Positions 1 to 64,000 of a stretch of DNA of 64,000 nucleotides are shown here, piece by piece. The notes under the pieces are model-generated. The model ran no database searches. It was not told the origin of the DNA and saw only the letters and a program-made list of their open reading frames with translations. How positions within the stretch are numbered: the stretch's first letter is position 1; the number at the start of each line of letters is the position of its first letter. Origin of the DNA: Synechococcales cyanobacterium C42_A2020_086 (GTDB lineage: Bacteria > Cyanobacteriota > Cyanobacteriia > Elainellales > Elainellaceae); the NCBI GenBank assembly GCA_015272325.1, contig JACYLU010000033.1, positions 62,001 through 126,000 of the forward strand, given 5' to 3'. A program made the position numbers and the translations under genes.

Positions 1-858
1 GTGCAGAGAGCGGACTTCCTGCTGCAAGAAATAAATTTGTTTGGGATTATTTACCTCAGCTGCACGGGCAATGGTGCGCTCATCCCGTTCGCCCGCTTCG
101 GTCATCAGCTTCACCCACAGCCGGGTGCGAAACTGCCCCACAAGGGTGCTTACTATTCGCAGCGGTGGCTCGTTGCGGTTAAGCAAATCGGACACCAAGG
201 ATAGCGCTTTGCTAGTATGACCCTGGCGAATTGCGGTTGCCAACTGCAAACTGCTTTGAGTAGAGGTAGTAATCAGGGCCGCTACGGTGGCTTCGTCTAG
301 GGGGTGCTTGGATTGGCCAGCGTAGAGGTGAAGTTTGTCGACTTCCATATAGAGCTGACGCGAATGGTTACCCACTGCCTCGACGAGCAACTGCACCGCG
401 CCAGCAGTGAGCTTGACGCCCCTTTCATGAGCGACCTGCCGCACATGCTGAGCAAGCTGATCCGTTTTCCAGGGGGCAATCGGCGTGAATTCCCGGATCT
501 CGGCATAGCGCTGCAGCAGCTTTGTAGACTTGAGGCGACCATCGGGCTTAGCCGAACTAGTGAACAGCAGCACTGTTGTCTCGGGTAGCACCGGCAGCGT
601 GCGCTCTAGCTCCACGAGCAGGTCCTCTGGACAGCGCTGCCCCAGCGTGGTTTCCGCCAACCACACCATGCGTTGACCTGCACCAAAGGGGGCGGTCATG
701 GCCAGATTCAAGCCCTGAATAATGGCATCGGGCTGCTCGGGCGACAGCTTCGTGTAGTTGAAATCAGCCCATTGCGGATCGAGACAGGTGGTGCGAAGGG
801 CCGTCACCGCCCGATTCAGGACAAATTCATCTTCTCCCCAGAAAAAATAGATTGGCAT
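1..858 (-). CDS. holA: DNA polymerase III subunit delta (HolA), C-terminus cut by window edge
   Basis: The minus-strand frame is open from an ATG at 858 to the left edge, giving 286 codons without a stop. The N-terminus starts MPIYFFWGEDEFVLNRAV, which matches the opening of HolA proteins. HolA is the clamp-loader subunit that opens the beta sliding clamp in DNA replication. The rest reads as the usual helical delta fold, with a segment on the order of GNHSRQLYMEVDKL typical of the family. About 40-50 residues should lie outside the window. The gene is divergent from the DUF1868 gene. Confidence 0.88.
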   Translation of the reverse strand, partial: MPIYFFWGEDEFVLNRAVTALRTTCLDPQWADFNYTKLSPEQPDAIIQGLNLAMTAPFGAGQRMVWLAETTLGQRCPEDLLVELERTLPVLPETTVLLFTSSAKPDGRLKSTKLLQRYAEIREFTPIAPWKTDQLAQHVRQVAHERGVKLTAGAVQLLVEAVGNHSRQLYMEVDKLHLYAGQSKHPLDEATVAALITTSTQSSLQLATAIRQGHTSKALSLVSDLLNRNEPPLRIVSTLVGQFRTRLWVKLMTEAGERDERTIARAAEVNNPKQIYFLQQEVRSLH

Positions 859-1123
859 GGCATGGGTCAGTGGTGTCAGGTGGCAGCTGTTCTGGAGTCG
901 CACCGTTGGCTGTAGGATATTGTTCAAGCCCAGAGGCTCTGCGATCCCATCTCAATACGCGCCAAGAAACGGTGAATTTTGAGTTGGGGTTGAGTGGATT
1001 AGGGGACACCGATCTCGGTCTAATTCTTTGTAAGATGACAGGGGGATGGGGTTCCTGTCCCGCAGTTGATGTTTAGCTTGTACAGCTACAGCCTATACCC
1101 ATTGGAACGCGAGGCAAGCAAGA

Positions 1124-1912
1124 TTGGACGACACCTATCAAGTTTATGTGAATCGAGTGGCACCGATGACTGTTCCCGAGGCTTTTCAGTCTCAGGTGCA
1201 GTACATTCAGCCGTCCCCTAAGTTTTACCGTGATGCTACCGGAGAGATTCAACCCGCTGATTTTCCGGGCTACACGGTCATTTCGCCGCCTTGGGCAGAT
1301 GATGATCACAACAACGACTTTTTTACTCATCTGCAAACCTACCAACAGCAGATATTGCAGCAGCTAGAGCCGGGGCTAGTGATTCCGGTACCCGCCCAAA
1401 GCTTTCACTTCACATTGGCTGATCTGATTTGGGCCAGCGCCTATCGACACGCCATTGAAGATCCCACCTTTGAGCAGCAGTTGCACGAGCGCGTTGCCCA
1501 AAGTTTTGCCAAGAGCCAATCCAAGGTGCAATCGCCAAAACCGATCTATTGGCAGATCCTTGGGCTGTTCTTGCGGACTCGCGCCATTGGCGTTTGCTTG
1601 GTGCCAAAAGACGAGGACTCCTATGAACGAGTGCTGGAGCTGCGGCGCGCGATTTACCAAAACCCAGATTTGATCGCTCTTGGTGTAGAGCAGCAGTACA
1701 ACTTTACCGCCCATATCACCCTGGGCTATTTCGGTGAGGGTGCCGCTACCGTAGATCGCGAACAGCTCAGCCAGACGCTCATTCACCTGAATGATTACTG
1801 GTTAGAAGCAGAGCCTCAGGAAATCTGGGTGCATCGGGCAGAGCTGCGCAAGTTCGACGACATGACGTGGTATTACCGGGAACCTCATTGGGCCACAGTA
1901 CAGTTTTATTAA
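1124..1912 (+). CDS. DUF1868 protein, 2H phosphoesterase-like
   Basis: A 262-residue protein with two H-x-T motifs, H95-F-T97 in SFHFTLADL and H197-I-T199 in FTAHITLGYF, spaced about 100 residues apart. This is the signature of the 2H (LigT-like) phosphoesterase fold, and the overall sequence resembles the cyanobacterial DUF1868 family. Family members are expected to act on 2',3'-cyclic or 2',5'-linked phosphates, but the substrate here is unknown. The start chosen is a TTG at 1124 with GAGG about ten bases upstream, because the MDDTYQVYVNRV opening fits relatives; an ATG at 1166 is the alternative. The stop codon lies inside a 12-bp tandem duplication. Confidence 0.75.
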   Translation: MDDTYQVYVNRVAPMTVPEAFQSQVQYIQPSPKFYRDATGEIQPADFPGYTVISPPWADDDHNNDFFTHLQTYQQQILQQLEPGLVIPVPAQSFHFTLADLIWASAYRHAIEDPTFEQQLHERVAQSFAKSQSKVQSPKPIYWQILGLFLRTRAIGVCLVPKDEDSYERVLELRRAIYQNPDLIALGVEQQYNFTAHITLGYFGEGAATVDREQLSQTLIHLNDYWLEAEPQEIWVHRAELRKFDDMTWYYREPHWATVQFY

Positions 1913-1923
1913 CAGTTTTATTA
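1900..1923. repeat. 12-bp perfect tandem duplication
   Basis: The 12-mer ACAGTTTTATTA occurs at 1900-1911 and again at 1912-1923. The first copy spans the end of the DUF1868 gene and supplies its TAA stop. It is one of many two-copy duplications in the spacers of this window. Confidence 0.9.
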
Positions 1924-1975
1924 AAACTATTAAAGTCCGGCCGTGTTTAAGAGAGCGGTTGCCAGGAGGTTCAGC

Positions 1976-2599
1976 ATGGCTTCCTTGAATCATCCCATCC
2001 TGGAGCAAAGTTTCGCAGTGATTGATCGGGAAGTCGGTGAACACGGCTTGAGCGCGGAGGAATACGCCATCCTGCGACGGGTCATTCACAGTACGGCCGA
2101 TTTTGAGTTTAAGCATTTGCTGCGCTGCAGTCCGGGGGCTATTCCGCAGGCGGTGGCTGCCCTGCGTCGGTCGGTGCCGATTGTTACGGATGTCAGCATG
2201 GTGAAACAGGGCATTCAGACCCTTGTTGCCAAAACTTTTCAGAACCCGATCTTGACGGCGGTAGAACAAGTGGATCAGGCGTTGCCCGGAAAAACCCGCA
2301 CCGAAACTGGGCTGCTTGCCTGTTGGCAGCGCCTACCGCAAGCTATCTACGTGATTGGCAATGCGCCGACTGCGTTACTGGCGCTCTGTGACGTGCTGAA
2401 AACTGCACCAGTTCGCCCTGCCTTAGTGATCGGTGCTCCCGTAGGCTTTATTTCAGTGGTTGAAGCGAAGGCTGCCTTAGCGAGAACCGATGTGGCGCAA
2501 ATCCGCATAGAAGGGCGCAAAGGGGGTTCCCCTGTGGCCGCAGCCATTCTGAATGCTCTGCTAGTCCTAGCCTGGGAACAGTCACCTCCAGCGTCCTAA
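1976..2599 (+). CDS. cobH: Precorrin-8X methylmutase
   Basis: A 207-residue protein that moves the C-11 methyl group to C-12, converting precorrin-8X to hydrogenobyrinate in corrin-ring (vitamin B12-type) synthesis. The catalytic histidine is H38 in VIHSTADFEF, and the family glycine-rich stretches VIGNAPTALL and VIGAPVGFISV follow. A strong Shine-Dalgarno AGGAGG at 1964-1969 points to the ATG at 1976 rather than a GTG upstream at 1943. The fused CbiG-CobJ enzyme at 50.3 kb acts in the same pathway. Confidence 0.93.
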   Translation: MASLNHPILEQSFAVIDREVGEHGLSAEEYAILRRVIHSTADFEFKHLLRCSPGAIPQAVAALRRSVPIVTDVSMVKQGIQTLVAKTFQNPILTAVEQVDQALPGKTRTETGLLACWQRLPQAIYVIGNAPTALLALCDVLKTAPVRPALVIGAPVGFISVVEAKAALARTDVAQIRIEGRKGGSPVAAAILNALLVLAWEQSPPAS

Positions 2600-2679
2600 G
2601 TCCAGAAGGATCCAACGGGTCCTGCCGCAGCCAGGGAACCGGGTTCTGTTTTCTTTTCTATGTCGTTTCCGCCCGGGTT

Positions 2680-3213
2680 CTATGACGATGGCACTAATCG
2701 CTTGCGCAGCGATTCGGCTCGTCGCTTGGCAGTGCTATTTTTGGGATCAATCGCTAAGACTTGCTCGTAGGTTTCTAGCGCCTGAGCGGTAAGTTGCTTC
2801 TTCTCGTAGGCAAAGGCGAGGTTGTTGAGCGCCGTCGGATATTCAGGTAGGTGCTGCAGCGCTTCTTTGTACTGCCGGATGGCCAAGTCAAACTGCTCCT
2901 GTGCAGCGTAGGCAAACCCCAGCGCGTTGTAGACCAGCGCCAAATTTTCTTCCCCTTCCAGGTCTTTGGACTTCAAGGCTTTTTGGAATTGAGCAATCGC
3001 TTGGCTATACAGCCGTTTGTCGAGCAAGATTCCGCCAAGTTCGTAGTATTCCAGGGCAGTACCTTTTTCCTTGCTCAGCTTGCTCTGTAGCCGAGACAGA
3101 GTGCCTTCGGTGCGGCGCGTACGCAGAATCTGCCGAAACAAAAACCACCCCGCCACGGCAAGCAGGGTTACTAAAATTCCCAGGTAAATGACGGGAAGCA
3201 AACTATCGTCCAT
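2680..3213 (-). CDS. ycf37: Ycf37-like TPR protein, photosystem I assembly
   Basis: About 177 residues. One N-terminal membrane helix (residues 5-27, LLPVIYLGILVTLLAVAGW) is followed by an RTRRTEGTLSRLQ linker and about three tetratricopeptide repeats, with repeat consensus such as ALNNLAFAYEKKQLTAQALE. This layout matches cyanobacterial Ycf37, a thylakoid-anchored factor for photosystem I assembly or stability. The ATG at 3213 is preferred over the TTG at 3225. It lies downstream of, and on the same strand as, the psbEFLJ operon, but a terminator-like hairpin separates them. Confidence 0.75.
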   Translation of the reverse strand: MDDSLLPVIYLGILVTLLAVAGWFLFRQILRTRRTEGTLSRLQSKLSKEKGTALEYYELGGILLDKRLYSQAIAQFQKALKSKDLEGEENLALVYNALGFAYAAQEQFDLAIRQYKEALQHLPEYPTALNNLAFAYEKKQLTAQALETYEQVLAIDPKNSTAKRRAESLRKRLVPSS

Positions 3214-3368
3214 AGCCCTCATCAACTGGCAGCAAAGACATTGATTTCATTCTCCAGCCTACACCAGAAGCAGAACGGAGACGGAGAACCCATTCTCTCT
3301 GTGTACTCACCTACTTCTATTTACCTATTACCTACTTGCTGAGGCAACCCATACTCTGCTCTCTCTTT

Positions 3369-3392
3369 AGTCTGTTCAGGAGTCTGTTCAGG
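3369..3392. repeat. 12-bp perfect tandem duplication
   Basis: AGTCTGTTCAGG is repeated exactly, at 3369-3380 and 3381-3392, in the 320-bp spacer between psbJ and ycf37. Apart from this repeat and the hairpin at 3404-3435, I see no gene or RNA in that spacer. Confidence 0.9.
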
Positions 3393-3403
3393 TTGCTCAG
3401 TCT

Positions 3404-3435
3404 AAAAGGCAGCCGCCTACGCAAACGACTGCCTT
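3404..3435 (-). terminator. Likely intrinsic terminator of psbEFLJ
   Basis: Read on the minus strand, AAGGCAG pairs with CTGCCTT around a loop and is followed by TTTT before the sequence degrades. It lies about 100 bp after the psbJ stop, where the operon would end. Stem length is short (7 bp), so termination strength is uncertain. Confidence 0.5.
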
Positions 3436-3536
3436 CAAGAATGATCAAGGGTAATTTTGCTGCACTATCCTACCATTACCTCAGAGCAGCCTATTCGGGC
3501 GGCTCTTGGCATCGAGGAGAGCGAGACCAATACGGA

Positions 3537-3656
3537 TCAGACTGAAGATCCTAATCCAGCGTAGGCACCGTAGAAGAAAAGCCCCACTACCACGAGAACA
3601 CCTGTACCAGCAATAGTGGCAACCACCCAAAGCGGAATTCTGCCAGACTGCAACAT
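3537..3656 (-). CDS. psbJ: Photosystem II protein PsbJ
   Basis: A 39-residue single-helix subunit of photosystem II. The sequence [14 protein letters not shown] followed by [14 protein letters not shown] is diagnostic of PsbJ, which sits beside cytochrome b559 and influences QA/QB electron flow and plastoquinone exchange. A strong AGGAGG ribosome site lies 11 bases before the ATG. It is the last gene of psbE-psbF-psbL-psbJ, 47 bp after psbL. Confidence 0.96.
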
Positions 3657-3703
3657 TGTCTTATTAACCTCCTAAAGCGCTGTTTGAGTCAGCTCAAGCC
3701 AAA

Positions 3704-3829
3704 TTAATTGAAGAAGTAGCTAGAAAACAGAATGCCCAGAACGAAAATGAGCAGCAAACCCAAATAGAGCGATGTCCGGTTCAACTCAACGGGTTGTTTG
3801 TTGGGATTGGGAGTGCGTTCTAATGCCAC
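3704..3829 (-). CDS. psbL: Photosystem II protein PsbL, GTG start
   Basis: A 41-residue single-helix subunit. [20 protein letters not shown] and the ending [10 protein letters not shown] identify PsbL, which is needed for the QA site and PSII dimer stability. The usual ATG before the Glu-Arg-Thr motif is absent (the codon there is TTA), so the start must be the GTG two codons earlier. An AGGAG site overlapping the psbF stop codon (TAGGAG) lies at a good distance from this GTG and supports it. Confidence 0.94.
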
Positions 3830-3839
3830 GAGCTTGCTC

Positions 3840-3992
<153 letters not shown>

Positions 3993-4247
3993 TTACTTTC
4001 GTTCTTGTATAAACTGCTCAATTTGGCCTTTCGCTTCAAAGCGATCCGTCACCACGGGTACCTCTTGCCGCTCCTGCGAATAGTACTCGTTGGGGCGAGG
4101 TGTACCAAAGACATCATAGGCCAAGCCCGTGCTAACAAACAGCCATCCAGCAATGAACAAAGCCGGAATCGTAATGCTGTGAATGACCCAGTATCGCACA
4201 CTGGTAACAATGTCTGAAAACGGGCGTTCACCTGTTGTTCCTGCCAT
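3993..4247 (-). CDS. psbE: Cytochrome b559 subunit alpha PsbE
   Basis: An 84-residue protein with the PsbE signature [20 protein letters not shown]23 is the heme ligand and a single membrane helix follows. The C-terminal half ([20 protein letters not shown]) is the lumenal domain. It is the first gene of the psbEFLJ operon. A GGGAGGAG ribosome site precedes the ATG, and a candidate promoter lies about 40 bp upstream. Confidence 0.97.
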
Positions 4248-4287
4248 TTATTCTCCTCCCATAACAACAATCAAAAGCTCAATTTAT

Positions 4288-4316
4288 ATCATACGAGAGT
4301 GGGTAAAGAGTCACAA
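4288..4316 (-). promoter_or_regulatory. Candidate sigma-70 promoter of psbEFLJ
   Basis: On the minus strand a -35-like TTGTGA (4311-4316) and a -10-like TATGAT (4288-4293) are separated by exactly 17 bp. Transcription would start near 4281 and give a leader of about 34 bases ending at the psbE start. The -35 match is only partial. Confidence 0.5.
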
Positions 4317-4422
4317 GCAAACTCAACTATTTCAATGGCCTTCAGTCCGAATCATTGAACTCAATTCCGCTTTAGTCCGCTGTCACTTTCTTCACCCTTT
4401 TCTGCCCATTAGGAAATTGCGT

Positions 4423-5424
4423 CTAGGCGGTCGGCTGATATCTCAGCAATGTGCCCCGCTGTCCTAGCACATAACCCTGCTCAGGCGTGATGAATACAAT
4501 CTGGTAGAAGTTAGACGGTACATCCTCTACCGCTCGATCTTTCTGCCAAGTTTGACCCCCATCGAAGCTAACGAGCAGATTTCCACTGCCGCCAGCGACC
4601 CAAATCTCGTTGGGCGTACGATAGTCTAGATCGAGCAACCCCCAGCTAGTGGCAAACTCTGGGGTAATGGTGTCACCCCACTCCTCATAATTGTCCGGAG
4701 CGCTAAACTGTAAGGTTCCACCACGGGCAAGCAGCCAGAGCTGTCCATCCTTGCCGTATCCCATGTTTTGCAAGCGGCGAGAGCTAGTGCGGTTGTGAGG
4801 CTGCCAGGCTTCCTGTCCAGGAGTCCAGGTGGAATAGAAGCTGCCCCGTGCCGAAACTGCAACATACTTGCCATCGTCGGAACGGGAAATGTTGCGCACT
4901 ACCCCAACCGCCTCTTGAACTAGCGCCTGCCACGTTTTGCCGCCATCTTCAGTGCGATAGATTGCACCCACGTCTGTTGTCATCTCTGCCAACTGAGGAC
5001 CCAAAGCAGTTACGGTATAGGGGGAACCAGGTAACTTCTCACTGAGGGGAATCCGTAGCCAAGATTGTCCTCCGTCTGTTGTGTGCAGCAAGATGCTGGG
5101 CTGCCCCACAATCCATCCTTCCTGATCGGCAAAGCTCACAGAAGAAAAGCTATAAACCAGCTCATCGCCTAGATCAAGGGAACGCTGCTCCCACGTTTTG
5201 CCGCCGTCGGTGGTTTCTAAAAGAGTGGCGTTCTGACCGACGAGCCAACCGTGGTTTTCATTGGTAAAGGCAATATCGGTTAGCGTCTCTTTCGTTGGCA
5301 AAGGCACAACTTGCCAGGGATTGTAAGTGGTTGAGGGCAAGTAGCCGCGGGCACAGCTGCTGCACAGCAAAACTGCAACCACAACGAGAATAATTTGCCT
5401 GAACGATCTAAAAAATGACTGCAT
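4423..5424 (-). CDS. ycf48: Photosystem II assembly factor Ycf48
   Basis: A 333-residue protein with a hydrophobic export segment (residues 10-24, ending LLCSSC) that may be a signal peptide with a loosely matching lipobox. It is followed by a beta-propeller of BNR-type repeats, seen in recurring motifs such as [21 protein letters not shown] and [11 protein letters not shown]. Ycf48 (HCF136) binds precursor D1 and helps build the photosystem II reaction centre on the lumen side. It lies between rubA and psbEFLJ, the conserved cyanobacterial cluster. Confidence 0.93.
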
Positions 5425-5426
5425 CG

Positions 5427-5444
5427 AATCTCAATAATCTCAAT
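5427..5444. repeat. 9-bp perfect tandem duplication
   Basis: AATCTCAAT occurs at 5427-5435 and 5436-5444, just upstream of the ycf48 start on the minus strand. Confidence 0.85.
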
Positions 5445-5642
5445 CTGTGACGCTAAACGGTGAACCAGAGTTTTTGGAGGAATGAAACTCACAGCCAAGA
5501 TGGATTGTTGGCTGGAATGGCAACGGGCTGTTCGTAGCGCTGCGAAGTGGAGCGAGTTCCCAAACTAAGGAGTCTAGCTCAGTCCACTAGAAGCATTGAT
5601 GCTGAACCGATCCGCCTTGCCTTCCTAAGCAACTCGGAAGAT

Positions 5643-5978
5643 TTAATTTAAGCCGTAGAGGCTGAGAAAAAAGAGGAAGCCCAAGGCCAGCGCTCCAAAG
5701 ATCAACACGTTTTTCTGTCCAGGGGTAAGAGCATTTACCCCTATCCCATATTTAAGGTTTTCTTTGAATCCTGAAGGATTACCGACAGGACCAATATTAG
5801 AAAACATCGCCTTCTTAACACCGCAAACCGGGCAGCGCCAAGTTTCTGGCAAGTCCTCGAAGGACGTTCCCGGAGCAATGTTTTTGGTGCTGTCTCCTTT
5901 CATCGGTTCATAGATGTAACCACAAGCTCTGCATTCATACCGATCTAGAGTTTTGGGGTCAAGAGCTTCTGTAGTCAT
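5643..5978 (-). CDS. rubA: Membrane-anchored rubredoxin RubA
   Basis: A 111-residue protein with an N-terminal rubredoxin domain whose four iron ligands are C16, C19 (CRACG) and C49, C52 (CPVCG). A linker and a C-terminal membrane helix (residues 90-108, LIFGALALGFLFF) follow. RubA in cyanobacteria and chloroplasts is a thylakoid protein required for early photosystem II assembly. It is upstream of ycf48 and psbEFLJ on the same strand. The ATG at 5978 gives the usual family length; an upstream in-frame start at 6023 would add 15 residues not seen in relatives. Confidence 0.92.
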   Translation of the reverse strand: MTTEALDPKTLDRYECRACGYIYEPMKGDSTKNIAPGTSFEDLPETWRCPVCGVKKAMFSNIGPVGNPSGFKENLKYGIGVNALTPGQKNVLIFGALALGFLFFLSLYGLN

Positions 5979-6048
5979 CGGTAGTTCCCCATGAGTGACA
6001 GGGCAGTAAAGTAAGGGCAGCAAATATTAAAAACTCTGTTAAAGATTA

Positions 6049-6063
6049 TGACATATAGTGTCA
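6049..6063. promoter_or_regulatory. Inverted repeat TGACA-N5-TGTCA upstream of rubA
   Basis: TGACA (6049-6053) and TGTCA (6059-6063) form a perfect 5-bp inverted repeat around TATAG, about 70 bp upstream of the chosen rubA start. It could be a small operator for the rubA-ycf48 unit. I recognise no specific regulator, and short repeats like this also arise by chance. Confidence 0.3.
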
Positions 6064-6189
6064 CTTGCGTTAAAGTTTGCGGCTTACTCACTGCTTACCG
6101 CTAGGAGAAAACGACTCTTCAACGAAGCCACAGCGGGCTTTGCAGACAGGATTTGCATAACCAGATGACCGCTGCTGCCTCGAGCCAAC

Positions 6190-6678
6190 CTAAGGTGAGG
6201 GCCGCTTTGAGTTGCCATTAGACTGCGACGGACGGCCGAAAGCGGCAATCAGCAGGCAGACAATGCCAACGTTAATGAAGACATCGGCCAGATTAAACAC
6301 CGGAAAGCCAATTAGGCGGAAATCTAAGAAATCCACAACTTCGCCGGCCATAAATCGATCAATCCCGTTGCCGAGAGCACCGGCTAGGATGCAGCCATAG
6401 CCCCACTGCTCCCACCGATTCATGCGCGGCCCCAGCACCGCCAAAGCAATCAACCCCACGCTAACGATCAACGATAGCCAGCGCAGCCATTCGCCACTCT
6501 CGCTAAACAAACTGAACGCCGCTCCTCTATTGGTCACAAACGTGAAGTGAAACACACCCTCCCAAAGGGGCAGAGTTTGATTCAGCTCAAAGGTGCGCAC
6601 CACCCAAAACTTAGTGAGCTGATCGGCGATCAAGCCTATGGCAGCCGCAACCCAGAACAGACGGTTTTTGAAGCCCAT
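6190..6678 (-). CDS. lspA: Lipoprotein signal peptidase (signal peptidase II)
   Basis: A 162-residue membrane protein that cleaves prolipoprotein signal peptides after lipid attachment. The two catalytic aspartates are visible, D107 in ALGNGIDRF and D132 in FNLADVFINVG. The family motifs IADQLTKFWV and FVTNRGAAFSLF are also present, with four membrane helices. It is on the same strand as the upstream bioY, 160 bp away. Confidence 0.95.
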   Translation of the reverse strand: MGFKNRLFWVAAAIGLIADQLTKFWVVRTFELNQTLPLWEGVFHFTFVTNRGAAFSLFSESGEWLRWLSLIVSVGLIALAVLGPRMNRWEQWGYGCILAGALGNGIDRFMAGEVVDFLDFRLIGFPVFNLADVFINVGIVCLLIAAFGRPSQSNGNSKRPSP

Positions 6679-6837
6679 AGTTATTCCGCTATGCTCCGGC
6701 TAGCTCCTTGATTTCTCCCATTTGATTTCCCCCATCGGGACGAAAATACATCTGAACCCGGTGAATGATTTGGTGTGCCCTCTTGCTCATTGCTTCATCT
6801 CGTTAATGCTACTCAACGCTGTTCAGTGTATTCGGCT

Positions 6838-7428
6838 CTAGTAAAACATGAGATGCCGGAGCACGAATGCCAGAACTGCAACGGCGCACAGGATCGCGAG
6901 CTGACCCGGCAGCGGATACAGCGAATAAGTTGCGAGGGTACTCAGGAGAGGCAGCGCTCCTACCTTGGTCCACTGCAACAGGTGAGCCAGCAGAATATAG
7001 CCCATTCCCGTTAGATGAATCGCCCCTAACCCCACTAGACTGCTCAAGGCCAGAGCTTCGAGCCGCACCGGCAACCGAAACGCTAGCAGCCCACAAAACC
7101 AGGCACCTGGAATGAAGCCGATGAGGTAGCCGAAGCTAGGGCGATGAATGTAGTCTAGTCCGCCACCCTGGGTAAACACATTAAACCAAGTGAGGCCCAG
7201 CAGTAGGTAGGCGATCTGAGAAATCACTGCCGCATGTCTACCGCCGAGGCAACTGACCAAAAGAACAGCTCCAATCTGCCAGGTTACGCCAAGAGAGTAA
7301 ACCTGCAGTCCTTGCTGACCCCAGTTCCAGGGAGGACCTACGATGAAGGCTTCCAGGAGGGTACCACCAATGGTCAGAATCAGACCGATCAGTGCCCACA
7401 TCAGTTGGGTGGGAGCAGCCACATTCAC
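6838..7428 (-). CDS. bioY: Biotin transporter BioY
   Basis: A 196-residue protein with about six membrane segments, the S-component fold of an ECF-type vitamin importer for biotin. The motif FTQGGGLDYIHRPSFGYLIG is the BioY substrate-region signature. The start is given as a GTG at 7426-7428; no clear ribosome site is visible, so an internal ATG ten codons in remains possible. No ECF ATPase genes are nearby; BioY can work alone or share a distant energizing module. Confidence 0.88.
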   Translation of the reverse strand: MNVAAPTQLMWALIGLILTIGGTLLEAFIVGPPWNWGQQGLQVYSLGVTWQIGAVLLVSCLGGRHAAVISQIAYLLLGLTWFNVFTQGGGLDYIHRPSFGYLIGFIPGAWFCGLLAFRLPVRLEALALSSLVGLGAIHLTGMGYILLAHLLQWTKVGALPLLSTLATYSLYPLPGQLAILCAVAVLAFVLRHLMFY

Positions 7429-7668
7429 GTTGGAAAAAGGTAGGAATCAGAACAAAAGTGTGGACGGTTGACCCTATGGAACCAGACCGATTGCTATCGG
7501 AACCCAGTGTCTTTGCTGCAGACTTAGCGCTCAGCCAAGTTTCAACCCACTCCATGTGCTTTGCATGTGCTAACCGAGACAGGTCCAGCCGCCAACCCCA
7601 AGATTATACTCTCTCGCTCCATTGTGAGCATGGTCCCTGAGAAATTCCTTGGCGGGTGCGAGCTGCCC

Positions 7669-8625
7669 TCAAGACGTAGAGACCAGCGCGGCAGTTAGAC
7701 GGCGGGGAATCTCATAGCTGAGAAAGTCATAGGCCATGATCGTATTCGGGAAAATGGCTTTGGCTTCAGCGAGCAAATCCTCCAACTGGATGGCGTTACC
7801 AGGAGCATAGCGGGGGCTAAAGTGGGTCATGATCAACTGGTGCACCTGCGCTGCCAAGGCCACCTGCGCCGCCATAGTAGAGGTGGAGTGCAGGCGCTGA
7901 TAGGCTAGTTCTGCATCCTGATGGGCAAAGGTAGCCTCATGCACCAGCACGTCAGCATCTCTGGCTAACTCGACCGCATTCTCGCAGAAGATTGTGTCAG
8001 TACAGTAGACAAACTTGCGCCCGACTTGCGTGTCGCCGCAGAGATCTGCACCATTAATGATGCGCCCGTCTGACAGCGTAATTACTTCGCCTCGCTTCAG
8101 CTTGCCATAGAGTGGACCGGGAGGAATACCCAGCGCTACAGCTCGCTCAACATCAAATCGGCCGGGTTTGTCTTTTTCGGCGACTCGATAGCCAAAGGCG
8201 GGCACGCGGTGAGTCAAAGGGGCACAGCTTACGGTAAATTCGTCATCTTCAAACACGACTCCCGGCTGCACGGTGTGCACCTTAACGGGATAGGAGAAAT
8301 GGGTTTGGGAGTAGCGCCCGCACGCCTTCAGGTAATCTTCTAGCTTGGGCGGGCCATAAACATCAATACGGCTGGGGCTACCGGCTAATCCGCAGCTTGC
8401 CAGCAGACCCATTAGGCCGTAGGTGTGATCTCCATGCATGTGAGTCACGAAGATGCGTGTAATCTGACTGATCTTTAAGTCGCTCCGCAGGATCTGATGC
8501 TGTGTGCCTTCACCGCAGTCAAATAGCCAGATCTCAGCTCGTTGCGGGAGCCGCAAGGCAATACTGGAAACATTTCGCGATCGGGTTGGCACGCCCGAAC
8601 TTGTGCCAAGAAACGTAATTTGCAA
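7669..8625 (-). CDS. rnz: Ribonuclease Z
   Basis: A 318-residue metallo-beta-lactamase-fold endonuclease that trims the 3' end of tRNA precursors. The zinc motif [11 protein letters not shown], the N-terminal [13 protein letters not shown] and the flexible-arm region [14 protein letters not shown] identify tRNase Z. The C-terminal metal motifs VHEATF and MTHFSPRY are also present. The start appears to be TTG at 8623-8625, because the family begins directly at M[10 protein letters not shown] and no ATG is available there. Confidence 0.94.
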
Positions 8626-9054
8626 AGCGCAATGAACCTACACTAGAGCAATTTCCCACTCACCTATACTGACATACTTGCTTCAATTCTGAAGGTTGCT
8701 GGGGGTCAGCGTAGTTCTGGAAGTTATCTAAATTGCTAAATCTCTAAATCACGCTATCCATCGGGCTTGTAAAGCCTAGCATTGCTGCTGCTCTTATTCT
8801 CTATCAAGAATTTAATTAATCAGTAGCGACCAATCACGCGCAAATTATTTTAAGATTATGCGAAGTTAATAATTTAGCACTGATCCCCACCGTTACCGAT
8901 GGTTGGAAATGTACAGTCCCAATTTTGCAAAGCTCATCCTCAGTGCGCTGGACTGGGCTTATGTATTGGTTTAACGACTCGTTCAGTTCGGTTTTATCTC
9001 GGTTCGATTTGCTAGTTCAACTGGTTTAACCCGTCTGTGTGAGGAGCAGCTCTC
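8626..9054. other. Divergent intergenic region, no gene seen
   Basis: This 429-bp spacer lies between the divergent rnz and SpoIID-like genes. It is AT-richer than its surroundings around 8810-8880. I find no coding frame, tRNA or clear hairpin. It presumably holds the promoters of both genes. Confidence 0.6.
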
Positions 9055-10275
9055 ATGACATTTCAATCCTGCGCCGCTAGAAACTCGGAACCCGTGTTTC
9101 AGCTAAAGCAGTTGGTGCAGCATGTCCTGCATCAAGGTCAGAAATCTTGGTGGATGGCATTGGTGATATGGTTGGTGGCCATTGCTCCTGCCAAAGCTGA
9201 GTTGGAACTGCGCGTGGCGATCGAGCAAGATGCCAGCCAGGTAAAAATTGGCAGTTCCTCTGAGGCGGTGCTGCGAGATGGCACAGGGCAAGTGTTGGCG
9301 CAGATTCCGGCGATGAATGCTGTGATAGCTGAGTCAAAATCGGGTGCTGTTTCCGTGAATCAACTGCAGACCAGCCAGCTCTGGGTAGAACCCAAAAGTG
9401 CCGATGGCTATGTCTTTATTAGCGACCGCTGGTATCGTGGACGGACGCTTGTTGTGCCGACCAGTGGCGGTATTACAGCCGTCAACTATGTTGATTTAGA
9501 ACAGTATCTCTACAGCGTGGTGGGAGCAGAAATGCCAGCTAGCTGGAGTTTGGAAGCGTTGAAAGCCCAAGCTGTTGCGGCCCGCTCCTATGCGCTTTAC
9601 CATCGCCAGAATAGTGCTAACGCCGTTTTTGACCTAGGCGATACGACGGCGTGGCAGGTGTATAGCGGTCTAGAAAAAGAAGCCCCTAGTACGCGGGCAG
9701 CGGTCGATGCTACCCAGGGGCAGGTGCTGACCTACAACGGACAAATCATCAACGCGGTCTTCCACTCCTGCGCGGGCGGGCACACCGAGAATGTAGAAGA
9801 TGTCTGGTCTAACCCTCTGCCCTATCTGCGAGGGGTAGTTAGCCCGGATGGCAATCTCCCCGAGTGCCAATGGCGACCGCTCTCCTTCACGGCAAGCGAA
9901 CTCAGTCAGCGGTTAGGTTACAGCGGTACTATCTCTAGCGTTGAGGTTGAACGTCATCCCCACGGGCGAGTGCTGACCCTGAGAATCAGCGGTAGTGCCG
10001 GTCAGATGGAAGTCAGCGGCAAGGATGTACGAGATCGGCTCGGCTTGCGCAGCACGCTTTTCTCCGTTGAGGCTCAGCGTGGCCAGGTCGCTAGTGCCGG
10101 CGATCAGGTTCCTGCTTCACCCGCAGTCTTTCGGTTTAGCGGCAGCGGTAACGGTCATGGGATCGGCATGAGCCAATATGGAGCAAATGTGCTAGCCCGC
10201 CAAAACTGGAACTATCAGCAAATTTTGCTGCATTACTATAAAGGGGTGACCGTTGCGAAGATTCAGGTGCAGTAG
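9055..10275 (+). CDS. SpoIID/LytB domain protein, exported
   Basis: A 406-residue protein with an N-terminal hydrophobic segment (about residues 36-48, ending in PAKAE) that looks like a late-starting signal peptide or anchor. The SpoIID/LytB domain follows, with LEQYLYSVVGAEMPASW, LKAQAVAARSYAL and the C-terminal GNGHGIGMSQYGA. In Bacillus SpoIID is a lytic transglycosylase in engulfment; in cyanobacteria, which do not sporulate, a role in peptidoglycan remodelling is likely. An AGGAG site precedes the ATG. Confidence 0.85.
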   Translation: MTFQSCAARNSEPVFQLKQLVQHVLHQGQKSWWMALVIWLVAIAPAKAELELRVAIEQDASQVKIGSSSEAVLRDGTGQVLAQIPAMNAVIAESKSGAVSVNQLQTSQLWVEPKSADGYVFISDRWYRGRTLVVPTSGGITAVNYVDLEQYLYSVVGAEMPASWSLEALKAQAVAARSYALYHRQNSANAVFDLGDTTAWQVYSGLEKEAPSTRAAVDATQGQVLTYNGQIINAVFHSCAGGHTENVEDVWSNPLPYLRGVVSPDGNLPECQWRPLSFTASELSQRLGYSGTISSVEVERHPHGRVLTLRISGSAGQMEVSGKDVRDRLGLRSTLFSVEAQRGQVASAGDQVPASPAVFRFSGSGNGHGIGMSQYGANVLARQNWNYQQILLHYYKGVTVAKIQVQ

Positions 10276-10344
10276 CCTTGCTTTGCGGCAGTCAGAAGCA
10301 CGGTTTGCGGCTGGGTTTTGCTCTGTTCTGTCTCGGTGCTGCCC

Positions 10345-10653
10345 ATGTTTAAGGTGGTGACCCGCAATTATTCCCAGTCCTTTGAGCGTTGGACGGATGC
10401 TCTAGAGGCAGCCAATGCCCTGCGCCCTCGGTGCAACTGGTTACAGGATATTCGCATTTTTGATGGCGATGACCTTGTTTGGATCTACAGCCGACTGCAT
10501 CTCTATCCGCAGTACATCGGCGCTGGCACCTACAATCGACTGGCGCGGCTATTTATATTTGAAGCGATGCTAGAGCAAGAGCTAGCCGAGGCAGAATCTG
10601 GGACTGAGGCGGCTTCCGATTCTCCTGAGCCTCAGCAGAGATCGCCGGAATGA
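10345..10653 (+). CDS. Conserved hypothetical protein
   Basis: About 102 residues, beginning MFKVVTRNYSQSFERWTDAL, with a compact globular part rich in aromatic residues (WIYSRLHLYPQYIGAGTYN) and an acidic, disordered tail. I do not recognise a domain. It starts 70 bp after the SpoIID-like gene on the same strand and may be cotranscribed with it. The ATG at 10345 is preferred to an upstream TTG at 10318, although the ribosome site is weak. Confidence 0.65.
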   Translation: MFKVVTRNYSQSFERWTDALEAANALRPRCNWLQDIRIFDGDDLVWIYSRLHLYPQYIGAGTYNRLARLFIFEAMLEQELAEAESGTEAASDSPEPQQRSPE

Positions 10654-10755
10654 TGCTGGCTTTCCATGCCATATCAGGATGATGAGGACGAGCTGCCTTT
10701 ACTCTTTACCTTGACTGTTTAGGCGGTTAGGTTAGATTAAATCTGCTTAGATTGT

Positions 10756-11676
10756 CTACCTCACAGATTGCACGAAGGGCCTGATAGCCTCTACAAATGC
10801 CGCTGTGGCTTCGTAGGGCAGCACGTTGCGCCCAGCAATCTGCACCCCTTGACCGTGGGGGAGATGTTTCAGGTAATCCGCCATGCGCTGCTCAGGCGTT
10901 TCAGATTGGCCGGAGCGGCTAATGCTAGAAGCCGTTGTGCCCAATACGACCAGCGTCGGTACCGGCAGTTCGGCAATAGCAGCGGTGTAATCTTTACGCC
11001 AGAATCCGGCTAGAAACGAAAACACGGCATAGCGGCTGGCAGTATTTTGGGCATCGCTAGACAGGCGATCCAGCCATTCGGCATCGACATCCTCGGCGGT
11101 GGCAAACAATTGCCGAATCGAAAAATTCCGAATAAAGGCGCGGCGCTTGGCGTATTGATAAAACCCTCGCCCCAGCGGAGAAGCAAACAGATTCCAGCTC
11201 AGCCGCTGTTGCCAGACCGCAGCCGGTTGCGTCATTACAGACCAAGCCGGCGGACCCGACAACACCAGTCCCTTAATCCAGTTGGCGTCTGCTTTCTCAC
11301 TCAGGGCCAGCGCCACCGGAAATAGCGCCCCCTGTACAACCACAATCACCGGCTTCTGAATCACCCTCTGGATGAATTGCCAGAGCTGGTCTGCCCAATC
11401 GTCTGGCATGTAGGCCACGGGCGGCATATCGCTGTCGCCGCAGCCGAGCAAATCGGGATTATAGATCAGCGAATTTGGCTCTGCGGTTTGCCAGGCTTGA
11501 ATGAACCGATCCCAGAAGCGGCGCGACAAACCAACTCCGATCGGGTGGATCAGCAGCAGCGGGGTGGTGTTGGCATCGCCCGCAGACCAGACCTCATAGG
11601 CACAGCGGTAGCCGCGCCACGAGTAAACCTGCGTCGCCGGATGGGACCCAGAGGAAACAGAGGCATCGGAAAGCAT
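10756..11676 (-). CDS. Alpha/beta hydrolase-fold protein lacking the usual nucleophile serine
   Basis: About 306 residues with the alpha/beta hydrolase layout: the oxyanion-loop motif LLLIHPIGVGLSRRFWDRF, the strand YNPDLLGCGDSDMP, and a late strand TLVVLGTTASS. The nucleophile elbow, normally G-x-S-x-G, reads VVVQGALFP, so the serine position is glycine. The protein is therefore either non-catalytic or uses another mechanism. The start is uncertain between ATG 11676 and TTG 11688; an AGAGGAG site lies nearer the latter. Substrate unknown. Confidence 0.75.
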   Translation of the reverse strand: MLSDASVSSGSHPATQVYSWRGYRCAYEVWSAGDANTTPLLLIHPIGVGLSRRFWDRFIQAWQTAEPNSLIYNPDLLGCGDSDMPPVAYMPDDWADQLWQFIQRVIQKPVIVVVQGALFPVALALSEKADANWIKGLVLSGPPAWSVMTQPAAVWQQRLSWNLFASPLGRGFYQYAKRRAFIRNFSIRQLFATAEDVDAEWLDRLSSDAQNTASRYAVFSFLAGFWRKDYTAAIAELPVPTLVVLGTTASSISRSGQSETPEQRMADYLKHLPHGQGVQIAGRNVLPYEATAAFVEAIRPFVQSVR

Positions 11677-11787
11677 GGGGCACGTCAAACGCTCCTCTGT
11701 GAGGATACCTCAAGCACCGGGGAGTTTCTACGGGGTCAACTTAATACAACTTATATAGGTCATATAGGTCAACTCATAGAGGTCCAA

Positions 11788-12978
11788 TTAACCCAGCAGC
11801 GATGGCACGGTTAGCCCCCGCAGCGGTTGCGTTGCCTCTACGCCTTTTCCCTGAATCAGTACGCCGAAGTTGCCCAAGCCTGCCGGATCGATCAGGGCGT
11901 GCAGGGTTTCGCGGCGCTGCAGGATCTCTTGAACGGTGAGGTCATCAGGCTGTGACAATGCGTTGAGCCGCTGTCCCAATCCCAACGCCATCAGAAATAG
12001 CCCCTGCTGCGTGAAACCAAGCGTGGACAGTCCGCAGCGGCGACCCTGCTGCTCTAACGCCGTGAAGTTAACGTGAGCAGTGATATCTTGACAGCCAACA
12101 GCCAGATAGGGGTCATTGTGGTGGGCGTGCTGATAATAGCATTGCAGCGTTCCCTGGCTACGGGTGGGGCTGTAGTAGCGCTCGGCGGCATAGCCGTAGT
12201 CGATCGTTAACAGATAGCCCTGCTGCAGCCGGTCCGCGACGGTGTTGAGCCACTCTAGTGCTGCCAAATTCACTTCGGTGCGGTAGCCGTCGGGGTAGCG
12301 GTCAGATAACAGATCGATGCCGATCTCCTGGAAATAATCCGCCAATCGCGGTGTGGACAGGGGCCCGATCACCTCCTGGAAAGGGTTTGCCGGAGAGTCG
12401 CTGACGGTCACATAGACTTCCTGTAGTTCTCCCTGATTGACCACCACCTGATGCACTGGAAAGGCGTCTACTAACTCATTCGAGAAGCAGCAGCCGATAA
12501 TTGACTGAGAAGGAATCTCATCCCAGGTCCGCCAATGCAGATGCCCCCAGGAGTCGCTCAATTTTTGCAGCCGCTGCTGCTGCGCCGCGATTAGGGCCGG
12601 CGATTTCTCAATAATCCAATACTCCAGGGCGGCAAAACACTCGAAATGCTGACGATGCAAATAGCGAACGATGTCTTGGACCAGCAGCCCTTGCCCAGCC
12701 CCCATTTCTACAAGCGTGAACGGCTGCGGCCGCTCCAGCAGTTCCCAAAGCTGAGCAAACTGTTCTGCGAGCAGTTCACCAAAATCGGACCCGAGATGGG
12801 CTGCGGTGAAAAAATCGTGCTGCATGCCGCGGCCCTCACGATTAGTCGCATAATAGCCATGCTGCGGATGGTATAGCGCTAGCTCCATAAACTCAGCAAA
12901 GGAAATGCGCTGCTGGGGACTGGCGGCGATGCATTGAGTGATAATCTGGCAGAGGTCGGGATTGCGATCGGGCGTCAT
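11788..12978 (-). CDS. MidA/NDUFAF7-type SAM-dependent methyltransferase
   Basis: A 396-residue methyltransferase of the family containing mitochondrial NDUFAF7 (MidA), which methylates an arginine of complex I subunit NDUFS2. Motifs seen are [15 protein letters not shown] near the N-terminus, the SAM-binding [14 protein letters not shown], the acidic [14 protein letters not shown] and [14 protein letters not shown]. In cyanobacteria a role in assembly of the related NDH-1 complex is plausible but unproven. It is divergent from fmt with a 99-bp gap. Confidence 0.85.
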
Positions 12979-13077
12979 AGGCTAGCGGTGAGAAGATGCG
13001 GGCATGCCGAAGCAGGCAGCTCAAGGGAGAATAGATCCAGTATCAATCCTGATTTACGGAATCTCCACCGGCTCTCT

Positions 13078-14121
13078 ATGAAACTGGTCTTCTTTGGCAC
13101 ACCTGACTTTGCAGTCCCTAGTTTAGAACGCCTGATTGCGGATGAGCGGTTTCAGGTGCTGGCCGTCGTCACGCAGCCGGACAAGCGTCGCGGTCGGGGC
13201 AATGAGCTGGTGCCGTCGCCCGTGAAGGGGGTTGCTGAGCAGCAGGGAATTCCGGTCTGGCAGCCCCGCCGCGTCAAAAAAGACGAGGTCACGCTGACTC
13301 AGTTGCGCCAGTCCAACGCCGATGCCTTTGTCGTCGTGGCCTATGGGCAGATTTTGTCCCAGGAGATTTTGGACATGCCGCGCCTGGGCTGCATCAATGC
13401 CCATGGGTCGATCTTACCGAAGTATCGCGGCGCAGCTCCGATTCAATGGAGCTTATACCACGGAGAATCTGAAACCGGCATTACAACGATGCTGATGGAT
13501 GCAGGCATGGATACAGGAGCGATGCTGCTTAAATCCACGACACCGATTGGCCTGTTTGACAATGCCTGGGATCTCTCCACGATTTTGGCGCGGTCCGCCG
13601 CCGATCTGCTGGTGGATACGCTGTTAGGGCTAGACCAAGGAACCCTGACCCCGACACCTCAGGATGACGCACAGGCTACCTACGCGCCGTTGATTCAAAA
13701 AGCAGATTATTGGCTCGACTGGTCCCGCCCTGCTCTCGCCCTACACAACCAGATTCGCGGCTTCTATCCGAACTGCGTGACGCGGCTGCGAGATAACCTG
13801 CTAAAGGTGAAGGCAACGGTGCCGTTGGGAACCGTGGAACTAGCGCTGCTGCCACCTGAGCTGCAAGCTACTGCAGCAGAGTGGTCGCCTTGGCTGCAAT
13901 CTGAGGCTGCGCCAGGAACGATAGTTGGGCTGCTCAAGAATCAAGGAGCGGTGGTGCAAACGGGAGCAGGCTTGCTGTTATTACGAGAAGTGCAGCTTGC
14001 CGGTAAACGAGCCCAATCCGGCTGGGACTTTGCCAACGGCATGCGGCTTCAGATCGGAGAGCGATTGGTAGGGGAACCCGGCGTCGATGCGGATGCTCCT
14101 ACCGCAGCGGGGAATATTTAA
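13078..14121 (+). CDS. fmt: Methionyl-tRNA formyltransferase
   Basis: A 347-residue enzyme that formylates initiator Met-tRNA using 10-formyltetrahydrofolate. It starts [19 protein letters not shown], and the catalytic region [19 protein letters not shown] is followed by [14 protein letters not shown]. The C-terminal OB-like tRNA-binding domain ends in [16 protein letters not shown]. The ATG at 13078 is the family start; the frame stays open further upstream but that part is not conserved. Confidence 0.95.
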
Positions 14122-14146
14122 TCTTTTTAACTTTGTTTAATCTTCT

Positions 14147-14521
14147 TTAACCTTCAGATCTGGACTCTGCCCTAGGCTCATAAAACCGACAGCCGCCGCA
14201 GGGCCCGGTGGGATTAACTGCACAGCGCACCAGTTCTGAGCGAGCATTGTAGCGGCAGGTGGCATCTCCTAGCACCCAATGGCCAGCGATAAGGCTCCGC
14301 TCTTCGGGGCGTGGGGCAGACTGCACGTAAAGCGCAATTTTGTGTAATCGATACGTCCCGGATTTGAGCTGGTAGCGATGGCGACGCTCCAGAACGGCGT
14401 AGGTTTTGCCCTCTAGATCGAGGTAAGCCCCTGGCTGCGGATTCCAGTCGAGATGCAGGTTTCCGAGCGTGCGGCGTGGGTGGCTGAGGATCACCTCAGT
14501 GGGTAATGAGTCTGGCTCCAT
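14147..14521 (-). CDS. DUF6464-like conserved cyanobacterial protein
   Basis: A 124-residue protein with a conserved C-terminal cysteine region, VLGDATCRYNARSELVRCAV followed by NPTGPCGGCRFYE. The four cysteines could bind a metal, but this is a guess from spacing. I associate the pattern with the cyanobacterial DUF6464 family, from memory. It is last in a possible same-strand group with the glycerophosphodiesterase and the small gene at 14550-14729. Confidence 0.65.
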   Translation of the reverse strand: MEPDSLPTEVILSHPRRTLGNLHLDWNPQPGAYLDLEGKTYAVLERRHRYQLKSGTYRLHKIALYVQSAPRPEERSLIAGHWVLGDATCRYNARSELVRCAVNPTGPCGGCRFYEPRAESRSEG

Positions 14522-14549
14522 AGCAACGGTATTGCTGCTTACACATTAT

Positions 14550-14729
14550 TTATGGATAGTATCGCACGCCTCTGATTTCGGCATCGCTGCCGGCCCGCAG
14601 ACACCCTCCCTCGATCAAGCTTCTTCGGATAGCCCCAGCTCTCGCAGCGGCCGTGCTCTTCCCAAACCACCCAACCCTGCCGCTCGCGGTTGCCAAGTTA
14701 GGAGATTCGGTTGCGATGTCGTTGGTCAT
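14550..14729 (-). CDS. Possible small gene, 59 codons, strong ribosome site
   Basis: A 59-residue frame begins with ATG at 14727-14729, preceded at 7-bp spacing by a perfect AAGGAG (minus strand, 14737-14742). The product, MTNDIATESPNLATASGRVG onward, is basic and glycine/alanine-rich with no recognised domain. It lies between two same-strand genes with 20-30 bp gaps, as expected for an operon member. An overlapping frame without a start codon also reads plausibly (GWVVWEEHGRCESWGYPKK), so a frameshifted gene is the alternative. Confidence 0.4.
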   Translation of the reverse strand: MTNDIATESPNLATASGRVGWFGKSTAAARAGAIRRSLIEGGCLRAGSDAEIRGVRYYP

Positions 14730-14759
14730 GCCGGTGCTCCTTTGCAGCGTCAGGTAGTT

Positions 14760-15842
14760 TTAGCCTACCGCATCTAGCTCAGAATCTAGTTCAGATGTTC
14801 CTGTGAGATGTTCCCGTGCCGCGACTGCCGTATCAGGAAAGTCCGAGAAGACACCGTCAACCCCGAGCTGATAGAACTGGCGATACTCCGCTTCCGGCTG
14901 GTTCTCGTACTCGCGAGCCAGAAACTCGGCTTCGTTACGGAAGGTGTAGACATGCACCTGTAATCCTGCAGCGTGGGCAGCGCGAACAATCGGCAGCACC
15001 TCACCCGTTTGATGTTCTTCCAGGATTCCCGCTTGGGCGGAATGAGTTGCAGGGGTAGTCCGCACAATGCTCCGTTTCTCAACGCCGATAGCCGCAGCGT
15101 AGGACGCCACAAACTGGAGATGTGCCGCAATCAAATCGCCATAGGTACGTGAATCGCCGCTCAGAACAAAATCGTAGGGCTGCTGCTGCCATTCGCCAAA
15201 GAGCTGCACGAGCGGCAAGTTCAGTTCCTGAGCTGCCATCAGCGTCCTCAGCTCTCTGAGATTGGCGACCTCAAAGGATTGAATGAAGACACGCTGCGGG
15301 TCAATAAACGCGTGCTCGATCAGGGTGTGCAGCAGTGGTTCTTCGAGTGACCGTCCTAGCTGATCAAAATAGGTAGGGTGCTTTGTTTCTGGGTAAATGC
15401 CAATTCGCCGTCCGCGGGTGGCTTCCATTTGCTGCACCAAATCCAGGATTTCGGAAAACGTGGGAATCGGGAACTGATCGTTGTAAGACTGATCGCGATA
15501 GGGTCGGGGTTGCCGCACCCGCAGCTCTTTAATCTCCAATAAGGTGAAATCGTGACAGAAAAAGCCAGTGTGCGGTCTGCCGTCAATCATCACGCTGCGC
15601 CGACGGTCCGCGAACTGAGGCAGGTCCTGCACGTTGGTTGTCTCGATCAAATTCGGCTCATGGCGGGCAATCAGGACGCCGTCCTGTGTAGCGACCAAAT
15701 CTGGCTCAATAAAATCAGCGCCTTGCTCGATTGCCAGCGCGTAGGCCGCCAGCGTGTGTTCGGGCAAATAACCGCTAGCCCCCCGATGGGCGATCACGAG
15801 CGGCAGTGATCCGGACAAAGTAGGCAAGTTATGTCCAGCCAT
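14760..15842 (-). CDS. glpQ: Glycerophosphodiester phosphodiesterase
   Basis: About 360 residues. The GDPD catalytic motifs are clear: VIAHRGASGYLPEHTLAAY, then DFIEPDLVATQDGVLIARH with metal-binding Glu/Asp and catalytic His, and later GIYPETKHP and VHVYTFRNE. It hydrolyses glycerophosphodiesters to glycerol-3-phosphate and an alcohol. The length and second-domain insert resemble GlpQ-type rather than UgpQ-type enzymes. No signal peptide is evident, so it is probably cytoplasmic. Start at ATG 15842; GTG at 15851 is the alternative. Confidence 0.9.
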   Translation of the reverse strand: MAGHNLPTLSGSLPLVIAHRGASGYLPEHTLAAYALAIEQGADFIEPDLVATQDGVLIARHEPNLIETTNVQDLPQFADRRRSVMIDGRPHTGFFCHDFTLLEIKELRVRQPRPYRDQSYNDQFPIPTFSEILDLVQQMEATRGRRIGIYPETKHPTYFDQLGRSLEEPLLHTLIEHAFIDPQRVFIQSFEVANLRELRTLMAAQELNLPLVQLFGEWQQQPYDFVLSGDSRTYGDLIAAHLQFVASYAAAIGVEKRSIVRTTPATHSAQAGILEEHQTGEVLPIVRAAHAAGLQVHVYTFRNEAEFLAREYENQPEAEYRQFYQLGVDGVFSDFPDTAVAAREHLTGTSELDSELDAVG

Positions 15843-16034
15843 GGTTAGCACGCTTAATCTCGACTAAATGTGGCGCAGAGCAGGTTGCTGCTGAGCAATT
15901 TGCCCAGCATTGTGCCGGTCTTTCCTGGGTTCTCTCCAACGATCATCAGTCCCAATGCCATACAGCAGTTTTTCAGGATATTGAGGAAAATGGGTGGTAT
16001 CAGGTTTGTCCCAGTGGCATCAGTAACGTGGGAA

Positions 16035-16062
16035 TTGATAGATCCAACTTGATAGATCCAAC
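16035..16062. repeat. 14-bp perfect tandem duplication
   Basis: TTGATAGATCCAAC occurs at 16035-16048 and 16049-16062 with no mismatch, in the spacer upstream of the TIR-WD40 gene. Confidence 0.9.
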
Positions 16063-16091
16063 AGTGCTTACCAACGCTCGGAGCCTCAACC

Positions 16092-16331
16092 TTATTTCGA
16101 CCCTTCAGCCATAGCTACGTTTGGCAGCCGCATGAAGGTGAAGGTTAAGTCACTGATGGTATCACCAGATTTAAAGAACAAGTTGAGCGAACTGCTGGTC
16201 CTTAAATGAGTTTCATCAGTTAAGCGATTGCGCAAAGTCAGGTTTAGGGTTGCAGTGCGTGCTAGCCACGTTGGTGCGGACGGTACAGAGGCTATCGGTG
16301 AGAGTTCGGGTTTGTCTGTCGCCGCACAACT
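16092..16331 (-). pseudogene. Probable gene remnant, C-terminal fragment
   Basis: A minus-strand frame is open for 79 codons and ends in a stop at 16092, but has no start codon; a TGA at 16332-16334 closes it upstream. It reads like real protein, for example TATLNLTLRNRLTDETHLR and SGDTISDLTFTFMRLPNVA. Protein-like pieces in the other two minus frames continue upstream to about 16450 (GETMVKLCGDRQTRTLTDSL; ITGTITVTSQICADKPRL). A frameshifted, decaying gene explains this best. Family not recognised. Confidence 0.35.
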
Positions 16332-16352
16332 TCACCATTGTCTCGCCATTGC

Positions 16353-16384
16353 TATCTCCTAGCAATGTTATCCCCTAGCAATTT
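16353..16384. repeat. 16-bp near-perfect tandem duplication
   Basis: TATCTCCTAGCAATGT at 16353-16368 is followed directly by TATCCCCTAGCAATTT at 16369-16384 (two differences). A 16-bp duplication shifts the reading frame, so it could be one of the events that broke the remnant gene here. Confidence 0.8.
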
Positions 16385-16703
16385 GTAGACGCGGTTTGTC
16401 AGCGCAAATTTGTGAAGTAACCGTGATAGTACCCGTGATGGGACTATTCAACCGATGCGGACCTCTCCACAATAGGAAGAAATTCTTAATGTCTTAAATG
16501 AACGATTCGTGATCAGTGACCCCTAATCTGTTGTGTGGTTCACCATTCGAGACGTTGAACATTGAACATTTTTCGGTGTGAGGAACTCTCTGAAGGCACG
16601 ATAGTTCAAGACGTTAAGAGCTTGTTAAACCTCCTCACAGGGTCCCGGTGTCTGGCTTGCAACCAGTTATGTTGGGATAAAGCACAAGCTGCGTTAGCGA
16701 TTT

Positions 16704-19700
16704 ATGACCAACTCCTTTTCTGATTCACGCTATGTGTCTAATCCTCGCAGAAACGATATCTTTATCTGCTATGCTGCCGAAGATATTGCTTTTGTTAGGG
16801 TGTTAGAGATAGCGATTAGAGAACAGCATCGCGATCCTTGGATTGATCTCGATGCAGACGATCTACCCAAGCATGTGGTTCCCGGCAGCGAAGAAGAACA
16901 AGCCTATATTCGAGCAGGGATTCAAGACGCAGATGTTTTTGTCTTTGTAGCAAGTTGGAATTCCTTAAAATCACCGAAGAACAAAGCGGAACTGAACATT
17001 GCTATTGAAAGTCGCAAGCGGCTAATTCCTATTCTTTGCGATTTAGAGGTAGAAGCCCTGCTCCCTGAAGCCTTGAAAGCCGCTTCTCCACGCTTGTACT
17101 GTGAACAAAATGCCTCTGCTGCGGCTATCCAACAGCTTGCGGAAGCAATTGTTCATATTGATATTCATACTCGTTTGTTAATGCGGGCGGAGAAGTGGGA
17201 GCAATATGGACGCAAAACCAAATTCTTACTGAACAAAACCGATGTTGCTGCGGTACAACGCTGGTTTAAGCAAAATGCTAAAAAACAACCCCATTTGACG
17301 GACTTACAAGAAGAGTTTATTAAAATTAGCTCTAAAGCCGCTGTTCAACCCCCGGATGTATTCATTTCTTATGCTCGCAAAGACAAACTCGAATTTGTGG
17401 AGAAACTCTGCGAGCTGCTAGAGCAAAAATTTCAAATTTGGGTGGACTGGAACAATATTCCTGTAGCGGCAGACTGGCGACAGGAAGTGTATCAAGGCAT
17501 AGAAATATCACAGAACTTTTTATGCATTTTGAGTGAACATTCTGCTCTTTCTAGAAACTGTCATGAGGAAATTCGATACGCTAGTCGGCGAGGCAAACGG
17601 ATTATTCCAGTTATTTTTCGTAAACCTACTCAGTGGCTAGAGGGGGATGAGGAACCCAAGGTTGAAGAAATTATTCGTCGATATAACTGGCTGTCGTTTG
17701 AAGGATTGCACACGCCGGATAATCAAGAAGCCTTTGAACAGGAATTGGCCAAGCTCATCGATGCCATTAATAAAGAGGCAGAATATGTTAAAGATCACAC
17801 TGATTTATTGAGACAGGCCATCAAATGGGAGGAAAGAAGAGAACAAGGAAGCTGGTTTCCCTTCATTCAGTTTCCCTTCCTGCAACTGAGCGGGGATGGA
17901 CTGCTCAAGGGGGACCAGCTCAAAGACGCTAGAAATTGGCTGAACACATCGCACAATCGCGAGCCTGCTCCAACACCGCTGCAAATCGAATACATTAAAG
18001 CCTCTGAGTACTATCAAAAGCGAAGTCATCTGCTGACAGTTGTTGGAGTGGGTGCCATTGTGGGATTAGTCACCGCAGGGACGCTCTACTTCGCGACTAC
18101 AACCCGTGAACAGATCAAGGCTCTCGTTTCCTCACTCGACACAAAACAAGGGCTAGATGCCTTGATGGTGAGTCTGCAAGCTGCCGAAAAACTGCCCGGT
18201 GGGGTGCTTGCCCCTTTTAACGCCGATTCTCGGGTACAGGTGGTGACGGCTCTCAATAACTCCATCTACAACTTAGGCGAACACAACCGCCTAGAAGGGC
18301 ATCAGGGACGGGTCTACACCGTAGCGTTTAGTCCCGATGGCAGCCTGATTGCGTCTGCCAGTCAAGATGGCACGGTACGGCTTTGGCGGCCAGACGGCAC
18401 CCCCAGCAAATTTCCTCTGTTTGGGCATCAGAAAGATGTGGTCAGCATTGACTTTTCTCCCGATGGCAGAATCCTTGCCTCTGCCAGCTACGATGGCAAC
18501 GTCAAGCTGTGGCAAATGAGCCGCACCTTGGATGGCACCCCTAGAGGCACGCTAATCAAGACGCTGGACCACGACGAAAATAGTGACCGGGATGTTTATG
18601 CTGTTCACTTCAGCGCGGACGGCACACAGTTGGCTTCAGCTAGTCTTGACGGCACGATCAAGGTCTGGACGAACACGGGTACTCTGATGACCACTCTGCC
18701 GCACCATAGCCCGGTGCTCAGTCTCAGCTTCAGTCCAGATGGCAAAGCCATTGCTTCCGCGAGTCCCGATGGTGTGCGACTGTGGACTGGCACCAACTTT
18801 AATCAAGTCAAGCGACTGCCGAATACGGAGCAGGACTTTTGGGTCAGCTTCAGCCCCAATGGTCAGTACCTGGTGTCGTCGGGGATGCAGGGCAGTATTC
18901 ACCTGTGGAACCGAGATGGGACGTTGCGCCAGCAGTTGGTGGGGCATGAAGGCACGGTGAATCGAGCGGTGTTTAGCCACAACAGTCAGTTTGTAGCGTC
19001 GGTGGGGCAGGACAATACAGTTAGGCTCTGGGATACCAACACTGGAGAGCTATTGCACGTGCTGCGAGAGCATCAGGCACCAGTGTATCGGGTGCAGTTT
19101 AGCCCAGACGATCGATTTGTGGCTTCGGCCGGAGCGGATGATACCATCAAGCTGTGGCAGCGTGCTGATGGACGCCTGTTCAGTAGCTTTGAAGGACACC
19201 GCAATGAAATTCTCAGTATCCAGTTTTCCCCCGACGGCAAAACCCTAGTCTCGGGCAGTGCGGATAGCAGTGTGCGGCTGTGGCGACCAGGCAATAGTGC
19301 GGTGATCAAATTGCCCCACCAGAACGCTATGTATGATGTCAGCTTCGATGCCAAGAATCGGTTCATCGCCACTAGCGGCTGGCAAAGCATCAATTTCTGG
19401 TCTCCCGACGGGACCCGCATCGGTGCAATTGAGAAGGCCCATGCGGGAAGCCCAGTGACGAGCATCAGTCTCGATCCTCAAGGCAAGCTGCTGGCTTCTG
19501 CGGGGAATAGCGGCAGAGCTAAGCTGTGGACTTTGATTTGGAATTCCTCGGGCAGCCTAGAAAAAGCGACGGCTGTGCGCTTGGGCGGCCTCCGGAATGG
19601 GCATCGCGGTAACGTTACGAGCATTAGCTTTAGTCCGGATGGAAACCAAATCGTTTCGGCAGGGGAAGATATGACCGTCAAGCTGTGGCAGCGAGATGGC

Positions 19701-20429
19701 AAACTGATGCGAACTCTGCAAGGGCATCGGGGAGCTATCAGCAGTGTTGGCTTCAATCCAACAGCTCCCCAGTATCTCGTTTCAGCCAGTCGCCGCATCT
19801 CGACCGCCAAGCCCAACGGCGAACTCATTCTGTGGAACCAGGATGGTACGCTTCTGGACTACCAGGAGCAGTTTCAGGGACAGCGATTGGGCGATCTCTC
19901 CAGCATTAGTTTCAGCCCCGATGGTCGCCTCCTGGCTGTTGCCGATGGGGCAGACAATAGCATCAAGCTTTGGACGGTGAACCTAACCGGGAATGGAGTT
20001 CCTTCGCTGCAGCCTTTTACGTCACTAGTAGGGCATGGGGGTCCGATCTTGAAGGTGAGCTTTAGCCCCGATGGAGAACTGCTAGCCTCTGCCAGTCAAG
20101 ATGGTACGGTCCGGGTCTGGTCTAGGAAGGGTGAGCTGATTACTACTCTGCGGAAGCATCGCCGCGAGGTTTCCAGCGTTAGTTTCAGTCCCGACAGCCA
20201 AATGCTAGCTTCGGCAAGTTTTGATCGCGATGTGTTGCTCTGGAAGCTGCCGGAGGGATTCGGTCGTGAAGCGTTGACCAAGCTAAAGCAGCAGGGATGC
20301 ACTTTGCTGGAAGATTATCTTCGAACTAATCAAAGCACCGAACAACGAGAGGAGCGAGCTAGGGTAAAGCAGTTTTGCAAGGGCGTGCTCAACCGTCAGA
20401 AATCAGAGGATGCACAGCAGCCCTTGTAG
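16704..20429 (+). CDS. TIR-TIR-TM-WD40 protein, predicted NAD-consuming sensor/effector
   Basis: A 1241-residue protein. TIR domain 1 (about 14-150) starts NDIFICYAAED and keeps the expected catalytic glutamate E96 (SPKNKAEL). A helical module (150-210) follows. TIR domain 2 (216-350) starts PDVFISYARKD and keeps E289 (SRNCHEEI). A second helical module (360-435) has the same L..A..WE / WL...P.PT.LQ..YI pattern as the first. One membrane helix (442-466) precedes about 15 WD40 repeats (528-1190) and a short C-terminal helix. TIR domains with this Glu can cleave NAD or make cyclic ADP-ribose signals; WD40 propellers usually bind protein ligands. Target and activity are unknown. Composition changes along the gene: the TIR half is AT-richer than the WD40 half. 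Confidence 0.9.
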   Translation: MTNSFSDSRYVSNPRRNDIFICYAAEDIAFVRVLEIAIREQHRDPWIDLDADDLPKHVVPGSEEEQAYIRAGIQDADVFVFVASWNSLKSPKNKAELNIAIESRKRLIPILCDLEVEALLPEALKAASPRLYCEQNASAAAIQQLAEAIVHIDIHTRLLMRAEKWEQYGRKTKFLLNKTDVAAVQRWFKQNAKKQPHLTDLQEEFIKISSKAAVQPPDVFISYARKDKLEFVEKLCELLEQKFQIWVDWNNIPVAADWRQEVYQGIEISQNFLCILSEHSALSRNCHEEIRYASRRGKRIIPVIFRKPTQWLEGDEEPKVEEIIRRYNWLSFEGLHTPDNQEAFEQELAKLIDAINKEAEYVKDHTDLLRQAIKWEERREQGSWFPFIQFPFLQLSGDGLLKGDQLKDARNWLNTSHNREPAPTPLQIEYIKASEYYQKRSHLLTVVGVGAIVGLVTAGTLYFATTTREQIKALVSSLDTKQGLDALMVSLQAAEKLPGGVLAPFNADSRVQVVTALNNSIYNLGEHNRLEGHQGRVYTVAFSPDGSLIASASQDGTVRLWRPDGTPSKFPLFGHQKDVVSIDFSPDGRILASASYDGNVKLWQMSRTLDGTPRGTLIKTLDHDENSDRDVYAVHFSADGTQLASASLDGTIKVWTNTGTLMTTLPHHSPVLSLSFSPDGKAIASASPDGVRLWTGTNFNQVKRLPNTEQDFWVSFSPNGQYLVSSGMQGSIHLWNRDGTLRQQLVGHEGTVNRAVFSHNSQFVASVGQDNTVRLWDTNTGELLHVLREHQAPVYRVQFSPDDRFVASAGADDTIKLWQRADGRLFSSFEGHRNEILSIQFSPDGKTLVSGSADSSVRLWRPGNSAVIKLPHQNAMYDVSFDAKNRFIATSGWQSINFWSPDGTRIGAIEKAHAGSPVTSISLDPQGKLLASAGNSGRAKLWTLIWNSSGSLEKATAVRLGGLRNGHRGNVTSISFSPDGNQIVSAGEDMTVKLWQRDGKLMRTLQGHRGAISSVGFNPTAPQYLVSASRRISTAKPNGELILWNQDGTLLDYQEQFQGQRLGDLSSISFSPDGRLLAVADGADNSIKLWTVNLTGNGVPSLQPFTSLVGHGGPILKVSFSPDGELLASASQDGTVRVWSRKGELITTLRKHRREVSSVSFSPDSQMLASASFDRDVLLWKLPEGFGREALTKLKQQGCTLLEDYLRTNQSTEQREERARVKQFCKGVLNRQKSEDAQQPL

Positions 20430-20536
20430 CGAATCTGGATCAAGCCAAGAGATGACCCCTCTGTTCTTTGAGCTAATTGCTCTGTAACGCTGCTTTCCTA
20501 TGGCGCTGAGTAGAATCGGTAAATCGGTAAAGTTCT

Positions 20537-20558
20537 AAGAATCTGATAAGAATCTGAT
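20537..20558. repeat. 11-bp perfect tandem duplication
   Basis: AAGAATCTGAT occurs at 20537-20547 and 20548-20558. Just before it AATCGGTA is duplicated at 20514-20529. Both lie between the convergent TIR-WD40 gene and the small exported peptide gene. Confidence 0.9.
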
Positions 20559-20561
20559 TTG

Positions 20562-20741
20562 CTAGCTACTGGTATTGCAATTGGGGTCCACGTTAGGGTT
20601 ACAGTACTGGCTCATCAAAACCTCGTTGAGCGTGTTCTCTTTGCTAGAGCTTGCCGCACCCGTAGAGCCAATCGGTAATGCTGCTATAGACCCCAGCAAA
20701 GCCAAGAATATGCCTGCTGCGATAAAACGGTAACCCACCAT
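20562..20741 (-). CDS. Small exported or membrane peptide, 59 residues
   Basis: The frame starts with ATG at 20739-20741, preceded by GGGAGGTGATTTAAT, one of the best ribosome sites in the window. The peptide has a basic start (MVGYRF), a hydrophobic stretch (residues 5-25, FIAAGIFLALLGSIAALPIG) like a signal peptide or membrane helix, and a short polar tail with two cysteines (SQYCNPNVDPNCNTSS). No family recognised. It lies between the convergent TIR-WD40 gene and, on its own strand, the SLATT gene about 355 bp upstream. It could be a third component, or an unrelated small secreted peptide. Confidence 0.6.
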   Translation of the reverse strand: MVGYRFIAAGIFLALLGSIAALPIGSTGAASSSKENTLNEVLMSQYCNPNVDPNCNTSS

Positions 20742-20846
20742 ATTAAATCACCTCCCTGATCTCATTCTAGAGGTCAGATGATAAGGTTCGATTTTGTGCC
20801 TATATCTAAGGTCTTACACGTTACCTCAATCCTATTCCGGTTGCTT

Positions 20847-21035
20847 CTAGCCGTTTAGGATTCGCAAAGTTTGATTCAGTTGGCTCCCTTTGCGGGTATG
20901 AGCGCCGAACCAGCCATCAGGAGTAACGATGCGCCGTGAGTTACCGTTGTTCCCTGTCAGCGTAGATGCAGCCAGTCTAAACCAGCCTTGATCCCGCTGC
21001 AAGGAGACCGTGAGAATGCAGAGAGATTGAGACAC
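20847..21035 (-). CDS. Doubtful small frame or gene remnant downstream of SLATT gene
   Basis: A 62-codon frame with a GTG start and no clear ribosome site. It reads as fairly protein-like (LQRDQGWFRLAASTLTGNNG), and the same frame upstream is open apart from one TAA. It may be a remnant or a short gene, or chance. No family recognised. Confidence 0.22.
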   Translation of the reverse strand: MSQSLCILTVSLQRDQGWFRLAASTLTGNNGNSRRIVTPDGWFGAHTRKGSQLNQTLRILNG

Positions 21036-21096
21036 ATCAGGCTTGCAAACCCAGGGTTACAAACCTATTGCAGTACAAGCTGAAGTGCAAGCGTCT

Positions 21097-21879
21097 TCAG
21101 GCGTCCTTCGGATGGCTGCTATCGCTCTGATCAATTTGCTTCTGAACGGCAATTTGACTCGTAAACTCCTCCACGTCGCTCTGGATCAGCTCTTCAACTT
21201 GGTTAGCAAATAAGGGAAACGCTTCTCGGTGCCCTCCTGTTTTGGCATAGACGGCATAGGACCCGCTGAGCTGCAGAAATTGCCAGCCCAGACTTTTCAG
21301 CAATTCAGAAGTACGCCGATACCGCCGCCAGCGATCGCCAAACTTAAAGAACTGCTCAACTGCCGCCAGGATGGCTACGATTTGGCTCAAGAAAAGCCCA
21401 ACATGAAAGGCAGTGGACGCAAGGGCCCGTTCGGTGGAGCTAGGGAGCGCGGCATCCGCAAGCGTGGCTAACTCGTTTGGGCGATTGGGCTGTGGGCTAG
21501 CAGCTTCTGGACTCACAACTTCTGGGCTAGCGACTCCTTCTGGTGGGGGAGATGGGGCAGGAGAGGGTGGGTTGTCGTTAATCAGGTTGAGGGCAATCGC
21601 GTTTGCCAAGACGCGGTCACTGAGCCGATCACCCCAGACGCTGCCGAAACTCACGAACACGGGAGCCAGCACACTGCAAACGATGGTAATCAACCGCATC
21701 CAGTAGAACCAGTTTTGATAGCGTTTGGCTTCGTCGCTGAACCAATTCAACTGGTCAAGCCAGCGCTTTTCCAGAAATGCTTTCTGCAGCTCAGTGAGTT
21801 GCTTGAGTTCGGGAGCATTGATCAACGAGGCATATTTCTCGCGTCTGCGCTCAGCATCGGTCTGTTTTTTGGCTACCAT
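21097..21879 (-). CDS. SLATT-type (DUF4231) two-TM predicted pore effector
   Basis: About 260 residues. A basic amphipathic N-terminus and the segment FLEKRWLDQLNWFSDEAKRY precede membrane helix 1 (about 58-82). Helix 2 (about 155-176, HVGLFLSQIVAILAAVEQF) is followed by the cytosolic WRRYRRTSELLK region. This is the DUF4231/SLATT pattern, predicted in the nucleotide-conflict systems literature to be a membrane pore effector controlled by SLOG or SMODS partners. A proline/serine-rich insert (about 101-135) lies between the helices. ATG 21879 is chosen, with AAGGGG upstream. Its SLOG partner is encoded 131 bp upstream on the same strand. Confidence 0.8.
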   Translation of the reverse strand: MVAKKQTDAERRREKYASLINAPELKQLTELQKAFLEKRWLDQLNWFSDEAKRYQNWFYWMRLITIVCSVLAPVFVSFGSVWGDRLSDRVLANAIALNLINDNPPSPAPSPPPEGVASPEVVSPEAASPQPNRPNELATLADAALPSSTERALASTAFHVGLFLSQIVAILAAVEQFFKFGDRWRRYRRTSELLKSLGWQFLQLSGSYAVYAKTGGHREAFPLFANQVEELIQSDVEEFTSQIAVQKQIDQSDSSHPKDA

Positions 21880-21975
21880 GACTACCCCTTGATCGCTCCA
21901 AATCAAGCACAGTGTCCCTCCATTATTGAGAGGTAAACCCTCCTAGAAGTGATCTAGCAGCAATTTTTTACCATT

Positions 21976-22003
21976 GGGTATGCCTAGTAGGGTATGCCTA
22001 GTA
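21976..22003. repeat. 14-bp perfect tandem duplication
   Basis: GGGTATGCCTAGTA is repeated exactly at 21976-21989 and 21990-22003, in the short spacer between the SLOG stop and the SLATT start. Confidence 0.9.
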
Positions 22004-22010
22004 GATATGT

Positions 22011-22799
22011 CTAGAAAGTCACATTGGGGTGAGGCAGCAGACCAAATTGCAGCCGAAAGTAGCTCTGCAAAAAAGAGTGCAGCTGCGTGCCCGACTGAGC
22101 CAAATCAAACGGCTGAAAGCGACCTCGCTGCAGCACGGGAGCTAAGGTATTTGACGCGGCACTCTGAGGGTTTCGCAGAGCAGCAGCAATATCATCGGCT
22201 AAGCGACCTGTTCCAGCAATCACAACCACCGGACGATCTTCAGCAATACTGGACTCGACATCTTGCAGCGAAACTTGACCACCATTAATCAATACCGTCA
22301 CCGACGGAGACTCACCTGCGATCAAGCTCGCGATTTCTGAAATGTAGTGCGATTCATCGCCCCATTTGGAACCAGGCACCAGAATGAAGTGGGTGTGGTG
22401 CGGTTCTAGATACTGACTCGCAGTGGACGATCGAGAGCTAGACACATGCACTTTGCCACTAGGAGCAACCCCCATTAGGGGAAAGGTGCCGCCAATCTGC
22501 TCTCTGGCCTGCCCCATCAACTGCATGACGCCAGCATTGGTGCCACCATCAATGACCACGACACCCAGCGCTTCTGCCAAGGGAGCTAGAGTCTCTACAA
22601 ATAAAGTTTGCAGACGTCTGTAGTCGTCTTCCGCCAGATTGCTCGCTCCTCCCACCAGCACCAGCACCGGGCGGGGGGTGTCTAATCCCAGCTCGGCAAG
22701 GGCTTCCGGCAACTCAGGGCGACCTTGCAAGCGAACAATGCGTGCGGTTTTCCCGTTGTCGAAGGCAATAGGGAAACTAGAGAGCCTAGAGAGTTGCAT
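22011..22799 (-). CDS. SLOG-family LSDAT (TRPM-type) nucleotide-sensor protein
   Basis: A 262-residue Rossmann-like protein. Motifs seen: PVLVLVGGASNLAEDD (residues 44-59), VVVIDGGTNAGVMQLMGQAR (80-99), FILVPGSKWGDESHYISEIA (138-157), VTVLINGG (167-174) and VVVIAGTGRLADDIAAAL (191-208). These are the landmarks of the prokaryotic LSDAT branch of the SLOG superfamily, the same fold that forms the N-terminal ligand-sensing region of TRPM channels. Such domains are thought to bind nucleotide signals. In many cyanobacteria LSDAT and SLATT domains appear fused; here they are adjacent genes. The start is ATG 22799 with a weak ribosome site. Confidence 0.82.
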   Translation of the reverse strand: MQLSRLSSFPIAFDNGKTARIVRLQGRPELPEALAELGLDTPRPVLVLVGGASNLAEDDYRRLQTLFVETLAPLAEALGVVVIDGGTNAGVMQLMGQAREQIGGTFPLMGVAPSGKVHVSSSRSSTASQYLEPHHTHFILVPGSKWGDESHYISEIASLIAGESPSVTVLINGGQVSLQDVESSIAEDRPVVVIAGTGRLADDIAAALRNPQSAASNTLAPVLQRGRFQPFDLAQSGTQLHSFLQSYFRLQFGLLPHPNVTF

Positions 22800-23140
22800 A
22801 GGTTTGCACCGAGCACAGTTAGTACAAGTTTTTTGATACTGGATTCTTTGATACTAGGCGGCTTCAAGGCAATATTCATGCGCATAGAGGCGGATTCTGT
22901 CCACTAGAATTCCCATACGCCTCAGCATCTCGCACCCCCTAAACCACCTTGGTGAGCAAAGCCGCAGGAATATCGCGCTACTCTGACTCATGTCGCTGGG
23001 CACCAAACCGAAACAGCACCCAATCGGGATGTTTAAAAATCGAAATGTTTAAAAATCAGTACGTTCAGACTCCTACTGGTCTTGCTGCCCATCCTAACAT
23101 CTCTCGATGAAAGACCTAAAGGCATAAAAAAACCTAAAGA
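22800..23140. other. Spacer between the SLOG gene and ppk1
   Basis: 341 bp with no gene. ATGTTTAAAAATC occurs at 23029-23041 and 23045-23057, another close duplication. The promoter of the SLOG-SLATT pair should lie near 22800-22900. No clear terminator of ppk1 is visible. Confidence 0.55.
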
Positions 23141-25339
23141 CTAGCAAGCACCTTCCGAGTGAGCCGCCATTGTAGCGAAGATAGCTTGAGCATCAATCTC
23201 GGATTCAGGGACCGCAGGATGACGCTGAACGTAGCGCCCATTTTGTTTTAATTCCCAAATGTAGCGATTATCGGCCAGAATCGTGCCCAAAATTTCTTGT
23301 AAATCTAGGGAAAGGGCGGGATCCTCAACTGGTGCCAAAATTTCAATGCGGCGATCCAGGTTGCGGGGCATCCAGTCGGCACTGCTGATATAGGTTTCAG
23401 GCTGCCCAGCGTTGTGGAAGTAAACAATACGCGAGTGCTCTAGGTAGCGTCCGACGAGGCTGAGCACCCGGATATTGTGACTAACCTGGCGAACGCCTGG
23501 ACGAAGGCAGCAGGTGCTTTGAACGATCAGATCAATTTGAACGCCCGATTGGGATGCTTCATAGAGAGTTTTAATCAGCTGTGGATCGACGAGCGCTCCC
23601 ATTTTGGCGACAATGCGAGCGTGGTGACCATTGCGGCTATGCTCACTTTCCCGGCGAATCAGGGCAATCAGCCGCTCGCGCAGGTTGAGTGGCGAGACGA
23701 TCAGCCGACGGTACTGGGTTTTGCGAGCGTAACCAGTCAGGACGTTGAAGAATTGAGACAGATCGGCACCTAGCTCCTCGCGACTGCTCAGCAACCCCAC
23801 GTCTGTGTAGTAGCGAGCGGTATCAGGGTTGTAATCTCCCGTGCCAATGTGTACATAGCGGCGGATCTCCTCCCCTTCCTGACGGACAACTAATGCTACT
23901 TTGGCGTGGGTTTTCAGCCCTACCAATCCATAGACAACATGAATTCCCGCTCGCTCGAGCCGCCGTGCCCACTGGATATTATTCGCTTCATCAAAGCGAG
24001 CCTTCAGTTCCATGAGCACTGCCACTTGCTTGCCCTGTTCAGCCGCTGTGATCAGCGATTGCAGCACGGGAGAATCGACTGAAGTGCGGTAAAGAGTCAT
24101 TTTGATTGCCAGTACAGCAGGGTCGGTGGCTGCTTGCTGAATGAAGAATTCTACCGTTGCCCTAAAGGAATCATACGGATGATGCACCAATAAATCGCGC
24201 TGCCGCAGCACGCTGAAGATATCCTCTCGATAGGGTAAGGGCTGGTCGGACCGCTCTTGCTCGGCTGCCTGTTGATGGACCCGCCGCAGAGCTGCGGGAA
24301 TCACCGGTCGCCATGGTGGATACTTCAACTGCGGTAGTGGCAGCGTGACGAGCATTTCGAGATCCCGCAAGTTGAGCATTCCCTCAATGTCATAGACATC
24401 GGTTTCGGTGAGATGCAGCTCTTGCAGCAGCAGGTTGCGGATGGCAGCAGGGGCCGTCGCTGCAATTTCCAGACGGATCGCTACTGCTCCCACGCGTCGT
24501 CGCCGCAGCTCTTGCTCTACAGCCTGCATCAAATCGTCGGCATCTTCCTCTTCAAATTCTAGGTCGGCATTGCGAGTGACCCGGAAGCAGGACCAGTCTA
24601 GGATTTCCATGCCAGGAAACAGAGCAGCCAAATTATGGGCGATCACCTGCTCGAGGAGGACTCCCATCCACACCACGCCTCGGCCGCGGCGGCGAGTATG
24701 TAGGGCTTCAGGTAGGGTAATCAAGCGCGGCAGCAGCGAAGGCACCTTGACCCGAGCAAAGTGCTCCTTGCCGGTTTCTCGATCGCGAACAACCACCGCC
24801 AGATTAACGCTGAGGTTGGAAATATAGGGAAACGGATGGCTAGGATCCACCGCCAGTGGGGTTAACACCGGAAACAACTGCTCGATGAAGTACTGTTCGA
24901 GGTACTGCCGTTGCTTTGCTGACGTCGCATTGTAGTTGAGCAAAACCACGCCTTGGGCAGCAAGTCGGCGGCGCAGGGAGCGCTCAAAATGCTGGTGCTG
25001 TTGCTTAACCAAGGGGCGCAGCCGTTCAGCAATGGCAGCGAGCTGAGCTTCTGGAGTTTGCCCATCAAGCGAGCGGACGTCAGTGCCGACTCGGCGCTTC
25101 AGCGTGGCGACCCGTACCATGAAGAATTCATCGAGGTTGGAGCTGAAGACGGTCATAGCCCGCAGTCGCTCCAGCAAAGGCGTACGCGAATCGGTCGCTT
25201 GATGCAGCACGCGGCGGTTAAACTCAATCCAGCTCAGCTCTCGGTTGAGGTAGTACTGCGGGTCCGTTAGATCTAGCGGGGTTGGGGCAGGATGAACAAT
25301 GCGCAGGCTCGGGTTGGCAGCAGCTTTTTTTCGAGGCAT
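23141..25339 (-). CDS. ppk1: Polyphosphate kinase 1
   Basis: About 732 residues; makes inorganic polyphosphate from ATP. Landmarks: PQYYLNRELSWIEFNRRVLH at the N-domain, FSSNLDEFFMVRV, HHPYDSFRATVEFF, and the phospholipase-D-like catalytic region with the autophosphorylated histidine in VGLKTHAKVALVV. The second conserved HxK-type region is also present near VSHNIRVLSLVGRYLEHSRI. ATG 25339 gives the usual family length; the frame extends 44 codons further upstream without conservation. It is downstream of a 72-residue gene on the same strand. Confidence 0.95.
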   Translation of the reverse strand: MPRKKAAANPSLRIVHPAPTPLDLTDPQYYLNRELSWIEFNRRVLHQATDSRTPLLERLRAMTVFSSNLDEFFMVRVATLKRRVGTDVRSLDGQTPEAQLAAIAERLRPLVKQQHQHFERSLRRRLAAQGVVLLNYNATSAKQRQYLEQYFIEQLFPVLTPLAVDPSHPFPYISNLSVNLAVVVRDRETGKEHFARVKVPSLLPRLITLPEALHTRRRGRGVVWMGVLLEQVIAHNLAALFPGMEILDWSCFRVTRNADLEFEEEDADDLMQAVEQELRRRRVGAVAIRLEIAATAPAAIRNLLLQELHLTETDVYDIEGMLNLRDLEMLVTLPLPQLKYPPWRPVIPAALRRVHQQAAEQERSDQPLPYREDIFSVLRQRDLLVHHPYDSFRATVEFFIQQAATDPAVLAIKMTLYRTSVDSPVLQSLITAAEQGKQVAVLMELKARFDEANNIQWARRLERAGIHVVYGLVGLKTHAKVALVVRQEGEEIRRYVHIGTGDYNPDTARYYTDVGLLSSREELGADLSQFFNVLTGYARKTQYRRLIVSPLNLRERLIALIRRESEHSRNGHHARIVAKMGALVDPQLIKTLYEASQSGVQIDLIVQSTCCLRPGVRQVSHNIRVLSLVGRYLEHSRIVYFHNAGQPETYISSADWMPRNLDRRIEILAPVEDPALSLDLQEILGTILADNRYIWELKQNGRYVQRHPAVPESEIDAQAIFATMAAHSEGAC

Positions 25340-25437
25340 AACGGGGAGCAAACCGACGTAGGGAATGATTCCTTCGTTCAGTGTGACACCGAATGCGAGT
25401 GAGCGGATCCAGCAAATGCTGCTTCCAGTGAACGGAC

Positions 25438-25656
25438 TTAAAACACCTCGTCTTCGATGCCAATCCACCATTCCCCCAGATTCATTAAGTCCTGGTGGAT
25501 GTCAGCGAGTTGCGCGGCATAGTCCTCGGGCAATAGGGTCTCTTTCTGCTCTTGCAGCTTCTTGAGGCGCAGTTGTGCCAGCAGCCATGGCTTCGCGAGG
25601 CCGTTGGTTGCTTCTATGTACCGAGCCAGATCAGTGCTGTCTATGCGGTTATCCAT
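25438..25656 (-). CDS. Conserved hypothetical protein, 72 residues
   Basis: A short protein rich in helix-forming residues: KPWLLAQLRLKKLQEQKETL is a likely amphipathic helix, followed by DYAAQLADIHQDLMNLGEWW and an acidic end. No domain recognised. It is on the same strand as ppk1 with a 98-bp gap, so cotranscription is possible. The codon pattern and ATG start support a real gene. Confidence 0.6.
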   Translation of the reverse strand: MDNRIDSTDLARYIEATNGLAKPWLLAQLRLKKLQEQKETLLPEDYAAQLADIHQDLMNLGEWWIGIEDEVF

Positions 25657-25844
25657 GCGGCTGATTCCAGGTCTAGAGAAATGGGCGCTTCCGTTGTTTT
25701 TTTATCTTGTGTTTTATCTTGGCATGTTTCATCTTGATACGGCTTGACACGGCTTAACCAAACGACGGCATCTGCGGTCTTCGGTTTTCCAATCAATGAA
25801 AATGAAAAGGTCTCCAATCAACAAACACTCAACAATCACTCAAC

Positions 25845-25874
25845 AAAAAGGCAGCCAGAGAGAACCTGACTGCC
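25845..25874 (-). terminator. Intrinsic terminator after sodB
   Basis: On the minus strand GGCAGTCAG pairs with CTGGCTGCC (one G-T pair) around a GTTCTCT loop, followed by TTTTT. It lies about 60 bp after the sodB stop, the right place and orientation for a rho-independent terminator. Confidence 0.65.
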
Positions 25875-25932
25875 AGATGAGCAATTCACTATTTACGAGG
25901 TATTCAGGAATATGAGCTTTTGCCTGCTGGTT

Positions 25933-26532
25933 CTAGGCAGCAGCCAAGTTTTGGTTGGCAAAGTCCCAGTTCACTAGCTGGTCAAGATAGTTTTGGATAA
26001 AGTCGGGGCGGCGGTTCTGGTAGTCGAGGTAGTAGGCGTGCTCCCAGACATCGAGGGTGAGTAGAGGAACCTGATTGTGCACCAGCGGGTTCTCGGCATT
26101 CGGGGTTTTAGTCACTTTCAGGGTGCCGTTGTCGAGCACAAGCCATGCCCAGCCGCTGCCAAACTGGGTCGCTGCTGCGTTCTTGAATTCTTCTTTGAAT
26201 TTGTCATAGCCGCCGAGATCGCTGTCGATTTTGGCCGCAATGGCTCCGGTCGGAGCACCGCCCCCATTCGGCTTCATGCTGTTCCAGAAGAAAGTATGAT
26301 TCCAGGTCTGGGCGGCATTGTTGAAGATATTCATCTTGGACGGCTCAAAGGTGAGGCGGATCACTTCTTCGAGCGATTTGTCTGCTAGTTCGGTGTCTTG
26401 GGTGAGCTTATTCAGATTAGCCACGTAAGCGGCATGGTGCTTGCCATAGTGAAACTCAAAGGTTTTGGCAGACATACCGTGGGGTTCAAGGGCACCGGGG
26501 TCGTAGGGCAGGGGTTCTTGTTGAAATGCCAT
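25933..26532 (-). CDS. sodB: Superoxide dismutase, iron type
   Basis: A 199-residue Fe/Mn superoxide dismutase that disproportionates superoxide in the cytosol. The metal ligands are H28 (FEFHYGKHH), H79 (QTWNHTFFW), D161 and H165 (LTLDVWEHAYYLDY). The residues around the active site (AAQTWNHTFFWNSM, FGSGWAWLV) favour the iron form. There is no signal peptide. A GAGGA site precedes the ATG and a terminator follows. Confidence 0.95.
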   Translation of the reverse strand: MAFQQEPLPYDPGALEPHGMSAKTFEFHYGKHHAAYVANLNKLTQDTELADKSLEEVIRLTFEPSKMNIFNNAAQTWNHTFFWNSMKPNGGGAPTGAIAAKIDSDLGGYDKFKEEFKNAAATQFGSGWAWLVLDNGTLKVTKTPNAENPLVHNQVPLLTLDVWEHAYYLDYQNRRPDFIQNYLDQLVNWDFANQNLAAA

Positions 26533-26890
26533 AGTGCTAAGTCCTCTCAGAATGCGTGCTACGTACTCTAAAAATCATCCAGAACGGCTGCAATTCCCAC
26601 AACCTATTTCTGTAATGATCGCCAAACGAGCGAAATTCGTGTTGGATCGGCAGTTCCCTGAATGGGAGGGAAGGTGCGGATGTCGCTGGGCACTTCCGCT
26701 CTGCCAGACAGATCAGCCTTAACGAACTATCGATAGCATTTTATATCAAAAATCGGCGCTGCACATGCTGGCTAGATGACTTGCCTTTAGAGTTGTTGAA
26801 CCAGTTGTCGAACCAGAGTGCCCCGTGTGAAACACTCCCAAATCCAGCTATCATAGCGGTTGTTGCAGCGGCTACAGATGCGAGCAAATC
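26533..26890. other. Divergent spacer between sodB and secD
   Basis: 358 bp between divergent starts. No convincing gene, RNA or strong promoter match is visible; presumably it holds both promoters. Confidence 0.5.
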
Positions 26891-28303
26891 ATGGGCAGAC
26901 AACGTTCACTCCTTGCGCTTATTTTGATTTTGGCAATCGCTGCCATTGTGGTACTCGTGCGGGTACCCTTGCGGCTTGGCTTAGATTTGCAGGGCGGCTC
27001 GCAGCTGACGCTGCAGGTAAAAACAACCGAAACTGTGCCCGAGATCACCCCCGACAAGCTAGAGGCAGTGCGGCAGGTCGTCGAGAATCGCATCAACCCC
27101 CAGGGCGTGTCCGAAATCGTGGTGCAGACTGTGGGAGACGATCAGCTCGTGGTTCAGCTTCCTGGCGTCAACGATCCGGCGGAGGCAGAGGCAGTCCTCA
27201 AAGATGTTGCCAAGCTCGATTTCCGGCAGCAGCGCCAAGGAACCGAAGCTCAGTTTGGCATCGAGTTGCAGGTGCGGGAGCAGAAGCGAGCTGAGCTAGA
27301 AGCCCTGCGACAGCAAGGAGCCGATGCTGGTGCCATTGCTCAGAAAGAAGATGAAATCCAGTCTAGCGAGGCAGCCATCGCTGCTTTGTTCGACAAAACG
27401 GCATTGACCGGCGAGAAGCTGCGCAACGCCTATGCTCAGCCTCTGAATGGCGGTGCCTGGGAAGTGGTGCTGTCCTTTAATGATCAGGGCGCGAATGAGT
27501 TTGCCGAACTGACTAAGAACGTCGCCGGAACTGGGCGCAGCCTAGGAATTTTTCTGGATGATCGGCTGCTGAGTGCTCCTCGCGTCGATGTGCAGTATGC
27601 CGAAACGGGCATTACTGGCGGTGGTGCCAGCATTACCGGCGGCTTTGATGCCAAGAGTGCGGCTCGACTGGCGCAGCAGTTGCAAGGTGGAGCATTGCCG
27701 GTACCTATTGAAGTGGTGGAGAACCGCACGGTGGGTGCAGGTTTAGGCCAAGACAGTATTCAGCGCAGTCTCTATGCCGGCATTCTGGGACTGGTGCTGG
27801 TGCTGATCTTTATGGTGCTCTATTATCGACTGCCGGGGCTGATTGCTGATATTTCGCTGCTCCTTTACACGCTGTTTACTCTGGCAATTTTTAACATTAT
27901 TCCCGTGACATTGACACTGCCGGGGATCGCCGGATTTATTCTCAGTATCGGCATGGCGGTTGATGCGAATGTGCTGATTTTTGAGCGAACGCGGGAAGAG
28001 CTGCAAGCTGGTAAAACGCTGTATCGATCGGTCGAGAACGGATTCTACCGCGCTTTTTCCAGCATTCTTGATGGCAACGTCACGACGTTGATTGCCTGTG
28101 CAGCGCTCTGGTTTTTGGGAACGGGTTTAGTGAAAGGATTTGCTCTGACCTTGGCCATTGGTATCGTGGTCAGCATGTTCACCGCCCTCACCTGTAGCCG
28201 TACCTTGCTGCTGGTGGCGCTCAGCTTTCCCAGTTTGCGCAAGCCGCAGCTTTTTAGCCCCAAATTTTCTTCCTCCAACAAACTCCAGGCAGAGAAATCA
28301 TGA
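26891..28303 (+). CDS. secD: Protein translocase subunit SecD
   Basis: A 470-residue membrane protein of the RND-like SecDF family that uses the proton gradient to help exported proteins leave the SecYEG channel. It shows an N-terminal membrane helix, the [15 protein letters not shown] motif, a large periplasmic domain and a C-terminal bundle of five helices including [20 protein letters not shown]. The last four bases (ATGA) overlap the secF start, so the two genes are translationally coupled. Confidence 0.95.
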
Positions 28304-29271
28304 AACTGCAGGTGATTCGACAGCGATCGCTCTGGTGGGCGACTTCAGGCTTGATTATTTTGGCGGGTATTGTTGCCATGCTGATTTCCTGGCAGCAGAT
28401 CCAAGCCCCCCTACGCCCCAGCCTGGATTTTGTGGGCGGTACGCGGCTGCAGCTAGAATTGGACTGCACAGTACCCAACAACTGCGATCAGCCGATTGAT
28501 CCGGCGACGGTGCGACAGGTGCTCGCGAACCAAAATTTGGCAAGCAGCAGCATTCAGGTGCTGGGCGATGAACGCCGCGCTTTGTCGATTCGCACCTCAA
28601 CCCTGGATGTCGATCAGCGCACTCAGCTTGTAGATTCGCTTACCCAAAACATTGGCACTTTTGACCCGCAGAAAGTGCAGATCGATACGGTAGGTCCCAC
28701 CCTAGGGCGGCAGATCTTTGCCTCAGGATTGACTGCTCTGCTGGTCTCTTTTGCCGGCATCATGGTCTATCTGAGTCTGCGCTTTCAGGTGGACTATGCC
28801 GTGTTTGCCATTGTTGCCCTGCTGCATGACGTGCTGGTGACGGTTGGAATCTTCGCGATTTTGGGACTGGTGCTGGGCATAGAAGTCGATAGTTTGTTTC
28901 TAGTGGCACTGCTGACGATTGTCGGCTTTTCGGTGAATGACACGGTGGTGATCTACGACCGCATCCGAGAAACGATCCGAGTCAACGGCGATCGGTCGAT
29001 CAACGACATTGTGGATGATGCGGTCAACCAAACCCTAGGGCGATCAATCAATACGACGCTAACGACACTGCTGCCCCTAGTGGCGATCTTCTTTCTTGGA
29101 GGGGAAACCCTGAAATATTTTGCCCTGGCGCTGATTATTGGTTTTGTAGCGGGTGCCTACTCCAGTATTTTTATTGCCAGCACGCTGTTGGCTTGGTGGC
29201 GAGTCCGCAGTGGGCGCGAAATTCCGGGGACGCCGGTGGCCAAACCGCAGGAGCTTGAGAGTGAAGGCTAA
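28300..29271 (+). CDS. secF: Protein translocase subunit SecF
   Basis: A 323-residue partner of SecD. The signature [13 protein letters not shown] follows the first membrane helix, and [20 protein letters not shown] lies in the second transmembrane bundle. The start ATG overlaps the secD stop. The stop overlaps the start of the downstream Uma2 gene by one base (TAATG), so all three appear to be one operon. Confidence 0.95.
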
Positions 29272-29933
29272 TGGCTAAAAAACCGTTGACCACCGAGCAG
29301 CGGGTGGTGCTTCCTAGCGTCAATTGGCAGCAGTTCGAGCAGTTGCTCCTGGAGCTGGGAGCAGAGCGGCAAACTCGCCTCACCTACTTGCGCGGCAAGC
29401 TGGAGCTAATGACGCCGGTAGCAGCCCACGAGCGCTGCAGTAAACTGCTGGATTCGCTGATTCTGGTGGTCGCTGATGAGCTAGGACTCCCGGTGACGAC
29501 GCTGGCTCCGGTGCTATTGAAGGCTCCTGAGATTGGCTGTGCAACCGAGCCAGATGCCTGCTACTACTTTGGAGCATCTTCCGTATCGCCCCACGCGACT
29601 CAGCTTGATCTGACTCAAGATCCGGTTCCGCATCTGCTGGTGGAAGTAGCGCTGACCAAAAGCTCAATCGAGAAGCTGCCAATCTATGCAACGCTTGGCA
29701 TTCCTGAGGTGTGGCGCTATGAAACGACAGCCGGCGATGAAATGCTGAAGGGTCAATTGACCGTTTACCACTTGCAGAACGAGCGCTATGTCGAGGCAAC
29801 AACCAGCGCGGCTTTCTCTTGGCTGCCGGCGAGCCGCATCGTTCAATTTCTGGAGCAAAGCGACTCGATGAGTTTGGCCACGGCCCTGCGGCTGTTGCGA
29901 GCCTGGATTCAGGAGCAGCTACCTCGCGAGTAA
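29271..29933 (+). CDS. Uma2-family (DUF820) PD-(D/E)xK nuclease-like protein
   Basis: A 220-residue member of the Uma2 family, which is greatly expanded in cyanobacteria and has a restriction-endonuclease-like fold. The likely active-site acids are in CATEPDACYYF and PHLLVEVALTKSS; the family motif IYATLGIPEVWRYE follows. Its start overlaps the secF stop (TAATG), implying coupled translation with secDF. The biological role of Uma2 proteins is not established; some sit near transposons, but none is seen here. Confidence 0.88.
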   Translation: MAKKPLTTEQRVVLPSVNWQQFEQLLLELGAERQTRLTYLRGKLELMTPVAAHERCSKLLDSLILVVADELGLPVTTLAPVLLKAPEIGCATEPDACYYFGASSVSPHATQLDLTQDPVPHLLVEVALTKSSIEKLPIYATLGIPEVWRYETTAGDEMLKGQLTVYHLQNERYVEATTSAAFSWLPASRIVQFLEQSDSMSLATALRLLRAWIQEQLPRE

Positions 29934-29979
29934 ATCGCTAGGGATAGCGAGACAATGCATTAGCAATCATTCATTACAA

Positions 29980-32900
29980 TCATTTGGGCTGATGCCTTGC
30001 CTCACCAAAGCGGATGGCTGGCTCTACTTCAGCAAGCTGGAGCGGGCGATCGAGCTTTTGCTGCGCCGAGGTGAGCACAAGCATCATGTACTGCTGTAGC
30101 AACTGCTGCTGCTGAAGATTGACCGAGTAGGTGTGATCGTGCCGCTTCTCGAACAGAGGGCGTGATCGCAACGCTTGGTGTAGAGCCTGATACAGGGGGT
30201 TGGCAGCCGATTCGGACGTGAGCCAGCGATCGGCTTCCGGCACGAGTCCGGGCGGTAGGGGTCCCTCTAGTAGCCTCAGAATCGCAGGCTGGCATGCTGA
30301 GGTATCCAGACCGCGCTGCTGCAAGCGCTGCATTACGTCCTCTAGGGATAGGGCCTGATCGGGGAAAATTCGCAGCAGCTCTAGGAGCAAGAAATAGTCG
30401 CTGTAGCGGTGCTGGGTGGCATGAATCACCTGAGGATGCAGCGGCAGAGTTGCCAAGCCGTAGGAAACACGGCTACAGCTGGAGAAACAATTCTCTTGCG
30501 CCGATGCGGGCGATGGGTAGGTGTCCTGAATAATCGTGGCATTGGGCAACTTTTGCCGCAGCCAACGGGTGATCGCAGCCAAGGAAGCAGTGCCGCCCGT
30601 GCAAATTACATGCTGCACGGCCGAGGCTGCACTCTCGGTTTGGACTAGTAGCGCATTCAGCTCACGGTTCAAGCGCTGTACATAGGGCAGCACCACTTGG
30701 GTCGTTAAATCCTGCCGCGAGATGACGCTGATCCGCTCGCCCCATTTCAGAGTGAAACGGTTCTGCTGATGCAGTCCGTATTTCACCCAGCGAGCTATTT
30801 CCAGAAGAGCTTGCCCGGTTGGCGAGGCGTTGAGCCGCTGCTGCACCTGCTGACGTTTCAACGGATTCAGCTCTGCCGCTGCAGGCAGCTCTAGATCTGC
30901 CAAACGCAGATCGCTGAAGTTGAGCGCCGCTACCTCCAGATCCCAGTCGGAGTCTAGACGAGTGGCTGCCTGGGCTTGAGTCAGTGCCGGATATAGCAGC
31001 GTACAGAGGATGTCTTGGTCGAGATCGTTGCCGCCATAGAGCAGGCTGCGTAAAGAAAACATAGCATGGCTCAGCTCGCTCTTCTGCTCGGGCAGATTGA
31101 CTAGTGCTAGTTCGGTGGCATGGGCACCTGCCTGCACCACTAGCGCCAGACCTTGCCAATTGGCATGCAGCAGTTGTCCACTTTGCCCCAATGCCTGCGG
31201 GAGCTGAATGGGTTGCCCCTGCGTGGAGTCGAAGGTAGAGAGCAGAATCGCGATGGTATCTTCAATGAAAAGAATTTGATCGGGTTGCGCCACCAATCCT
31301 GCCGCCAAAATGACTTCCCTCAGATTGAAGCGATAGGCTTCTGAGCTATGGGCAGGGCAGCCCACAACTACACCCGCAAGCTGTCGTAGCGCCGTTTGCA
31401 GCTCGGGTGGTTCCAGTCCCAATGCGCCCAGCCTAACGTCGGTATCGGGATTTAGACTGCTGAGCAACTGCTGCAAGGCCTGCTGTATTCCGTGCAGCGG
31501 TAGAGCTTGCTCATCGGACCACTGCAAGAGCGGCTCCCACTCGTTTGTTTGGGGTGATTGGTAAGTCAATCCCATGCTCAAAAGCGGCTTCCAATCTTGG
31601 AGAATAGGCGCCACCCGAGGGTCTGAAACGGTAGGCAAGCGGAATCGCCGCCGGCTGCCTGGCTGGGTTGGATCCGCCTCCTGCCAGTAAATGGGGTAAA
31701 GCTGACAGGGACTGCGGTGAAGCAACACGGCAGAGATACCGGTTGTGCCTATATCCATGCCCAGATACCAATCCCGGACAACTGAACCCTCGGTTGGGGG
31801 ACTAGGCGGAGTCGCTGTGGTTGAGACGGCTGCCGTCACGGGCAACGCAGCAGCGGCTGCCTGGGTCAGGGATTGAATCAGCTCGTCTAGCGTTCCGGTC
31901 GGGATAGTAATATTGGGATCAATGTTCGGGTCTAGCTCGCCGGTGAATTCACTAGCGGTCGAAAGGGGCGCTTCAGCTGTCGCGTCTACCTCTTTTTTTT
32001 TTGCTTCGCTGGCTGCTGGTGAGGTCTGCGCCTCGGCAATCGGCTCCGGTATAGCGGGATCCAACCTGCTAGCTGCTGACTCAGCCGAACCTGCGAAATC
32101 CGCCTCTGTCGCAGTGTCGGGTGTAGTGTCAGGCAGTTCGCCAAACAAGTCTTCGAGACGGTCCAGTGTGAAGCCGGTATTCAGCGACAAACTGGGTTCC
32201 GGAGCGGGCGCGCTAGCCGACTCCACAAACTGCGAAAATTCGTCGAGGGTGAGTTCGCCCGGTGCTCCAGCCTGCTCCGCCGGCTCAATGGCAGCAGCCA
32301 TACCCAAGTCTTCAAGACCTTCTAGTAGAAAATCGGGAGGATTCACCGTCTCTAGCGTTGCGGCATCCGACAGCTGAGTTGGGGAATCTAGGGATTCAAG
32401 GGGCAAGGGAGCAGAGGGGGCATCGGCGATCGGCAGCAGGTCAGCCGGCAAAGCGCTAGAGGAGGCAACTTCAGAAGGTAACTCCTCAGAAACTAAAACC
32501 TCTGTGTGAGCTGCATCGGGTGCCTCGCGATCTGCACCTGGAATCAGATCCAGCAGGCTTGTGATTGCATCCAGTGCACTGACGTCAGGGGGAAGATCGG
32601 TCGCTGCATCGGCAGCTAGAGGGGTGTTCAACTCTGCCGTCGAGCTGAGCGCTTCCGCTGGCTCCTGAGCGAGCGTTTGAGAGGCCTGGAGCGACTGTTC
32701 GGTGGATGGTTCCGGCTCGATGGAGTCCGGCAGATCAGGAAGTGCAGCTGCGTCGAAGCTCTGCTCTACCGCGGAACTATCTGGGTTGAGCACCTCTGAC
32801 GAGGACTCAGGGGCTTGAAACAAACTATGGTAAAACTCTTCATCATAGAGGCTTTCGGGTGCTGTAATCAGCTCGATATCTGCTATAGAAGGCGGTTCCG

Positions 32901-34155
32901 GCGGGGTCACGGTTGCCGCTTCAAACTCTACATTGAGCTGGTTCAGCAAGTCGAGTGCCGATTCTAGGTCGCCAACCGGCGAAGGTTCTGCCGTGGAGGT
33001 TGTTTCAGAAGTACTCAATTCTGGCGGCGGCGACTCTAGTGCTGAAGACTCCGAGCCAGTTACGGCGTTACTTGCGGCAAACACCTGCAGCGGATCGAGC
33101 AAGAACTCGTCCTCGGCAGCACTTGCCATATCCGGTGGCGCAACGGTGAGATCGAGCTGGTTCAATTCCTGATCGAGCGCCTCTAGAGTGGCAGAGTTGC
33201 CGTCTTGAGCAAACAGTGCATCTAAAGGGGGCAGGGGAGCGGTACTCGCTTCGGCATCTGGCTCAGACTCTTCTGCAGCGCCTGTGCCGGACAGCGAACG
33301 ATTGGATGGCCAGTTGCCATCTGAAATTGATTGCTGCAAGTAAGCAGATGCCTCCCGTGCTAGCTGCTGCGCCAAACGATTCACTAGGGCTGCAAACATG
33401 GTTTCGCCCTGCTGCCCCAAGCTGTGCATCCGACTCAATCCCTGCTCTAGTGAGTCTTGGTAGGTTTGCACATTGCGGTTGAGGGATTCAAAAATCACGC
33501 GCAAGGTGGCATCCAGCTTTAGCAATAGCTGATCCGACTGGAACTGCATCTGCTGCCATTGCTCTAGTTGCTCTGCGGTGGCAGTGGTGCTTTCCACTGA
33601 GGGGAGAGCTGCTCGGTTGAGCAAGGCTGGTTCTTGGGAGGCTAATGCCGCCATCATTTGGTTGACCTGCCCAGACAGGTTGGCCTGCAACTGTCCCATT
33701 GCTGACTGCAAAAATTCCATCAAGAGCTGCTGCTGCCCGGACATGGCCGCCGACCCATACTGCTGTCGCTGTGCCTCTAACTGCCGCAACTCTTGGGTGA
33801 GGGCTTCTCGCTGGCGTTGCAGCCCTTCTAGCTCTAAGCGCAACGGCTGCAGCATGTTGACGCGCAGATAATTCATTTCCTGCAACACTGCCTGCAAGAC
33901 TTGCTGTGCTGACTCAGCGGCTGGGGAGGAGGTCGGTGCGGGTGGCTGCTGCCCAAGCGATACCGCGTCTGATTCAGGCAAGCGATGGCCCTCTCTCTGA
34001 GCCTGTAGCGACAGCAAATACTGGCGGGTCTGTTCTAGCACCTGCCGCTGCTGCATCGCATTACTAGACAACTCCTCCGAACCAAGCTGAGTTGGGTCGA
34101 GAATTGCATCAATTCCGTTAATCAGCGCTTGAAGTTGAGCCTTTTCAGAAGTCAC
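29980..34155 (-). CDS. Giant protein: coiled coil, acidic disordered region, Hsp70/actin-like ATPase
   Basis: A 1391-residue protein. Residues 1-290 are Gln-rich and helical, likely coiled coil (LQRQREALTQELRQLEAQRQ). Residues about 290-780 are acidic and rich in Ser, Ala, Pro and Glu, with no evident fold. From about residue 788 an actin/Hsp70-type nucleotide-binding fold begins: YLGMDIGTTGISAVLL (phosphate loop 1), then VVVGCPAHSSEAYRFNL, the helix ILFIEDTIAILLSTF, LYGGNDLDQDILCTLL and VICTGGTASLAAITRW. No substrate-binding domain of true DnaK is visible. The start is GTG at 34155. Its function is unknown; a scaffold or regulator is plausible. Confidence 0.8.
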   Translation of the reverse strand: MTSEKAQLQALINGIDAILDPTQLGSEELSSNAMQQRQVLEQTRQYLLSLQAQREGHRLPESDAVSLGQQPPAPTSSPAAESAQQVLQAVLQEMNYLRVNMLQPLRLELEGLQRQREALTQELRQLEAQRQQYGSAAMSGQQQLLMEFLQSAMGQLQANLSGQVNQMMAALASQEPALLNRAALPSVESTTATAEQLEQWQQMQFQSDQLLLKLDATLRVIFESLNRNVQTYQDSLEQGLSRMHSLGQQGETMFAALVNRLAQQLAREASAYLQQSISDGNWPSNRSLSGTGAAEESEPDAEASTAPLPPLDALFAQDGNSATLEALDQELNQLDLTVAPPDMASAAEDEFLLDPLQVFAASNAVTGSESSALESPPPELSTSETTSTAEPSPVGDLESALDLLNQLNVEFEAATVTPPEPPSIADIELITAPESLYDEEFYHSLFQAPESSSEVLNPDSSAVEQSFDAAALPDLPDSIEPEPSTEQSLQASQTLAQEPAEALSSTAELNTPLAADAATDLPPDVSALDAITSLLDLIPGADREAPDAAHTEVLVSEELPSEVASSSALPADLLPIADAPSAPLPLESLDSPTQLSDAATLETVNPPDFLLEGLEDLGMAAAIEPAEQAGAPGELTLDEFSQFVESASAPAPEPSLSLNTGFTLDRLEDLFGELPDTTPDTATEADFAGSAESAASRLDPAIPEPIAEAQTSPAASEAKKKEVDATAEAPLSTASEFTGELDPNIDPNITIPTGTLDELIQSLTQAAAAALPVTAAVSTTATPPSPPTEGSVVRDWYLGMDIGTTGISAVLLHRSPCQLYPIYWQEADPTQPGSRRRFRLPTVSDPRVAPILQDWKPLLSMGLTYQSPQTNEWEPLLQWSDEQALPLHGIQQALQQLLSSLNPDTDVRLGALGLEPPELQTALRQLAGVVVGCPAHSSEAYRFNLREVILAAGLVAQPDQILFIEDTIAILLSTFDSTQGQPIQLPQALGQSGQLLHANWQGLALVVQAGAHATELALVNLPEQKSELSHAMFSLRSLLYGGNDLDQDILCTLLYPALTQAQAATRLDSDWDLEVAALNFSDLRLADLELPAAAELNPLKRQQVQQRLNASPTGQALLEIARWVKYGLHQQNRFTLKWGERISVISRQDLTTQVVLPYVQRLNRELNALLVQTESAASAVQHVICTGGTASLAAITRWLRQKLPNATIIQDTYPSPASAQENCFSSCSRVSYGLATLPLHPQVIHATQHRYSDYFLLLELLRIFPDQALSLEDVMQRLQQRGLDTSACQPAILRLLEGPLPPGLVPEADRWLTSESAANPLYQALHQALRSRPLFEKRHDHTYSVNLQQQQLLQQYMMLVLTSAQQKLDRPLQLAEVEPAIRFGEARHQPK

Positions 34156-34523
34156 CGTTGAATTCCAGACTAGAACATCAGAGTCATCAGCAGACCGGAA
34201 CCGTAATTTCCGCTGCCTCGATACAAGGTTAACTGCTTAACCAGAAAAACTGACAAGAGAAAACACCCAACTTTCTGTGACCCGGATGCTGCTCCTGACT
34301 GCCTGCTCTGACCGAGGCGGGGTCAAACTAGAAGCTGGCGGCTCGTTTGCCTGCTACTGTGAGTCCAGCGATAGCATGGTAGATACAAAAATTGACACAA
34401 AATTGACACAGTATATTGCCACAGTCAGTCTGCTGAAAGTCCCGGTGGAGTCATCAGGAGTGACACCCGTTTCTACAGTAGAATTCAGCCAGCAGGCGTT
34501 TGGGAAGGGAGCGATGCCAGGTC
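34156..34523. other. Divergent spacer upstream of aroB
   Basis: About 370 bp between divergent genes. A short plus-strand frame (34277-34546) overlaps aroB and does not look coding. It includes AAATTGACAC twice, 11 bp apart (34390-34399 and 34401-34410). These look promoter-like (TTGACA), but spacing to the following TATATT is only 14 bp, so I do not call a promoter. Confidence 0.5.
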
Positions 34524-35624
34524 ATGAAATCCGTGATTACCGTTGAGTTGCCGCAGCAGTCCTATGATATTGTCATTGGCGCTGGGGGGCTGGCGCAGCT
34601 TGGTCCCTGGATGCAGCCGCTACAGCTTGGGCAGAAGGTGCTGCTGGTGTCAAATCCCATGGTGTTTCGTCGCTATGGGGATGTGGCTACTGCGGCGCTA
34701 AAAATGGCTGGCTTTCAGGTCGCGACCTGTATTTTGCCGGTTGGGGAGCGCTACAAAACGCTGAGTTCGGTCCAGAAAATTTATGACACTGCCTTGGCGC
34801 ATCGCCTAGAGCGGTCGTCGGTAATTGTGGCGCTGGGAGGCGGTGTGATTGGTGATATGAGCGGGTTCGCGGCGGCTACTTGGCTGCGCGGCATTGCCTT
34901 TGTGCAGGTGCCTACCTCGCTGCTGGCTATGGTGGATGCGGCGATTGGCGGCAAAACCGGTGTCAACCATCCCCACGGCAAAAACCTGATTGGCGCTTTT
35001 CATCAGCCGCGCCTAGTTTTGATTGATCCGCAGCTATTGCAGACGTTGCCGCCACGAGAGTTTCGAGCTGGCATGGCTGAGGTAATTAAGTATGGCGTTA
35101 TCTGGGATGCTGAGCTGTTCCAAGCACTAGAGGCAGCGCCCCGGCTCGATCAGCAGCGCTATTTAACCGAGACCTTGCTGCAAGAAATCTTGACCCGCTC
35201 CTGCCAGGCCAAAGCCCACGTTGTTAGCCAAGACGAAAAAGAAGCTGGGCTACGGGCAATTCTCAACTACGGGCATACGATCGGCCATGCCGTGGAGAGC
35301 CTGATGAACTATCGCGGTGTCAATCACGGCGAAGCGGTGGCGATTGGCATGGTCGCTGCTGGCGAGATTGCAGTGGCGCTGAACCTCTGGCCGGCGGCAG
35401 CAGCACAGCGACAGCAGGCACTGATTCAAAAAGCCGGATTGCCCACTCAGTTGCCACCCGGACTCGATATTGAGGCTATTTTGGCGAGCCTTCAAACCGA
35501 CAAAAAAGTAAAAGCGGGCAAGGTCCGGTTTGTGCTGCCTACTCAGATCGGCAATGTTACCGTTACGGATCAAGTCCCCGCTGAGGTGATTCGTTCGGTA
35601 TTGCAGACTTTGCAGACCCCTTAG
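34524..35624 (+). CDS. aroB: 3-dehydroquinate synthase
   Basis: About 366 residues; converts DAHP to 3-dehydroquinate in the shikimate pathway using NAD and a divalent metal. Motifs: [59 protein letters not shown], and the metal-binding histidines in [13 protein letters not shown] and [11 protein letters not shown]. The ATG at 34524 fits the family start ([19 protein letters not shown]). A closely spaced AGG lies before it, and the GTG at 34500 is a less likely alternative. Confidence 0.95.
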
Positions 35625-35644
35625 GATATCATCCCTCTCTGCTG

Positions 35645-36691
35645 ATGCAGCTCTCGGAACTGATTCGACGCTATTTGCTGTATGGGTTGAGTGGTCCCAT
35701 CATTGTGCTCAATCTCTGGGTGCTGAGTCAGGTCTTTAAATACTTTGAAGGGCTAATCACCTTCTTCATCCTTAGCAGCATTCTGGCGCTGATTTTGGAC
35801 TACCTCGTACGGGTATTTGAACGGCTTCACTTGAGCCGAACGCAAGCGGTGCTGGTCGTGCTGTTTTTGTTTCTGCTGCTGGTGCTGGTGCTAGGGTTCA
35901 CGCTGATTCCAATTGTGATTGAGCAGGCTACCCAATTATTGCAGGGACTGCCAGGGCTATTAGAAGCGGGGGATCGCAACATCACCTGGCTGCAAACGCT
36001 GATTAATGAATATAATCTGCCCTTCAATCTGAATCAGATTACCCGTCAGCTCAATAGCCAGACCGAGCGGATTCTCGCCTCTCTGCCCGAATTTGCCATC
36101 AATACCCTAGGACAAATCTTCGCGACGCTGCTGCTGATTGTGCTGGCCTTCTACATGCTGCTCTATGGCGAACGCTGCTGGCAGGGTCTGATCAATCTCT
36201 TGCCTCTGAAACTAGGCAAAGCGCTGAGCACTTCCCTCAAGGAGCAGTTCCACCGCTTCTTTATGAGTCAGCTCTTGCTGGCGCTGGTGATGATGCTGTT
36301 TTTAATTCCCACTTTTCTTGTACTAGAAATCAAGTTTGCATTGCTGTTTGTGCTAATCATCGGGCTGTTTGAAGTGGTGCCGTTGTTTGGAGCCACAATC
36401 GGCATCGGGCTAGTGACGCTGCTCGTGTTGGGGCTGCAAGGATTTGTGCCGGCTGTGCAGGTAGTGGTTGCCGGCGTGTTTTTTCAGCAGATTACAGACA
36501 ATATCATTGCGCCGCGCATCCGAGGAGACTTTACCGGGTTGAATCCAATCTGGATCATCATGGCCCTGCTGATCGGTGGACGGGTGGCAGGTTTTATTGG
36601 TGTGGTGCTAGCTATGCCCATCGCCGCCACAATCAAAAGCACTATGGAAGCAATGCGAAGCCCCGATGAGGTAAAGATTGAGTTGCCGTAA
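35645..36691 (+). CDS. AI-2E family transporter (PerM/UPF0118)
   Basis: A 348-residue protein with about seven or eight membrane helices: a pair near the N-terminus, a soluble segment (QATQLLQGLPGLLEAGDRNI), and a C-terminal bundle including LIIGLFEVVPLFGATIGIG and the family motif NIIAPRIRGDFTGLNPIWII. Family members are linked to autoinducer-2 export or Na+/H+ exchange, but most cyanobacterial members have no assigned substrate. It starts 20 bp after aroB. A 10-bp duplication with one mismatch spans its stop codon. Confidence 0.85.
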   Translation: MQLSELIRRYLLYGLSGPIIVLNLWVLSQVFKYFEGLITFFILSSILALILDYLVRVFERLHLSRTQAVLVVLFLFLLLVLVLGFTLIPIVIEQATQLLQGLPGLLEAGDRNITWLQTLINEYNLPFNLNQITRQLNSQTERILASLPEFAINTLGQIFATLLLIVLAFYMLLYGERCWQGLINLLPLKLGKALSTSLKEQFHRFFMSQLLLALVMMLFLIPTFLVLEIKFALLFVLIIGLFEVVPLFGATIGIGLVTLLVLGLQGFVPAVQVVVAGVFFQQITDNIIAPRIRGDFTGLNPIWIIMALLIGGRVAGFIGVVLAMPIAATIKSTMEAMRSPDEVKIELP

Positions 36692-36879
36692 GTTGCTGTA
36701 AAGCTAAAGGTCTGGCTTGAAGCCAATTGCAAAGAATTGCTAATTTGGTGCTTGAAATGATACAGTCCCAGAGAACATTTCATCGCACCCTTCTGTCAGG
36801 TTCTACCTAGGCTTTAGAAGATTATTAGATTGCAAGTCCTACTGCTGTTCCCCACCCGCTTTATTCGTGTTCAGCTCCC

Positions 36880-37590
36880 ATGCAAACGATAGCTAATGTG
36901 TCCAATTTGTCCGCTTCCCGAGTGTCCCGAGCTGGGTCCGATGCACCTTCCCTGCGGATTGTGGCCCTAGGAGACAGTTTGATCTACGGGTTTGGCGATC
37001 CGGAAGGCGGTGGCTGGGTCGAGCGGCTGCGGCGACGGTGGATGGCTCCAGACAGTCCTGCCCATGCGCTCTACAATCTAGGTGTGCGGGGAGACCGTGT
37101 GCAGCAGGTGGCGCAGCGCCTAGAAAGTGAGTTTCGTCATCGTGGCGAACTGCGTCATCGGGTGCCTGACTGGATTATTCTGTCGGTGGGAATGAATGAC
37201 TCAGCGCGGCTAGGGCGACTAACCGGCAAGAATTTTACTGACTTTGACGACTTTCAGGCAGATTTGGACAGCCTTCTTGCGGAAGCGCAGCAACTCTGTT
37301 CGGTGGTATTCGTGGGCATGACGCCGGTCAACGAGGACAAGATGCCCTTCTCCAACTGTCTCTACTACAATCACGCCGATCAGTATCGCTACAAAGAGGC
37401 AACGCGGCAACTCTGTCAAGCCCAAGATATCCCCTACCTCGATATTTTTGACCTCTGGCTGGCTCGCGGCGAATCTTGGTGGCGGTCCCGCATTAGCCAA
37501 GACGGGCTGCATCCCAACAGTGCTGGCTATGCCTCGCTCTTGCAAGACTTTCTACAGTGGGAAGCTGTGCAGTCCTGGGTCCAGAGCTAA
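36880..37590 (+). CDS. GDSL/SGNH-type lipase or esterase
   Basis: A 236-residue SGNH hydrolase. Block I is VALGDSLIYGFGDPEGGGW with the nucleophile serine, the glycine block is NLGVRGDRVQQVA, block III is ILSVGMNDSAR with the oxyanion Asn, and block V is DGLHPNSAGY with the catalytic Asp and His. No signal peptide is visible, so it is likely cytoplasmic. Substrate unknown; a small-molecule ester or thioester is typical. Confidence 0.88.
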   Translation: MQTIANVSNLSASRVSRAGSDAPSLRIVALGDSLIYGFGDPEGGGWVERLRRRWMAPDSPAHALYNLGVRGDRVQQVAQRLESEFRHRGELRHRVPDWIILSVGMNDSARLGRLTGKNFTDFDDFQADLDSLLAEAQQLCSVVFVGMTPVNEDKMPFSNCLYYNHADQYRYKEATRQLCQAQDIPYLDIFDLWLARGESWWRSRISQDGLHPNSAGYASLLQDFLQWEAVQSWVQS

Positions 37591-37633
37591 GCTAGTTAAC
37601 CCTGAAATTCGAAATAAAATTTCACTATCAACC

Positions 37634-38203
37634 TCAACGGCAGCCCAAGCTGTCACGGGTGGAAACGCCGGTCACTGGGTTCACTCCCTCTGCCCGCTGA
37701 CACAACTGGGCGATTTCATAGCGGTCTAGAATGGCATCAGTAAAATCGGCGCCGGTTATGGTTACATCCTGGAAGCTGGTGCGGGTCATGGTGGCTCCCT
37801 GCAAAATCGCATTCGTCAGGTCAGCGCCCACAAGAAACACCCGATCAACTAGGGCGTCGGTGAGATTGGCATTGCGCAAATTAGCGTTGAGCAGCACCCC
37901 TTTGGTGAGAATCGCATTCGTCAGGTCCGCTCCTTCTAGGTTAATGGAGCGCATCTCAGCCGCTACAAAAGCTTTTCCTTGCAAATCGGTATGGGAAAAA
38001 TCCTGATTGCTGAGGTTAGCATTGTTGTAGTTCACGGTATCAACGGCTGCTGCAACCGGACCCGCGCTAAGCAGAATCCACAAGCAAGCCAAGGCCAGCA
38101 CCAGCAGCACGTTCAAACAGCGGCGCAGCACTTGCACGAGCGTTTCAGAAAGGATTGCCATCATGGAGTGATTGACAGGGGGGGTTGCTCGCTGGGAATT
38201 CAT
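37634..38203 (-). CDS. Thylakoid-lumen-type pentapeptide-repeat protein
   Basis: About 189 residues. A GGGAGGAG ribosome site supports the ATG at 38203 over upstream in-frame starts. A hydrophobic signal segment ends in [10 protein letters not shown], suggesting export to the lumen or periplasm. Pentapeptide repeats of the A(D/N)LTN type follow ([20 protein letters not shown]), predicted to form a right-handed beta helix. The conserved tail [20 protein letters not shown] has two cysteines, as in chloroplast lumenal pentapeptide proteins of unknown function. Confidence 0.85.
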
Positions 38204-38243
38204 CGGTTTATCTCCTCCCAAGGGCACAGTAGCGGTTCCTGAC

Positions 38244-39677
38244 TCAGTAGCTTCCTTGAAGACGGGGCGATGATGACCAGTCTTCGCCGACACGGATCGT
38301 CAGATCCGACTGTAGATCGCCTGTAGAAGCTGGAATGATTTGACCTATGCCCAAGACCGATTCTAACAACTGAGCACTCCGCAAATCGCCTCGCTGCACA
38401 ATAATTTGGGTAACGGCTTGCGGTTCTACCCAGTCTTGCACAACATACACATTGGCAAAGCCCTGAGTCTGGAGATAGGCAGCGACTTTACTGCCTAAGG
38501 CCGGATCACTAGAGGCATTCTGGACAGCAATTTTGATCTCTCCCTGAGGGTGGTACTGCGTCACGGGCGTAATCGGGCTGACATCAAAATACTGCTGCAT
38601 GACTTCATCTTTCGCGACCGGATCTAACAACCAGTAGCTAGCAACGTACTCATCAGGAGCGCTAAAGCGACCTGGCAGCAGCACCATGCGGAAATTCTCC
38701 TGCGATAGATCTAAGCCAAAGTCCACCAAGGCTAGCATCTCCTCTAGCGTGAGATTGGTGTCGATATACTGGCGAAACAGTTCAATGGCTTGGGGAATCC
38801 GCGTGATCATCGCTGGATTGGTGAGTTTTTCACGCAGTGCTCGAATCAACTGCTGCTGCCGCTGTACACGGCCAATGTCGCCGTTGGCATCGTTGCGGAA
38901 GCGGGCAAATTGTTCGGCCTGTTCGCCGTTGAGGACTTGCTGCCCTGGGTATAGGTCAATTTTTAGCTGCTGGGTTTGGTCTTCATATTCCATGCGTTCG
39001 GGTACATATACCTCGACGCCACCCAGCAGATCAACCAGCTCTTTAAAGGCTTCCGTACTGACGCGCACATAGCGGTCAATCGTGACTCCATTGAGAGTTT
39101 TACTGACGACTTGAGCTGCTAGCTTGGAGCCACCCAGAGCATTGGCATAGTTCACTTTATCGATGCCTTCCCCAGGAATATTGACCTGGGTATCCCGAGG
39201 AATTGAAAGCACATTCACCGTATTCGCGACCGGATCGAGATGCACCAGCAGCATCGTGTCACTGCGGCCAGCAAACACATCATCTGGCGGTGCTTCTCCG
39301 GGCAAATTTAGCGGCAGATCAACTCCGAGAACCAGGATATTGATGGGGCGAGTAATTTGGTAGCGGAACCCCTGCTGCCAGAGATCGGTGAGGGAAACCG
39401 GGCGGCGACTACCCGCGGGAGCAATGGCTGCCGGAAGAGGCGTCATGAGAATAAGCACAGCTCCCACCATGGCAGAAATACCGGCCGTTAAGGCAAACAC
39501 AGCGCTGCGAAAAAGCCATTGCCTGATGGTCACACCTCGACGCTCCGTGACGTGAATCACTGGTTCAGCAGGTGGGGTAACAGGGGAAATCACGGCAGTT
39601 GTACAGGGTTGACTCTCGGTATCTGAGGAATCGTGCTGTTCAAGCGGATGTCCTTGCTGTTCTGACGGCTGCCCCAC
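38244..39677 (-). CDS. LytR-CpsA-Psr (LCP) family protein with LytR C-terminal domain
   Basis: A 477-residue protein: a cytoplasmic N-terminus, one membrane helix (about 52-78), the LCP domain ([51 protein letters not shown]) and a LytR_C domain ([20 protein letters not shown]). LCP enzymes transfer lipid-linked polysaccharides to peptidoglycan or other acceptors outside the membrane. The start is GTG at 39677. It is divergent from the mannose-1-phosphate guanylyltransferase gene, which suits a shared envelope-polysaccharide role. Confidence 0.9.
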
Positions 39678-40077
39678 GTGTTTATTACCTCACCAGTTTT
39701 CAAGATGTAGCACCCACGGTATCCTACACGGAATGATTGTGTAGTTTTGTGTAATTTATCTCGCGATTATAACCCGAAGCCTAGAGACCTGCCTTCCGTC
39801 GCATGGAGCAAGTCTCCGTGATCTTACCCTCTCCCCTAGGATGGATTATGGAATGGGATTGTGGCAATCCGCACTCTGCCTCTAGAGGCGATGGTCGCGC
39901 TTCTGCCTTCACCGGATCTCTCCTGAGTCAAAGATGCAGCTCTATCCGGCAACTTTGTGACATCTTTACTCAATGAAACTACAGTTCATAAAGATGACAT
40001 AAAGGGGTACATTACCGGATCTGCCTGGTAAAAAAGCTTGTTAGGATGGGGCGGAATTATAGCGCATTTTGTGAATC
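39678..40077. other. Divergent promoter region between LCP and guanylyltransferase genes
   Basis: 400 bp without a gene. On the minus strand TATAAT at 39766-39771 is a consensus -10 about 90 bp before the LCP start, but no good -35 is seen at the right spacing. No promoter is obvious for the plus-strand gene. Confidence 0.45.
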
Positions 40078-41127
40078 ATGATTCCCGTTATCCTAGCTGG
40101 TGGTAAAGGGGAGCGTTTTTGGCCCCTCAGCCGCAAACATCGCCCTAAACAGTTTCTCAGCTTAGACGGTAGTGGTAAAAGTCTGCTGCAAGCTACGGCC
40201 GATCGGCTGTTATCGTTGGCGGGAGGTTGGCAAGGATTATGGGTGATTACCGCTGCTCACCTAGAAGCGGGTGTGCGAGACCAACTGCCCCATCTGCCGC
40301 CAGAAAATTTGCTGGTGGAAGTAGAAGGACGGGACACGGCCCCAGCGGTCGCGTGGGCCACTCTAGAGATCGCCAAACGCTACGGCGAAGAGGCAATCAT
40401 TGGCTTCTTTCCTGCCGATCACTGGATTGGCGATCAAGCAGCCTTCGAGGACACACTGAAATCTGCTGAACAGCTTGCAGCCGAAAAAGGCGTCATTGCG
40501 ACGCTCGGCATTACTCCCACCTATCCTTCTACCGGCTATGGCTACATCGAACAGGGCGAGAAGATAGGATTCTATGGCAATCTGCCGGCTTATCAGGTGA
40601 AACGCTTTGCCGAAAAGCCGGATTTGCCGACTGCAGAGCAATTCTTGGCAACGGGGCGCTATGGCTGGAATGGGGGCATGTTTATCTTTCCAGCCGGTGT
40701 GGTGCTGTCCGAACTGCACACCTATGCACCTGAGATTATTGAGCCACTAAAACAGCAGGGACCGTCATGCTATCCAACTCTGCCCAAGCTGAGTATTGAC
40801 TATGCCCTAATGGAGAAAACCCAGCGGACCTGCGTGCTGCCCGTAACCTTTCATTGGGATGATTTGGGAGACTGGAATGCCATCGAGCGACTGCTGAAGA
40901 ACGAGAATCCCAACGTCGAAATCGCCAAGCATGTTGGGCTGGATACGCAGGGCGCTCTGCTCTATGCTACCGACGATGATGACCTAATTGTGACGATCGG
41001 GCTAGACGACACCGTGATCGTGCGCGACGGCAAAGTCACTTTGATCGCTAAAAAAGAGCGGACGCAAGACATCAAGCGGGTCCTGAAACTGCTGCAGGCC
41101 GACCCCCAATGGGCAGAGTTGCTGTGA
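40078..41127 (+). CDS. manC: Mannose-1-phosphate guanylyltransferase
   Basis: A 349-residue nucleotidyltransferase that makes GDP-mannose from mannose-1-phosphate and GTP. The pyrophosphorylase signature VILAGGKGERFWPLSRKHRP is at the N-terminus; GFFPADHWIGD and VKRFAEKPDLPTAEQFL follow. It lacks the C-terminal phosphomannose-isomerase domain of long ManC/AlgA enzymes. GDP-mannose feeds glycan synthesis, consistent with the adjacent GT39 transferase 51 bp downstream. Confidence 0.92.
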   Translation: MIPVILAGGKGERFWPLSRKHRPKQFLSLDGSGKSLLQATADRLLSLAGGWQGLWVITAAHLEAGVRDQLPHLPPENLLVEVEGRDTAPAVAWATLEIAKRYGEEAIIGFFPADHWIGDQAAFEDTLKSAEQLAAEKGVIATLGITPTYPSTGYGYIEQGEKIGFYGNLPAYQVKRFAEKPDLPTAEQFLATGRYGWNGGMFIFPAGVVLSELHTYAPEIIEPLKQQGPSCYPTLPKLSIDYALMEKTQRTCVLPVTFHWDDLGDWNAIERLLKNENPNVEIAKHVGLDTQGALLYATDDDDLIVTIGLDDTVIVRDGKVTLIAKKERTQDIKRVLKLLQADPQWAELL

Positions 41128-41178
41128 TCTGCTAGAACGTCTGGGGAATCCTCTCTGGCAGAAGAGAGGATATTCACC

Positions 41179-42786
41179 ATGCGCTTACTGGTTCTCGCCC
41201 TGCTGTTGCTCGGCATTTTTTTTCGCTTTGCTCATCTTGATCAGAAAGTTTACTGGTACGACGAAGCCTTTACGGCGCTGCGAGCCAGTGGCTACACCGA
41301 AGCAGAAGTCGTACAGCAGTTTGCAGACTCTGCCGTTGTTCCAGTAGCAGCGCTACAGCACTATCAGCAGCCCGCTCCCGATCGCGGTTTAGAAGCGACC
41401 CTCCTGAGTCTTGCTCAAGAAGATCCGCAGCATCCGCCGCTCTACTATGGAGTGGCGCATGTCTGGATTCGCTGGTTTGGCAGCTCGGTAGTGGCCTTGC
41501 GGGCACTGCCGGCCCTCTTGAGCCTGCTGACGCTGCCCTGCGTATATTGGCTAGCACAAGAGCTGTTTTGCCGCAGCGGTGCCTTGCCGACGGTCGCGCC
41601 AGCCTGGGTCGCCGTAGCACTCTTTGCCGTTTCGCCGTTTCAGGTTGCTTATGCCCAAGAGTCGCGCCAATATAGCCTCTGGGGGTTGCTAACGATTTTT
41701 AGCACGGCGGCTCTTTTGCGAGCGTTGCGGCGGCAAACGCGGGGAAGCTGGCTGCTCTATGCTCTGACATTGACGCTTAACTTCTATACCTTTCTGCTGT
41801 CAGGACTGCTAGCCGTGACACACGGACTGTATGTGCTGAGCCGCTGCAAATGGCGCTGGACTCTGCTTCGGCATCACGGGGGTCTTGCCTATCTCACGGC
41901 AACTCTGCTGAGTATCGGACTGTTTCTGCCCTGGCTCGGAGTTGTCATCATCGGTCGCCGCCAAGTAGAAGATGTGACGAGCTGGATGAGCATCGAGCAG
42001 TCGTGGGAGGTGTTGCTGCTGAAGTGGCTCAGAAATTTGGGACGCATCTTTTACGATCGCGGCGATACGCTGCTCGATTACGGCATCCAGGCAGTGCTGC
42101 TAGGGCTGATCGCCTATGCCTACTATTACCTGTACCGACAGGGCACTCGTTCGGTGGGCTGGCTGATTGGACTGCTGACGCTTGTGCCAGTGCTGCCCCT
42201 GATCCTAGCCGATCTAACGCTGGGGGGATTGCGCTCTACATTTCCCCGCTATTGTATTCCAACGGTCATTGGGGTGCAGTTCGCGCTGATCTATCTGTTT
42301 GCGGCTCAATTGTCTCATCCGGACGCTGCTCTGCACCAGCGATGGCGCGGCATTCTGGCGGCGGTGCTGTGCTTGGGCATTCTCGCAGGTGTAACTAGTG
42401 TTGCTGCTCCGACGTGGTGGACGAAAACGTTGAATCAGGAGAATCCAATCCTTGCTGAGGTGCTCAACCAAGCCCAGCACCCACTGCTGCTCAGCGATGC
42501 CGAGACCGGCGATCTGCTCTCATTAAGCCATGCGCTATCCCCCTCGGTGCACCTGCTGATCCGGCCGCGCTGCGAAACCTGCTCCTTCGCTGCGGCTCGC
42601 TCACTCGATGCCCGCCTCTTTCCTGTGCCGTCTGGCTTTAGCGAGGTTTTCCTATTCCACCCTCGCCGTTCTAGAGCCTGGCAGCGATCGCTAGAGCAAC
42701 GGTTCAGTGATCCTCGGATGGGCTACTGGCTAGATCCCATCGTGCTCAATAAAGATGAAGTTCTCTGGAGAATTATCAATAAATAG
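41179..42786 (+). CDS. GT39-type membrane glycosyltransferase
   Basis: A 535-residue integral membrane protein with about ten to twelve helices. The first loop carries VYWYDEAFTALRASGY, the D-E motif of GT-C (PMT/ArnT-like) transferases, and YAQESRQYSLWGL is a second family motif. These enzymes transfer sugars from polyprenyl-phosphate donors to lipids, proteins or glycans on the outer face of the membrane. It follows manC closely, so mannose transfer is plausible but unproven. Confidence 0.87.
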   Translation: MRLLVLALLLLGIFFRFAHLDQKVYWYDEAFTALRASGYTEAEVVQQFADSAVVPVAALQHYQQPAPDRGLEATLLSLAQEDPQHPPLYYGVAHVWIRWFGSSVVALRALPALLSLLTLPCVYWLAQELFCRSGALPTVAPAWVAVALFAVSPFQVAYAQESRQYSLWGLLTIFSTAALLRALRRQTRGSWLLYALTLTLNFYTFLLSGLLAVTHGLYVLSRCKWRWTLLRHHGGLAYLTATLLSIGLFLPWLGVVIIGRRQVEDVTSWMSIEQSWEVLLLKWLRNLGRIFYDRGDTLLDYGIQAVLLGLIAYAYYYLYRQGTRSVGWLIGLLTLVPVLPLILADLTLGGLRSTFPRYCIPTVIGVQFALIYLFAAQLSHPDAALHQRWRGILAAVLCLGILAGVTSVAAPTWWTKTLNQENPILAEVLNQAQHPLLLSDAETGDLLSLSHALSPSVHLLIRPRCETCSFAAARSLDARLFPVPSGFSEVFLFHPRRSRAWQRSLEQRFSDPRMGYWLDPIVLNKDEVLWRIINK

Positions 42787-43059
42787 ATCGGGTATATTCC
42801 TGTATTTCCTCATTTCAACATTGGTAAAGTTTTGATTAGTGAAAAACTATCTAGGTCGTGAAGCCAACCCCTGTTGTGATTGAACTAAATGCAAAGAAAA
42901 GATTGAGAAAAATGCGGCCGGAAAAGACAAAGAAAAATGGAAGGTTTCAAATCAGAATCAGCGCTGCAAAGGTCGATGAAATCAGGCTTTTCAAGCCGGA
43001 TCAACAGTTTGATCGAGAAAGACGCACGCTATAGTAGCCGATAGCGTACTGCAGCTCTT

Positions 43060-43449
43060 ATGAACCAATCCTGTCGTTACATTTTGGTTTTAGATCAAGA
43101 CTCCGACGACCTTCAGATGTTGGAGGCGTTGCAGAGTCGGGTGCGCTGCCCGTTGGTGGTTACAAGTTCTCCTGATCAGGCCATGGCCAAAATGGGACAG
43201 TCTCCACCATCGCTATTAATTTTGACGGGCAATCATCAGTCGTGGTCGGCATCATTTGTGCGGCGGTTGCGCACCATGGCCAATGCCTGTGGCATCGTGA
43301 TTGTGGGCCTAACGGATGTTCATGCGCCGAGCTGGCTGCGGCAAGAAGACAACCCAGGCTTGGACGGGTTCTTAGTTAAACCGCTCAACTGCGATATTTT
43401 GACGTCGCTGTTGCAGTCTGCCTGGGTTCGACAGACCTACTGTTCCTAG
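43060..43449 (+). CDS. Receiver-like (REC) domain protein lacking the phospho-acceptor Asp
   Basis: A 129-residue single-domain protein with the CheY-like pattern: YILVLDQDSDDLQMLEAL (acidic pocket D12), PSLLILTGNHQSW, IVIVGLTDVHAP, and GFLVKPLNCDIL with the conserved K107. The phosphorylated aspartate at the end of strand 3 is replaced by T56. It may be an orphan receiver that works without phosphorylation, for example as a binding partner. Neighbours give no clear hint. Confidence 0.75.
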   Translation: MNQSCRYILVLDQDSDDLQMLEALQSRVRCPLVVTSSPDQAMAKMGQSPPSLLILTGNHQSWSASFVRRLRTMANACGIVIVGLTDVHAPSWLRQEDNPGLDGFLVKPLNCDILTSLLQSAWVRQTYCS

Positions 43450-43653
43450 TGAACCTGGCCTTCTATTTTGCATCCTCGTTCTGGCAACTCCTTGGCATCT
43501 GCTCGCTGAAATTAGCAAACTATGGGTCAGGCAGCCAGGGGATGAGGTTAACCCGAGAACTAGCTTCGGAATTCGCGACTCTCCAGCATGCTTGTGCTCC
43601 AGGAAACTGCCTTAGCATAGAAACAGCTCTTTAGCGTTTCTGCCTTTCACTGC

Positions 43654-44349
43654 ATGCAGTTTGCACCGCTTTACCCCTGGATCTACAAAGTGCTGAAGCC
43701 ATCCTTTCCTACCTGTCTGTGGGGGGGGAAGCTCTGTACTCCGGCAATTGCGCTGACATTTGATGATGGACCGCATCCGCAGCATACGCTGGAACTGCTG
43801 GACGTGCTGGATCGTTACCAGGTGACGGCGAGCTTTTTTTGGCTCGGAGTCTGTGTCGAACGGTATCCAGAGGTGGCTCAGGCAGTGTGGCAGCGCGGTC
43901 ACTGGATTGGCCTACATGGGTACGATCACCGTTCCTTTCCGATGCTGTCACCCCAGGAATTGCGACAGTCGCTGCGAAGAACGCAGGCCGCGATCGCCTC
44001 GGCTTGCGGTCTGGCTGCGGAAGACGTGCAGGAGCGGGTTCGAGATGTTCGCCCTCCCAATGGGCTGTTTACACCGCAGACGCTATCCTACCTGGCAGAA
44101 TGGCGCTACCGTCCGGTGATGTGGAGCGTGGTGCCCGAGGATTGGGTGCAGCCAGGTGTTGAGGTGTCTGTGCAGCGCGTATTGCAGCAGACGCAAAACG
44201 GCTCGCTGATTGTGCTGCACGATGGCTATTGCGGCGGGCAAGATGTGGCAGCAACGGCAGATCAACTCATTCCGGCACTGCTGGCGCAAAACTATCAGTT
44301 TGCAACGGTTGAGCAGTTCTGGCAGCAGTCCACGTCAACCGCCCCGTAA
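43654..44349 (+). CDS. Polysaccharide deacetylase (NodB-type, carbohydrate esterase 4)
   Basis: A 231-residue protein with the NodB motifs ALTFDDGPHPQHTLELLD (motif 1, with both metal-site Asp residues), IGLHGYDHRSF (motif 2 region), DVRPPNGLFTPQ (motif 3 with a conserved Arg-Pro-Pro) and LIVLHDGY (motif 5). It removes acetyl groups from glycans such as peptidoglycan or poly-N-acetylglucosamine. No signal peptide is obvious, although the first 25 residues are hydrophobic and might anchor it. Confidence 0.88.
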   Translation: MQFAPLYPWIYKVLKPSFPTCLWGGKLCTPAIALTFDDGPHPQHTLELLDVLDRYQVTASFFWLGVCVERYPEVAQAVWQRGHWIGLHGYDHRSFPMLSPQELRQSLRRTQAAIASACGLAAEDVQERVRDVRPPNGLFTPQTLSYLAEWRYRPVMWSVVPEDWVQPGVEVSVQRVLQQTQNGSLIVLHDGYCGGQDVAATADQLIPALLAQNYQFATVEQFWQQSTSTAP

Positions 44350-44388
44350 CTTCCACCTAGAACGCTTACCGAGACCGAGCTGACCCCA

Positions 44389-44997
44389 TCATCGAGGCTG
44401 CGGCTCTGACCGCTGGAGCTTCCAAAAAAGACTGGAAATGAAGTTGGTGGTAATGTGCGCCACAATCGGTACCAGCAGATTGCCGGTCGCCAAGGCACTA
44501 TAGCCCAGAAGCAACCCAATTACCGTGGCCCAGATGACATAGGACCATTGCTGACTGCCACTGAAATGTAGCACCCCAAAGCACAGGCTGGAAATGATCA
44601 GCCCCGACCAAGTAAAGCCAATCGCCGGCAGCATGACCCCTCGAAACAGCAGTTCCTCGCTCATGCCTGGCAGCAGCCCCAACCAGATCAAATCGGGAAG
44701 TGCCAGCGGTCTGATCACCAGCTCCAGATAAAACTCAGCACTTTGACGATAGGCAGGCCAAAGCCGGTAGGCAATAGCACTCGCTCCGGTGATGCCCAGA
44801 CCCACTCCGATACCCCACAGCACCGCTGCTCCAGACCATTGTAGTGGCAGCATAGTCACCGAAGTATCGAACACAAGCCAAAGGCGAGAGACAAGCAGCA
44901 GCACGACTGCCGTGACGCCCATCGCAATCAAAATTTGGAAGCGCGTTAGAGGTTCAACGTTAGGAGTGGGAGGAGTTTGTTCTGGCACCGTTAGCAA
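44389..44997 (-). CDS. CPBP intramembrane metalloprotease family protein
   Basis: A 202-residue protein with about six membrane helices. The CPBP (Rce1-like) motifs are complete: MSEELLFRGVM (EExxxR), LCFGVLHFSG (FxxxH) and VAHITTNF (HxxxN). Members cleave substrates within the membrane; in cyanobacteria and chloroplasts several are linked to thylakoid biogenesis. The start is uncertain: TTG at 44997 lies inside a tandem duplication, and an in-frame GTG is three codons further in. Confidence 0.87.
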   Translation of the reverse strand: MLTVPEQTPPTPNVEPLTRFQILIAMGVTAVVLLLVSRLWLVFDTSVTMLPLQWSGAAVLWGIGVGLGITGASAIAYRLWPAYRQSAEFYLELVIRPLALPDLIWLGLLPGMSEELLFRGVMLPAIGFTWSGLIISSLCFGVLHFSGSQQWSYVIWATVIGLLLGYSALATGNLLVPIVAHITTNFISSLFWKLQRSEPQPR

Positions 44998-45025
44998 CTG
45001 ACTATTTTCAGCAACTGACTATTTT
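44993..45025. repeat. 16-17-bp tandem duplication at a gene start
   Basis: AGCAACTGACTATTTT occurs at 44993-45008 and 45010-45025, a 17-bp period with 16 identical bases. It lies directly at the N-terminus and upstream region of the CPBP gene, so it may have changed its start site or leader. Confidence 0.9.
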
Positions 45026-45258
45026 ATTGACTATGCTTTATTGACTGACTACTGATGAGCTACTAGTGAATGGCTGCGGGGCGAGGCTGGTTGGGCTGTT
45101 GCGTCACCATGGATTCTGGCTAGGGGTTCTGGCTCAATTGCGGTGAGCTTGGGCGGGCGTCTGCGTTGCAGGAATGCAAGGGTGAATCAATCGTAGGATG
45201 CCCATGAGGACAAAGGCAAGCCGCAAAAGGCATAGTCTACGGTAAATTGTCAGTGAAC

Positions 45259-46419
45259 TTACAAGGCTAGTGGCTGAATCTGGGTGAGGTGAGACCGCAA
45301 CGCGTGAGGATGCACACCGGCTCGTTGGGCTACGAGTACCCCGATTGCTTCCAGGTAAGACTCAACCTTCAAGGGTGATAGCCCTAGGGCTTCTGCGGGC
45401 ACCTGTAGGCGGGTCTGATTGTCGGCTACGGTAATCAGCATTGCTGTCTGGCTTAAACTGAGCAGAGCACTGCCGCCGCATGCCGTTGCCGGAGCAATCA
45501 CTGCATCGACTTGGTCCGCCCAAATGGTCTCTGCGGTTGCCTTGCGGGTCTCGGAGATCGGTGAATGGGTGGCTGAGGCAGGGGGTTGAATCTGCGGGTC
45601 CGAAGCAATAACAAACTGCGGAGCACGACTCAACCCGACCAGTACACAGGGCAGAAACGTATAGCCCAGCTCTTCAGCAGCGGAGCGCGGCGACAATTCG
45701 GGATCGAGCGGTAGCGGCGAGAGAGCCGGCGCATGGGCACAAGGAACGCGAAAGGTGCGGACCACGAGATGGCTAATCACGGCTTCTGCCCCTGCCAGTG
45801 GATCCACCCCGTGCCCGTGACGATACTGTCGTAGCGCCTCGCTGCCCCCATCGTCGGGGAAACGAGCCACCACCGCAATCGCCTCAGCACCGGCGTACCG
45901 CAGCAGCTTCTCGACTGCCCGCAGCAAACTATCGGAATTTTGAATGGTGCCCCAAGTTGCTCCCGAAGCGGCAGTGCGCAGTTCTACTCCTAGTGGAGCA
46001 TCGGTGACTATGTACTCCGTCAGATGTAAGCCAAGGGTGGCTCGAGCTGCATCGGCGACCTGTAAATGCCGCAGCCGCAGATCGGGTTCTATGCCCTGAT
46101 CCAACACCAAGCCAACTCGGTTTTGCCGAATTGGATGCAGCCCCCACTGCCCTGCCGCAAACTGATCTAGCCCGTAGCCTTCTACGTAGTAAACATTAGG
46201 GATCGGCCAGTAGAGCTGTGCTCCGTTCAGCACATTGGGATGGGTGATCAGCCGATCGGCAACCTGCGCCACAGCACGAGCAACCGGCAGCGCATCGCCT
46301 GCATAGCCGCCAATGGCCGCACCAATGCCCGTCGGCACAATCAGCACAACGGTATAGGGACGGGTAGAAGGTGTGGTCAGCAGCGAACCCAACGGTGGCA
46401 ACGCCTCAGTCGTATTCAA
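45259..46419 (-). CDS. DUF3326 protein
   Basis: A 386-residue protein resembling the cyanobacterial DUF3326 family. Visible features are VVLIVPTGIGAAIGGYAGDA near the N-terminus, NGAQLYWPIPNVYYVEGYGL, and AVIAPATACGGSALLSLSQT with a conserved cysteine. It looks like a soluble Rossmann-type enzyme, but no reaction is known to me. The start is probably TTG at 46417-46419, with no obvious ribosome site. Confidence 0.82.
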   Translation of the reverse strand: MNTTEALPPLGSLLTTPSTRPYTVVLIVPTGIGAAIGGYAGDALPVARAVAQVADRLITHPNVLNGAQLYWPIPNVYYVEGYGLDQFAAGQWGLHPIRQNRVGLVLDQGIEPDLRLRHLQVADAARATLGLHLTEYIVTDAPLGVELRTAASGATWGTIQNSDSLLRAVEKLLRYAGAEAIAVVARFPDDGGSEALRQYRHGHGVDPLAGAEAVISHLVVRTFRVPCAHAPALSPLPLDPELSPRSAAEELGYTFLPCVLVGLSRAPQFVIASDPQIQPPASATHSPISETRKATAETIWADQVDAVIAPATACGGSALLSLSQTAMLITVADNQTRLQVPAEALGLSPLKVESYLEAIGVLVAQRAGVHPHALRSHLTQIQPLAL

Positions 46420-46492
46420 GATGAAATTTCATTTCAAGATTTACGGGTCAAAATCGCAGATTTAATCTCAATGCAGTTTCATTTAATCACTG

Positions 46493-46699
46493 CTAAATCA
46501 CTGCGGTTGGTACTCCTGGCAGCAGGATCTCGCCCTCAGTCGTCACCACTGCTTCCACCCGTACTTTGCCGGCCGCTACTCCGGTAATTGCCCAGCGCAA
46601 CGGCTCGCCCCACTGACACAGAGCCACTAAAATTTCCTGCTGCAATCGGGTAGGGGTCTCCTGCAACTCTAGCTCTAGAGTAATGAAGTGAGTGGTCAT
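46493..46699 (-). CDS. Conserved hypothetical protein, 68 residues
   Basis: A small soluble protein, MTTHFITLELELQETPTRLQ onward, with an alternating beta-strand/helix pattern (RWAITGVAAGKVRVEAVV). No domain recognised. It lies between the ferredoxin gene and the DUF3326 gene on the same strand, with short gaps, so a common transcript is likely. Confidence 0.6.
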   Translation of the reverse strand: MTTHFITLELELQETPTRLQQEILVALCQWGEPLRWAITGVAAGKVRVEAVVTTEGEILLPGVPTAVI

Positions 46700-46727
46700 G
46701 CGGTGGAGGCTGATTCCTGGTTGCCTT

Positions 46728-47066
46728 TTACTTTCTGCCTTTACTCTCTTGGAACTGCCCGAACTGTAGCTGGTAGACCGTGTCTTCCTTCTCAGTTTCG
46801 ATTTTTAGATCCGAACGGGGATAGGCGACACAGAGCAGCGCATAGCCTTGCTCCCGTAGTTCCGGGCTGATGCCCATACCGTCGCTTTGATCCACTTCTC
46901 CAGACAGTACTTGAGCAGCGCAGGTTGTGCAGACTCCAGCACTGCAGGAAAACGGCAGATCGAGTCCTGCGGCCTGTGCCGCTTCTAGCACCGTCTCGGT
47001 TTCCGGAACCGACAGGATATGGCTGCTGCCCTGGTGCAAAATTTCAACTGTGTAGCTTTTTGTCAT
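46728..47066 (-). CDS. Plant-type [2Fe-2S] ferredoxin with C-terminal extension
   Basis: A 112-residue ferredoxin. The cluster ligands follow the plant-type pattern C-x4-C-x2-C in LPFSCSAGVCTTCAAQVLSG, with the fourth cysteine in YALLCVAYP. It differs from photosynthetic PetF by an extended C-terminus (KEDTVYQLQFGQFQESKGRK), as in the low-abundance FdC-type ferredoxins. It likely passes electrons to a specialised acceptor in the cytosol. It is followed on the same strand by the 68-residue gene. Confidence 0.9.
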   Translation of the reverse strand: MTKSYTVEILHQGSSHILSVPETETVLEAAQAAGLDLPFSCSAGVCTTCAAQVLSGEVDQSDGMGISPELREQGYALLCVAYPRSDLKIETEKEDTVYQLQFGQFQESKGRK

Positions 47067-47175
47067 AGGACGATTAACGGGGGATGGAGTCGAGGCTCTA
47101 GGGTTAACTCAACCAGGGGTTGAGTCAAACAGGCCGTGCATTGAGAATGAGCGAGAAGCAGAATTCCAATTCCTA

Positions 47176-47367
47176 CTACTCGGCATCGGGAAAGGTGCGT
47201 TTAAACTCGTCGATCAGCTCGTCAATTTCCTCGAGGGCTTGATTGACATCAATACGGAGAGTGCCTAGATTGGGCTGTTCTAGAAGCTGTAAGAGCGATT
47301 CTCGCTTGCCCTCAATGACTTTAAAGCGGGATCGCAGTTCCTCAACATTGGGCTGTGGGTCTGACAT
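47176..47367 (-). CDS. Conserved hypothetical protein, 63 residues, helical
   Basis: A small acidic protein predicted to be two helices (VEELRSRFKVIEGKRESLLQ; ALEEIDELIDEFKRTFPDAE). I do not recognise a function; similar short proteins are widespread in cyanobacteria. It has an ATG start and lies 109 bp upstream of the ferredoxin on the same strand. Confidence 0.65.
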   Translation of the reverse strand: MSDPQPNVEELRSRFKVIEGKRESLLQLLEQPNLGTLRIDVNQALEEIDELIDEFKRTFPDAE

Positions 47368-47441
47368 GGTTCAACAGTAAAACATCCCTAGGGGTGTCAA
47401 GATAGTGAATAATCATTAACAAACGGCTTGGCTCATCGATT

Positions 47442-48005
47442 ATGTTACGCCAAATTTCACTCGGAACGCTGGGTTTAGTTGTGGGAGGCATCTTGTCCGT
47501 CATCGGATTTGCCGCCTACGCTACGGACAACGCCACTCTCAACCTTGTCGGATTTTTCTATGGCATTCCGCTCTTGCTGGGTGGGTTTGCGCTGAAAGCG
47601 GCTGAGCTAAAGCCGGTTCCCGTTTCAGTTCCGCCCTCAACGGCTGTAGTTGCGTTGCGCGAACAGCAGGCAACCTCGACCCAAAACCAAATTCGTAAGG
47701 ATGTCACCCGCTATCGCTACGGGCAGGAAGCGCACCTTGACAGCTCTCTCGACTATCTGGGACTCAGCCCCAGCGATGAGGAGCGTCCGGTGTTGCGGTC
47801 CATCCGCGAAGAAGACCGCAATGGAGCCTACACGCTCGTTCTGGAATTTGAGTCACCGCTGATCCCCTTTGAGACCTGGCAGCAGAAGCAAGAGAAACTC
47901 GATCGGTTTTTTGGTCCGGGGCTTCAGGTTGAGCTGACCCAGCCTGCAGAGGAGCAAGTCGAGGTGGCACTGATCTGCACTCCTTCTACAGCAGTCGTCA
48001 GCTAG
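47442..48005 (+). CDS. DUF2854 membrane protein
   Basis: A 187-residue protein with two N-terminal membrane helices (LGTLGLVVGGILSVIGFAAY; LVGFFYGIPLLLGGFALK) and a soluble C-terminal part starting RKDVTRYRYGQEAHLDSSLD. This is the DUF2854 pattern, conserved in cyanobacteria and plastids, where a related protein is thylakoid-associated. Function unknown. Its TAG stop overlaps the stop of the convergent DUF924 gene. Confidence 0.82.
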   Translation: MLRQISLGTLGLVVGGILSVIGFAAYATDNATLNLVGFFYGIPLLLGGFALKAAELKPVPVSVPPSTAVVALREQQATSTQNQIRKDVTRYRYGQEAHLDSSLDYLGLSPSDEERPVLRSIREEDRNGAYTLVLEFESPLIPFETWQQKQEKLDRFFGPGLQVELTQPAEEQVEVALICTPSTAVVS

Positions 48006-48601
48006 AACGACGATCCTGGCTGCGTTAGGAATTCCGCTTCTTCGGGGGTGGTGTCTCGTCCGAGTAGCCGGTTGCGGTGGGGAAAGCGCCCAAATCGCTC
48101 GATCACGGACTGATGGCGCAGCGCATAGTCAAAGGTGTCCTGCAAGTCTGGCGATGCTGCTATAAGCTGGCGAAACTGCTCTACCGACTGCTGCTGATCG
48201 GCAAGGTCCTCGCTGTGCTCTAGGGGCAAATAGAGAAAAATCCGCTGGATAGGCAGCAACTGCTGGTCGAAGCCACGGGCGATAGCCCGTTTAGCAGCTG
48301 CAAGCGCCTGCGGATCGGTGGCAAAGGCTTGGGCTGTATCGCGAAACATATTGCGCGAAAACTGGTCTAGCACCAAAATCAACGCCAAGCTGCCTTCAGG
48401 GGTGTCTTGCCAGTGGTCGAGCTGACCGGCGGCCGCCTGAGCATATACGGCATGAAACTGCTCGCGAATTGCTTGGTCGAACTCGGGTGTTTTGCCAAAC
48501 CAAAAGCGACGCCGTTGCTCGTAGGACGTTGACTCAGTTCCAGAATCGCCGAACCAGAAGTTCAGGATCGCGGTAATCGTGGGTTCGGAGTGCATCGCCA
48601 T
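48002..48601 (-). CDS. DUF924 family protein
   Basis: A 199-residue all-helical protein with the DUF924 landmarks ILNFWFGD near the N-terminus, RRRFWFGKTPEFDQAIREQF, LALILVLDQFSRNMFRDT and FLYLPLEHSEDLADQQQSVE. The fold resembles TPR-like helical proteins; no reaction is established. Both it and the convergent DUF2854 gene end at the shared CTAG at 48002-48005. Confidence 0.85.
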   Translation of the reverse strand: MAMHSEPTITAILNFWFGDSGTESTSYEQRRRFWFGKTPEFDQAIREQFHAVYAQAAAGQLDHWQDTPEGSLALILVLDQFSRNMFRDTAQAFATDPQALAAAKRAIARGFDQQLLPIQRIFLYLPLEHSEDLADQQQSVEQFRQLIAASPDLQDTFDYALRHQSVIERFGRFPHRNRLLGRDTTPEEAEFLTQPGSSF

Positions 48602-48619
48602 TGACGCAGCAATTTCCCA

Positions 48620-49036
48620 CTACGGAATTTGAGTGGGGGGAATTTGAGTGGGGACCGTAGGAACAGCAGCCGGATCGATCGGAGCAACATCTGGTGCTGG
48701 AGACTGGCCCTGCTGTTGCAGCATCTGGCGTTGGCGGATGCGAAAATCATCGGCAGCGGTACCCAGGTTCTGCTGCTGGTCGCGGCTGAATTCTGAGGAA
48801 CTGCGGATGGTGCCGAGCTGTACCCGGTGCATCAGATCAAAGAAGCCGCCTAGTCCGCTGTCTCGATTGTTGAAAGGATCCGAGGTTTGGCTCTGATGCA
48901 CATCCAGCGGATCATTCGATTGAGCCTGCGCCGAGGCGGGTAATTCTCCTAGCCCGAGCAGAACGCTTGCGCTCAAACCGACACCCACTGAGTACAGAAA
49001 GCGCTGCCGGAACGAAGGTTTGGATTGTGTCTGCAT
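48620..49036 (-). CDS. Exported hypothetical protein with duplicated C-terminal tail
   Basis: 138 residues. A signal peptide (basic start, hydrophobic SVGVGLSASVLLGL, cleavage near ASAQA) directs export. The mature part is polar and Gln-rich (FSRDQQQNLGTAADDFRIRQ), with a proline-rich tail ending PTQIPPTQIP. The doubled PTQIP is encoded by an exact 15-bp tandem DNA duplication. No domain recognised. Confidence 0.65.
   Translation of the reverse strand: MQTQSKPSFRQRFLYSVGVGLSASVLLGLGELPASAQAQSNDPLDVHQSQTSDPFNNRDSGLGGFFDLMHRVQLGTIRSSSEFSRDQQQNLGTAADDFRIRQRQMLQQQGQSPAPDVAPIDPAAVPTVPTQIPPTQIP
48624..48653. repeat. 15-bp perfect tandem duplication inside a gene
   Basis: GGAATTTGAGTGGGG occurs at 48624-48638 and 48639-48653. 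Being a multiple of three, it stays in frame and doubles the last five residues of the exported protein. Confidence 0.9.
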
Positions 49037-49221
49037 AGCACTCCTCAGGTCGAGTTACATCGAAATGGTGTAGATGAATTGGCTCGGATCGTCAAATATT
49101 CAAACTCCAGGACGCATAATTGCGGCAAGTTGCTCCCTCTTGCATCCGGATGATTGAGCAATAATTGATCAAAGTTTAGCGAAGGTTGCTTGACTTGAAC
49201 GCTGAACAGATAGGATGCCGC

Positions 49222-50106
49222 TTAAGCAAAACTGCGTCGCAGCAAAGGACGAATGCTCACCAGCGCCAGAGTGCTAAAGCCAGCTAGCACTAGCAGTGCC
49301 AGCCCTAGGGTCACATTGCCAAAGGGAGCCTGCATCACAACGCTGCTCCAGTCCACGGCATCATGGGTGTACAGATAGCGGATCGGCTCAATGGCATAGC
49401 TGAGCGGGTTGAGGCTTGCCACCCATTGCAACCAGCGCGGCATAAAGCTCAAGGGTGCCAAAGCAGTGCTGGCAAACAGCAGCGGCAGGTTCGTCACAAA
49501 GATCACGGCAATTAGCTCGATATGGCCTGGCAGGGCAAAGGCAAGGCCTAAACTGAGGGCTGTGACGCCCAGCACCAGCAGCAGCACAATCAGGGTCACA
49601 AGGGCTAGCCCCGTCAAATTTGGCAGTCCGGCTCCCAGAACTGCGCTCATGGCAACAATTGCACCCGTCTGCACCAGGCTCAGCGTGGCAATGAAGATCG
49701 CAGAAGCTAGCACGATTGAAAAGCGGGATGCCAGCGGCGCGACCAGCAACCGGTTCAGAAAGCCAAACTCTCGGTCAAACATCACGGGCAGCCCGGCATT
49801 GAGAGCGCCACCGAAGGCGGTAAACACGATCACGCCTGCTGCCAGAAATTGAGCGTAATTCTGGCTTTCGCCAAATAGCCCCTGCGGCACATTCTGAAAC
49901 AATGCCCCAAACAGCACCAGCCACATCACCGGCTGGATAATGCCAGCAATCAGCGTTGAGGGACGCCGCCGCAACTGAATAAATAAGCGACGAGTCAGCG
50001 CTGACGTTTCCTGAACAAAATCCTGGAAGCCAGAGGAAGTCGCTGCACTGCCGCTACGGGGCGCGTCTTGCAAAGTGGTGGGAGATGGACTGATAGTCTG
50101 ACTCAT
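49222..50106 (-). CDS. ABC-2 type transporter permease
   Basis: A 294-residue membrane protein with six helices and the ABC-2 motif region PVMFDREFGFLNRLLVAPLA. After a proline/serine-rich N-terminal tail comes LTRRLFIQLRRRPSTLIAGI, typical of DrrB/NodJ-type exporters. The last loop region SFMPRWLQWVASLNPLSYAI is also characteristic. Its ATPase partner is not encoded in this window; the substrate is unknown. Confidence 0.88.
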   Translation of the reverse strand: MSQTISPSPTTLQDAPRSGSAATSSGFQDFVQETSALTRRLFIQLRRRPSTLIAGIIQPVMWLVLFGALFQNVPQGLFGESQNYAQFLAAGVIVFTAFGGALNAGLPVMFDREFGFLNRLLVAPLASRFSIVLASAIFIATLSLVQTGAIVAMSAVLGAGLPNLTGLALVTLIVLLLVLGVTALSLGLAFALPGHIELIAVIFVTNLPLLFASTALAPLSFMPRWLQWVASLNPLSYAIEPIRYLYTHDAVDWSSVVMQAPFGNVTLGLALLVLAGFSTLALVSIRPLLRRSFA

Positions 50107-50319
50107 GGAAATTTCCTCACGTCATGCCCTCTGAGTCCGGATGTGGCACATGCCCATCTCTATAAACCAACCGACGAAGCAACCTGGACGATGGTCGTAC
50201 CACCCAGAGGGGTTTGTCTTTAAACTAGCGTATGTCGTGCTGGAGTGCGTTCTTGGGGTTGCTCAAGCTTGCTGGCTCGATTGAGTCTATTGAGTCTGTC
50301 GTTGTTCTAGTTACTTAAA

Positions 50320-52221
50320 TTGGTCTTAGAAACTGTTCAGCCGTTAGCAGCCATTGCCACCACGCCCAGTGCCGTCAACCGACTGCGGGCGCTCTGGGAA
50401 ACCGGTCTCGCGACGCTCTGGGTGCCGTCTGACTGGTCCGACTGGTCCGAGGTGACTGCACCCGGATCTCTCTATCGCTATTCTGGCTCGCTGCGAGATG
50501 CTCTGGCGGCACGCTGGGCGCAGTATCGCGGCTTTGTCTTTTGTCTAGCCACGGGGGCGGTCGTGCGGCTGATCGCGCCGTTACTGCATCATAAAGCCAC
50601 CGATCCGGCTGTGGTGGTGGTGGATGGTGCTGGTCAGTTTGTGATTAGCCTCTGCGGCGGTCATCAAGGCGGAGCCGATAGCCTCGCCCGAGCCGTGGCG
50701 CTACAGCTAGGAGCAACTCCCATTTTGACGGGTGCGGCCAATCAGCTTGGGCTGCCTGGTATCGATGTGTTGGGAACTCCTTTTGGTTGGCAGCAAGGCA
50801 GCGGCGATTGGACCGGGGTAAGTGCAGCGGTGGCGCGACAAGATCCTGTGCAGGTGATTCAAGAAGCGGGTTCTACGCTCTGGCAAGATCATTTGCCGCC
50901 TGATCATCGCTTGCAGTTTGGTTTCCCTGACTCTCCACCCGATACTTCCCCGGCTGCCGCTAAAGCTCGCCTTTGGATCAGCCCGATCCAGCGTCGCTTT
51001 GCTCCCGAATCTGACTTACCAAAAGCCCAGTGGCATCCTCGTGTGCTTTGGGTAGGCATTGGCTGTGAACGCGGCACCTCGCGGCAGCTCATCGAAGCAG
51101 CAGTGCAGCAGGCGTGTCGGTCGGCGCATTTAGCAGAAGCAGCCATTGCCGGCGTAGCTACCCTGGATCTCAAAGCCGATGAAGCGGGGCTGCTAGAACT
51201 CTGTCGCGATCGCGGCTGGCCATTGCGCTGCTTTCCGGCTACCGTCCTGCGCTCAATTCCCGTACCGACACCGTCAGAAATTGTGGCAGCGGAGGTGGGA
51301 ACTCCTAGCGTGGCGGAGGCGGCCGCGGTTCTGGCAGCAACCTCGAACCCGCAGAAACCGTCTACCTCAATGCTGCGCGTGCCTAAACAGATTGTCCGTC
51401 AGCTGGATCAGCCGGGAGCCGTCACCGTAGCAATTGCCCAAGCAGAACGAGAATACACCGGACGTCAGGGTCAGCTCTGGCTTGTCGGCATTGGACCTGG
51501 TCAGTTGACTCAGATCACGCCTGCCGCCCAGACCGCCATTACCCAAGCAGACGCGGTGATTGGCTACGGGCTGTATGTCGAATTGATTCGTCCCCTGCTG
51601 CGACCGGGACAGATCGTTGAAGCACTGCCGATCACCCAGGAGCGACAGCGGGCGGAACGAGCCATCGATCTCGCGACTTGGGGCTTAACCGTGGCGGTGA
51701 TTTCCTCGGGGGATTGTGGCATCTATGGTATGGCAGGACTGGTCTTCGAGCTGTTGCAAGCTCACGATTGGAATGGAGAGAAGCCTGCCGTCGAGGTGTT
51801 TCCCGGCATCACCGCCCTGCAGGCCGCTGCGGCTCGGGTGGGGGCACCCCTAATGCATGACTTCTGCGCCATTAGCCTCAGCGATTTGCTCACTCCCTGG
51901 GAGGTGATCGAGCGTCGCCTCGTAGCGGCCGCCCAAGCCGATTTTGTCACTGCCCTCTACAACCCGCGCTCCCAAACCCGTACCCAGCAAATTGCAATTG
52001 CCCAACAGATCTTTTTGCAGCACCGCGCCGCCGATACGCCGGTTGCCATCGTCAAATCTGCCTATCGCCCAGATGAGCAGATCACCCTGACTACGCTGGC
52101 GGATTTCTTGGACACCCCCATTGATATGCTCACCCTAGTCTTGATCGGCAACCAAAGCACCCGCCGGTTTGCCAATCACTTAATCACCCCTCGCGGCTAT
52201 CTGGGGAAAGAGGTGCGCTAG
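50320..52221 (+). CDS. cobJ: CbiG-CobJ fusion: precorrin-3B C17-methyltransferase
   Basis: A 633-residue two-domain protein of corrin biosynthesis. The N-terminal half (about 1-345) is CbiG-like, with GFVFCLATGAVVRLIAPLL, VVVVDGAGQFVISLCGGHQG and VLWVGIGCERGTSRQLIEAA. The C-terminal half (about 385-633) is a SAM-dependent tetrapyrrole methylase, with LWLVGIGPGQLTQITPAAQT, AVISSGDCGIYGMAGLVFEL and VTALYNPRSQTRTQQIAIAQ. It adds the C-17 methyl and contracts the ring. The start must be TTG (50320) or close by; no ribosome site is seen. A 9-bp duplication gives an in-frame repeat, SDWSDWSE. Confidence 0.9.
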   Translation: MVLETVQPLAAIATTPSAVNRLRALWETGLATLWVPSDWSDWSEVTAPGSLYRYSGSLRDALAARWAQYRGFVFCLATGAVVRLIAPLLHHKATDPAVVVVDGAGQFVISLCGGHQGGADSLARAVALQLGATPILTGAANQLGLPGIDVLGTPFGWQQGSGDWTGVSAAVARQDPVQVIQEAGSTLWQDHLPPDHRLQFGFPDSPPDTSPAAAKARLWISPIQRRFAPESDLPKAQWHPRVLWVGIGCERGTSRQLIEAAVQQACRSAHLAEAAIAGVATLDLKADEAGLLELCRDRGWPLRCFPATVLRSIPVPTPSEIVAAEVGTPSVAEAAAVLAATSNPQKPSTSMLRVPKQIVRQLDQPGAVTVAIAQAEREYTGRQGQLWLVGIGPGQLTQITPAAQTAITQADAVIGYGLYVELIRPLLRPGQIVEALPITQERQRAERAIDLATWGLTVAVISSGDCGIYGMAGLVFELLQAHDWNGEKPAVEVFPGITALQAAAARVGAPLMHDFCAISLSDLLTPWEVIERRLVAAAQADFVTALYNPRSQTRTQQIAIAQQIFLQHRAADTPVAIVKSAYRPDEQITLTTLADFLDTPIDMLTLVLIGNQSTRRFANHLITPRGYLGKEVR

Positions 52222-52290
52222 CGTTTTTCACCGGCGGACTGTCCTTTCTGGGCTATTGTTCCAGGGTCAGTCACAATGGTTCAATGATCC

Positions 52291-52296
52291 TATATA
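52291..52296 (+). promoter_or_regulatory. Possible -10 element of petL
   Basis: TATATA lies 29 bp before the petL start and would give a leader of about 23 bases with the GGAG ribosome site. No convincing -35 is seen, so confidence is low. Confidence 0.3.
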
Positions 52297-52325
52297 CCCT
52301 TGATTTAGAGAGAACGGAGAGACGC

Positions 52326-52421
52326 ATGTCTGGAGCAATCATTTACCTCGTGCTGTTGGGCGGAGCCTTCGGCTTAGCCATGGGGCTTTACTTTGGGCTG
52401 CGGGCAGTGAAGCTGATCTAA
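52326..52421 (+). CDS. petL: Cytochrome b6f complex subunit PetL
   Basis: A 31-residue protein consisting of one membrane helix: MSGAIIYLVLLGGAFGLAMG, then LYFGLRAVKLI. The length, the GL.FGLR..KLI ending and the short polar start fit PetL, a small subunit at the edge of the cytochrome b6f complex that helps its stability. A GGAG ribosome site lies 8 bases before the ATG. Assignment rests on pattern memory; another short photosynthetic subunit cannot be fully excluded. Confidence 0.75.
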   Translation: MSGAIIYLVLLGGAFGLAMGLYFGLRAVKLI

Positions 52422-52554
52422 GTCGCCAGCCGCTGCCGGGGGAGCATAACCAGCTTGAGTTCTGAGCAGCTCCCCCAGGATCAGCCTTAGAACTTCAAAC
52501 TGGGTAGTTGTTTGGTAGCTGTTCAGGACAGTTGTTGAGAATAAGTGCATCGCC

Positions 52555-54138
52555 CTAGCTGGCAATCGCCTCTACTGGAGGAACGGGTTTATTAGCTGCC
52601 AAACGCTGTTCTTCGGCTTTGAATGCGGCGAGCTGAGACTCAATCTGGTCGCGCACAATTTGCCGGTATTCCAGGAAATGCTCGACATGGGCACAGACCG
52701 TCACATAGTGGGCCCAGACGCCAGGATTGCGCTTCAAGATGCTGAAGAAATGATGCCAGAACTGCCAGCGGGTATTACGCTTGAACCCCTGCCGCCAGAC
52801 GACGATTGCTAACGCCCGCAGTTCCACCCAGCTCGGCATCTGGAATGGCACTTTGCAGGGAGAAGGCTGCATATGCAGGAAGTGCCGGTAGACGCGATTC
52901 AGGAAGCGCTTCGGCTCATATAGCGTGCAGAAAGCGTGGACATACTCGCGGGCAATTTCTTCCACCGGGCGCGTCGGGGTGAAGTTCATCAAGGCAAACT
53001 GGTTGCCGTCGGTGCTGCCCAAGAGCCGTCCTTCTTTCTCTAACCGATGCCAAAGAGCCGTGTTGGGGAGAGCTTGCAGCAGTCCAAATACTGCCGTGGG
53101 AATCGCCGTTTGCTCAACAAAGTCGATGATCCGATCGCCTGCTCCGGTCTTCTCGCCGTCAAAGCCGATGATGAAGCCGGCCATCACCCGCAGCCCAGCC
53201 CGGTTGATCGTTTGCACGGCTTCTACCAACGAACTGCGAGTATTCTGGAATTTCTTGGTTAACTCCAAACTATCGGCATCGGGGGTTTCAATCCCTAGAA
53301 AGACCGCGTTGAAGTTGCACTCCATCATTAGCTGCATCAGTTCGGGGTCCTGAGCCAGATCCACCGAAGCTTCGGTGTTGAAGGTAAAGGGATACTGCCG
53401 TTCTGCCATCCAGCCCTTCAGCTCTCGCAGCAGCAGCTTAACGTTGCGCTTATTGCCGATGAAGTTGTCATCCACCATGAAGATGGCGCGTCGCCAGCCC
53501 AGTTCATAGAGGCGATCCAGTTCGGCTAGAAGCTGCTGCGGGGTTTTGGTGCGCGGTTTGCGCCCATAGAGGACTATAATGTCGCAGAATTCACACTGGA
53601 ACGGGCAGCCCCGCGAAAACTGAATCGACATTGAATCGTAGGCGTCGAGTTCCAGCAGGTCGAATCGCGGAACGGGTGTGCCGGTGACGTCGGGCTTTTC
53701 GCCGTTGGCGCGGAAGATACCCTGGGGTTCGCCTCGCTGCACGGCTTCCACGAATAGCGGCAGCGTGATCTCGCCTTCATCCAGAATCAGATAATCTGCT
53801 CCCGCTGCCAACGAATCTTCGGGTACCGAAGTGGGATAGGGACCGCCGACCGCAACCTTCTTGCCGCGCCGCTTCGCTTCCCGGATCTGGTCCAACAAAT
53901 CCTGTTTCTGCACAATCATGGCAGATAGAATCACCAGATCGGCCCAAGCCCATTCGTCTTCTGTGACCTCACGGACATTGTGATCGACCAGCTTGAACTC
54001 CCACTCCTGAGGCAAAATCGCCGCTACAGTAATTAACCCCAACGGGGGCAGCAGCACTTTGCGGTCGATTAGCTCCAAAATTTTCTCAAAGGACCAGAAA
54101 GTTTTGGGAAATAGGGGATACAGCAAGAGAACTCGCAT
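52555..54138 (-). CDS. B12-binding radical SAM protein (DUF4070 type)
   Basis: About 527 residues. The N-terminal B12-binding region (MRVLLLYPLFPKTFWSFEKI; KVAVGGPYPTSVPEDSLAAG) is followed by a radical SAM domain with the iron-sulfur motif C-x3-C-x2-C in FSRGCPFQCEFCDIIVLYGR. The C-terminal region (EPKRFLNRVYRHFLHMQPSP) matches DUF4070. Relatives include HpnP-type hopanoid methylases, but the substrate here is unclear. ATG 54138 is chosen; a GAGGTGA ribosome site lies about 9 bases upstream. Confidence 0.87.
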   Translation of the reverse strand: MRVLLLYPLFPKTFWSFEKILELIDRKVLLPPLGLITVAAILPQEWEFKLVDHNVREVTEDEWAWADLVILSAMIVQKQDLLDQIREAKRRGKKVAVGGPYPTSVPEDSLAAGADYLILDEGEITLPLFVEAVQRGEPQGIFRANGEKPDVTGTPVPRFDLLELDAYDSMSIQFSRGCPFQCEFCDIIVLYGRKPRTKTPQQLLAELDRLYELGWRRAIFMVDDNFIGNKRNVKLLLRELKGWMAERQYPFTFNTEASVDLAQDPELMQLMMECNFNAVFLGIETPDADSLELTKKFQNTRSSLVEAVQTINRAGLRVMAGFIIGFDGEKTGAGDRIIDFVEQTAIPTAVFGLLQALPNTALWHRLEKEGRLLGSTDGNQFALMNFTPTRPVEEIAREYVHAFCTLYEPKRFLNRVYRHFLHMQPSPCKVPFQMPSWVELRALAIVVWRQGFKRNTRWQFWHHFFSILKRNPGVWAHYVTVCAHVEHFLEYRQIVRDQIESQLAAFKAEEQRLAANKPVPPVEAIAS

Positions 54139-54423
54139 CAAACGCTCACCTCACACAAATAGCAACATTGGAGAAAGAGGACTCCGCTAGGCAGCCGCCC
54201 ACGCCTAGCCCCAGAGAGTTCAGGCTACGCTCGACTTAGTTCAGCCTACCTCAAACTACAGCCAAATGCCGTGCAGGCGGAATCACCTTGTGACACCTCA
54301 AGGCATTAGCTCCTACTGAATTTAGGGTGAATGGTGAATAAACACGACAAGACCGCGGCTATGCCATTGGAGTTGTGAAGGCAATCAAGCCAGAAACTTC
54401 TTTGGAACGAAATAGAGAAGGAT

Positions 54424-57411
54424 CTATACTTTCTCCACCCGGAAACGCTCTACCGAAGACAGCAGATCCCGAGCGACGCCCACTTGGTTTTGCAGTGAGG
54501 TCGAAACGCGCTGCGCTTCCTGCGAGGTTTCCTGGGCTGTCAGCTCCACTGACTGCATCACCTGAGCAACTGCCCGCGAGGTTTCGGTTTGCTCGACGGT
54601 ATCGGCCGTGATTGACCGTACTAGCACGTCAATTCGGTTCGACACCTGAATAATATCTTCTAGCGAGCGTTTGGCCTGCTCTGCCAAGCGAGTGCCCTCA
54701 ATCACCTGCTGGGTGCCTTCCTCCATTGCCATCATCACTGAGCTGGTTTCGCCCTGGATTTGCATCACGATTTGTTCAATTTCCTTAGAGGCTTTGGCGG
54801 CTCGGTCGGCGAGCTGTCGCACTTCATCTGCCACAATCGCAAAGCCGCGCCCTGCTTCTCCGGCCCTTGCTGCTTCGATGCTGGCATTCAGGGCTAACAG
54901 GTTCGTCCGGGAGGCAATTTGGGAAATCAGGGCGACAATCTTGGAAATTTCTTGGGACGATTCGGCTAGACGCTTCACCTTGCGGGTCGTTTCTGCCACT
55001 GTTTCTCGGATTTCTAAAATGCCCGATACGGTGCGTTCTACGGCTTCGCCGCCTTTTAGTGCCGTTGCAGAGGCTGAGCGAGCCACTTCCTCCGCTTCAC
55101 GAGCGCTTTCTGCCACCCGCTGGATCGAGTCGGTCATCACCTGCACCGAGTTGAGGGTGACGGCAAGTTCTTCGGCCTGGCGCAAGGCATCTGAGGACAG
55201 CGAGCGGGCGAAAATCTCGTTCTCGGTAGCGCTCTTGGTGACCTGCCGCGCGGCCAGCTTCACCTGCTGCACAATCTCCCGCAGGTTTTGAATCGTGAGG
55301 TTAAAGGAATCGGCAACTGCCCCCAGCACGTCTGCTGTGACTTCGGCCTGCACCGTCAAATCGCCCCGTGCCGCGCCTTCCACATCGTCGAGTAGGCGAA
55401 TCACCTGCCGCTGCAAATCTTCTTTGGCTTGCTCCTGCTCCTCGGCTTTACGCTGCGCTTCGCTCGTTGTCGTCAAGATCACCCGTGCCATCTGGTTAAA
55501 GCCGGTCGCGAGCTGACCAAAATCATCTTCTGAGTAAACGGTGGCACGGGCGCTGAAGTTACCTTGAGACACCGCTGCAAATTGGGTTTGCAGGTCTGCT
55601 GCTGTACGCCGAATCTGCCGCGTCACCAAACCTGACAGGGCTAACGAGGTACCAAAACTCACGCCTCCTGCCGCTGCGCTCATCGCCAGTCGATTCAGTG
55701 GCGGCACATTGCTGGCGCTAAACATGCTAACAGCGGCTACTGCTAGCATCGAGGCTGTGCCGGTTACTCCAGCAATAATCCACTTTTTGGCTGCTAGGGG
55801 GGCATTTTCCAGAGGAGCCGTCCACCCCTGCTCAACGCTAACCTCAGGTTCAATGGACCGGCTATCCGGCTGCGTAAACGTCGGCAGTGGGTCCGTTGCA
55901 GTAGCCAGCGGAAACATATCCTCGTCCCGCAGGGTAGAATCATCGCCAAACCCAAAGCTAGAGCTGCCCGTAGACATTGAACTCGTCGAGTTGCCCAGGT
56001 CTGCCCCAATAGATGGACTTGTAAAATCAACGGAGTTATCCGAAAGATCAAAATCGGGTAGACTGCCGAGGTCGTCAAATTCGTCGAATTCATCTAGAAA
56101 ATCGACGTTGCTGCTCCCAATCACCGCATCTTCTAGCAACGGGTCCTCGGTAGTTGAAAAATCGCGGTTGTCCCCGTCATCGAGGTTATCGAGATTATCA
56201 AGGTTATCTAAATTGAAGCCGCTGCTGCTAGCCGCAACAAAGGTGTTTTCGTCATTGTCGAAATGAGCTGGAAAGCGTGAAGTGTCCTCGGGCAGAGAAT
56301 CGCTGAAGGTAGAGGCAGCGTCCACACTTTCTGGATCAAGGTTGAGATCAGCGTTTAGGTCAGCGTCTAGCCCGGCGTGGAGGTCAGTACCGTCTTCGAA
56401 ATCCTCGCCCTCTGCAAATAGAGTAGCGTCCTGGGCAGAAGGAAAATCGAGACCCTGTAGCGATTGAGCTGCAGGTGCCGATACAACTTCAAAGTCTAAG
56501 GCATCCAAGTCAATGGATTCATCGAACTCAGGCAGTGGGTCACTGGTCAGGGAGAAGGAGTTCTCTGCGTCTGCTGCGTCGAAGTGGAGCGGTTCATCGG
56601 CCAGTTCATTGGCCGGTTCATCAGCGAAGAGATTCTCCGACGCTGAGTGCTCTGCGGGCAACTCAGCTTCTATGTCCGTGAAGGGATCAAGGTCCAAGCT
56701 GGACTGAGAATCTGCGGTAGAGCGGGAGTCTAGCTCCTCAGCAAAGGGATTAGCAAAGGGATCGTCGGGTGAAGCGACAGGTTCATCGGCTTCCGATGCC
56801 TCTAGGCCGAGGTCAATGAAATCGAAGTCATCGGTCAACCCAGATTCGGTCGCGACTGACCCTTCGGGTGATGCCACTGGATCAAGCGTGAAGGGAGAAA
56901 TTTGGGAATCGACCGTGCTCACAAAATCGGCATCAATATCGGCAAATTGAGCCTCATCAAACTGATCATTCCCTAAGTCAAAATCATCCCCCAAGTCAAA
57001 ATCGGCAAAGGCACTGTCGGCAGCACTCGATTCATTGAAGGGGTCAGCTGCTGCACCGAAGTCAGCATCGGCAAAGTAGGCCAAGTCATTGCCATCGTTG
57101 CCATCGTCGGCATTCGGGGTTGCAGCCATCTCGGCGCTAAACTGGTCTGCATCTGCTAAGCCCTTGTTGGCATAGTTGATGTAGTCAGCGTCGGTTGTGA
57201 GGTTGAGTACTGCCTGATACTGTTCACGGGCAATATCAAACTGCTGCAGTCCATAGCAGTAGATGTGACCTCTTAGCAGGCAAACGGTAGGATCGCTAGG
57301 ATGGTCCTCGGCGAGGCGATCAATAATGACAGCAGCTTCTTCGTAACTGCCCTGGATGTAGGCCCTCTCTGCTTGCCTGTAGTCGTCTGCAAATTTAATA
57401 CCTGATCCCAT
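54424..57411 (-). CDS. pilJ: PilJ/HmpD-type methyl-accepting chemotaxis protein
   Basis: A 995-residue protein. The N-terminus (1-95) has TPR-like helices ([20 protein letters not shown]). A long acidic low-complexity stretch (about 100-530) has many Asp/Glu/Ser/Phe residues and a short [13 protein letters not shown] repeat. Two closely spaced membrane helices (about 540-610) precede a HAMP domain ([20 protein letters not shown]) and the MCP signalling domain with its hairpin tip near [20 protein letters not shown]. It should control type IV pilus motility through a CheA-like kinase. It is last in the run from the PatA-like gene. Confidence 0.88.
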
Positions 57412-57431
57412 TACCTTTGCTCCTGCCCATG

Positions 57432-57453
57432 CGAGTATTCACCGAGTATTCAC
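57432..57453. repeat. 11-bp perfect tandem duplication
   Basis: CGAGTATTCAC occurs at 57432-57442 and 57443-57453, in the 58-bp gap between the CheW and MCP genes. Confidence 0.9.
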
Positions 57454-57469
57454 TGCGTCAGCCCAAGCT

Positions 57470-58000
57470 CTATGCTGCCCATCGAGCAGATCGCAAAATT
57501 GCCACCTGATCGAGCAAGCGCAGAAATCGACCCATCTGCTTATCCGATATCCATTCGCCCCGCAGGAACGGAGCCATGCCATCGGGCACATTCGTTGGCA
57601 TTTGAATTTCATCAATATCCAGCCAGTCCATCCCAACGATGCGATCAACGGCTAAGCCTACCATCATGTCTTGATCCTCGATGGCAATCACGGCAATTTC
57701 TGGACGATCGGTGCTGAGGGAGGAAGCACTACCCAAGAACTGACCCAGATCAGCAACCCAGATCACCCGACCGCGAACATTCAGGGTACCCAGCAGCAGC
57801 GGAGACACATTGGGAATTGGGGTAATGCGATCGGGGGGAGAGGCGATCACTTCCCGGATGCCTGTGGCGGGCAGAGCAAATTCCTCACCTGAGGTGATAA
57901 AAAATCTGAGGTGCAGCTCACCTTCAGGGCTTTCTAATTCCTGAAATTCGGGGGCTTGGTCCTGTCCTCGACCTGTTAAAAAATCTGGGCTACCAATCAT
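57470..58000 (-). CDS. pilI: CheW-like adaptor (PilI/HmpC type)
   Basis: A 176-residue CheW-domain protein: FFITSGEEFALPATGIREVI, then PNVSPLLLGTLNVRGRVIWV and VGLAVDRIVGMDWLDIDEIQ. CheW adaptors link the MCP to the histidine kinase. Its place between the CheY and MCP genes matches the pilG-pilH-pilI-pilJ order of Synechocystis and the hmp operon of Nostoc. Confidence 0.92.
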   Translation of the reverse strand: MIGSPDFLTGRGQDQAPEFQELESPEGELHLRFFITSGEEFALPATGIREVIASPPDRITPIPNVSPLLLGTLNVRGRVIWVADLGQFLGSASSLSTDRPEIAVIAIEDQDMMVGLAVDRIVGMDWLDIDEIQMPTNVPDGMAPFLRGEWISDKQMGRFLRLLDQVAILRSARWAA

Positions 58001-58137
58001 GAATCTCGATCGACCTCACAACAGAGAGGATTAAGCGTCCACCACCTCTAACCTACCCTCATCAAGCTAGTTCGTATCATTTAATTTATGCCCTACCTTG
58101 AATTGATTTTGCAACTCTTGGCAACCATTTTACTCAG

Positions 58138-58503
58138 TTATCCGCGCAAGAGTTGTTTAACGGTGCCCACCAGTTCAGTAGGCTGGAAAGGCTTAGCAAT
58201 GTAGGCATCCGCTCCTTGCTTCATGCCCCAATAGCGGTCAAACTCTTCTCCTTTAGAAGAACACATGACAATGGGAACATTTTGGGTGCGAGGATCGGCT
58301 TTTAAGCGCCGACAAAACTCATAGCCATTCATGCGCGGCATGACAATATCCAGCACGACCAAATCTGGCCGATGTCCTTGGATTTTCTCTAGCGCTTCGA
58401 CTCCATCACTAGCGACGGTGACATTCAAGCCACTGCCTTTCAGCAGGTCAGTAATCATCTCCCGTTGGGCAACACTATCTTCTACAACTAGAACAGTACT
58501 CAT
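58138..58503 (-). CDS. pilH: CheY-like response regulator (PilH/HmpB type)
   Basis: A 121-residue single receiver domain with acidic residues E8 and D9 (VLVVEDSVAQREM), the phospho-acceptor D52 (LVVLDIVMPRMNGYEFC), and K104 (ADAYIAKPFQPTELV). It should relay or drain phosphate from the CheA-like kinase of the pilus module. A perfect inverted repeat lies about 118 bp upstream. Confidence 0.93.
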   Translation of the reverse strand: MSTVLVVEDSVAQREMITDLLKGSGLNVTVASDGVEALEKIQGHRPDLVVLDIVMPRMNGYEFCRRLKADPRTQNVPIVMCSSKGEEFDRYWGMKQGADAYIAKPFQPTELVGTVKQLLRG

Positions 58504-58620
58504 ATTTCTAACTTACCTATCAAGGTCAACAGCTAACGGGATCTTGATTGCATGAATCACCACCAAGTCTTTAATTTCCCACAGTGGGTCACCCTAATCT
58601 CTATAGATAGCTTGAAATAG

Positions 58621-58642
58621 ATTGAATATCGAGATATTCAAT
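58621..58642. promoter_or_regulatory. Perfect 10-bp inverted repeat upstream of pilH
   Basis: ATTGAATATC (58621-58630) and GATATTCAAT (58633-58642) are exact reverse complements separated by GA. The site lies between the PatA-like stop and the pilH start. It is AT-rich and has no T-tract, so an operator or mRNA hairpin is more likely than a terminator. Confidence 0.5.
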
Positions 58643-58764
58643 ATCTACCTGCCATGCCATCTCATCCTGACTCAATGACTTGTTTGATGCAACTCGTAGG
58701 AACAAAGAAACCAAATTGATTGTCATACAGCTATCCTCAATCCGTTGCATTGAGAACTCAGGGG

Positions 58765-60054
58765 TTAACGATAGGAAGTCGAAGAAATAAAAGTGGAATC
58801 AGGGGCATTTTGAAGTTCGTCTTGCAGAGCCTCCGCTAACAATGCGTCTGGATCAGGACAGTTAGGATGACCCACACCCACATACTTCTCCACGAGCATC
58901 AGCAGTTCGCCCTCACCGAAAGGTTTGGTCAAATAATCAGTAGCTCCTACCATACGCGCTCTAACTCGATCAATAAAGCCATCCTTGCCGGTCAACATGA
59001 TAATAGGAGTTTCCCGAAACGCGGTAGAGTTGCGCAGCATAGCGCAAATTTCGTAACCGTCTAGCTCGGGCATGGCAATATCGCAGAGAATCAGGTCGGG
59101 CTTGAGCTGAAAGACAAGACTCAAGGCTTTAAGTGGATTGCTAATGGCCGCTGCTTGATAGCCATGCTGTCGTAGAATCAACTCCACCGCCTCTCGGATG
59201 CTAGCTCCATCATCAATACAGACGATGCGTGGCGTTCGCTCTGGCTCGACCATCTCGCTCCGCGGCGGTACCTCCTCTGGTGCTCCATGAATGAGCTGCA
59301 CAGCTCCCTGCTGCACATAGGGATATACCGCTCGAGCCAACGTTAAGATATCTCGATTGAGATAGCGCGCCATTTGCCGCAGCGACGTTTTCCCGTCAGC
59401 CCATCGTTCGAGAATATCGAAGCTGCTTTCAGTCAAAGTTTTGCGTAGTAGGGCTGCATCGGTAATGGCTGGGCATTGATCGGGTGACTGAATATGGGGA
59501 TGAAACTGCTTCCACTCCTGCACCTGCTTCATGATTTGTGCCATCAATGGAGCTATTTCCAAAGCCATCAATTGGGGAGCTAGCCCAGAACCGAGTTCAA
59601 ATACAAAGGACCCTTGATGCAGACTGAAGAGATCAAACAGAGTTTCATGCACCATGCCTTGAATAATGCTGCGTCCCTGGGTAGGTGTTAAAACATGATT
59701 TTCCATCAAGGACCACAGATAGCCATATTCCGGAGCATTAACGGTGGCAATAGCCGAGGCGGGAGCTTGGTCGAGGGCAGTGTCTAGCTTGTAGCGGCGC
59801 AGGTAATCTCGCAGTCGCAACAGATTGCTTTGACCATCCCCTGCATAGATGATTTGCCCATTGCGAAAGAAGACAAACCAAGACTGAGCTAGAGGTGGGC
59901 GATGCCGGAAGGTTCCTCCAGTCAAGGGGGTCTCGTTACCCACACCACTTGCGGCAGACCCGTAGGCTTCAACCAATAGCTCACCTGTTCGCTGCCCCAG
60001 CTCAATTAGCTGCAAGATGCTACGAATATCAATTTCGCTCAGTTTGCCCTGCAT
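58765..60054 (-). CDS. pilG: PatA-like response regulator (PilG/HmpA type) with DUF4388 domain
   Basis: About 429 residues. The N-terminal DUF4388/PATAN domain starts MQGKLSEIDIRSILQLIELG and includes RNGQIIYAGDGQSNLLRL. A middle helical region follows, then a C-terminal receiver domain with VCIDDGASIREAVELILRQH, the phospho-acceptor Asp in LILCDIAMPELDGYEICAML, and the Lys in DYLTKPFGEGEL. It is the first gene of the pilus chemotaxis-like run. The ATG at 60054 matches relatives; a GTG at 60078 is possible. Confidence 0.88.
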   Translation of the reverse strand: MQGKLSEIDIRSILQLIELGQRTGELLVEAYGSAASGVGNETPLTGGTFRHRPPLAQSWFVFFRNGQIIYAGDGQSNLLRLRDYLRRYKLDTALDQAPASAIATVNAPEYGYLWSLMENHVLTPTQGRSIIQGMVHETLFDLFSLHQGSFVFELGSGLAPQLMALEIAPLMAQIMKQVQEWKQFHPHIQSPDQCPAITDAALLRKTLTESSFDILERWADGKTSLRQMARYLNRDILTLARAVYPYVQQGAVQLIHGAPEEVPPRSEMVEPERTPRIVCIDDGASIREAVELILRQHGYQAAAISNPLKALSLVFQLKPDLILCDIAMPELDGYEICAMLRNSTAFRETPIIMLTGKDGFIDRVRARMVGATDYLTKPFGEGELLMLVEKYVGVGHPNCPDPDALLAEALQDELQNAPDSTFISSTSYR

Positions 60055-60917
60055 GTAGCCTGCATTTCTCCCGCCCACGCTTTAATTTTGGGAGCCTCCT
60101 CACAGCATAGCTTCCTCTCCCAGGGAAGTTTGGTCTGGCTGTCGTCTGAACGGTTTAGAGTGGATAGCCAGAGATAGAAATATGAGTGAGCCACTGTGCC
60201 ACTATCCCATCACTATAACTCTATCGTGAAGTGGCTATAAGCTAGGTCGCCAGCCATCTCGTAATGAATGTAAAAGCGGGAGTGACAACTCGCCTGCATC
60301 CAGAATTCATCCTCCGGGAGTTAACTGTTTTCAGTGAATCGCCTGGAGCATACTTCGTTCCTCGAATGAAGTTAGGTTAATTCTTCTATCCACGGGCAAG
60401 GCTTAGTACTAGCGCCCTGAAGTCGCCAGGAATCGGGATTGGCATGTTAGTTCGGGCGGACCTCGGGAATCTTAGGGAGAGCCATCCACCGACGAGCCTG
60501 TGCCCCCACCCCAATTAGATATTGCACTTGCAGAAGGGGATGTAGCTTGCTAGCTGAGGGGCAGCGCCTCCACGCCCCTATTGGTGCTTCGTTATCCGTC
60601 GCGGAATGTGCACTTGCTATTATCTGCCTACGGCGAGGTAGAGATTGTTGAGTTGGCAACAGACTGCTGCAAGATGGCAGTACTATTGACAGAGATTGGG
60701 TTAGAAGGGCTAAGGTAGCCACAGTCAGCCCTGATGACGCTGGGTGATTTCAAAGGTTGCCCTGAATTCGTTGAACTCCGTTCACCTTATACCGCCTAAT
60801 CCATTGGCTCAACCAAGCGAGGCGGGGTGCGGCAGTCTGCAAGGGCAACTTCATGCCACGGTAACACTAGTGACTCCTATCGGGAGTTGAGCTTAGACAC
60901 AGAAGAGGATTGGCAGC
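60055..60917. other. Long divergent spacer between pilG-like and hmpF genes
   Basis: 863 bp separating two divergent pilus-motility transcription units. I see no intact gene. Short frames exist (60447-60722 minus; 60469-60651 plus without a start) but are not convincing. No tRNA or known small RNA is recognised. Long leaders, an unlisted RNA or gene debris are all possible. Confidence 0.5.
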
Positions 60918-62654
60918 GTGCTGTATCTAGCGGAAGTACTGAGAAAAACCAGGGTGATTGGCAGCGGCAGAGCGGAACTGAAGTTGCTAGCTTGCCAGCG
61001 CTCTGAGCAAAGCTGGAGTGCTGTTCCGGGCGAGGAGGTGATTCCTGCTCCAGATGATGCCAACTACAATGCAGGCACGTTGGTGATGGTAGAGCTGAGT
61101 GCCGGCAAACAGATCCAGCGCCATAACGAAGCGAGTCGTCAGTTGGTCAGTATTTTACAGAACTTCTCGCGGCTGCAAGAGAAAGCCAAAACCCAAGAAG
61201 AAGAGATTGAGCAGTGGAAGCAATCCTTGACCTATCAGAGTCAAGAGCTGAATCGTCGCGAGCTAGAGATTGAGGCTCGCCAAGAGCAGTTGCAGCAGCT
61301 CGAAGCTGAGTCCGAGAAATTAGAGCAGCAGCGGCAAGCGATTGATGCGGCCCAAGCCGAGGTCGATCGGCTGCGGGAAGAGTTTGAGCGAAAAACTCAG
61401 GAGTTAGAGGGTGCTTGGGCTCAGCTCCGGGGAGAAGCCAATCGCCTAGAGGATCAGCAGGCACAACTGCAGCAGTCTGGACTAGACGAGGAACAGGTGC
61501 GCCAAGTTGAAGCATGGCTCGATCGATTGGCAATGGCCGCTCCCGATGAGACATTGCCCGCAGCACTAACGGCTGTATTAGAAGCCGTCCAGCAACAGCA
61601 AACGGGCTTGAATCGTTATTGGCAGACCTTGGAGCAGCAGCGGAGCGCCGCACAGCAATTGCAAACTGAGGTGGATCAGCAAACGCAGATGATGCAGCAG
61701 CACTGGGCAGACTGGCGTGCCGCTCAACAGGCCCTTGAACAGGCGCAAGCAGATCTGCAGGTGCAGCAGCGTAGCCTCAGCTTGAAGCAGGAGTATGCTA
61801 AGGCACTGGCCTCACAGTTACAGTTGCAAGAGACTCTGTATCAGCAGGTTGCCCAACTCGCGGGAGCACCGACCAAGGTTGATGTGGACGCATTAGAGCG
61901 TCTGTCGCTAGAGGAACTGCAAGCCACGGTTGCTGATCTGGGCAATGATTTGGAAAAACTCTCCCGCTTTGTCAGCAGCCAAGAGGAGGAACTGACGCTG
62001 CAGCAGCAGGCCATTGATGATTTGCGGAGTCAAATTCAAACGGCAAGTGAATATGACCGCCTACGGCTAGAAACCGAGCTAGCTGATGAGCAAGATCGGT
62101 ACCAGATGCTGAATGAAACGCTGGTGGGGCAACGACGCAACTTGCAAGAGCGCCAGGATGTACTGAAGCAGCACCAGCTCGTGTTGGCTAAGCGACAAGG
62201 ATTTCCACCGCCAGATGATCAGCCTCAGTTTATTGATATTGAGCCTGTTTTGACCCAAATCGAGCAGGCACGCCAACGGCAGGCGCAGGAATTGCAGATG
62301 CTGGAACAGGACATTCAGCAATCTCAAGAAGCGTTGGCCACGGCTCAAGCCAGTGTGAACCAGCAAGCCAATGAGCAAAACACTCGCTGGGCAGAACTAC
62401 AGCAGCTAGATCAAGCGCTGCGGGCACAAATTGCGGTTGCCGCCGAGCACTGGGGCAAAGTTAATACCTATCAAGACCTGTTGCAGCCCCTGCAAGACGC
62501 TTTAACGACGGCTCAGCAGCAGGCAGACGTCCTAGCAGCACGGCTGAATCAGCTCCAGGATGCCGCAGGCTCCCACCGGCAAGCAATAGAAGAACTGCGA
62601 GCAGCGGTGCACGGCTGGGCAGGCAATCCGGTCATAGAAGGTGCTGCCCTCTAA
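60918..62654 (+). CDS. hmpF: Pilus motility protein HmpF
   Basis: A 578-residue protein. The N-terminal domain MLYLAEVLRKTRVIGSGRAE, then LKLLACQRSEQSWSAVPGEE, is the HmpF signature. The rest (from about residue 80) is almost all coiled coil, rich in Gln, Glu and Leu (LNRRELEIEARQEQLQQLEA). HmpF is needed for type IV pilus-driven movement in filamentous cyanobacteria. It begins with GTG, with AGAGGA upstream, and is divergent from the pilG-like gene. Confidence 0.88.
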   Translation: MLYLAEVLRKTRVIGSGRAELKLLACQRSEQSWSAVPGEEVIPAPDDANYNAGTLVMVELSAGKQIQRHNEASRQLVSILQNFSRLQEKAKTQEEEIEQWKQSLTYQSQELNRRELEIEARQEQLQQLEAESEKLEQQRQAIDAAQAEVDRLREEFERKTQELEGAWAQLRGEANRLEDQQAQLQQSGLDEEQVRQVEAWLDRLAMAAPDETLPAALTAVLEAVQQQQTGLNRYWQTLEQQRSAAQQLQTEVDQQTQMMQQHWADWRAAQQALEQAQADLQVQQRSLSLKQEYAKALASQLQLQETLYQQVAQLAGAPTKVDVDALERLSLEELQATVADLGNDLEKLSRFVSSQEEELTLQQQAIDDLRSQIQTASEYDRLRLETELADEQDRYQMLNETLVGQRRNLQERQDVLKQHQLVLAKRQGFPPPDDQPQFIDIEPVLTQIEQARQRQAQELQMLEQDIQQSQEALATAQASVNQQANEQNTRWAELQQLDQALRAQIAVAAEHWGKVNTYQDLLQPLQDALTTAQQQADVLAARLNQLQDAAGSHRQAIEELRAAVHGWAGNPVIEGAAL

Positions 62655-62691
62655 ACAGAATAAACGTTCTAACGAGAGCGAAGTGTCTGCA

Positions 62692-63717
62692 CTAGATAGA
62701 AAAAGTAGTGGAAGAGGTAGAAGCGTCGCGGTTGGGCAGTGGGCACAGATGCACCCAGTCTCCCTCGACTCGGGCAATGACGCTACCCGGAAACGGATCG
62801 GTTTGGCTCCGGTTTGGTGCTGTGATCAGCGTCACCATTTTTTCAATGTGCTCAAAGGTAGGTGCAGTTGGCAACGTTTTCTGAAGAAATTGCCGCATGA
62901 CCCGGCGCTGCAACGCAAGCGGCGCAGATTGCAACACCCGACGATTTAGACGCAGTAGAGGTTGCTCCTCAACGGCTTGCTGCCACAGCTCAACTGCGGC
63001 TGCTTCTAGATAGGCAACATCGGCCTGAAGCAGCTCGGCCGTTTGAGCCAGCGATTTTTCAACTTGGGGATTAAAGTGGGCTTGCAGATACGGCAGCAAC
63101 TCCTGACGGATGCGATTGCGGGCATAGCTCCAGTCCTGATTAGTGCTATCGTGCCAAATGTTGAGGTGAGCAGCCCGACAAAATTCAGCGGTCTCGGCAC
63201 GGCTTACATTCAGCAACGGACGAACCAACTGCACCCCATCCGTTAGCGGCCGCTGCCAGGAGAGGGCTTGCAGTCCATCCGCACCACTACCGCGCAAAAG
63301 GTTATAGAGCAACGTTTCAGCCCGATCGCTGGCCGTATGACCTGTCACAACCCGAGAGTAGCCCTGAGCCACGGCACAGCTCGCCATCACCTGATAGCGC
63401 CAAGCTCGTGCTGCGGCTTCACAGGGCACAGGCTCGGCAGCCGTTTCGCTGAAATAGGGAACCTGCCAAGCGTGAGCAAGCTGCTCCACATACTCAGCAT
63501 TTGCTGCGGCATCGGCTCGCCAGCGATGATTGCAATGCACTACAGCAAGCTGCCACTGCCACTTCGGTTTCAAGTCTAACAGCAGGCGCATGAGGCAAAG
63601 GGAGTCCTGCCCTCCCGACACCGCCACTAGAACCCGAGCTTGGTGCGGCAGCAGCGATCGTTTCTGCAAGGTTTGGTCGAGGCGAACATGGAGCGCCGTC
63701 CAGCGAGCGGCAGTCAT
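62692..63717 (-). CDS. tilS: tRNA(Ile)-lysidine synthase
   Basis: A 341-residue ATP-PP-loop enzyme that changes C34 of tRNA-Ile(CAU) to lysidine so that it reads AUA. The PP-loop is VLVAVSGGQDSLCLMRLLLD (S34-S39). VVTGHTASDRAETLLYNLLR and WHDSTNQDWSYARNRIRQEL are further family motifs. The full C-terminal domain of long TilS proteins is shortened, as in other cyanobacteria. It is convergent with hmpF, with a 37-bp gap. Confidence 0.94.
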   Translation of the reverse strand: MTAARWTALHVRLDQTLQKRSLLPHQARVLVAVSGGQDSLCLMRLLLDLKPKWQWQLAVVHCNHRWRADAAANAEYVEQLAHAWQVPYFSETAAEPVPCEAAARAWRYQVMASCAVAQGYSRVVTGHTASDRAETLLYNLLRGSGADGLQALSWQRPLTDGVQLVRPLLNVSRAETAEFCRAAHLNIWHDSTNQDWSYARNRIRQELLPYLQAHFNPQVEKSLAQTAELLQADVAYLEAAAVELWQQAVEEQPLLRLNRRVLQSAPLALQRRVMRQFLQKTLPTAPTFEHIEKMVTLITAPNRSQTDPFPGSVIARVEGDWVHLCPLPNRDASTSSTTFSI

Positions 63718-63737
63718 AAATGAGACTCAGGCGCAGG

Positions 63738-64000
63738 TTAGTATTCGTCGTTTGGCTCCGGATATCTCTCGCCGTTGCCTTCCCACTGAGAAAATCGCTC
63801 ACGTGGATAGTTGCTGCCGCGTCTGCGTCGGGGATAGAACTCGTCGCGGGATGGGTAGCTTTCGTCTTGGGACGGGTAGAACTCGTCTGGATAGGTGGCG
63901 GTATCCTCCTGTCGAATGCTTCCTTCCCGCAGCAGCTTTGGCGGACGCTCTGGGCAAAACTCTAGGCGAATTCGTACCCGTCCGCGCTGCCACCCCTGAC
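63738..64000 (-). CDS. Conserved hypothetical protein, N-terminus cut by window edge
   Basis: An open minus-strand frame runs from the right edge to a TAA at 63738-63740, giving 86 visible residues. It begins QGWQRGRVRIRLEFCPERPP and ends in a tyrosine/proline-rich charged tail with a loosely repeated YPDEFYPSQDESYPSRDEFY pattern. I do not recognise the family. It is on the same strand as tilS, with a 20-bp gap to its start. Confidence 0.6.
   Translation of the reverse strand, partial: QGWQRGRVRIRLEFCPERPPKLLREGSIRQEDTATYPDEFYPSQDESYPSRDEFYPRRRRGSNYPRERFSQWEGNGERYPEPNDEY

Follow-up and report, generated by a model that had tools for sequence, protein, structure and literature searches.

The window analyzed here, a 64,000-nucleotide stretch of DNA from Synechococcales cyanobacterium C42_A2020_086, contains a long minus-strand gene that raises the question of whether one protein or two are made from it. 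The preliminary description of this DNA proposed a Gln-rich coiled coil, a long acidic linker and a C-terminal Hsp70/actin-like ATPase joined in a single constitutive fusion, and did not remark on a run of ten A residues (A10) at the linker/ATPase border. The reading that we develop below, and to which we give a probability of about 0.7, is that one gene yields two proteins through RNA polymerase slippage at A10, the product being a SepJ-type scaffold in which slippage sets the dose of an ATPase head.

Domain layout and the predicted ATPase fold

Our analysis agrees with the 1391-residue reading frame, the Gln-rich coiled coil (18.4% Gln) and the acidic linker (20.6% Asp plus Glu, 0.7% Lys plus Arg) of the preliminary description, and the features are collected in Table 1. 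The GTG start is also the usual one among relatives, being present in 78 of the 86 rows whose coil match reaches residue 1, with TTG in 5 and ATG in 3. A low-confidence model places N-terminal helices at residues 3-19 and 31-56, and the second linker carries the motif TLDELIQSLTQ, which appears as TLADLIQDLT or in near-identical form in several relatives. A hydropathy scan of the whole protein found no membrane segment (highest 19-residue mean, 1.37), neither Pfam nor NCBIfam returned an above-cut-off match for the full sequence, and no relative was found in the plasmid collection searched.

Table 1. Features of the gene, in window coordinates
Feature	Position	Strand	Basis or remark
Full-length gene	29980..34155	minus	1391 aa, GTG start
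N-terminal helices, aa 1-56, family-conserved	33988..34155	minus	Alignment A2 of 14 sequences
SepJ-type coiled-coil domain, aa 76-276	33328..33930	minus	hhalign vs SepJ coil
Acidic linker rich in Pro/Ser/Thr/Ala, aa 290-717	32005..33288	minus	Composition, net charge -85
Putative A10 slip site (T10 on plus strand), codons GCA AAA AAA AAA	31993..32002	minus	Sequence
TAG stop met after loss of one A or gain of two	31986..31988	minus	Post-run sequence
TGA stop met after gain of one A or loss of two	31973..31975	minus	Post-run sequence
Second linker, aa 722-795, long form only	31771..31992	minus	Sequence
Predicted Hsp70-like nucleotide-binding domain, ~aa 794-1241	30433..31776	minus	Predicted fold; invariant columns in alignment
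C-terminal helical extension, ~aa 1246-1363	30067..30420	minus	Model residues 483-600; present in alignment A1

Structure prediction of residues 764-1391 from 24 aligned sequences gave a model with a mean pLDDT of 85.7 and a pTM of 0.87. Among the 50 matches listed, Foldseek paired this model with Hsp70/DnaK nucleotide-binding domains (best E 4.2e-13) at modest TM-scores (~0.33-0.40 by query, at most 0.63 by target), and VIA, also among the 50 matches listed, paired it with such domains at Z 18.8-21.0 over 313-370 residues. The matching part corresponds to model residues ~31-478, and the ~120 residues that follow are helical in the model, which weakens the statement of the preliminary description that a substrate-binding domain is absent. 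As modeled, the C-terminal region folds as an actin-like ATPase and comes closest to the nucleotide-binding domains of Hsp70; the outcome named in the preliminary description as refuting it, failure of this region to fold in that way, did not arise, and the ATPase lies at the C-terminus, as had been proposed. The nucleotide-binding motifs expected of such a fold are retained in part. The alignments contain the phosphate-1 motif (DxGTTG, of the DxGTT type) and the adenosine-type motif (TGGTAS), while the phosphate-2 Asp, which we take to be the catalytic Asp of Hsp70, is Gln in the window protein (hhalign to a 531-aa Hsp70-like protein); this position is variable across the family, with Asp in a few members (alignment A1). 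Absence of this Asp predicts that the head would hydrolyze ATP weakly or not at all.

The Hsp70 assignment is made because of the fold match, and sequence does not carry the claim. The full protein has no match to PF00012 (HSP70) at E up to 1, the locus is not among the PF00012 matches in the window's genome, and 9 of the 24 ATPase members match weakly (best E 0.0046). In addition, hhalign gave 86% for the ATPase against the 531-aa protein and 9.6% only against the DnaKs of the same genome. Thus, the window protein resembles the Hsp70/DnaK domain in predicted fold and in two motifs, but differs from it in lacking the Pfam match, in the C-terminal position of the domain and in the unconserved phosphate-2 Asp.

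The coiled coil and its relation to SepJ

SepJ (FraG, alr2338), present in Anabaena and other filamentous cyanobacteria, also combines an N-terminal coiled coil with a long low-complexity linker. SepJ is described as forming multimers and as having a coil that binds peptidoglycan (PMC5623728; PMC12096826). It is key to bacterial multicellularity, and its role “remains elusive” (PMC12096826). Alignment of the window gene's coil with the SepJ coil by hhalign gave 99.7% (E 5.5e-26, 185 columns), whereas controls made by reversal and by eight heptad-block shuffles gave 0.7-37.2%, and a SepJ profile matches the coil of this gene in 11 genomes with E of 1e-20 or lower. These profile comparisons make the coil a homolog of the coil in septal SepJ, which fits the “scaffold” of the preliminary description. 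A plain AF2 model of the coil was all-helical and weak (pLDDT 62, pTM 0.24), and was set aside. The two proteins differ at the C-terminus, which in SepJ is an EamA/DME permease and in the window protein is the predicted ATPase, with no EamA match in the Pfam scan. They also differ in the run, since the SepJ gene of the window's genome, a separate locus (L002), contains no run of seven or more A or T.

Our survey of 291 genomes found matches to the ATPase gene in 78 at E 0.001, of which the 60 with E no higher than 1e-80 were retained, a cut that falls in a gap of the match list (next match, 1.7e-36). SepJ is present in 56 of these 60 genomes, with the ATPase gene alone in 4, SepJ alone in 5 and neither in 226; these counts are inflated by related genomes, and SepJ was scored as present by manual reading of match ranges in a search at E 1e-20, which misses weaker coils. 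Co-occurrence with SepJ and HetR supports a link of the gene to multicellular filaments; the “filament regulator” of the preliminary description finds support in this sense, and none here in the sense of a cytoskeletal filament. From homology and co-occurrence, the protein may be located at the septum.

It is possible, although we consider it doubtful, that both products are made but serve a role with no connection to SepJ or septa, such as that of a pilus- or chaperone-linked factor. PilM/FtsA actin-like ATPases are the best family matches by sequence, though weak: 21 of the 24 ATPase members match Pfam PilM_2 at E up to 1 (best 1.5e-5), and phmmer against the PDB returned weak PilM matches only. 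However, the window protein scores 17.8 bits against PilM (PF11104), below the curated cut-off of 27, and PilM is not among the 50 fold matches listed by VIA, which does not in itself prove its absence. The coil, moreover, is specifically SepJ-like, and presence of the gene follows that of coil-bearing SepJ, both of which argue against a role away from the septum.

Run length, reading frame and stops among relatives

The run in the window is the sole A10 or T10 in the 5.93-Mb assembly of its genome. The full-length frame is open through it, and a short form is therefore unneeded to explain the window's reading frame; stops follow soon after the run in both other frames, and the predicted products are 722 and 723 aa (one A lost or two added) or 727 and 726 aa (one A added or two lost). 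By hand count in family f1, an ATPase match is present in 31 genomes; in 24 of them the gene carries a run of A10 or longer, which in 11 is the only such run of the genome.

Relatives were compared in a state table of 121 loci, from which 5 duplicates and 2 loci with broken ATPases (L103, L176) were removed to give 114 rows, and to which 10 rows from smaller loci were added to give 124. In the added rows, and in L036 and L044 within the 114, the upstream frame was taken as the longest open frame; the coil frame of 12 of the 59 slip-site rows described below comes from this rule and not from a coil match. The count of slip-site rows leaves out two irregular rows (L039, L045) and six without a coil in reach, even where, as in some of the eight, an A9-A11 run is present.

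About half of the rows (59 of 124, the window's included) contain a run of A9 (9 rows), A10 (46) or A11 (4) at the coil/ATPase border. Relative to the coil, the ATPase is in frame in 26 of these, in the -1 frame in 25 and in the +1 frame in 8, and the A10 rows divide among the same three frames as 23, 17 and 6. The ATPase frame therefore varies while run length stays fixed, and because A10 rows occupy all three frames, the frame changed through indels beside the run, with the run itself kept. At least 16 frame changes were counted on a quick tree, and close relatives differ, for example L035 (-1) from L005 (+1), and L138 and L140 (-1) from L139 (+1). The run is eroded, leaving a plain fusion, in 48 of the 124 rows, and coil and ATPase are two open reading frames in 9, with at least six changes of this split label on the tree, demonstrating that head and coil need not share one chain. 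One split row (L101) has a masked stretch within the gap between its reading frames.

As controls for stop distance we took random positions within the ATPase part of each gene. In 24 of the 25 -1 rows a coil-frame stop lies 0-6 codons past the run (median 1, control 14.5). For the 26 in-frame rows, the stop is nearer in one other frame (median 2.5 codons vs 11, a mean share of 0.36 of the controls having a stop at least as near) and not nearer in the second (14.5 vs 12.5; share 0.46), and in the 8 +1 rows closeness is weak (9 vs 19.5 codons; share 0.34).

This pattern is, at the level of sequence, the signature of programmed slippage of the dnaX type, with headless and headed products. Passages of PMC5009743 and PMC3711429 describe how Thermus thermophilus dnaX produces tau and gamma through transcriptional slippage, and as in the window gene an A run there lies in a single open frame with early stops in both other frames, and the short form is accompanied by a longer one carrying an additional C-terminal module. 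Some dnaX genes are reversed, similarly to the out-of-frame relatives of the window gene. The proteins are unrelated, however, and the family studied here differs in its repeated frame changes and in having lineages that are split or plainly fused.

Ribosomal frameshifting instead of polymerase slippage could in principle yield both products, and we regard this as rather unlikely. Runs of nine or more A's always include A_AAA_AAA in frame, a -1 shift is what 25 of the 33 out-of-frame rows need, and E. coli dnaX is described in passages of PMC5009743 as using this mechanism; an SD-like motif is located upstream of the run in 10 of the 59 rows, a figure that comes without a background rate. For a frameshift, however, seven A's would suffice, yet lengths cluster at 10, all three codon phases are used, the base after the run is G, C or T, and eight rows need +1 (among them L110, where an ATG just past the run could restart translation). 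Nor was a signal of a downstream stimulatory RNA structure seen among the 59 rows (mean z -0.33, with 4 below -2).

Much less probable is that the run is a contingency tract in which DNA indels toggle the ATPase between cells, i.e., phase variation. Homopolymers do mutate often, and the frame does differ between close relatives, but the near-constant run length and the independence of frame from length are not what such toggling predicts. Least probable of all is an ordinary fusion in which the run serves as a Lys-Lys-Lys spacer and assembly errors account for the differences in frame: the reading frame is indeed unbroken in the window, as it is throughout a clade of 53 rows bearing names such as Nostoc, Calothrix and Scytonema, but the run is common to 59 rows from many assemblies, with out-of-frame examples on genome-size single contigs (L138, 6.7 Mb; L159, 5.5 Mb), and the independence of frame from run length, the stops close to the run in -1 rows and the lack of another A10 in the window's genome also count against it. 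In that 53-row clade, 39 rows are run-less plain fusions, and the short form may therefore be dispensable there or otherwise made.

A proposed two-product mechanism and its significance

The most likely reading remains a SepJ-related scaffold in which slippage governs the dose of ATPase heads. RNA polymerase would slip on A10, giving a share of mRNA with one A extra or missing; unslipped mRNA would encode the headed 1391-aa form, and slipped mRNA a headless form terminating just past the run. We infer that slippage takes place, at some rate, in the polymerase and not the ribosome. Both forms would have the identical SepJ-type coil and acidic tether, and therefore the two may co-assemble, plausibly with SepJ too, as an oligomeric scaffold located at septa of the multicellular filament. 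The extent of slippage would then determine how many subunits bear the Hsp70-like head, which may hold a partner in the manner of a nucleotide-dependent clamp.

More tentatively, this could be a dnaX-like dosage device at cell-cell junctions, where mixed headless and headed subunits assemble with SepJ and head number sets assembly or gating of the septal complex. That the partner of the head is the J-like domain discussed for the divisome protein ZipN is a pure guess, although a passage of PMC6391411 describes such domains acting without Hsp70. As for the single constitutive fusion of the preliminary description, the continuous 1391-aa frame stands, but its reading as a plain fusion changes because conservation of the slip site makes the ATPase look like an optional head.

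Lineages of this family display every alternative in one gene, i.e., a putative slip site in three frames, a plain fusion and a split pair. If our reading is true, a widespread cyanobacterial gene would join dnaX and the other conserved genes known for slippage, and a companion gene with a SepJ-like coil, an ATPase head and built-in ratio control would make septal junctions directly accessible to genetics.

Coil and ATPase head of the fused protein

Features of the coil-ATPase gene and its protein (nucleotide positions in the window; aa, residues of the protein)
Feature	Position	Strand	Details
Coil-ATPase ORF	29980-34155	minus	1391 aa, GTG start
N-terminal helices	aa 1-56		conserved
Coiled-coil region	aa about 76-276		18.4% Gln
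First linker	aa 290-717		20.6% Asp+Glu, net charge -85
Lys-Lys-Lys stretch	aa 719-721
A10 run	31993-32002	minus	between linker and ATPase
Second linker	aa 722-795
Actin-like ATPase domain (head)	aa about 794-1241
Helical tail	aa 1246-1363

Using the coil-ATPase protein to search the genome of the window organism (G000), we found another coil, this one joined to an EamA permease. A profile comparison of 14 family coils with 8 SepJ coils gave 99.7% (E 5.5e-26, 185 columns), against 0.9% for a reversed control and 0.7-37.2% for eight heptad-block shuffles, and these low control scores indicate that the match goes beyond the likeness of coiled coils in general. In 11 genomes, including the window's, the SepJ profile also picks up the coil of the coil-ATPase gene at E 1e-20 or better; on these comparisons, the coil is nearly certainly SepJ-type. 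The organism's own SepJ, a coil plus EamA permease of 631 aa, is located at L002:1447-3342 (G000:C23:76627-78498), and its locus lacks A or T runs of seven or longer. In three genomes a HetR-like ORF is found about 2 kb or less from the corresponding coil-permease gene, and Pfam confirms HetR in one of them; in Anabaena, sepJ adjoins hetR. The published sepJ is alr2338, encoding a coil, a linker and a permease (PMC12096826, PMC5623728).

AlphaFold2 modelled the C-terminal 628 residues with 24 aligned relatives at pLDDT 85.7 and pTM 0.87, and among solved structures the predicted head best matches the nucleotide-binding domains of Hsp70/DnaK (Foldseek E 4.2e-13, TM-scores modest; VIA Z 18.8-21.0 among the 50 matches listed). 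Its sequence, in contrast to the fold, is far from that of Hsp70. The window protein has no match to Pfam HSP70, and 9 of 24 family members match it weakly; PilM_2 matches 21 of the 24 at E up to 1, and the window protein falls under its cut-off. The head retains the DxGTT and TGGTAS motifs, and the phosphate-2 Asp position is variable in the family, being Gln in the window protein; we infer nucleotide binding, with hydrolysis weak or absent. A 531-aa Hsp70-like protein of the same genome (L178:1525-3117, on G000:C20) matches PF00012 and is nearer the head (hhalign 86%) than the organism's DnaKs are, and short matches like it also occur in other genomes of the 291-genome ATPase search. Shorter, distant head relatives in family f28 (G200, G234, G318, G196, genus g66; frames 400-589 aa, E about 1e-12 to 1e-36) are perhaps stand-alone heads.

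The adenine run and the reading frame in relatives

The A10 run is the sole A10 or T10 of the 5,928,601-base assembly, and one or two A's lost or gained there would terminate the window protein at 722-727 aa. Its weight comes from the pattern in relatives. The ATPase was found in 31 genomes of family f1, and 24 of these, by hand count, have an A10-or-longer run within the gene; in 11 (G000, G003, G004, G005, G008, G009, G018, G019, G021, G027, G035) it is the genome's only one. A G8 run is also present in the window at 43721-43728, within ORF 43654-44349.

Among the first 29 loci, the upstream ORF often closed in Lys codons exactly where the ATPase ORF opened in another frame. All loci were measured, then de-duplicated to 124 rows, of which 59 carry A9-A11 at the linker/ATPase border, with run length almost fixed (A9 in 9, A10 in 46, A11 in 4). 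The ATPase shares the frame of the coil in 26 of the 59; it is shifted to -1 in 25 and to +1 in 8. For 12 of the 59 rows the upstream frame was judged by the longest open frame instead of a coil match. The A10 rows alone divide 23/17/6 among in-frame, -1 and +1. A FastTree phylogeny of the ATPase requires at least 16 changes of frame, some of them between close relatives; this figure is an estimate, because the tree is long-branched and the method quick. In -1 rows the coil-frame stop falls at a median of 1 codon past the run (24 of 25 within 6), versus 14.5 at control positions; in +1 rows this nearness is weak (median 9 versus 19.5), and in-frame rows have a near stop in one other frame (2.5 versus 11), not in the second (14.5 versus 12.5). 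In Elainella saxicola E1 (L045), the coil ORF drops out of frame ahead of an A11 run, which looks like an indel upstream of the slip site, real or from sequencing.

We put at about 0.88 the probability that the gene yields two products, headed (1391 aa) and headless. Ribosomal frameshifting at the A run could also produce both, and is less favoured because the run occurs in all codon phases, before G, C or T, and a search downstream of it in the 59 rows found no RNA structure; these features favour slippage by RNA polymerase. The nearest precedent for this coding trick is dnaX (PMC5009743, PMC3711429). Searches of open-access literature, judged by title and abstract start, listed no paper on this gene or on slippage in it; an earlier listing is possible, e.g., in supplementary GeneTack cluster lists.

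An in-frame fusion with a shorter run or none occurs in 48 rows. Of these, 39 fall in a clade of 53 rows that bear names like Nostoc, Calothrix and Scytonema; the remaining 14 rows of this clade retain an in-frame run, A9 or A10. Nine rows, with at least six label changes on the tree, encode the coil-linker part and the ATPase in two neighbouring ORFs, and 7 of the 9 have an ATG at or just ahead of the ATPase start. The same two modules therefore come as two chains, as one chain or, on our reading of the run-bearing rows, as a slippage mixture. Among the 86 rows with a coil match extending to residue 1, 78 keep the GTG start (window 34153-34155), 5 have TTG and 3 have ATG; this constancy is unusual for a weak start, which perhaps keeps expression low.

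Distribution with SepJ and HetR, and a candidate septal role

Among 291 genomes of the cyanobacterial phylum, taken in a single draw and at least 90% complete, the ATPase was strong in 60 (78 at any level), HetR was present in 64 and a coil-plus-permease SepJ, by hand judgement, in 61. ATPase and SepJ occur together in 56, singly in 4 and 5, and neither in 226; for ATPase and HetR the counts are 56, 4 and 8, and 223, all co-occurrence being inflated by kinship among genomes. All 80 named loci retained, out of 190 found, bear cyanobacterial names. Two genomes of one genus (G236, G338) have HetR, lack the ATPase and carry a short SepJ-like permease ORF (437 and 434 aa), in which no coil match was found at E 1e-20. 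The genome of the window organism gave two HetR_C matches (G000:C20:293540-293776 and G000:C37:337024-337260), of which one is weaker; this points to a second HetR-like protein.

SepJ forms complexes of about 296-334 kDa, and its isolated coil binds peptidoglycan (PMC5623728). We lean towards a septal function for the coil-ATPase protein. Its coil would oligomerise in the manner of SepJ, so that headless and headed subunits would mix; slippage would fix the dose of heads, and the head may act as a nucleotide-dependent clamp at the septum.
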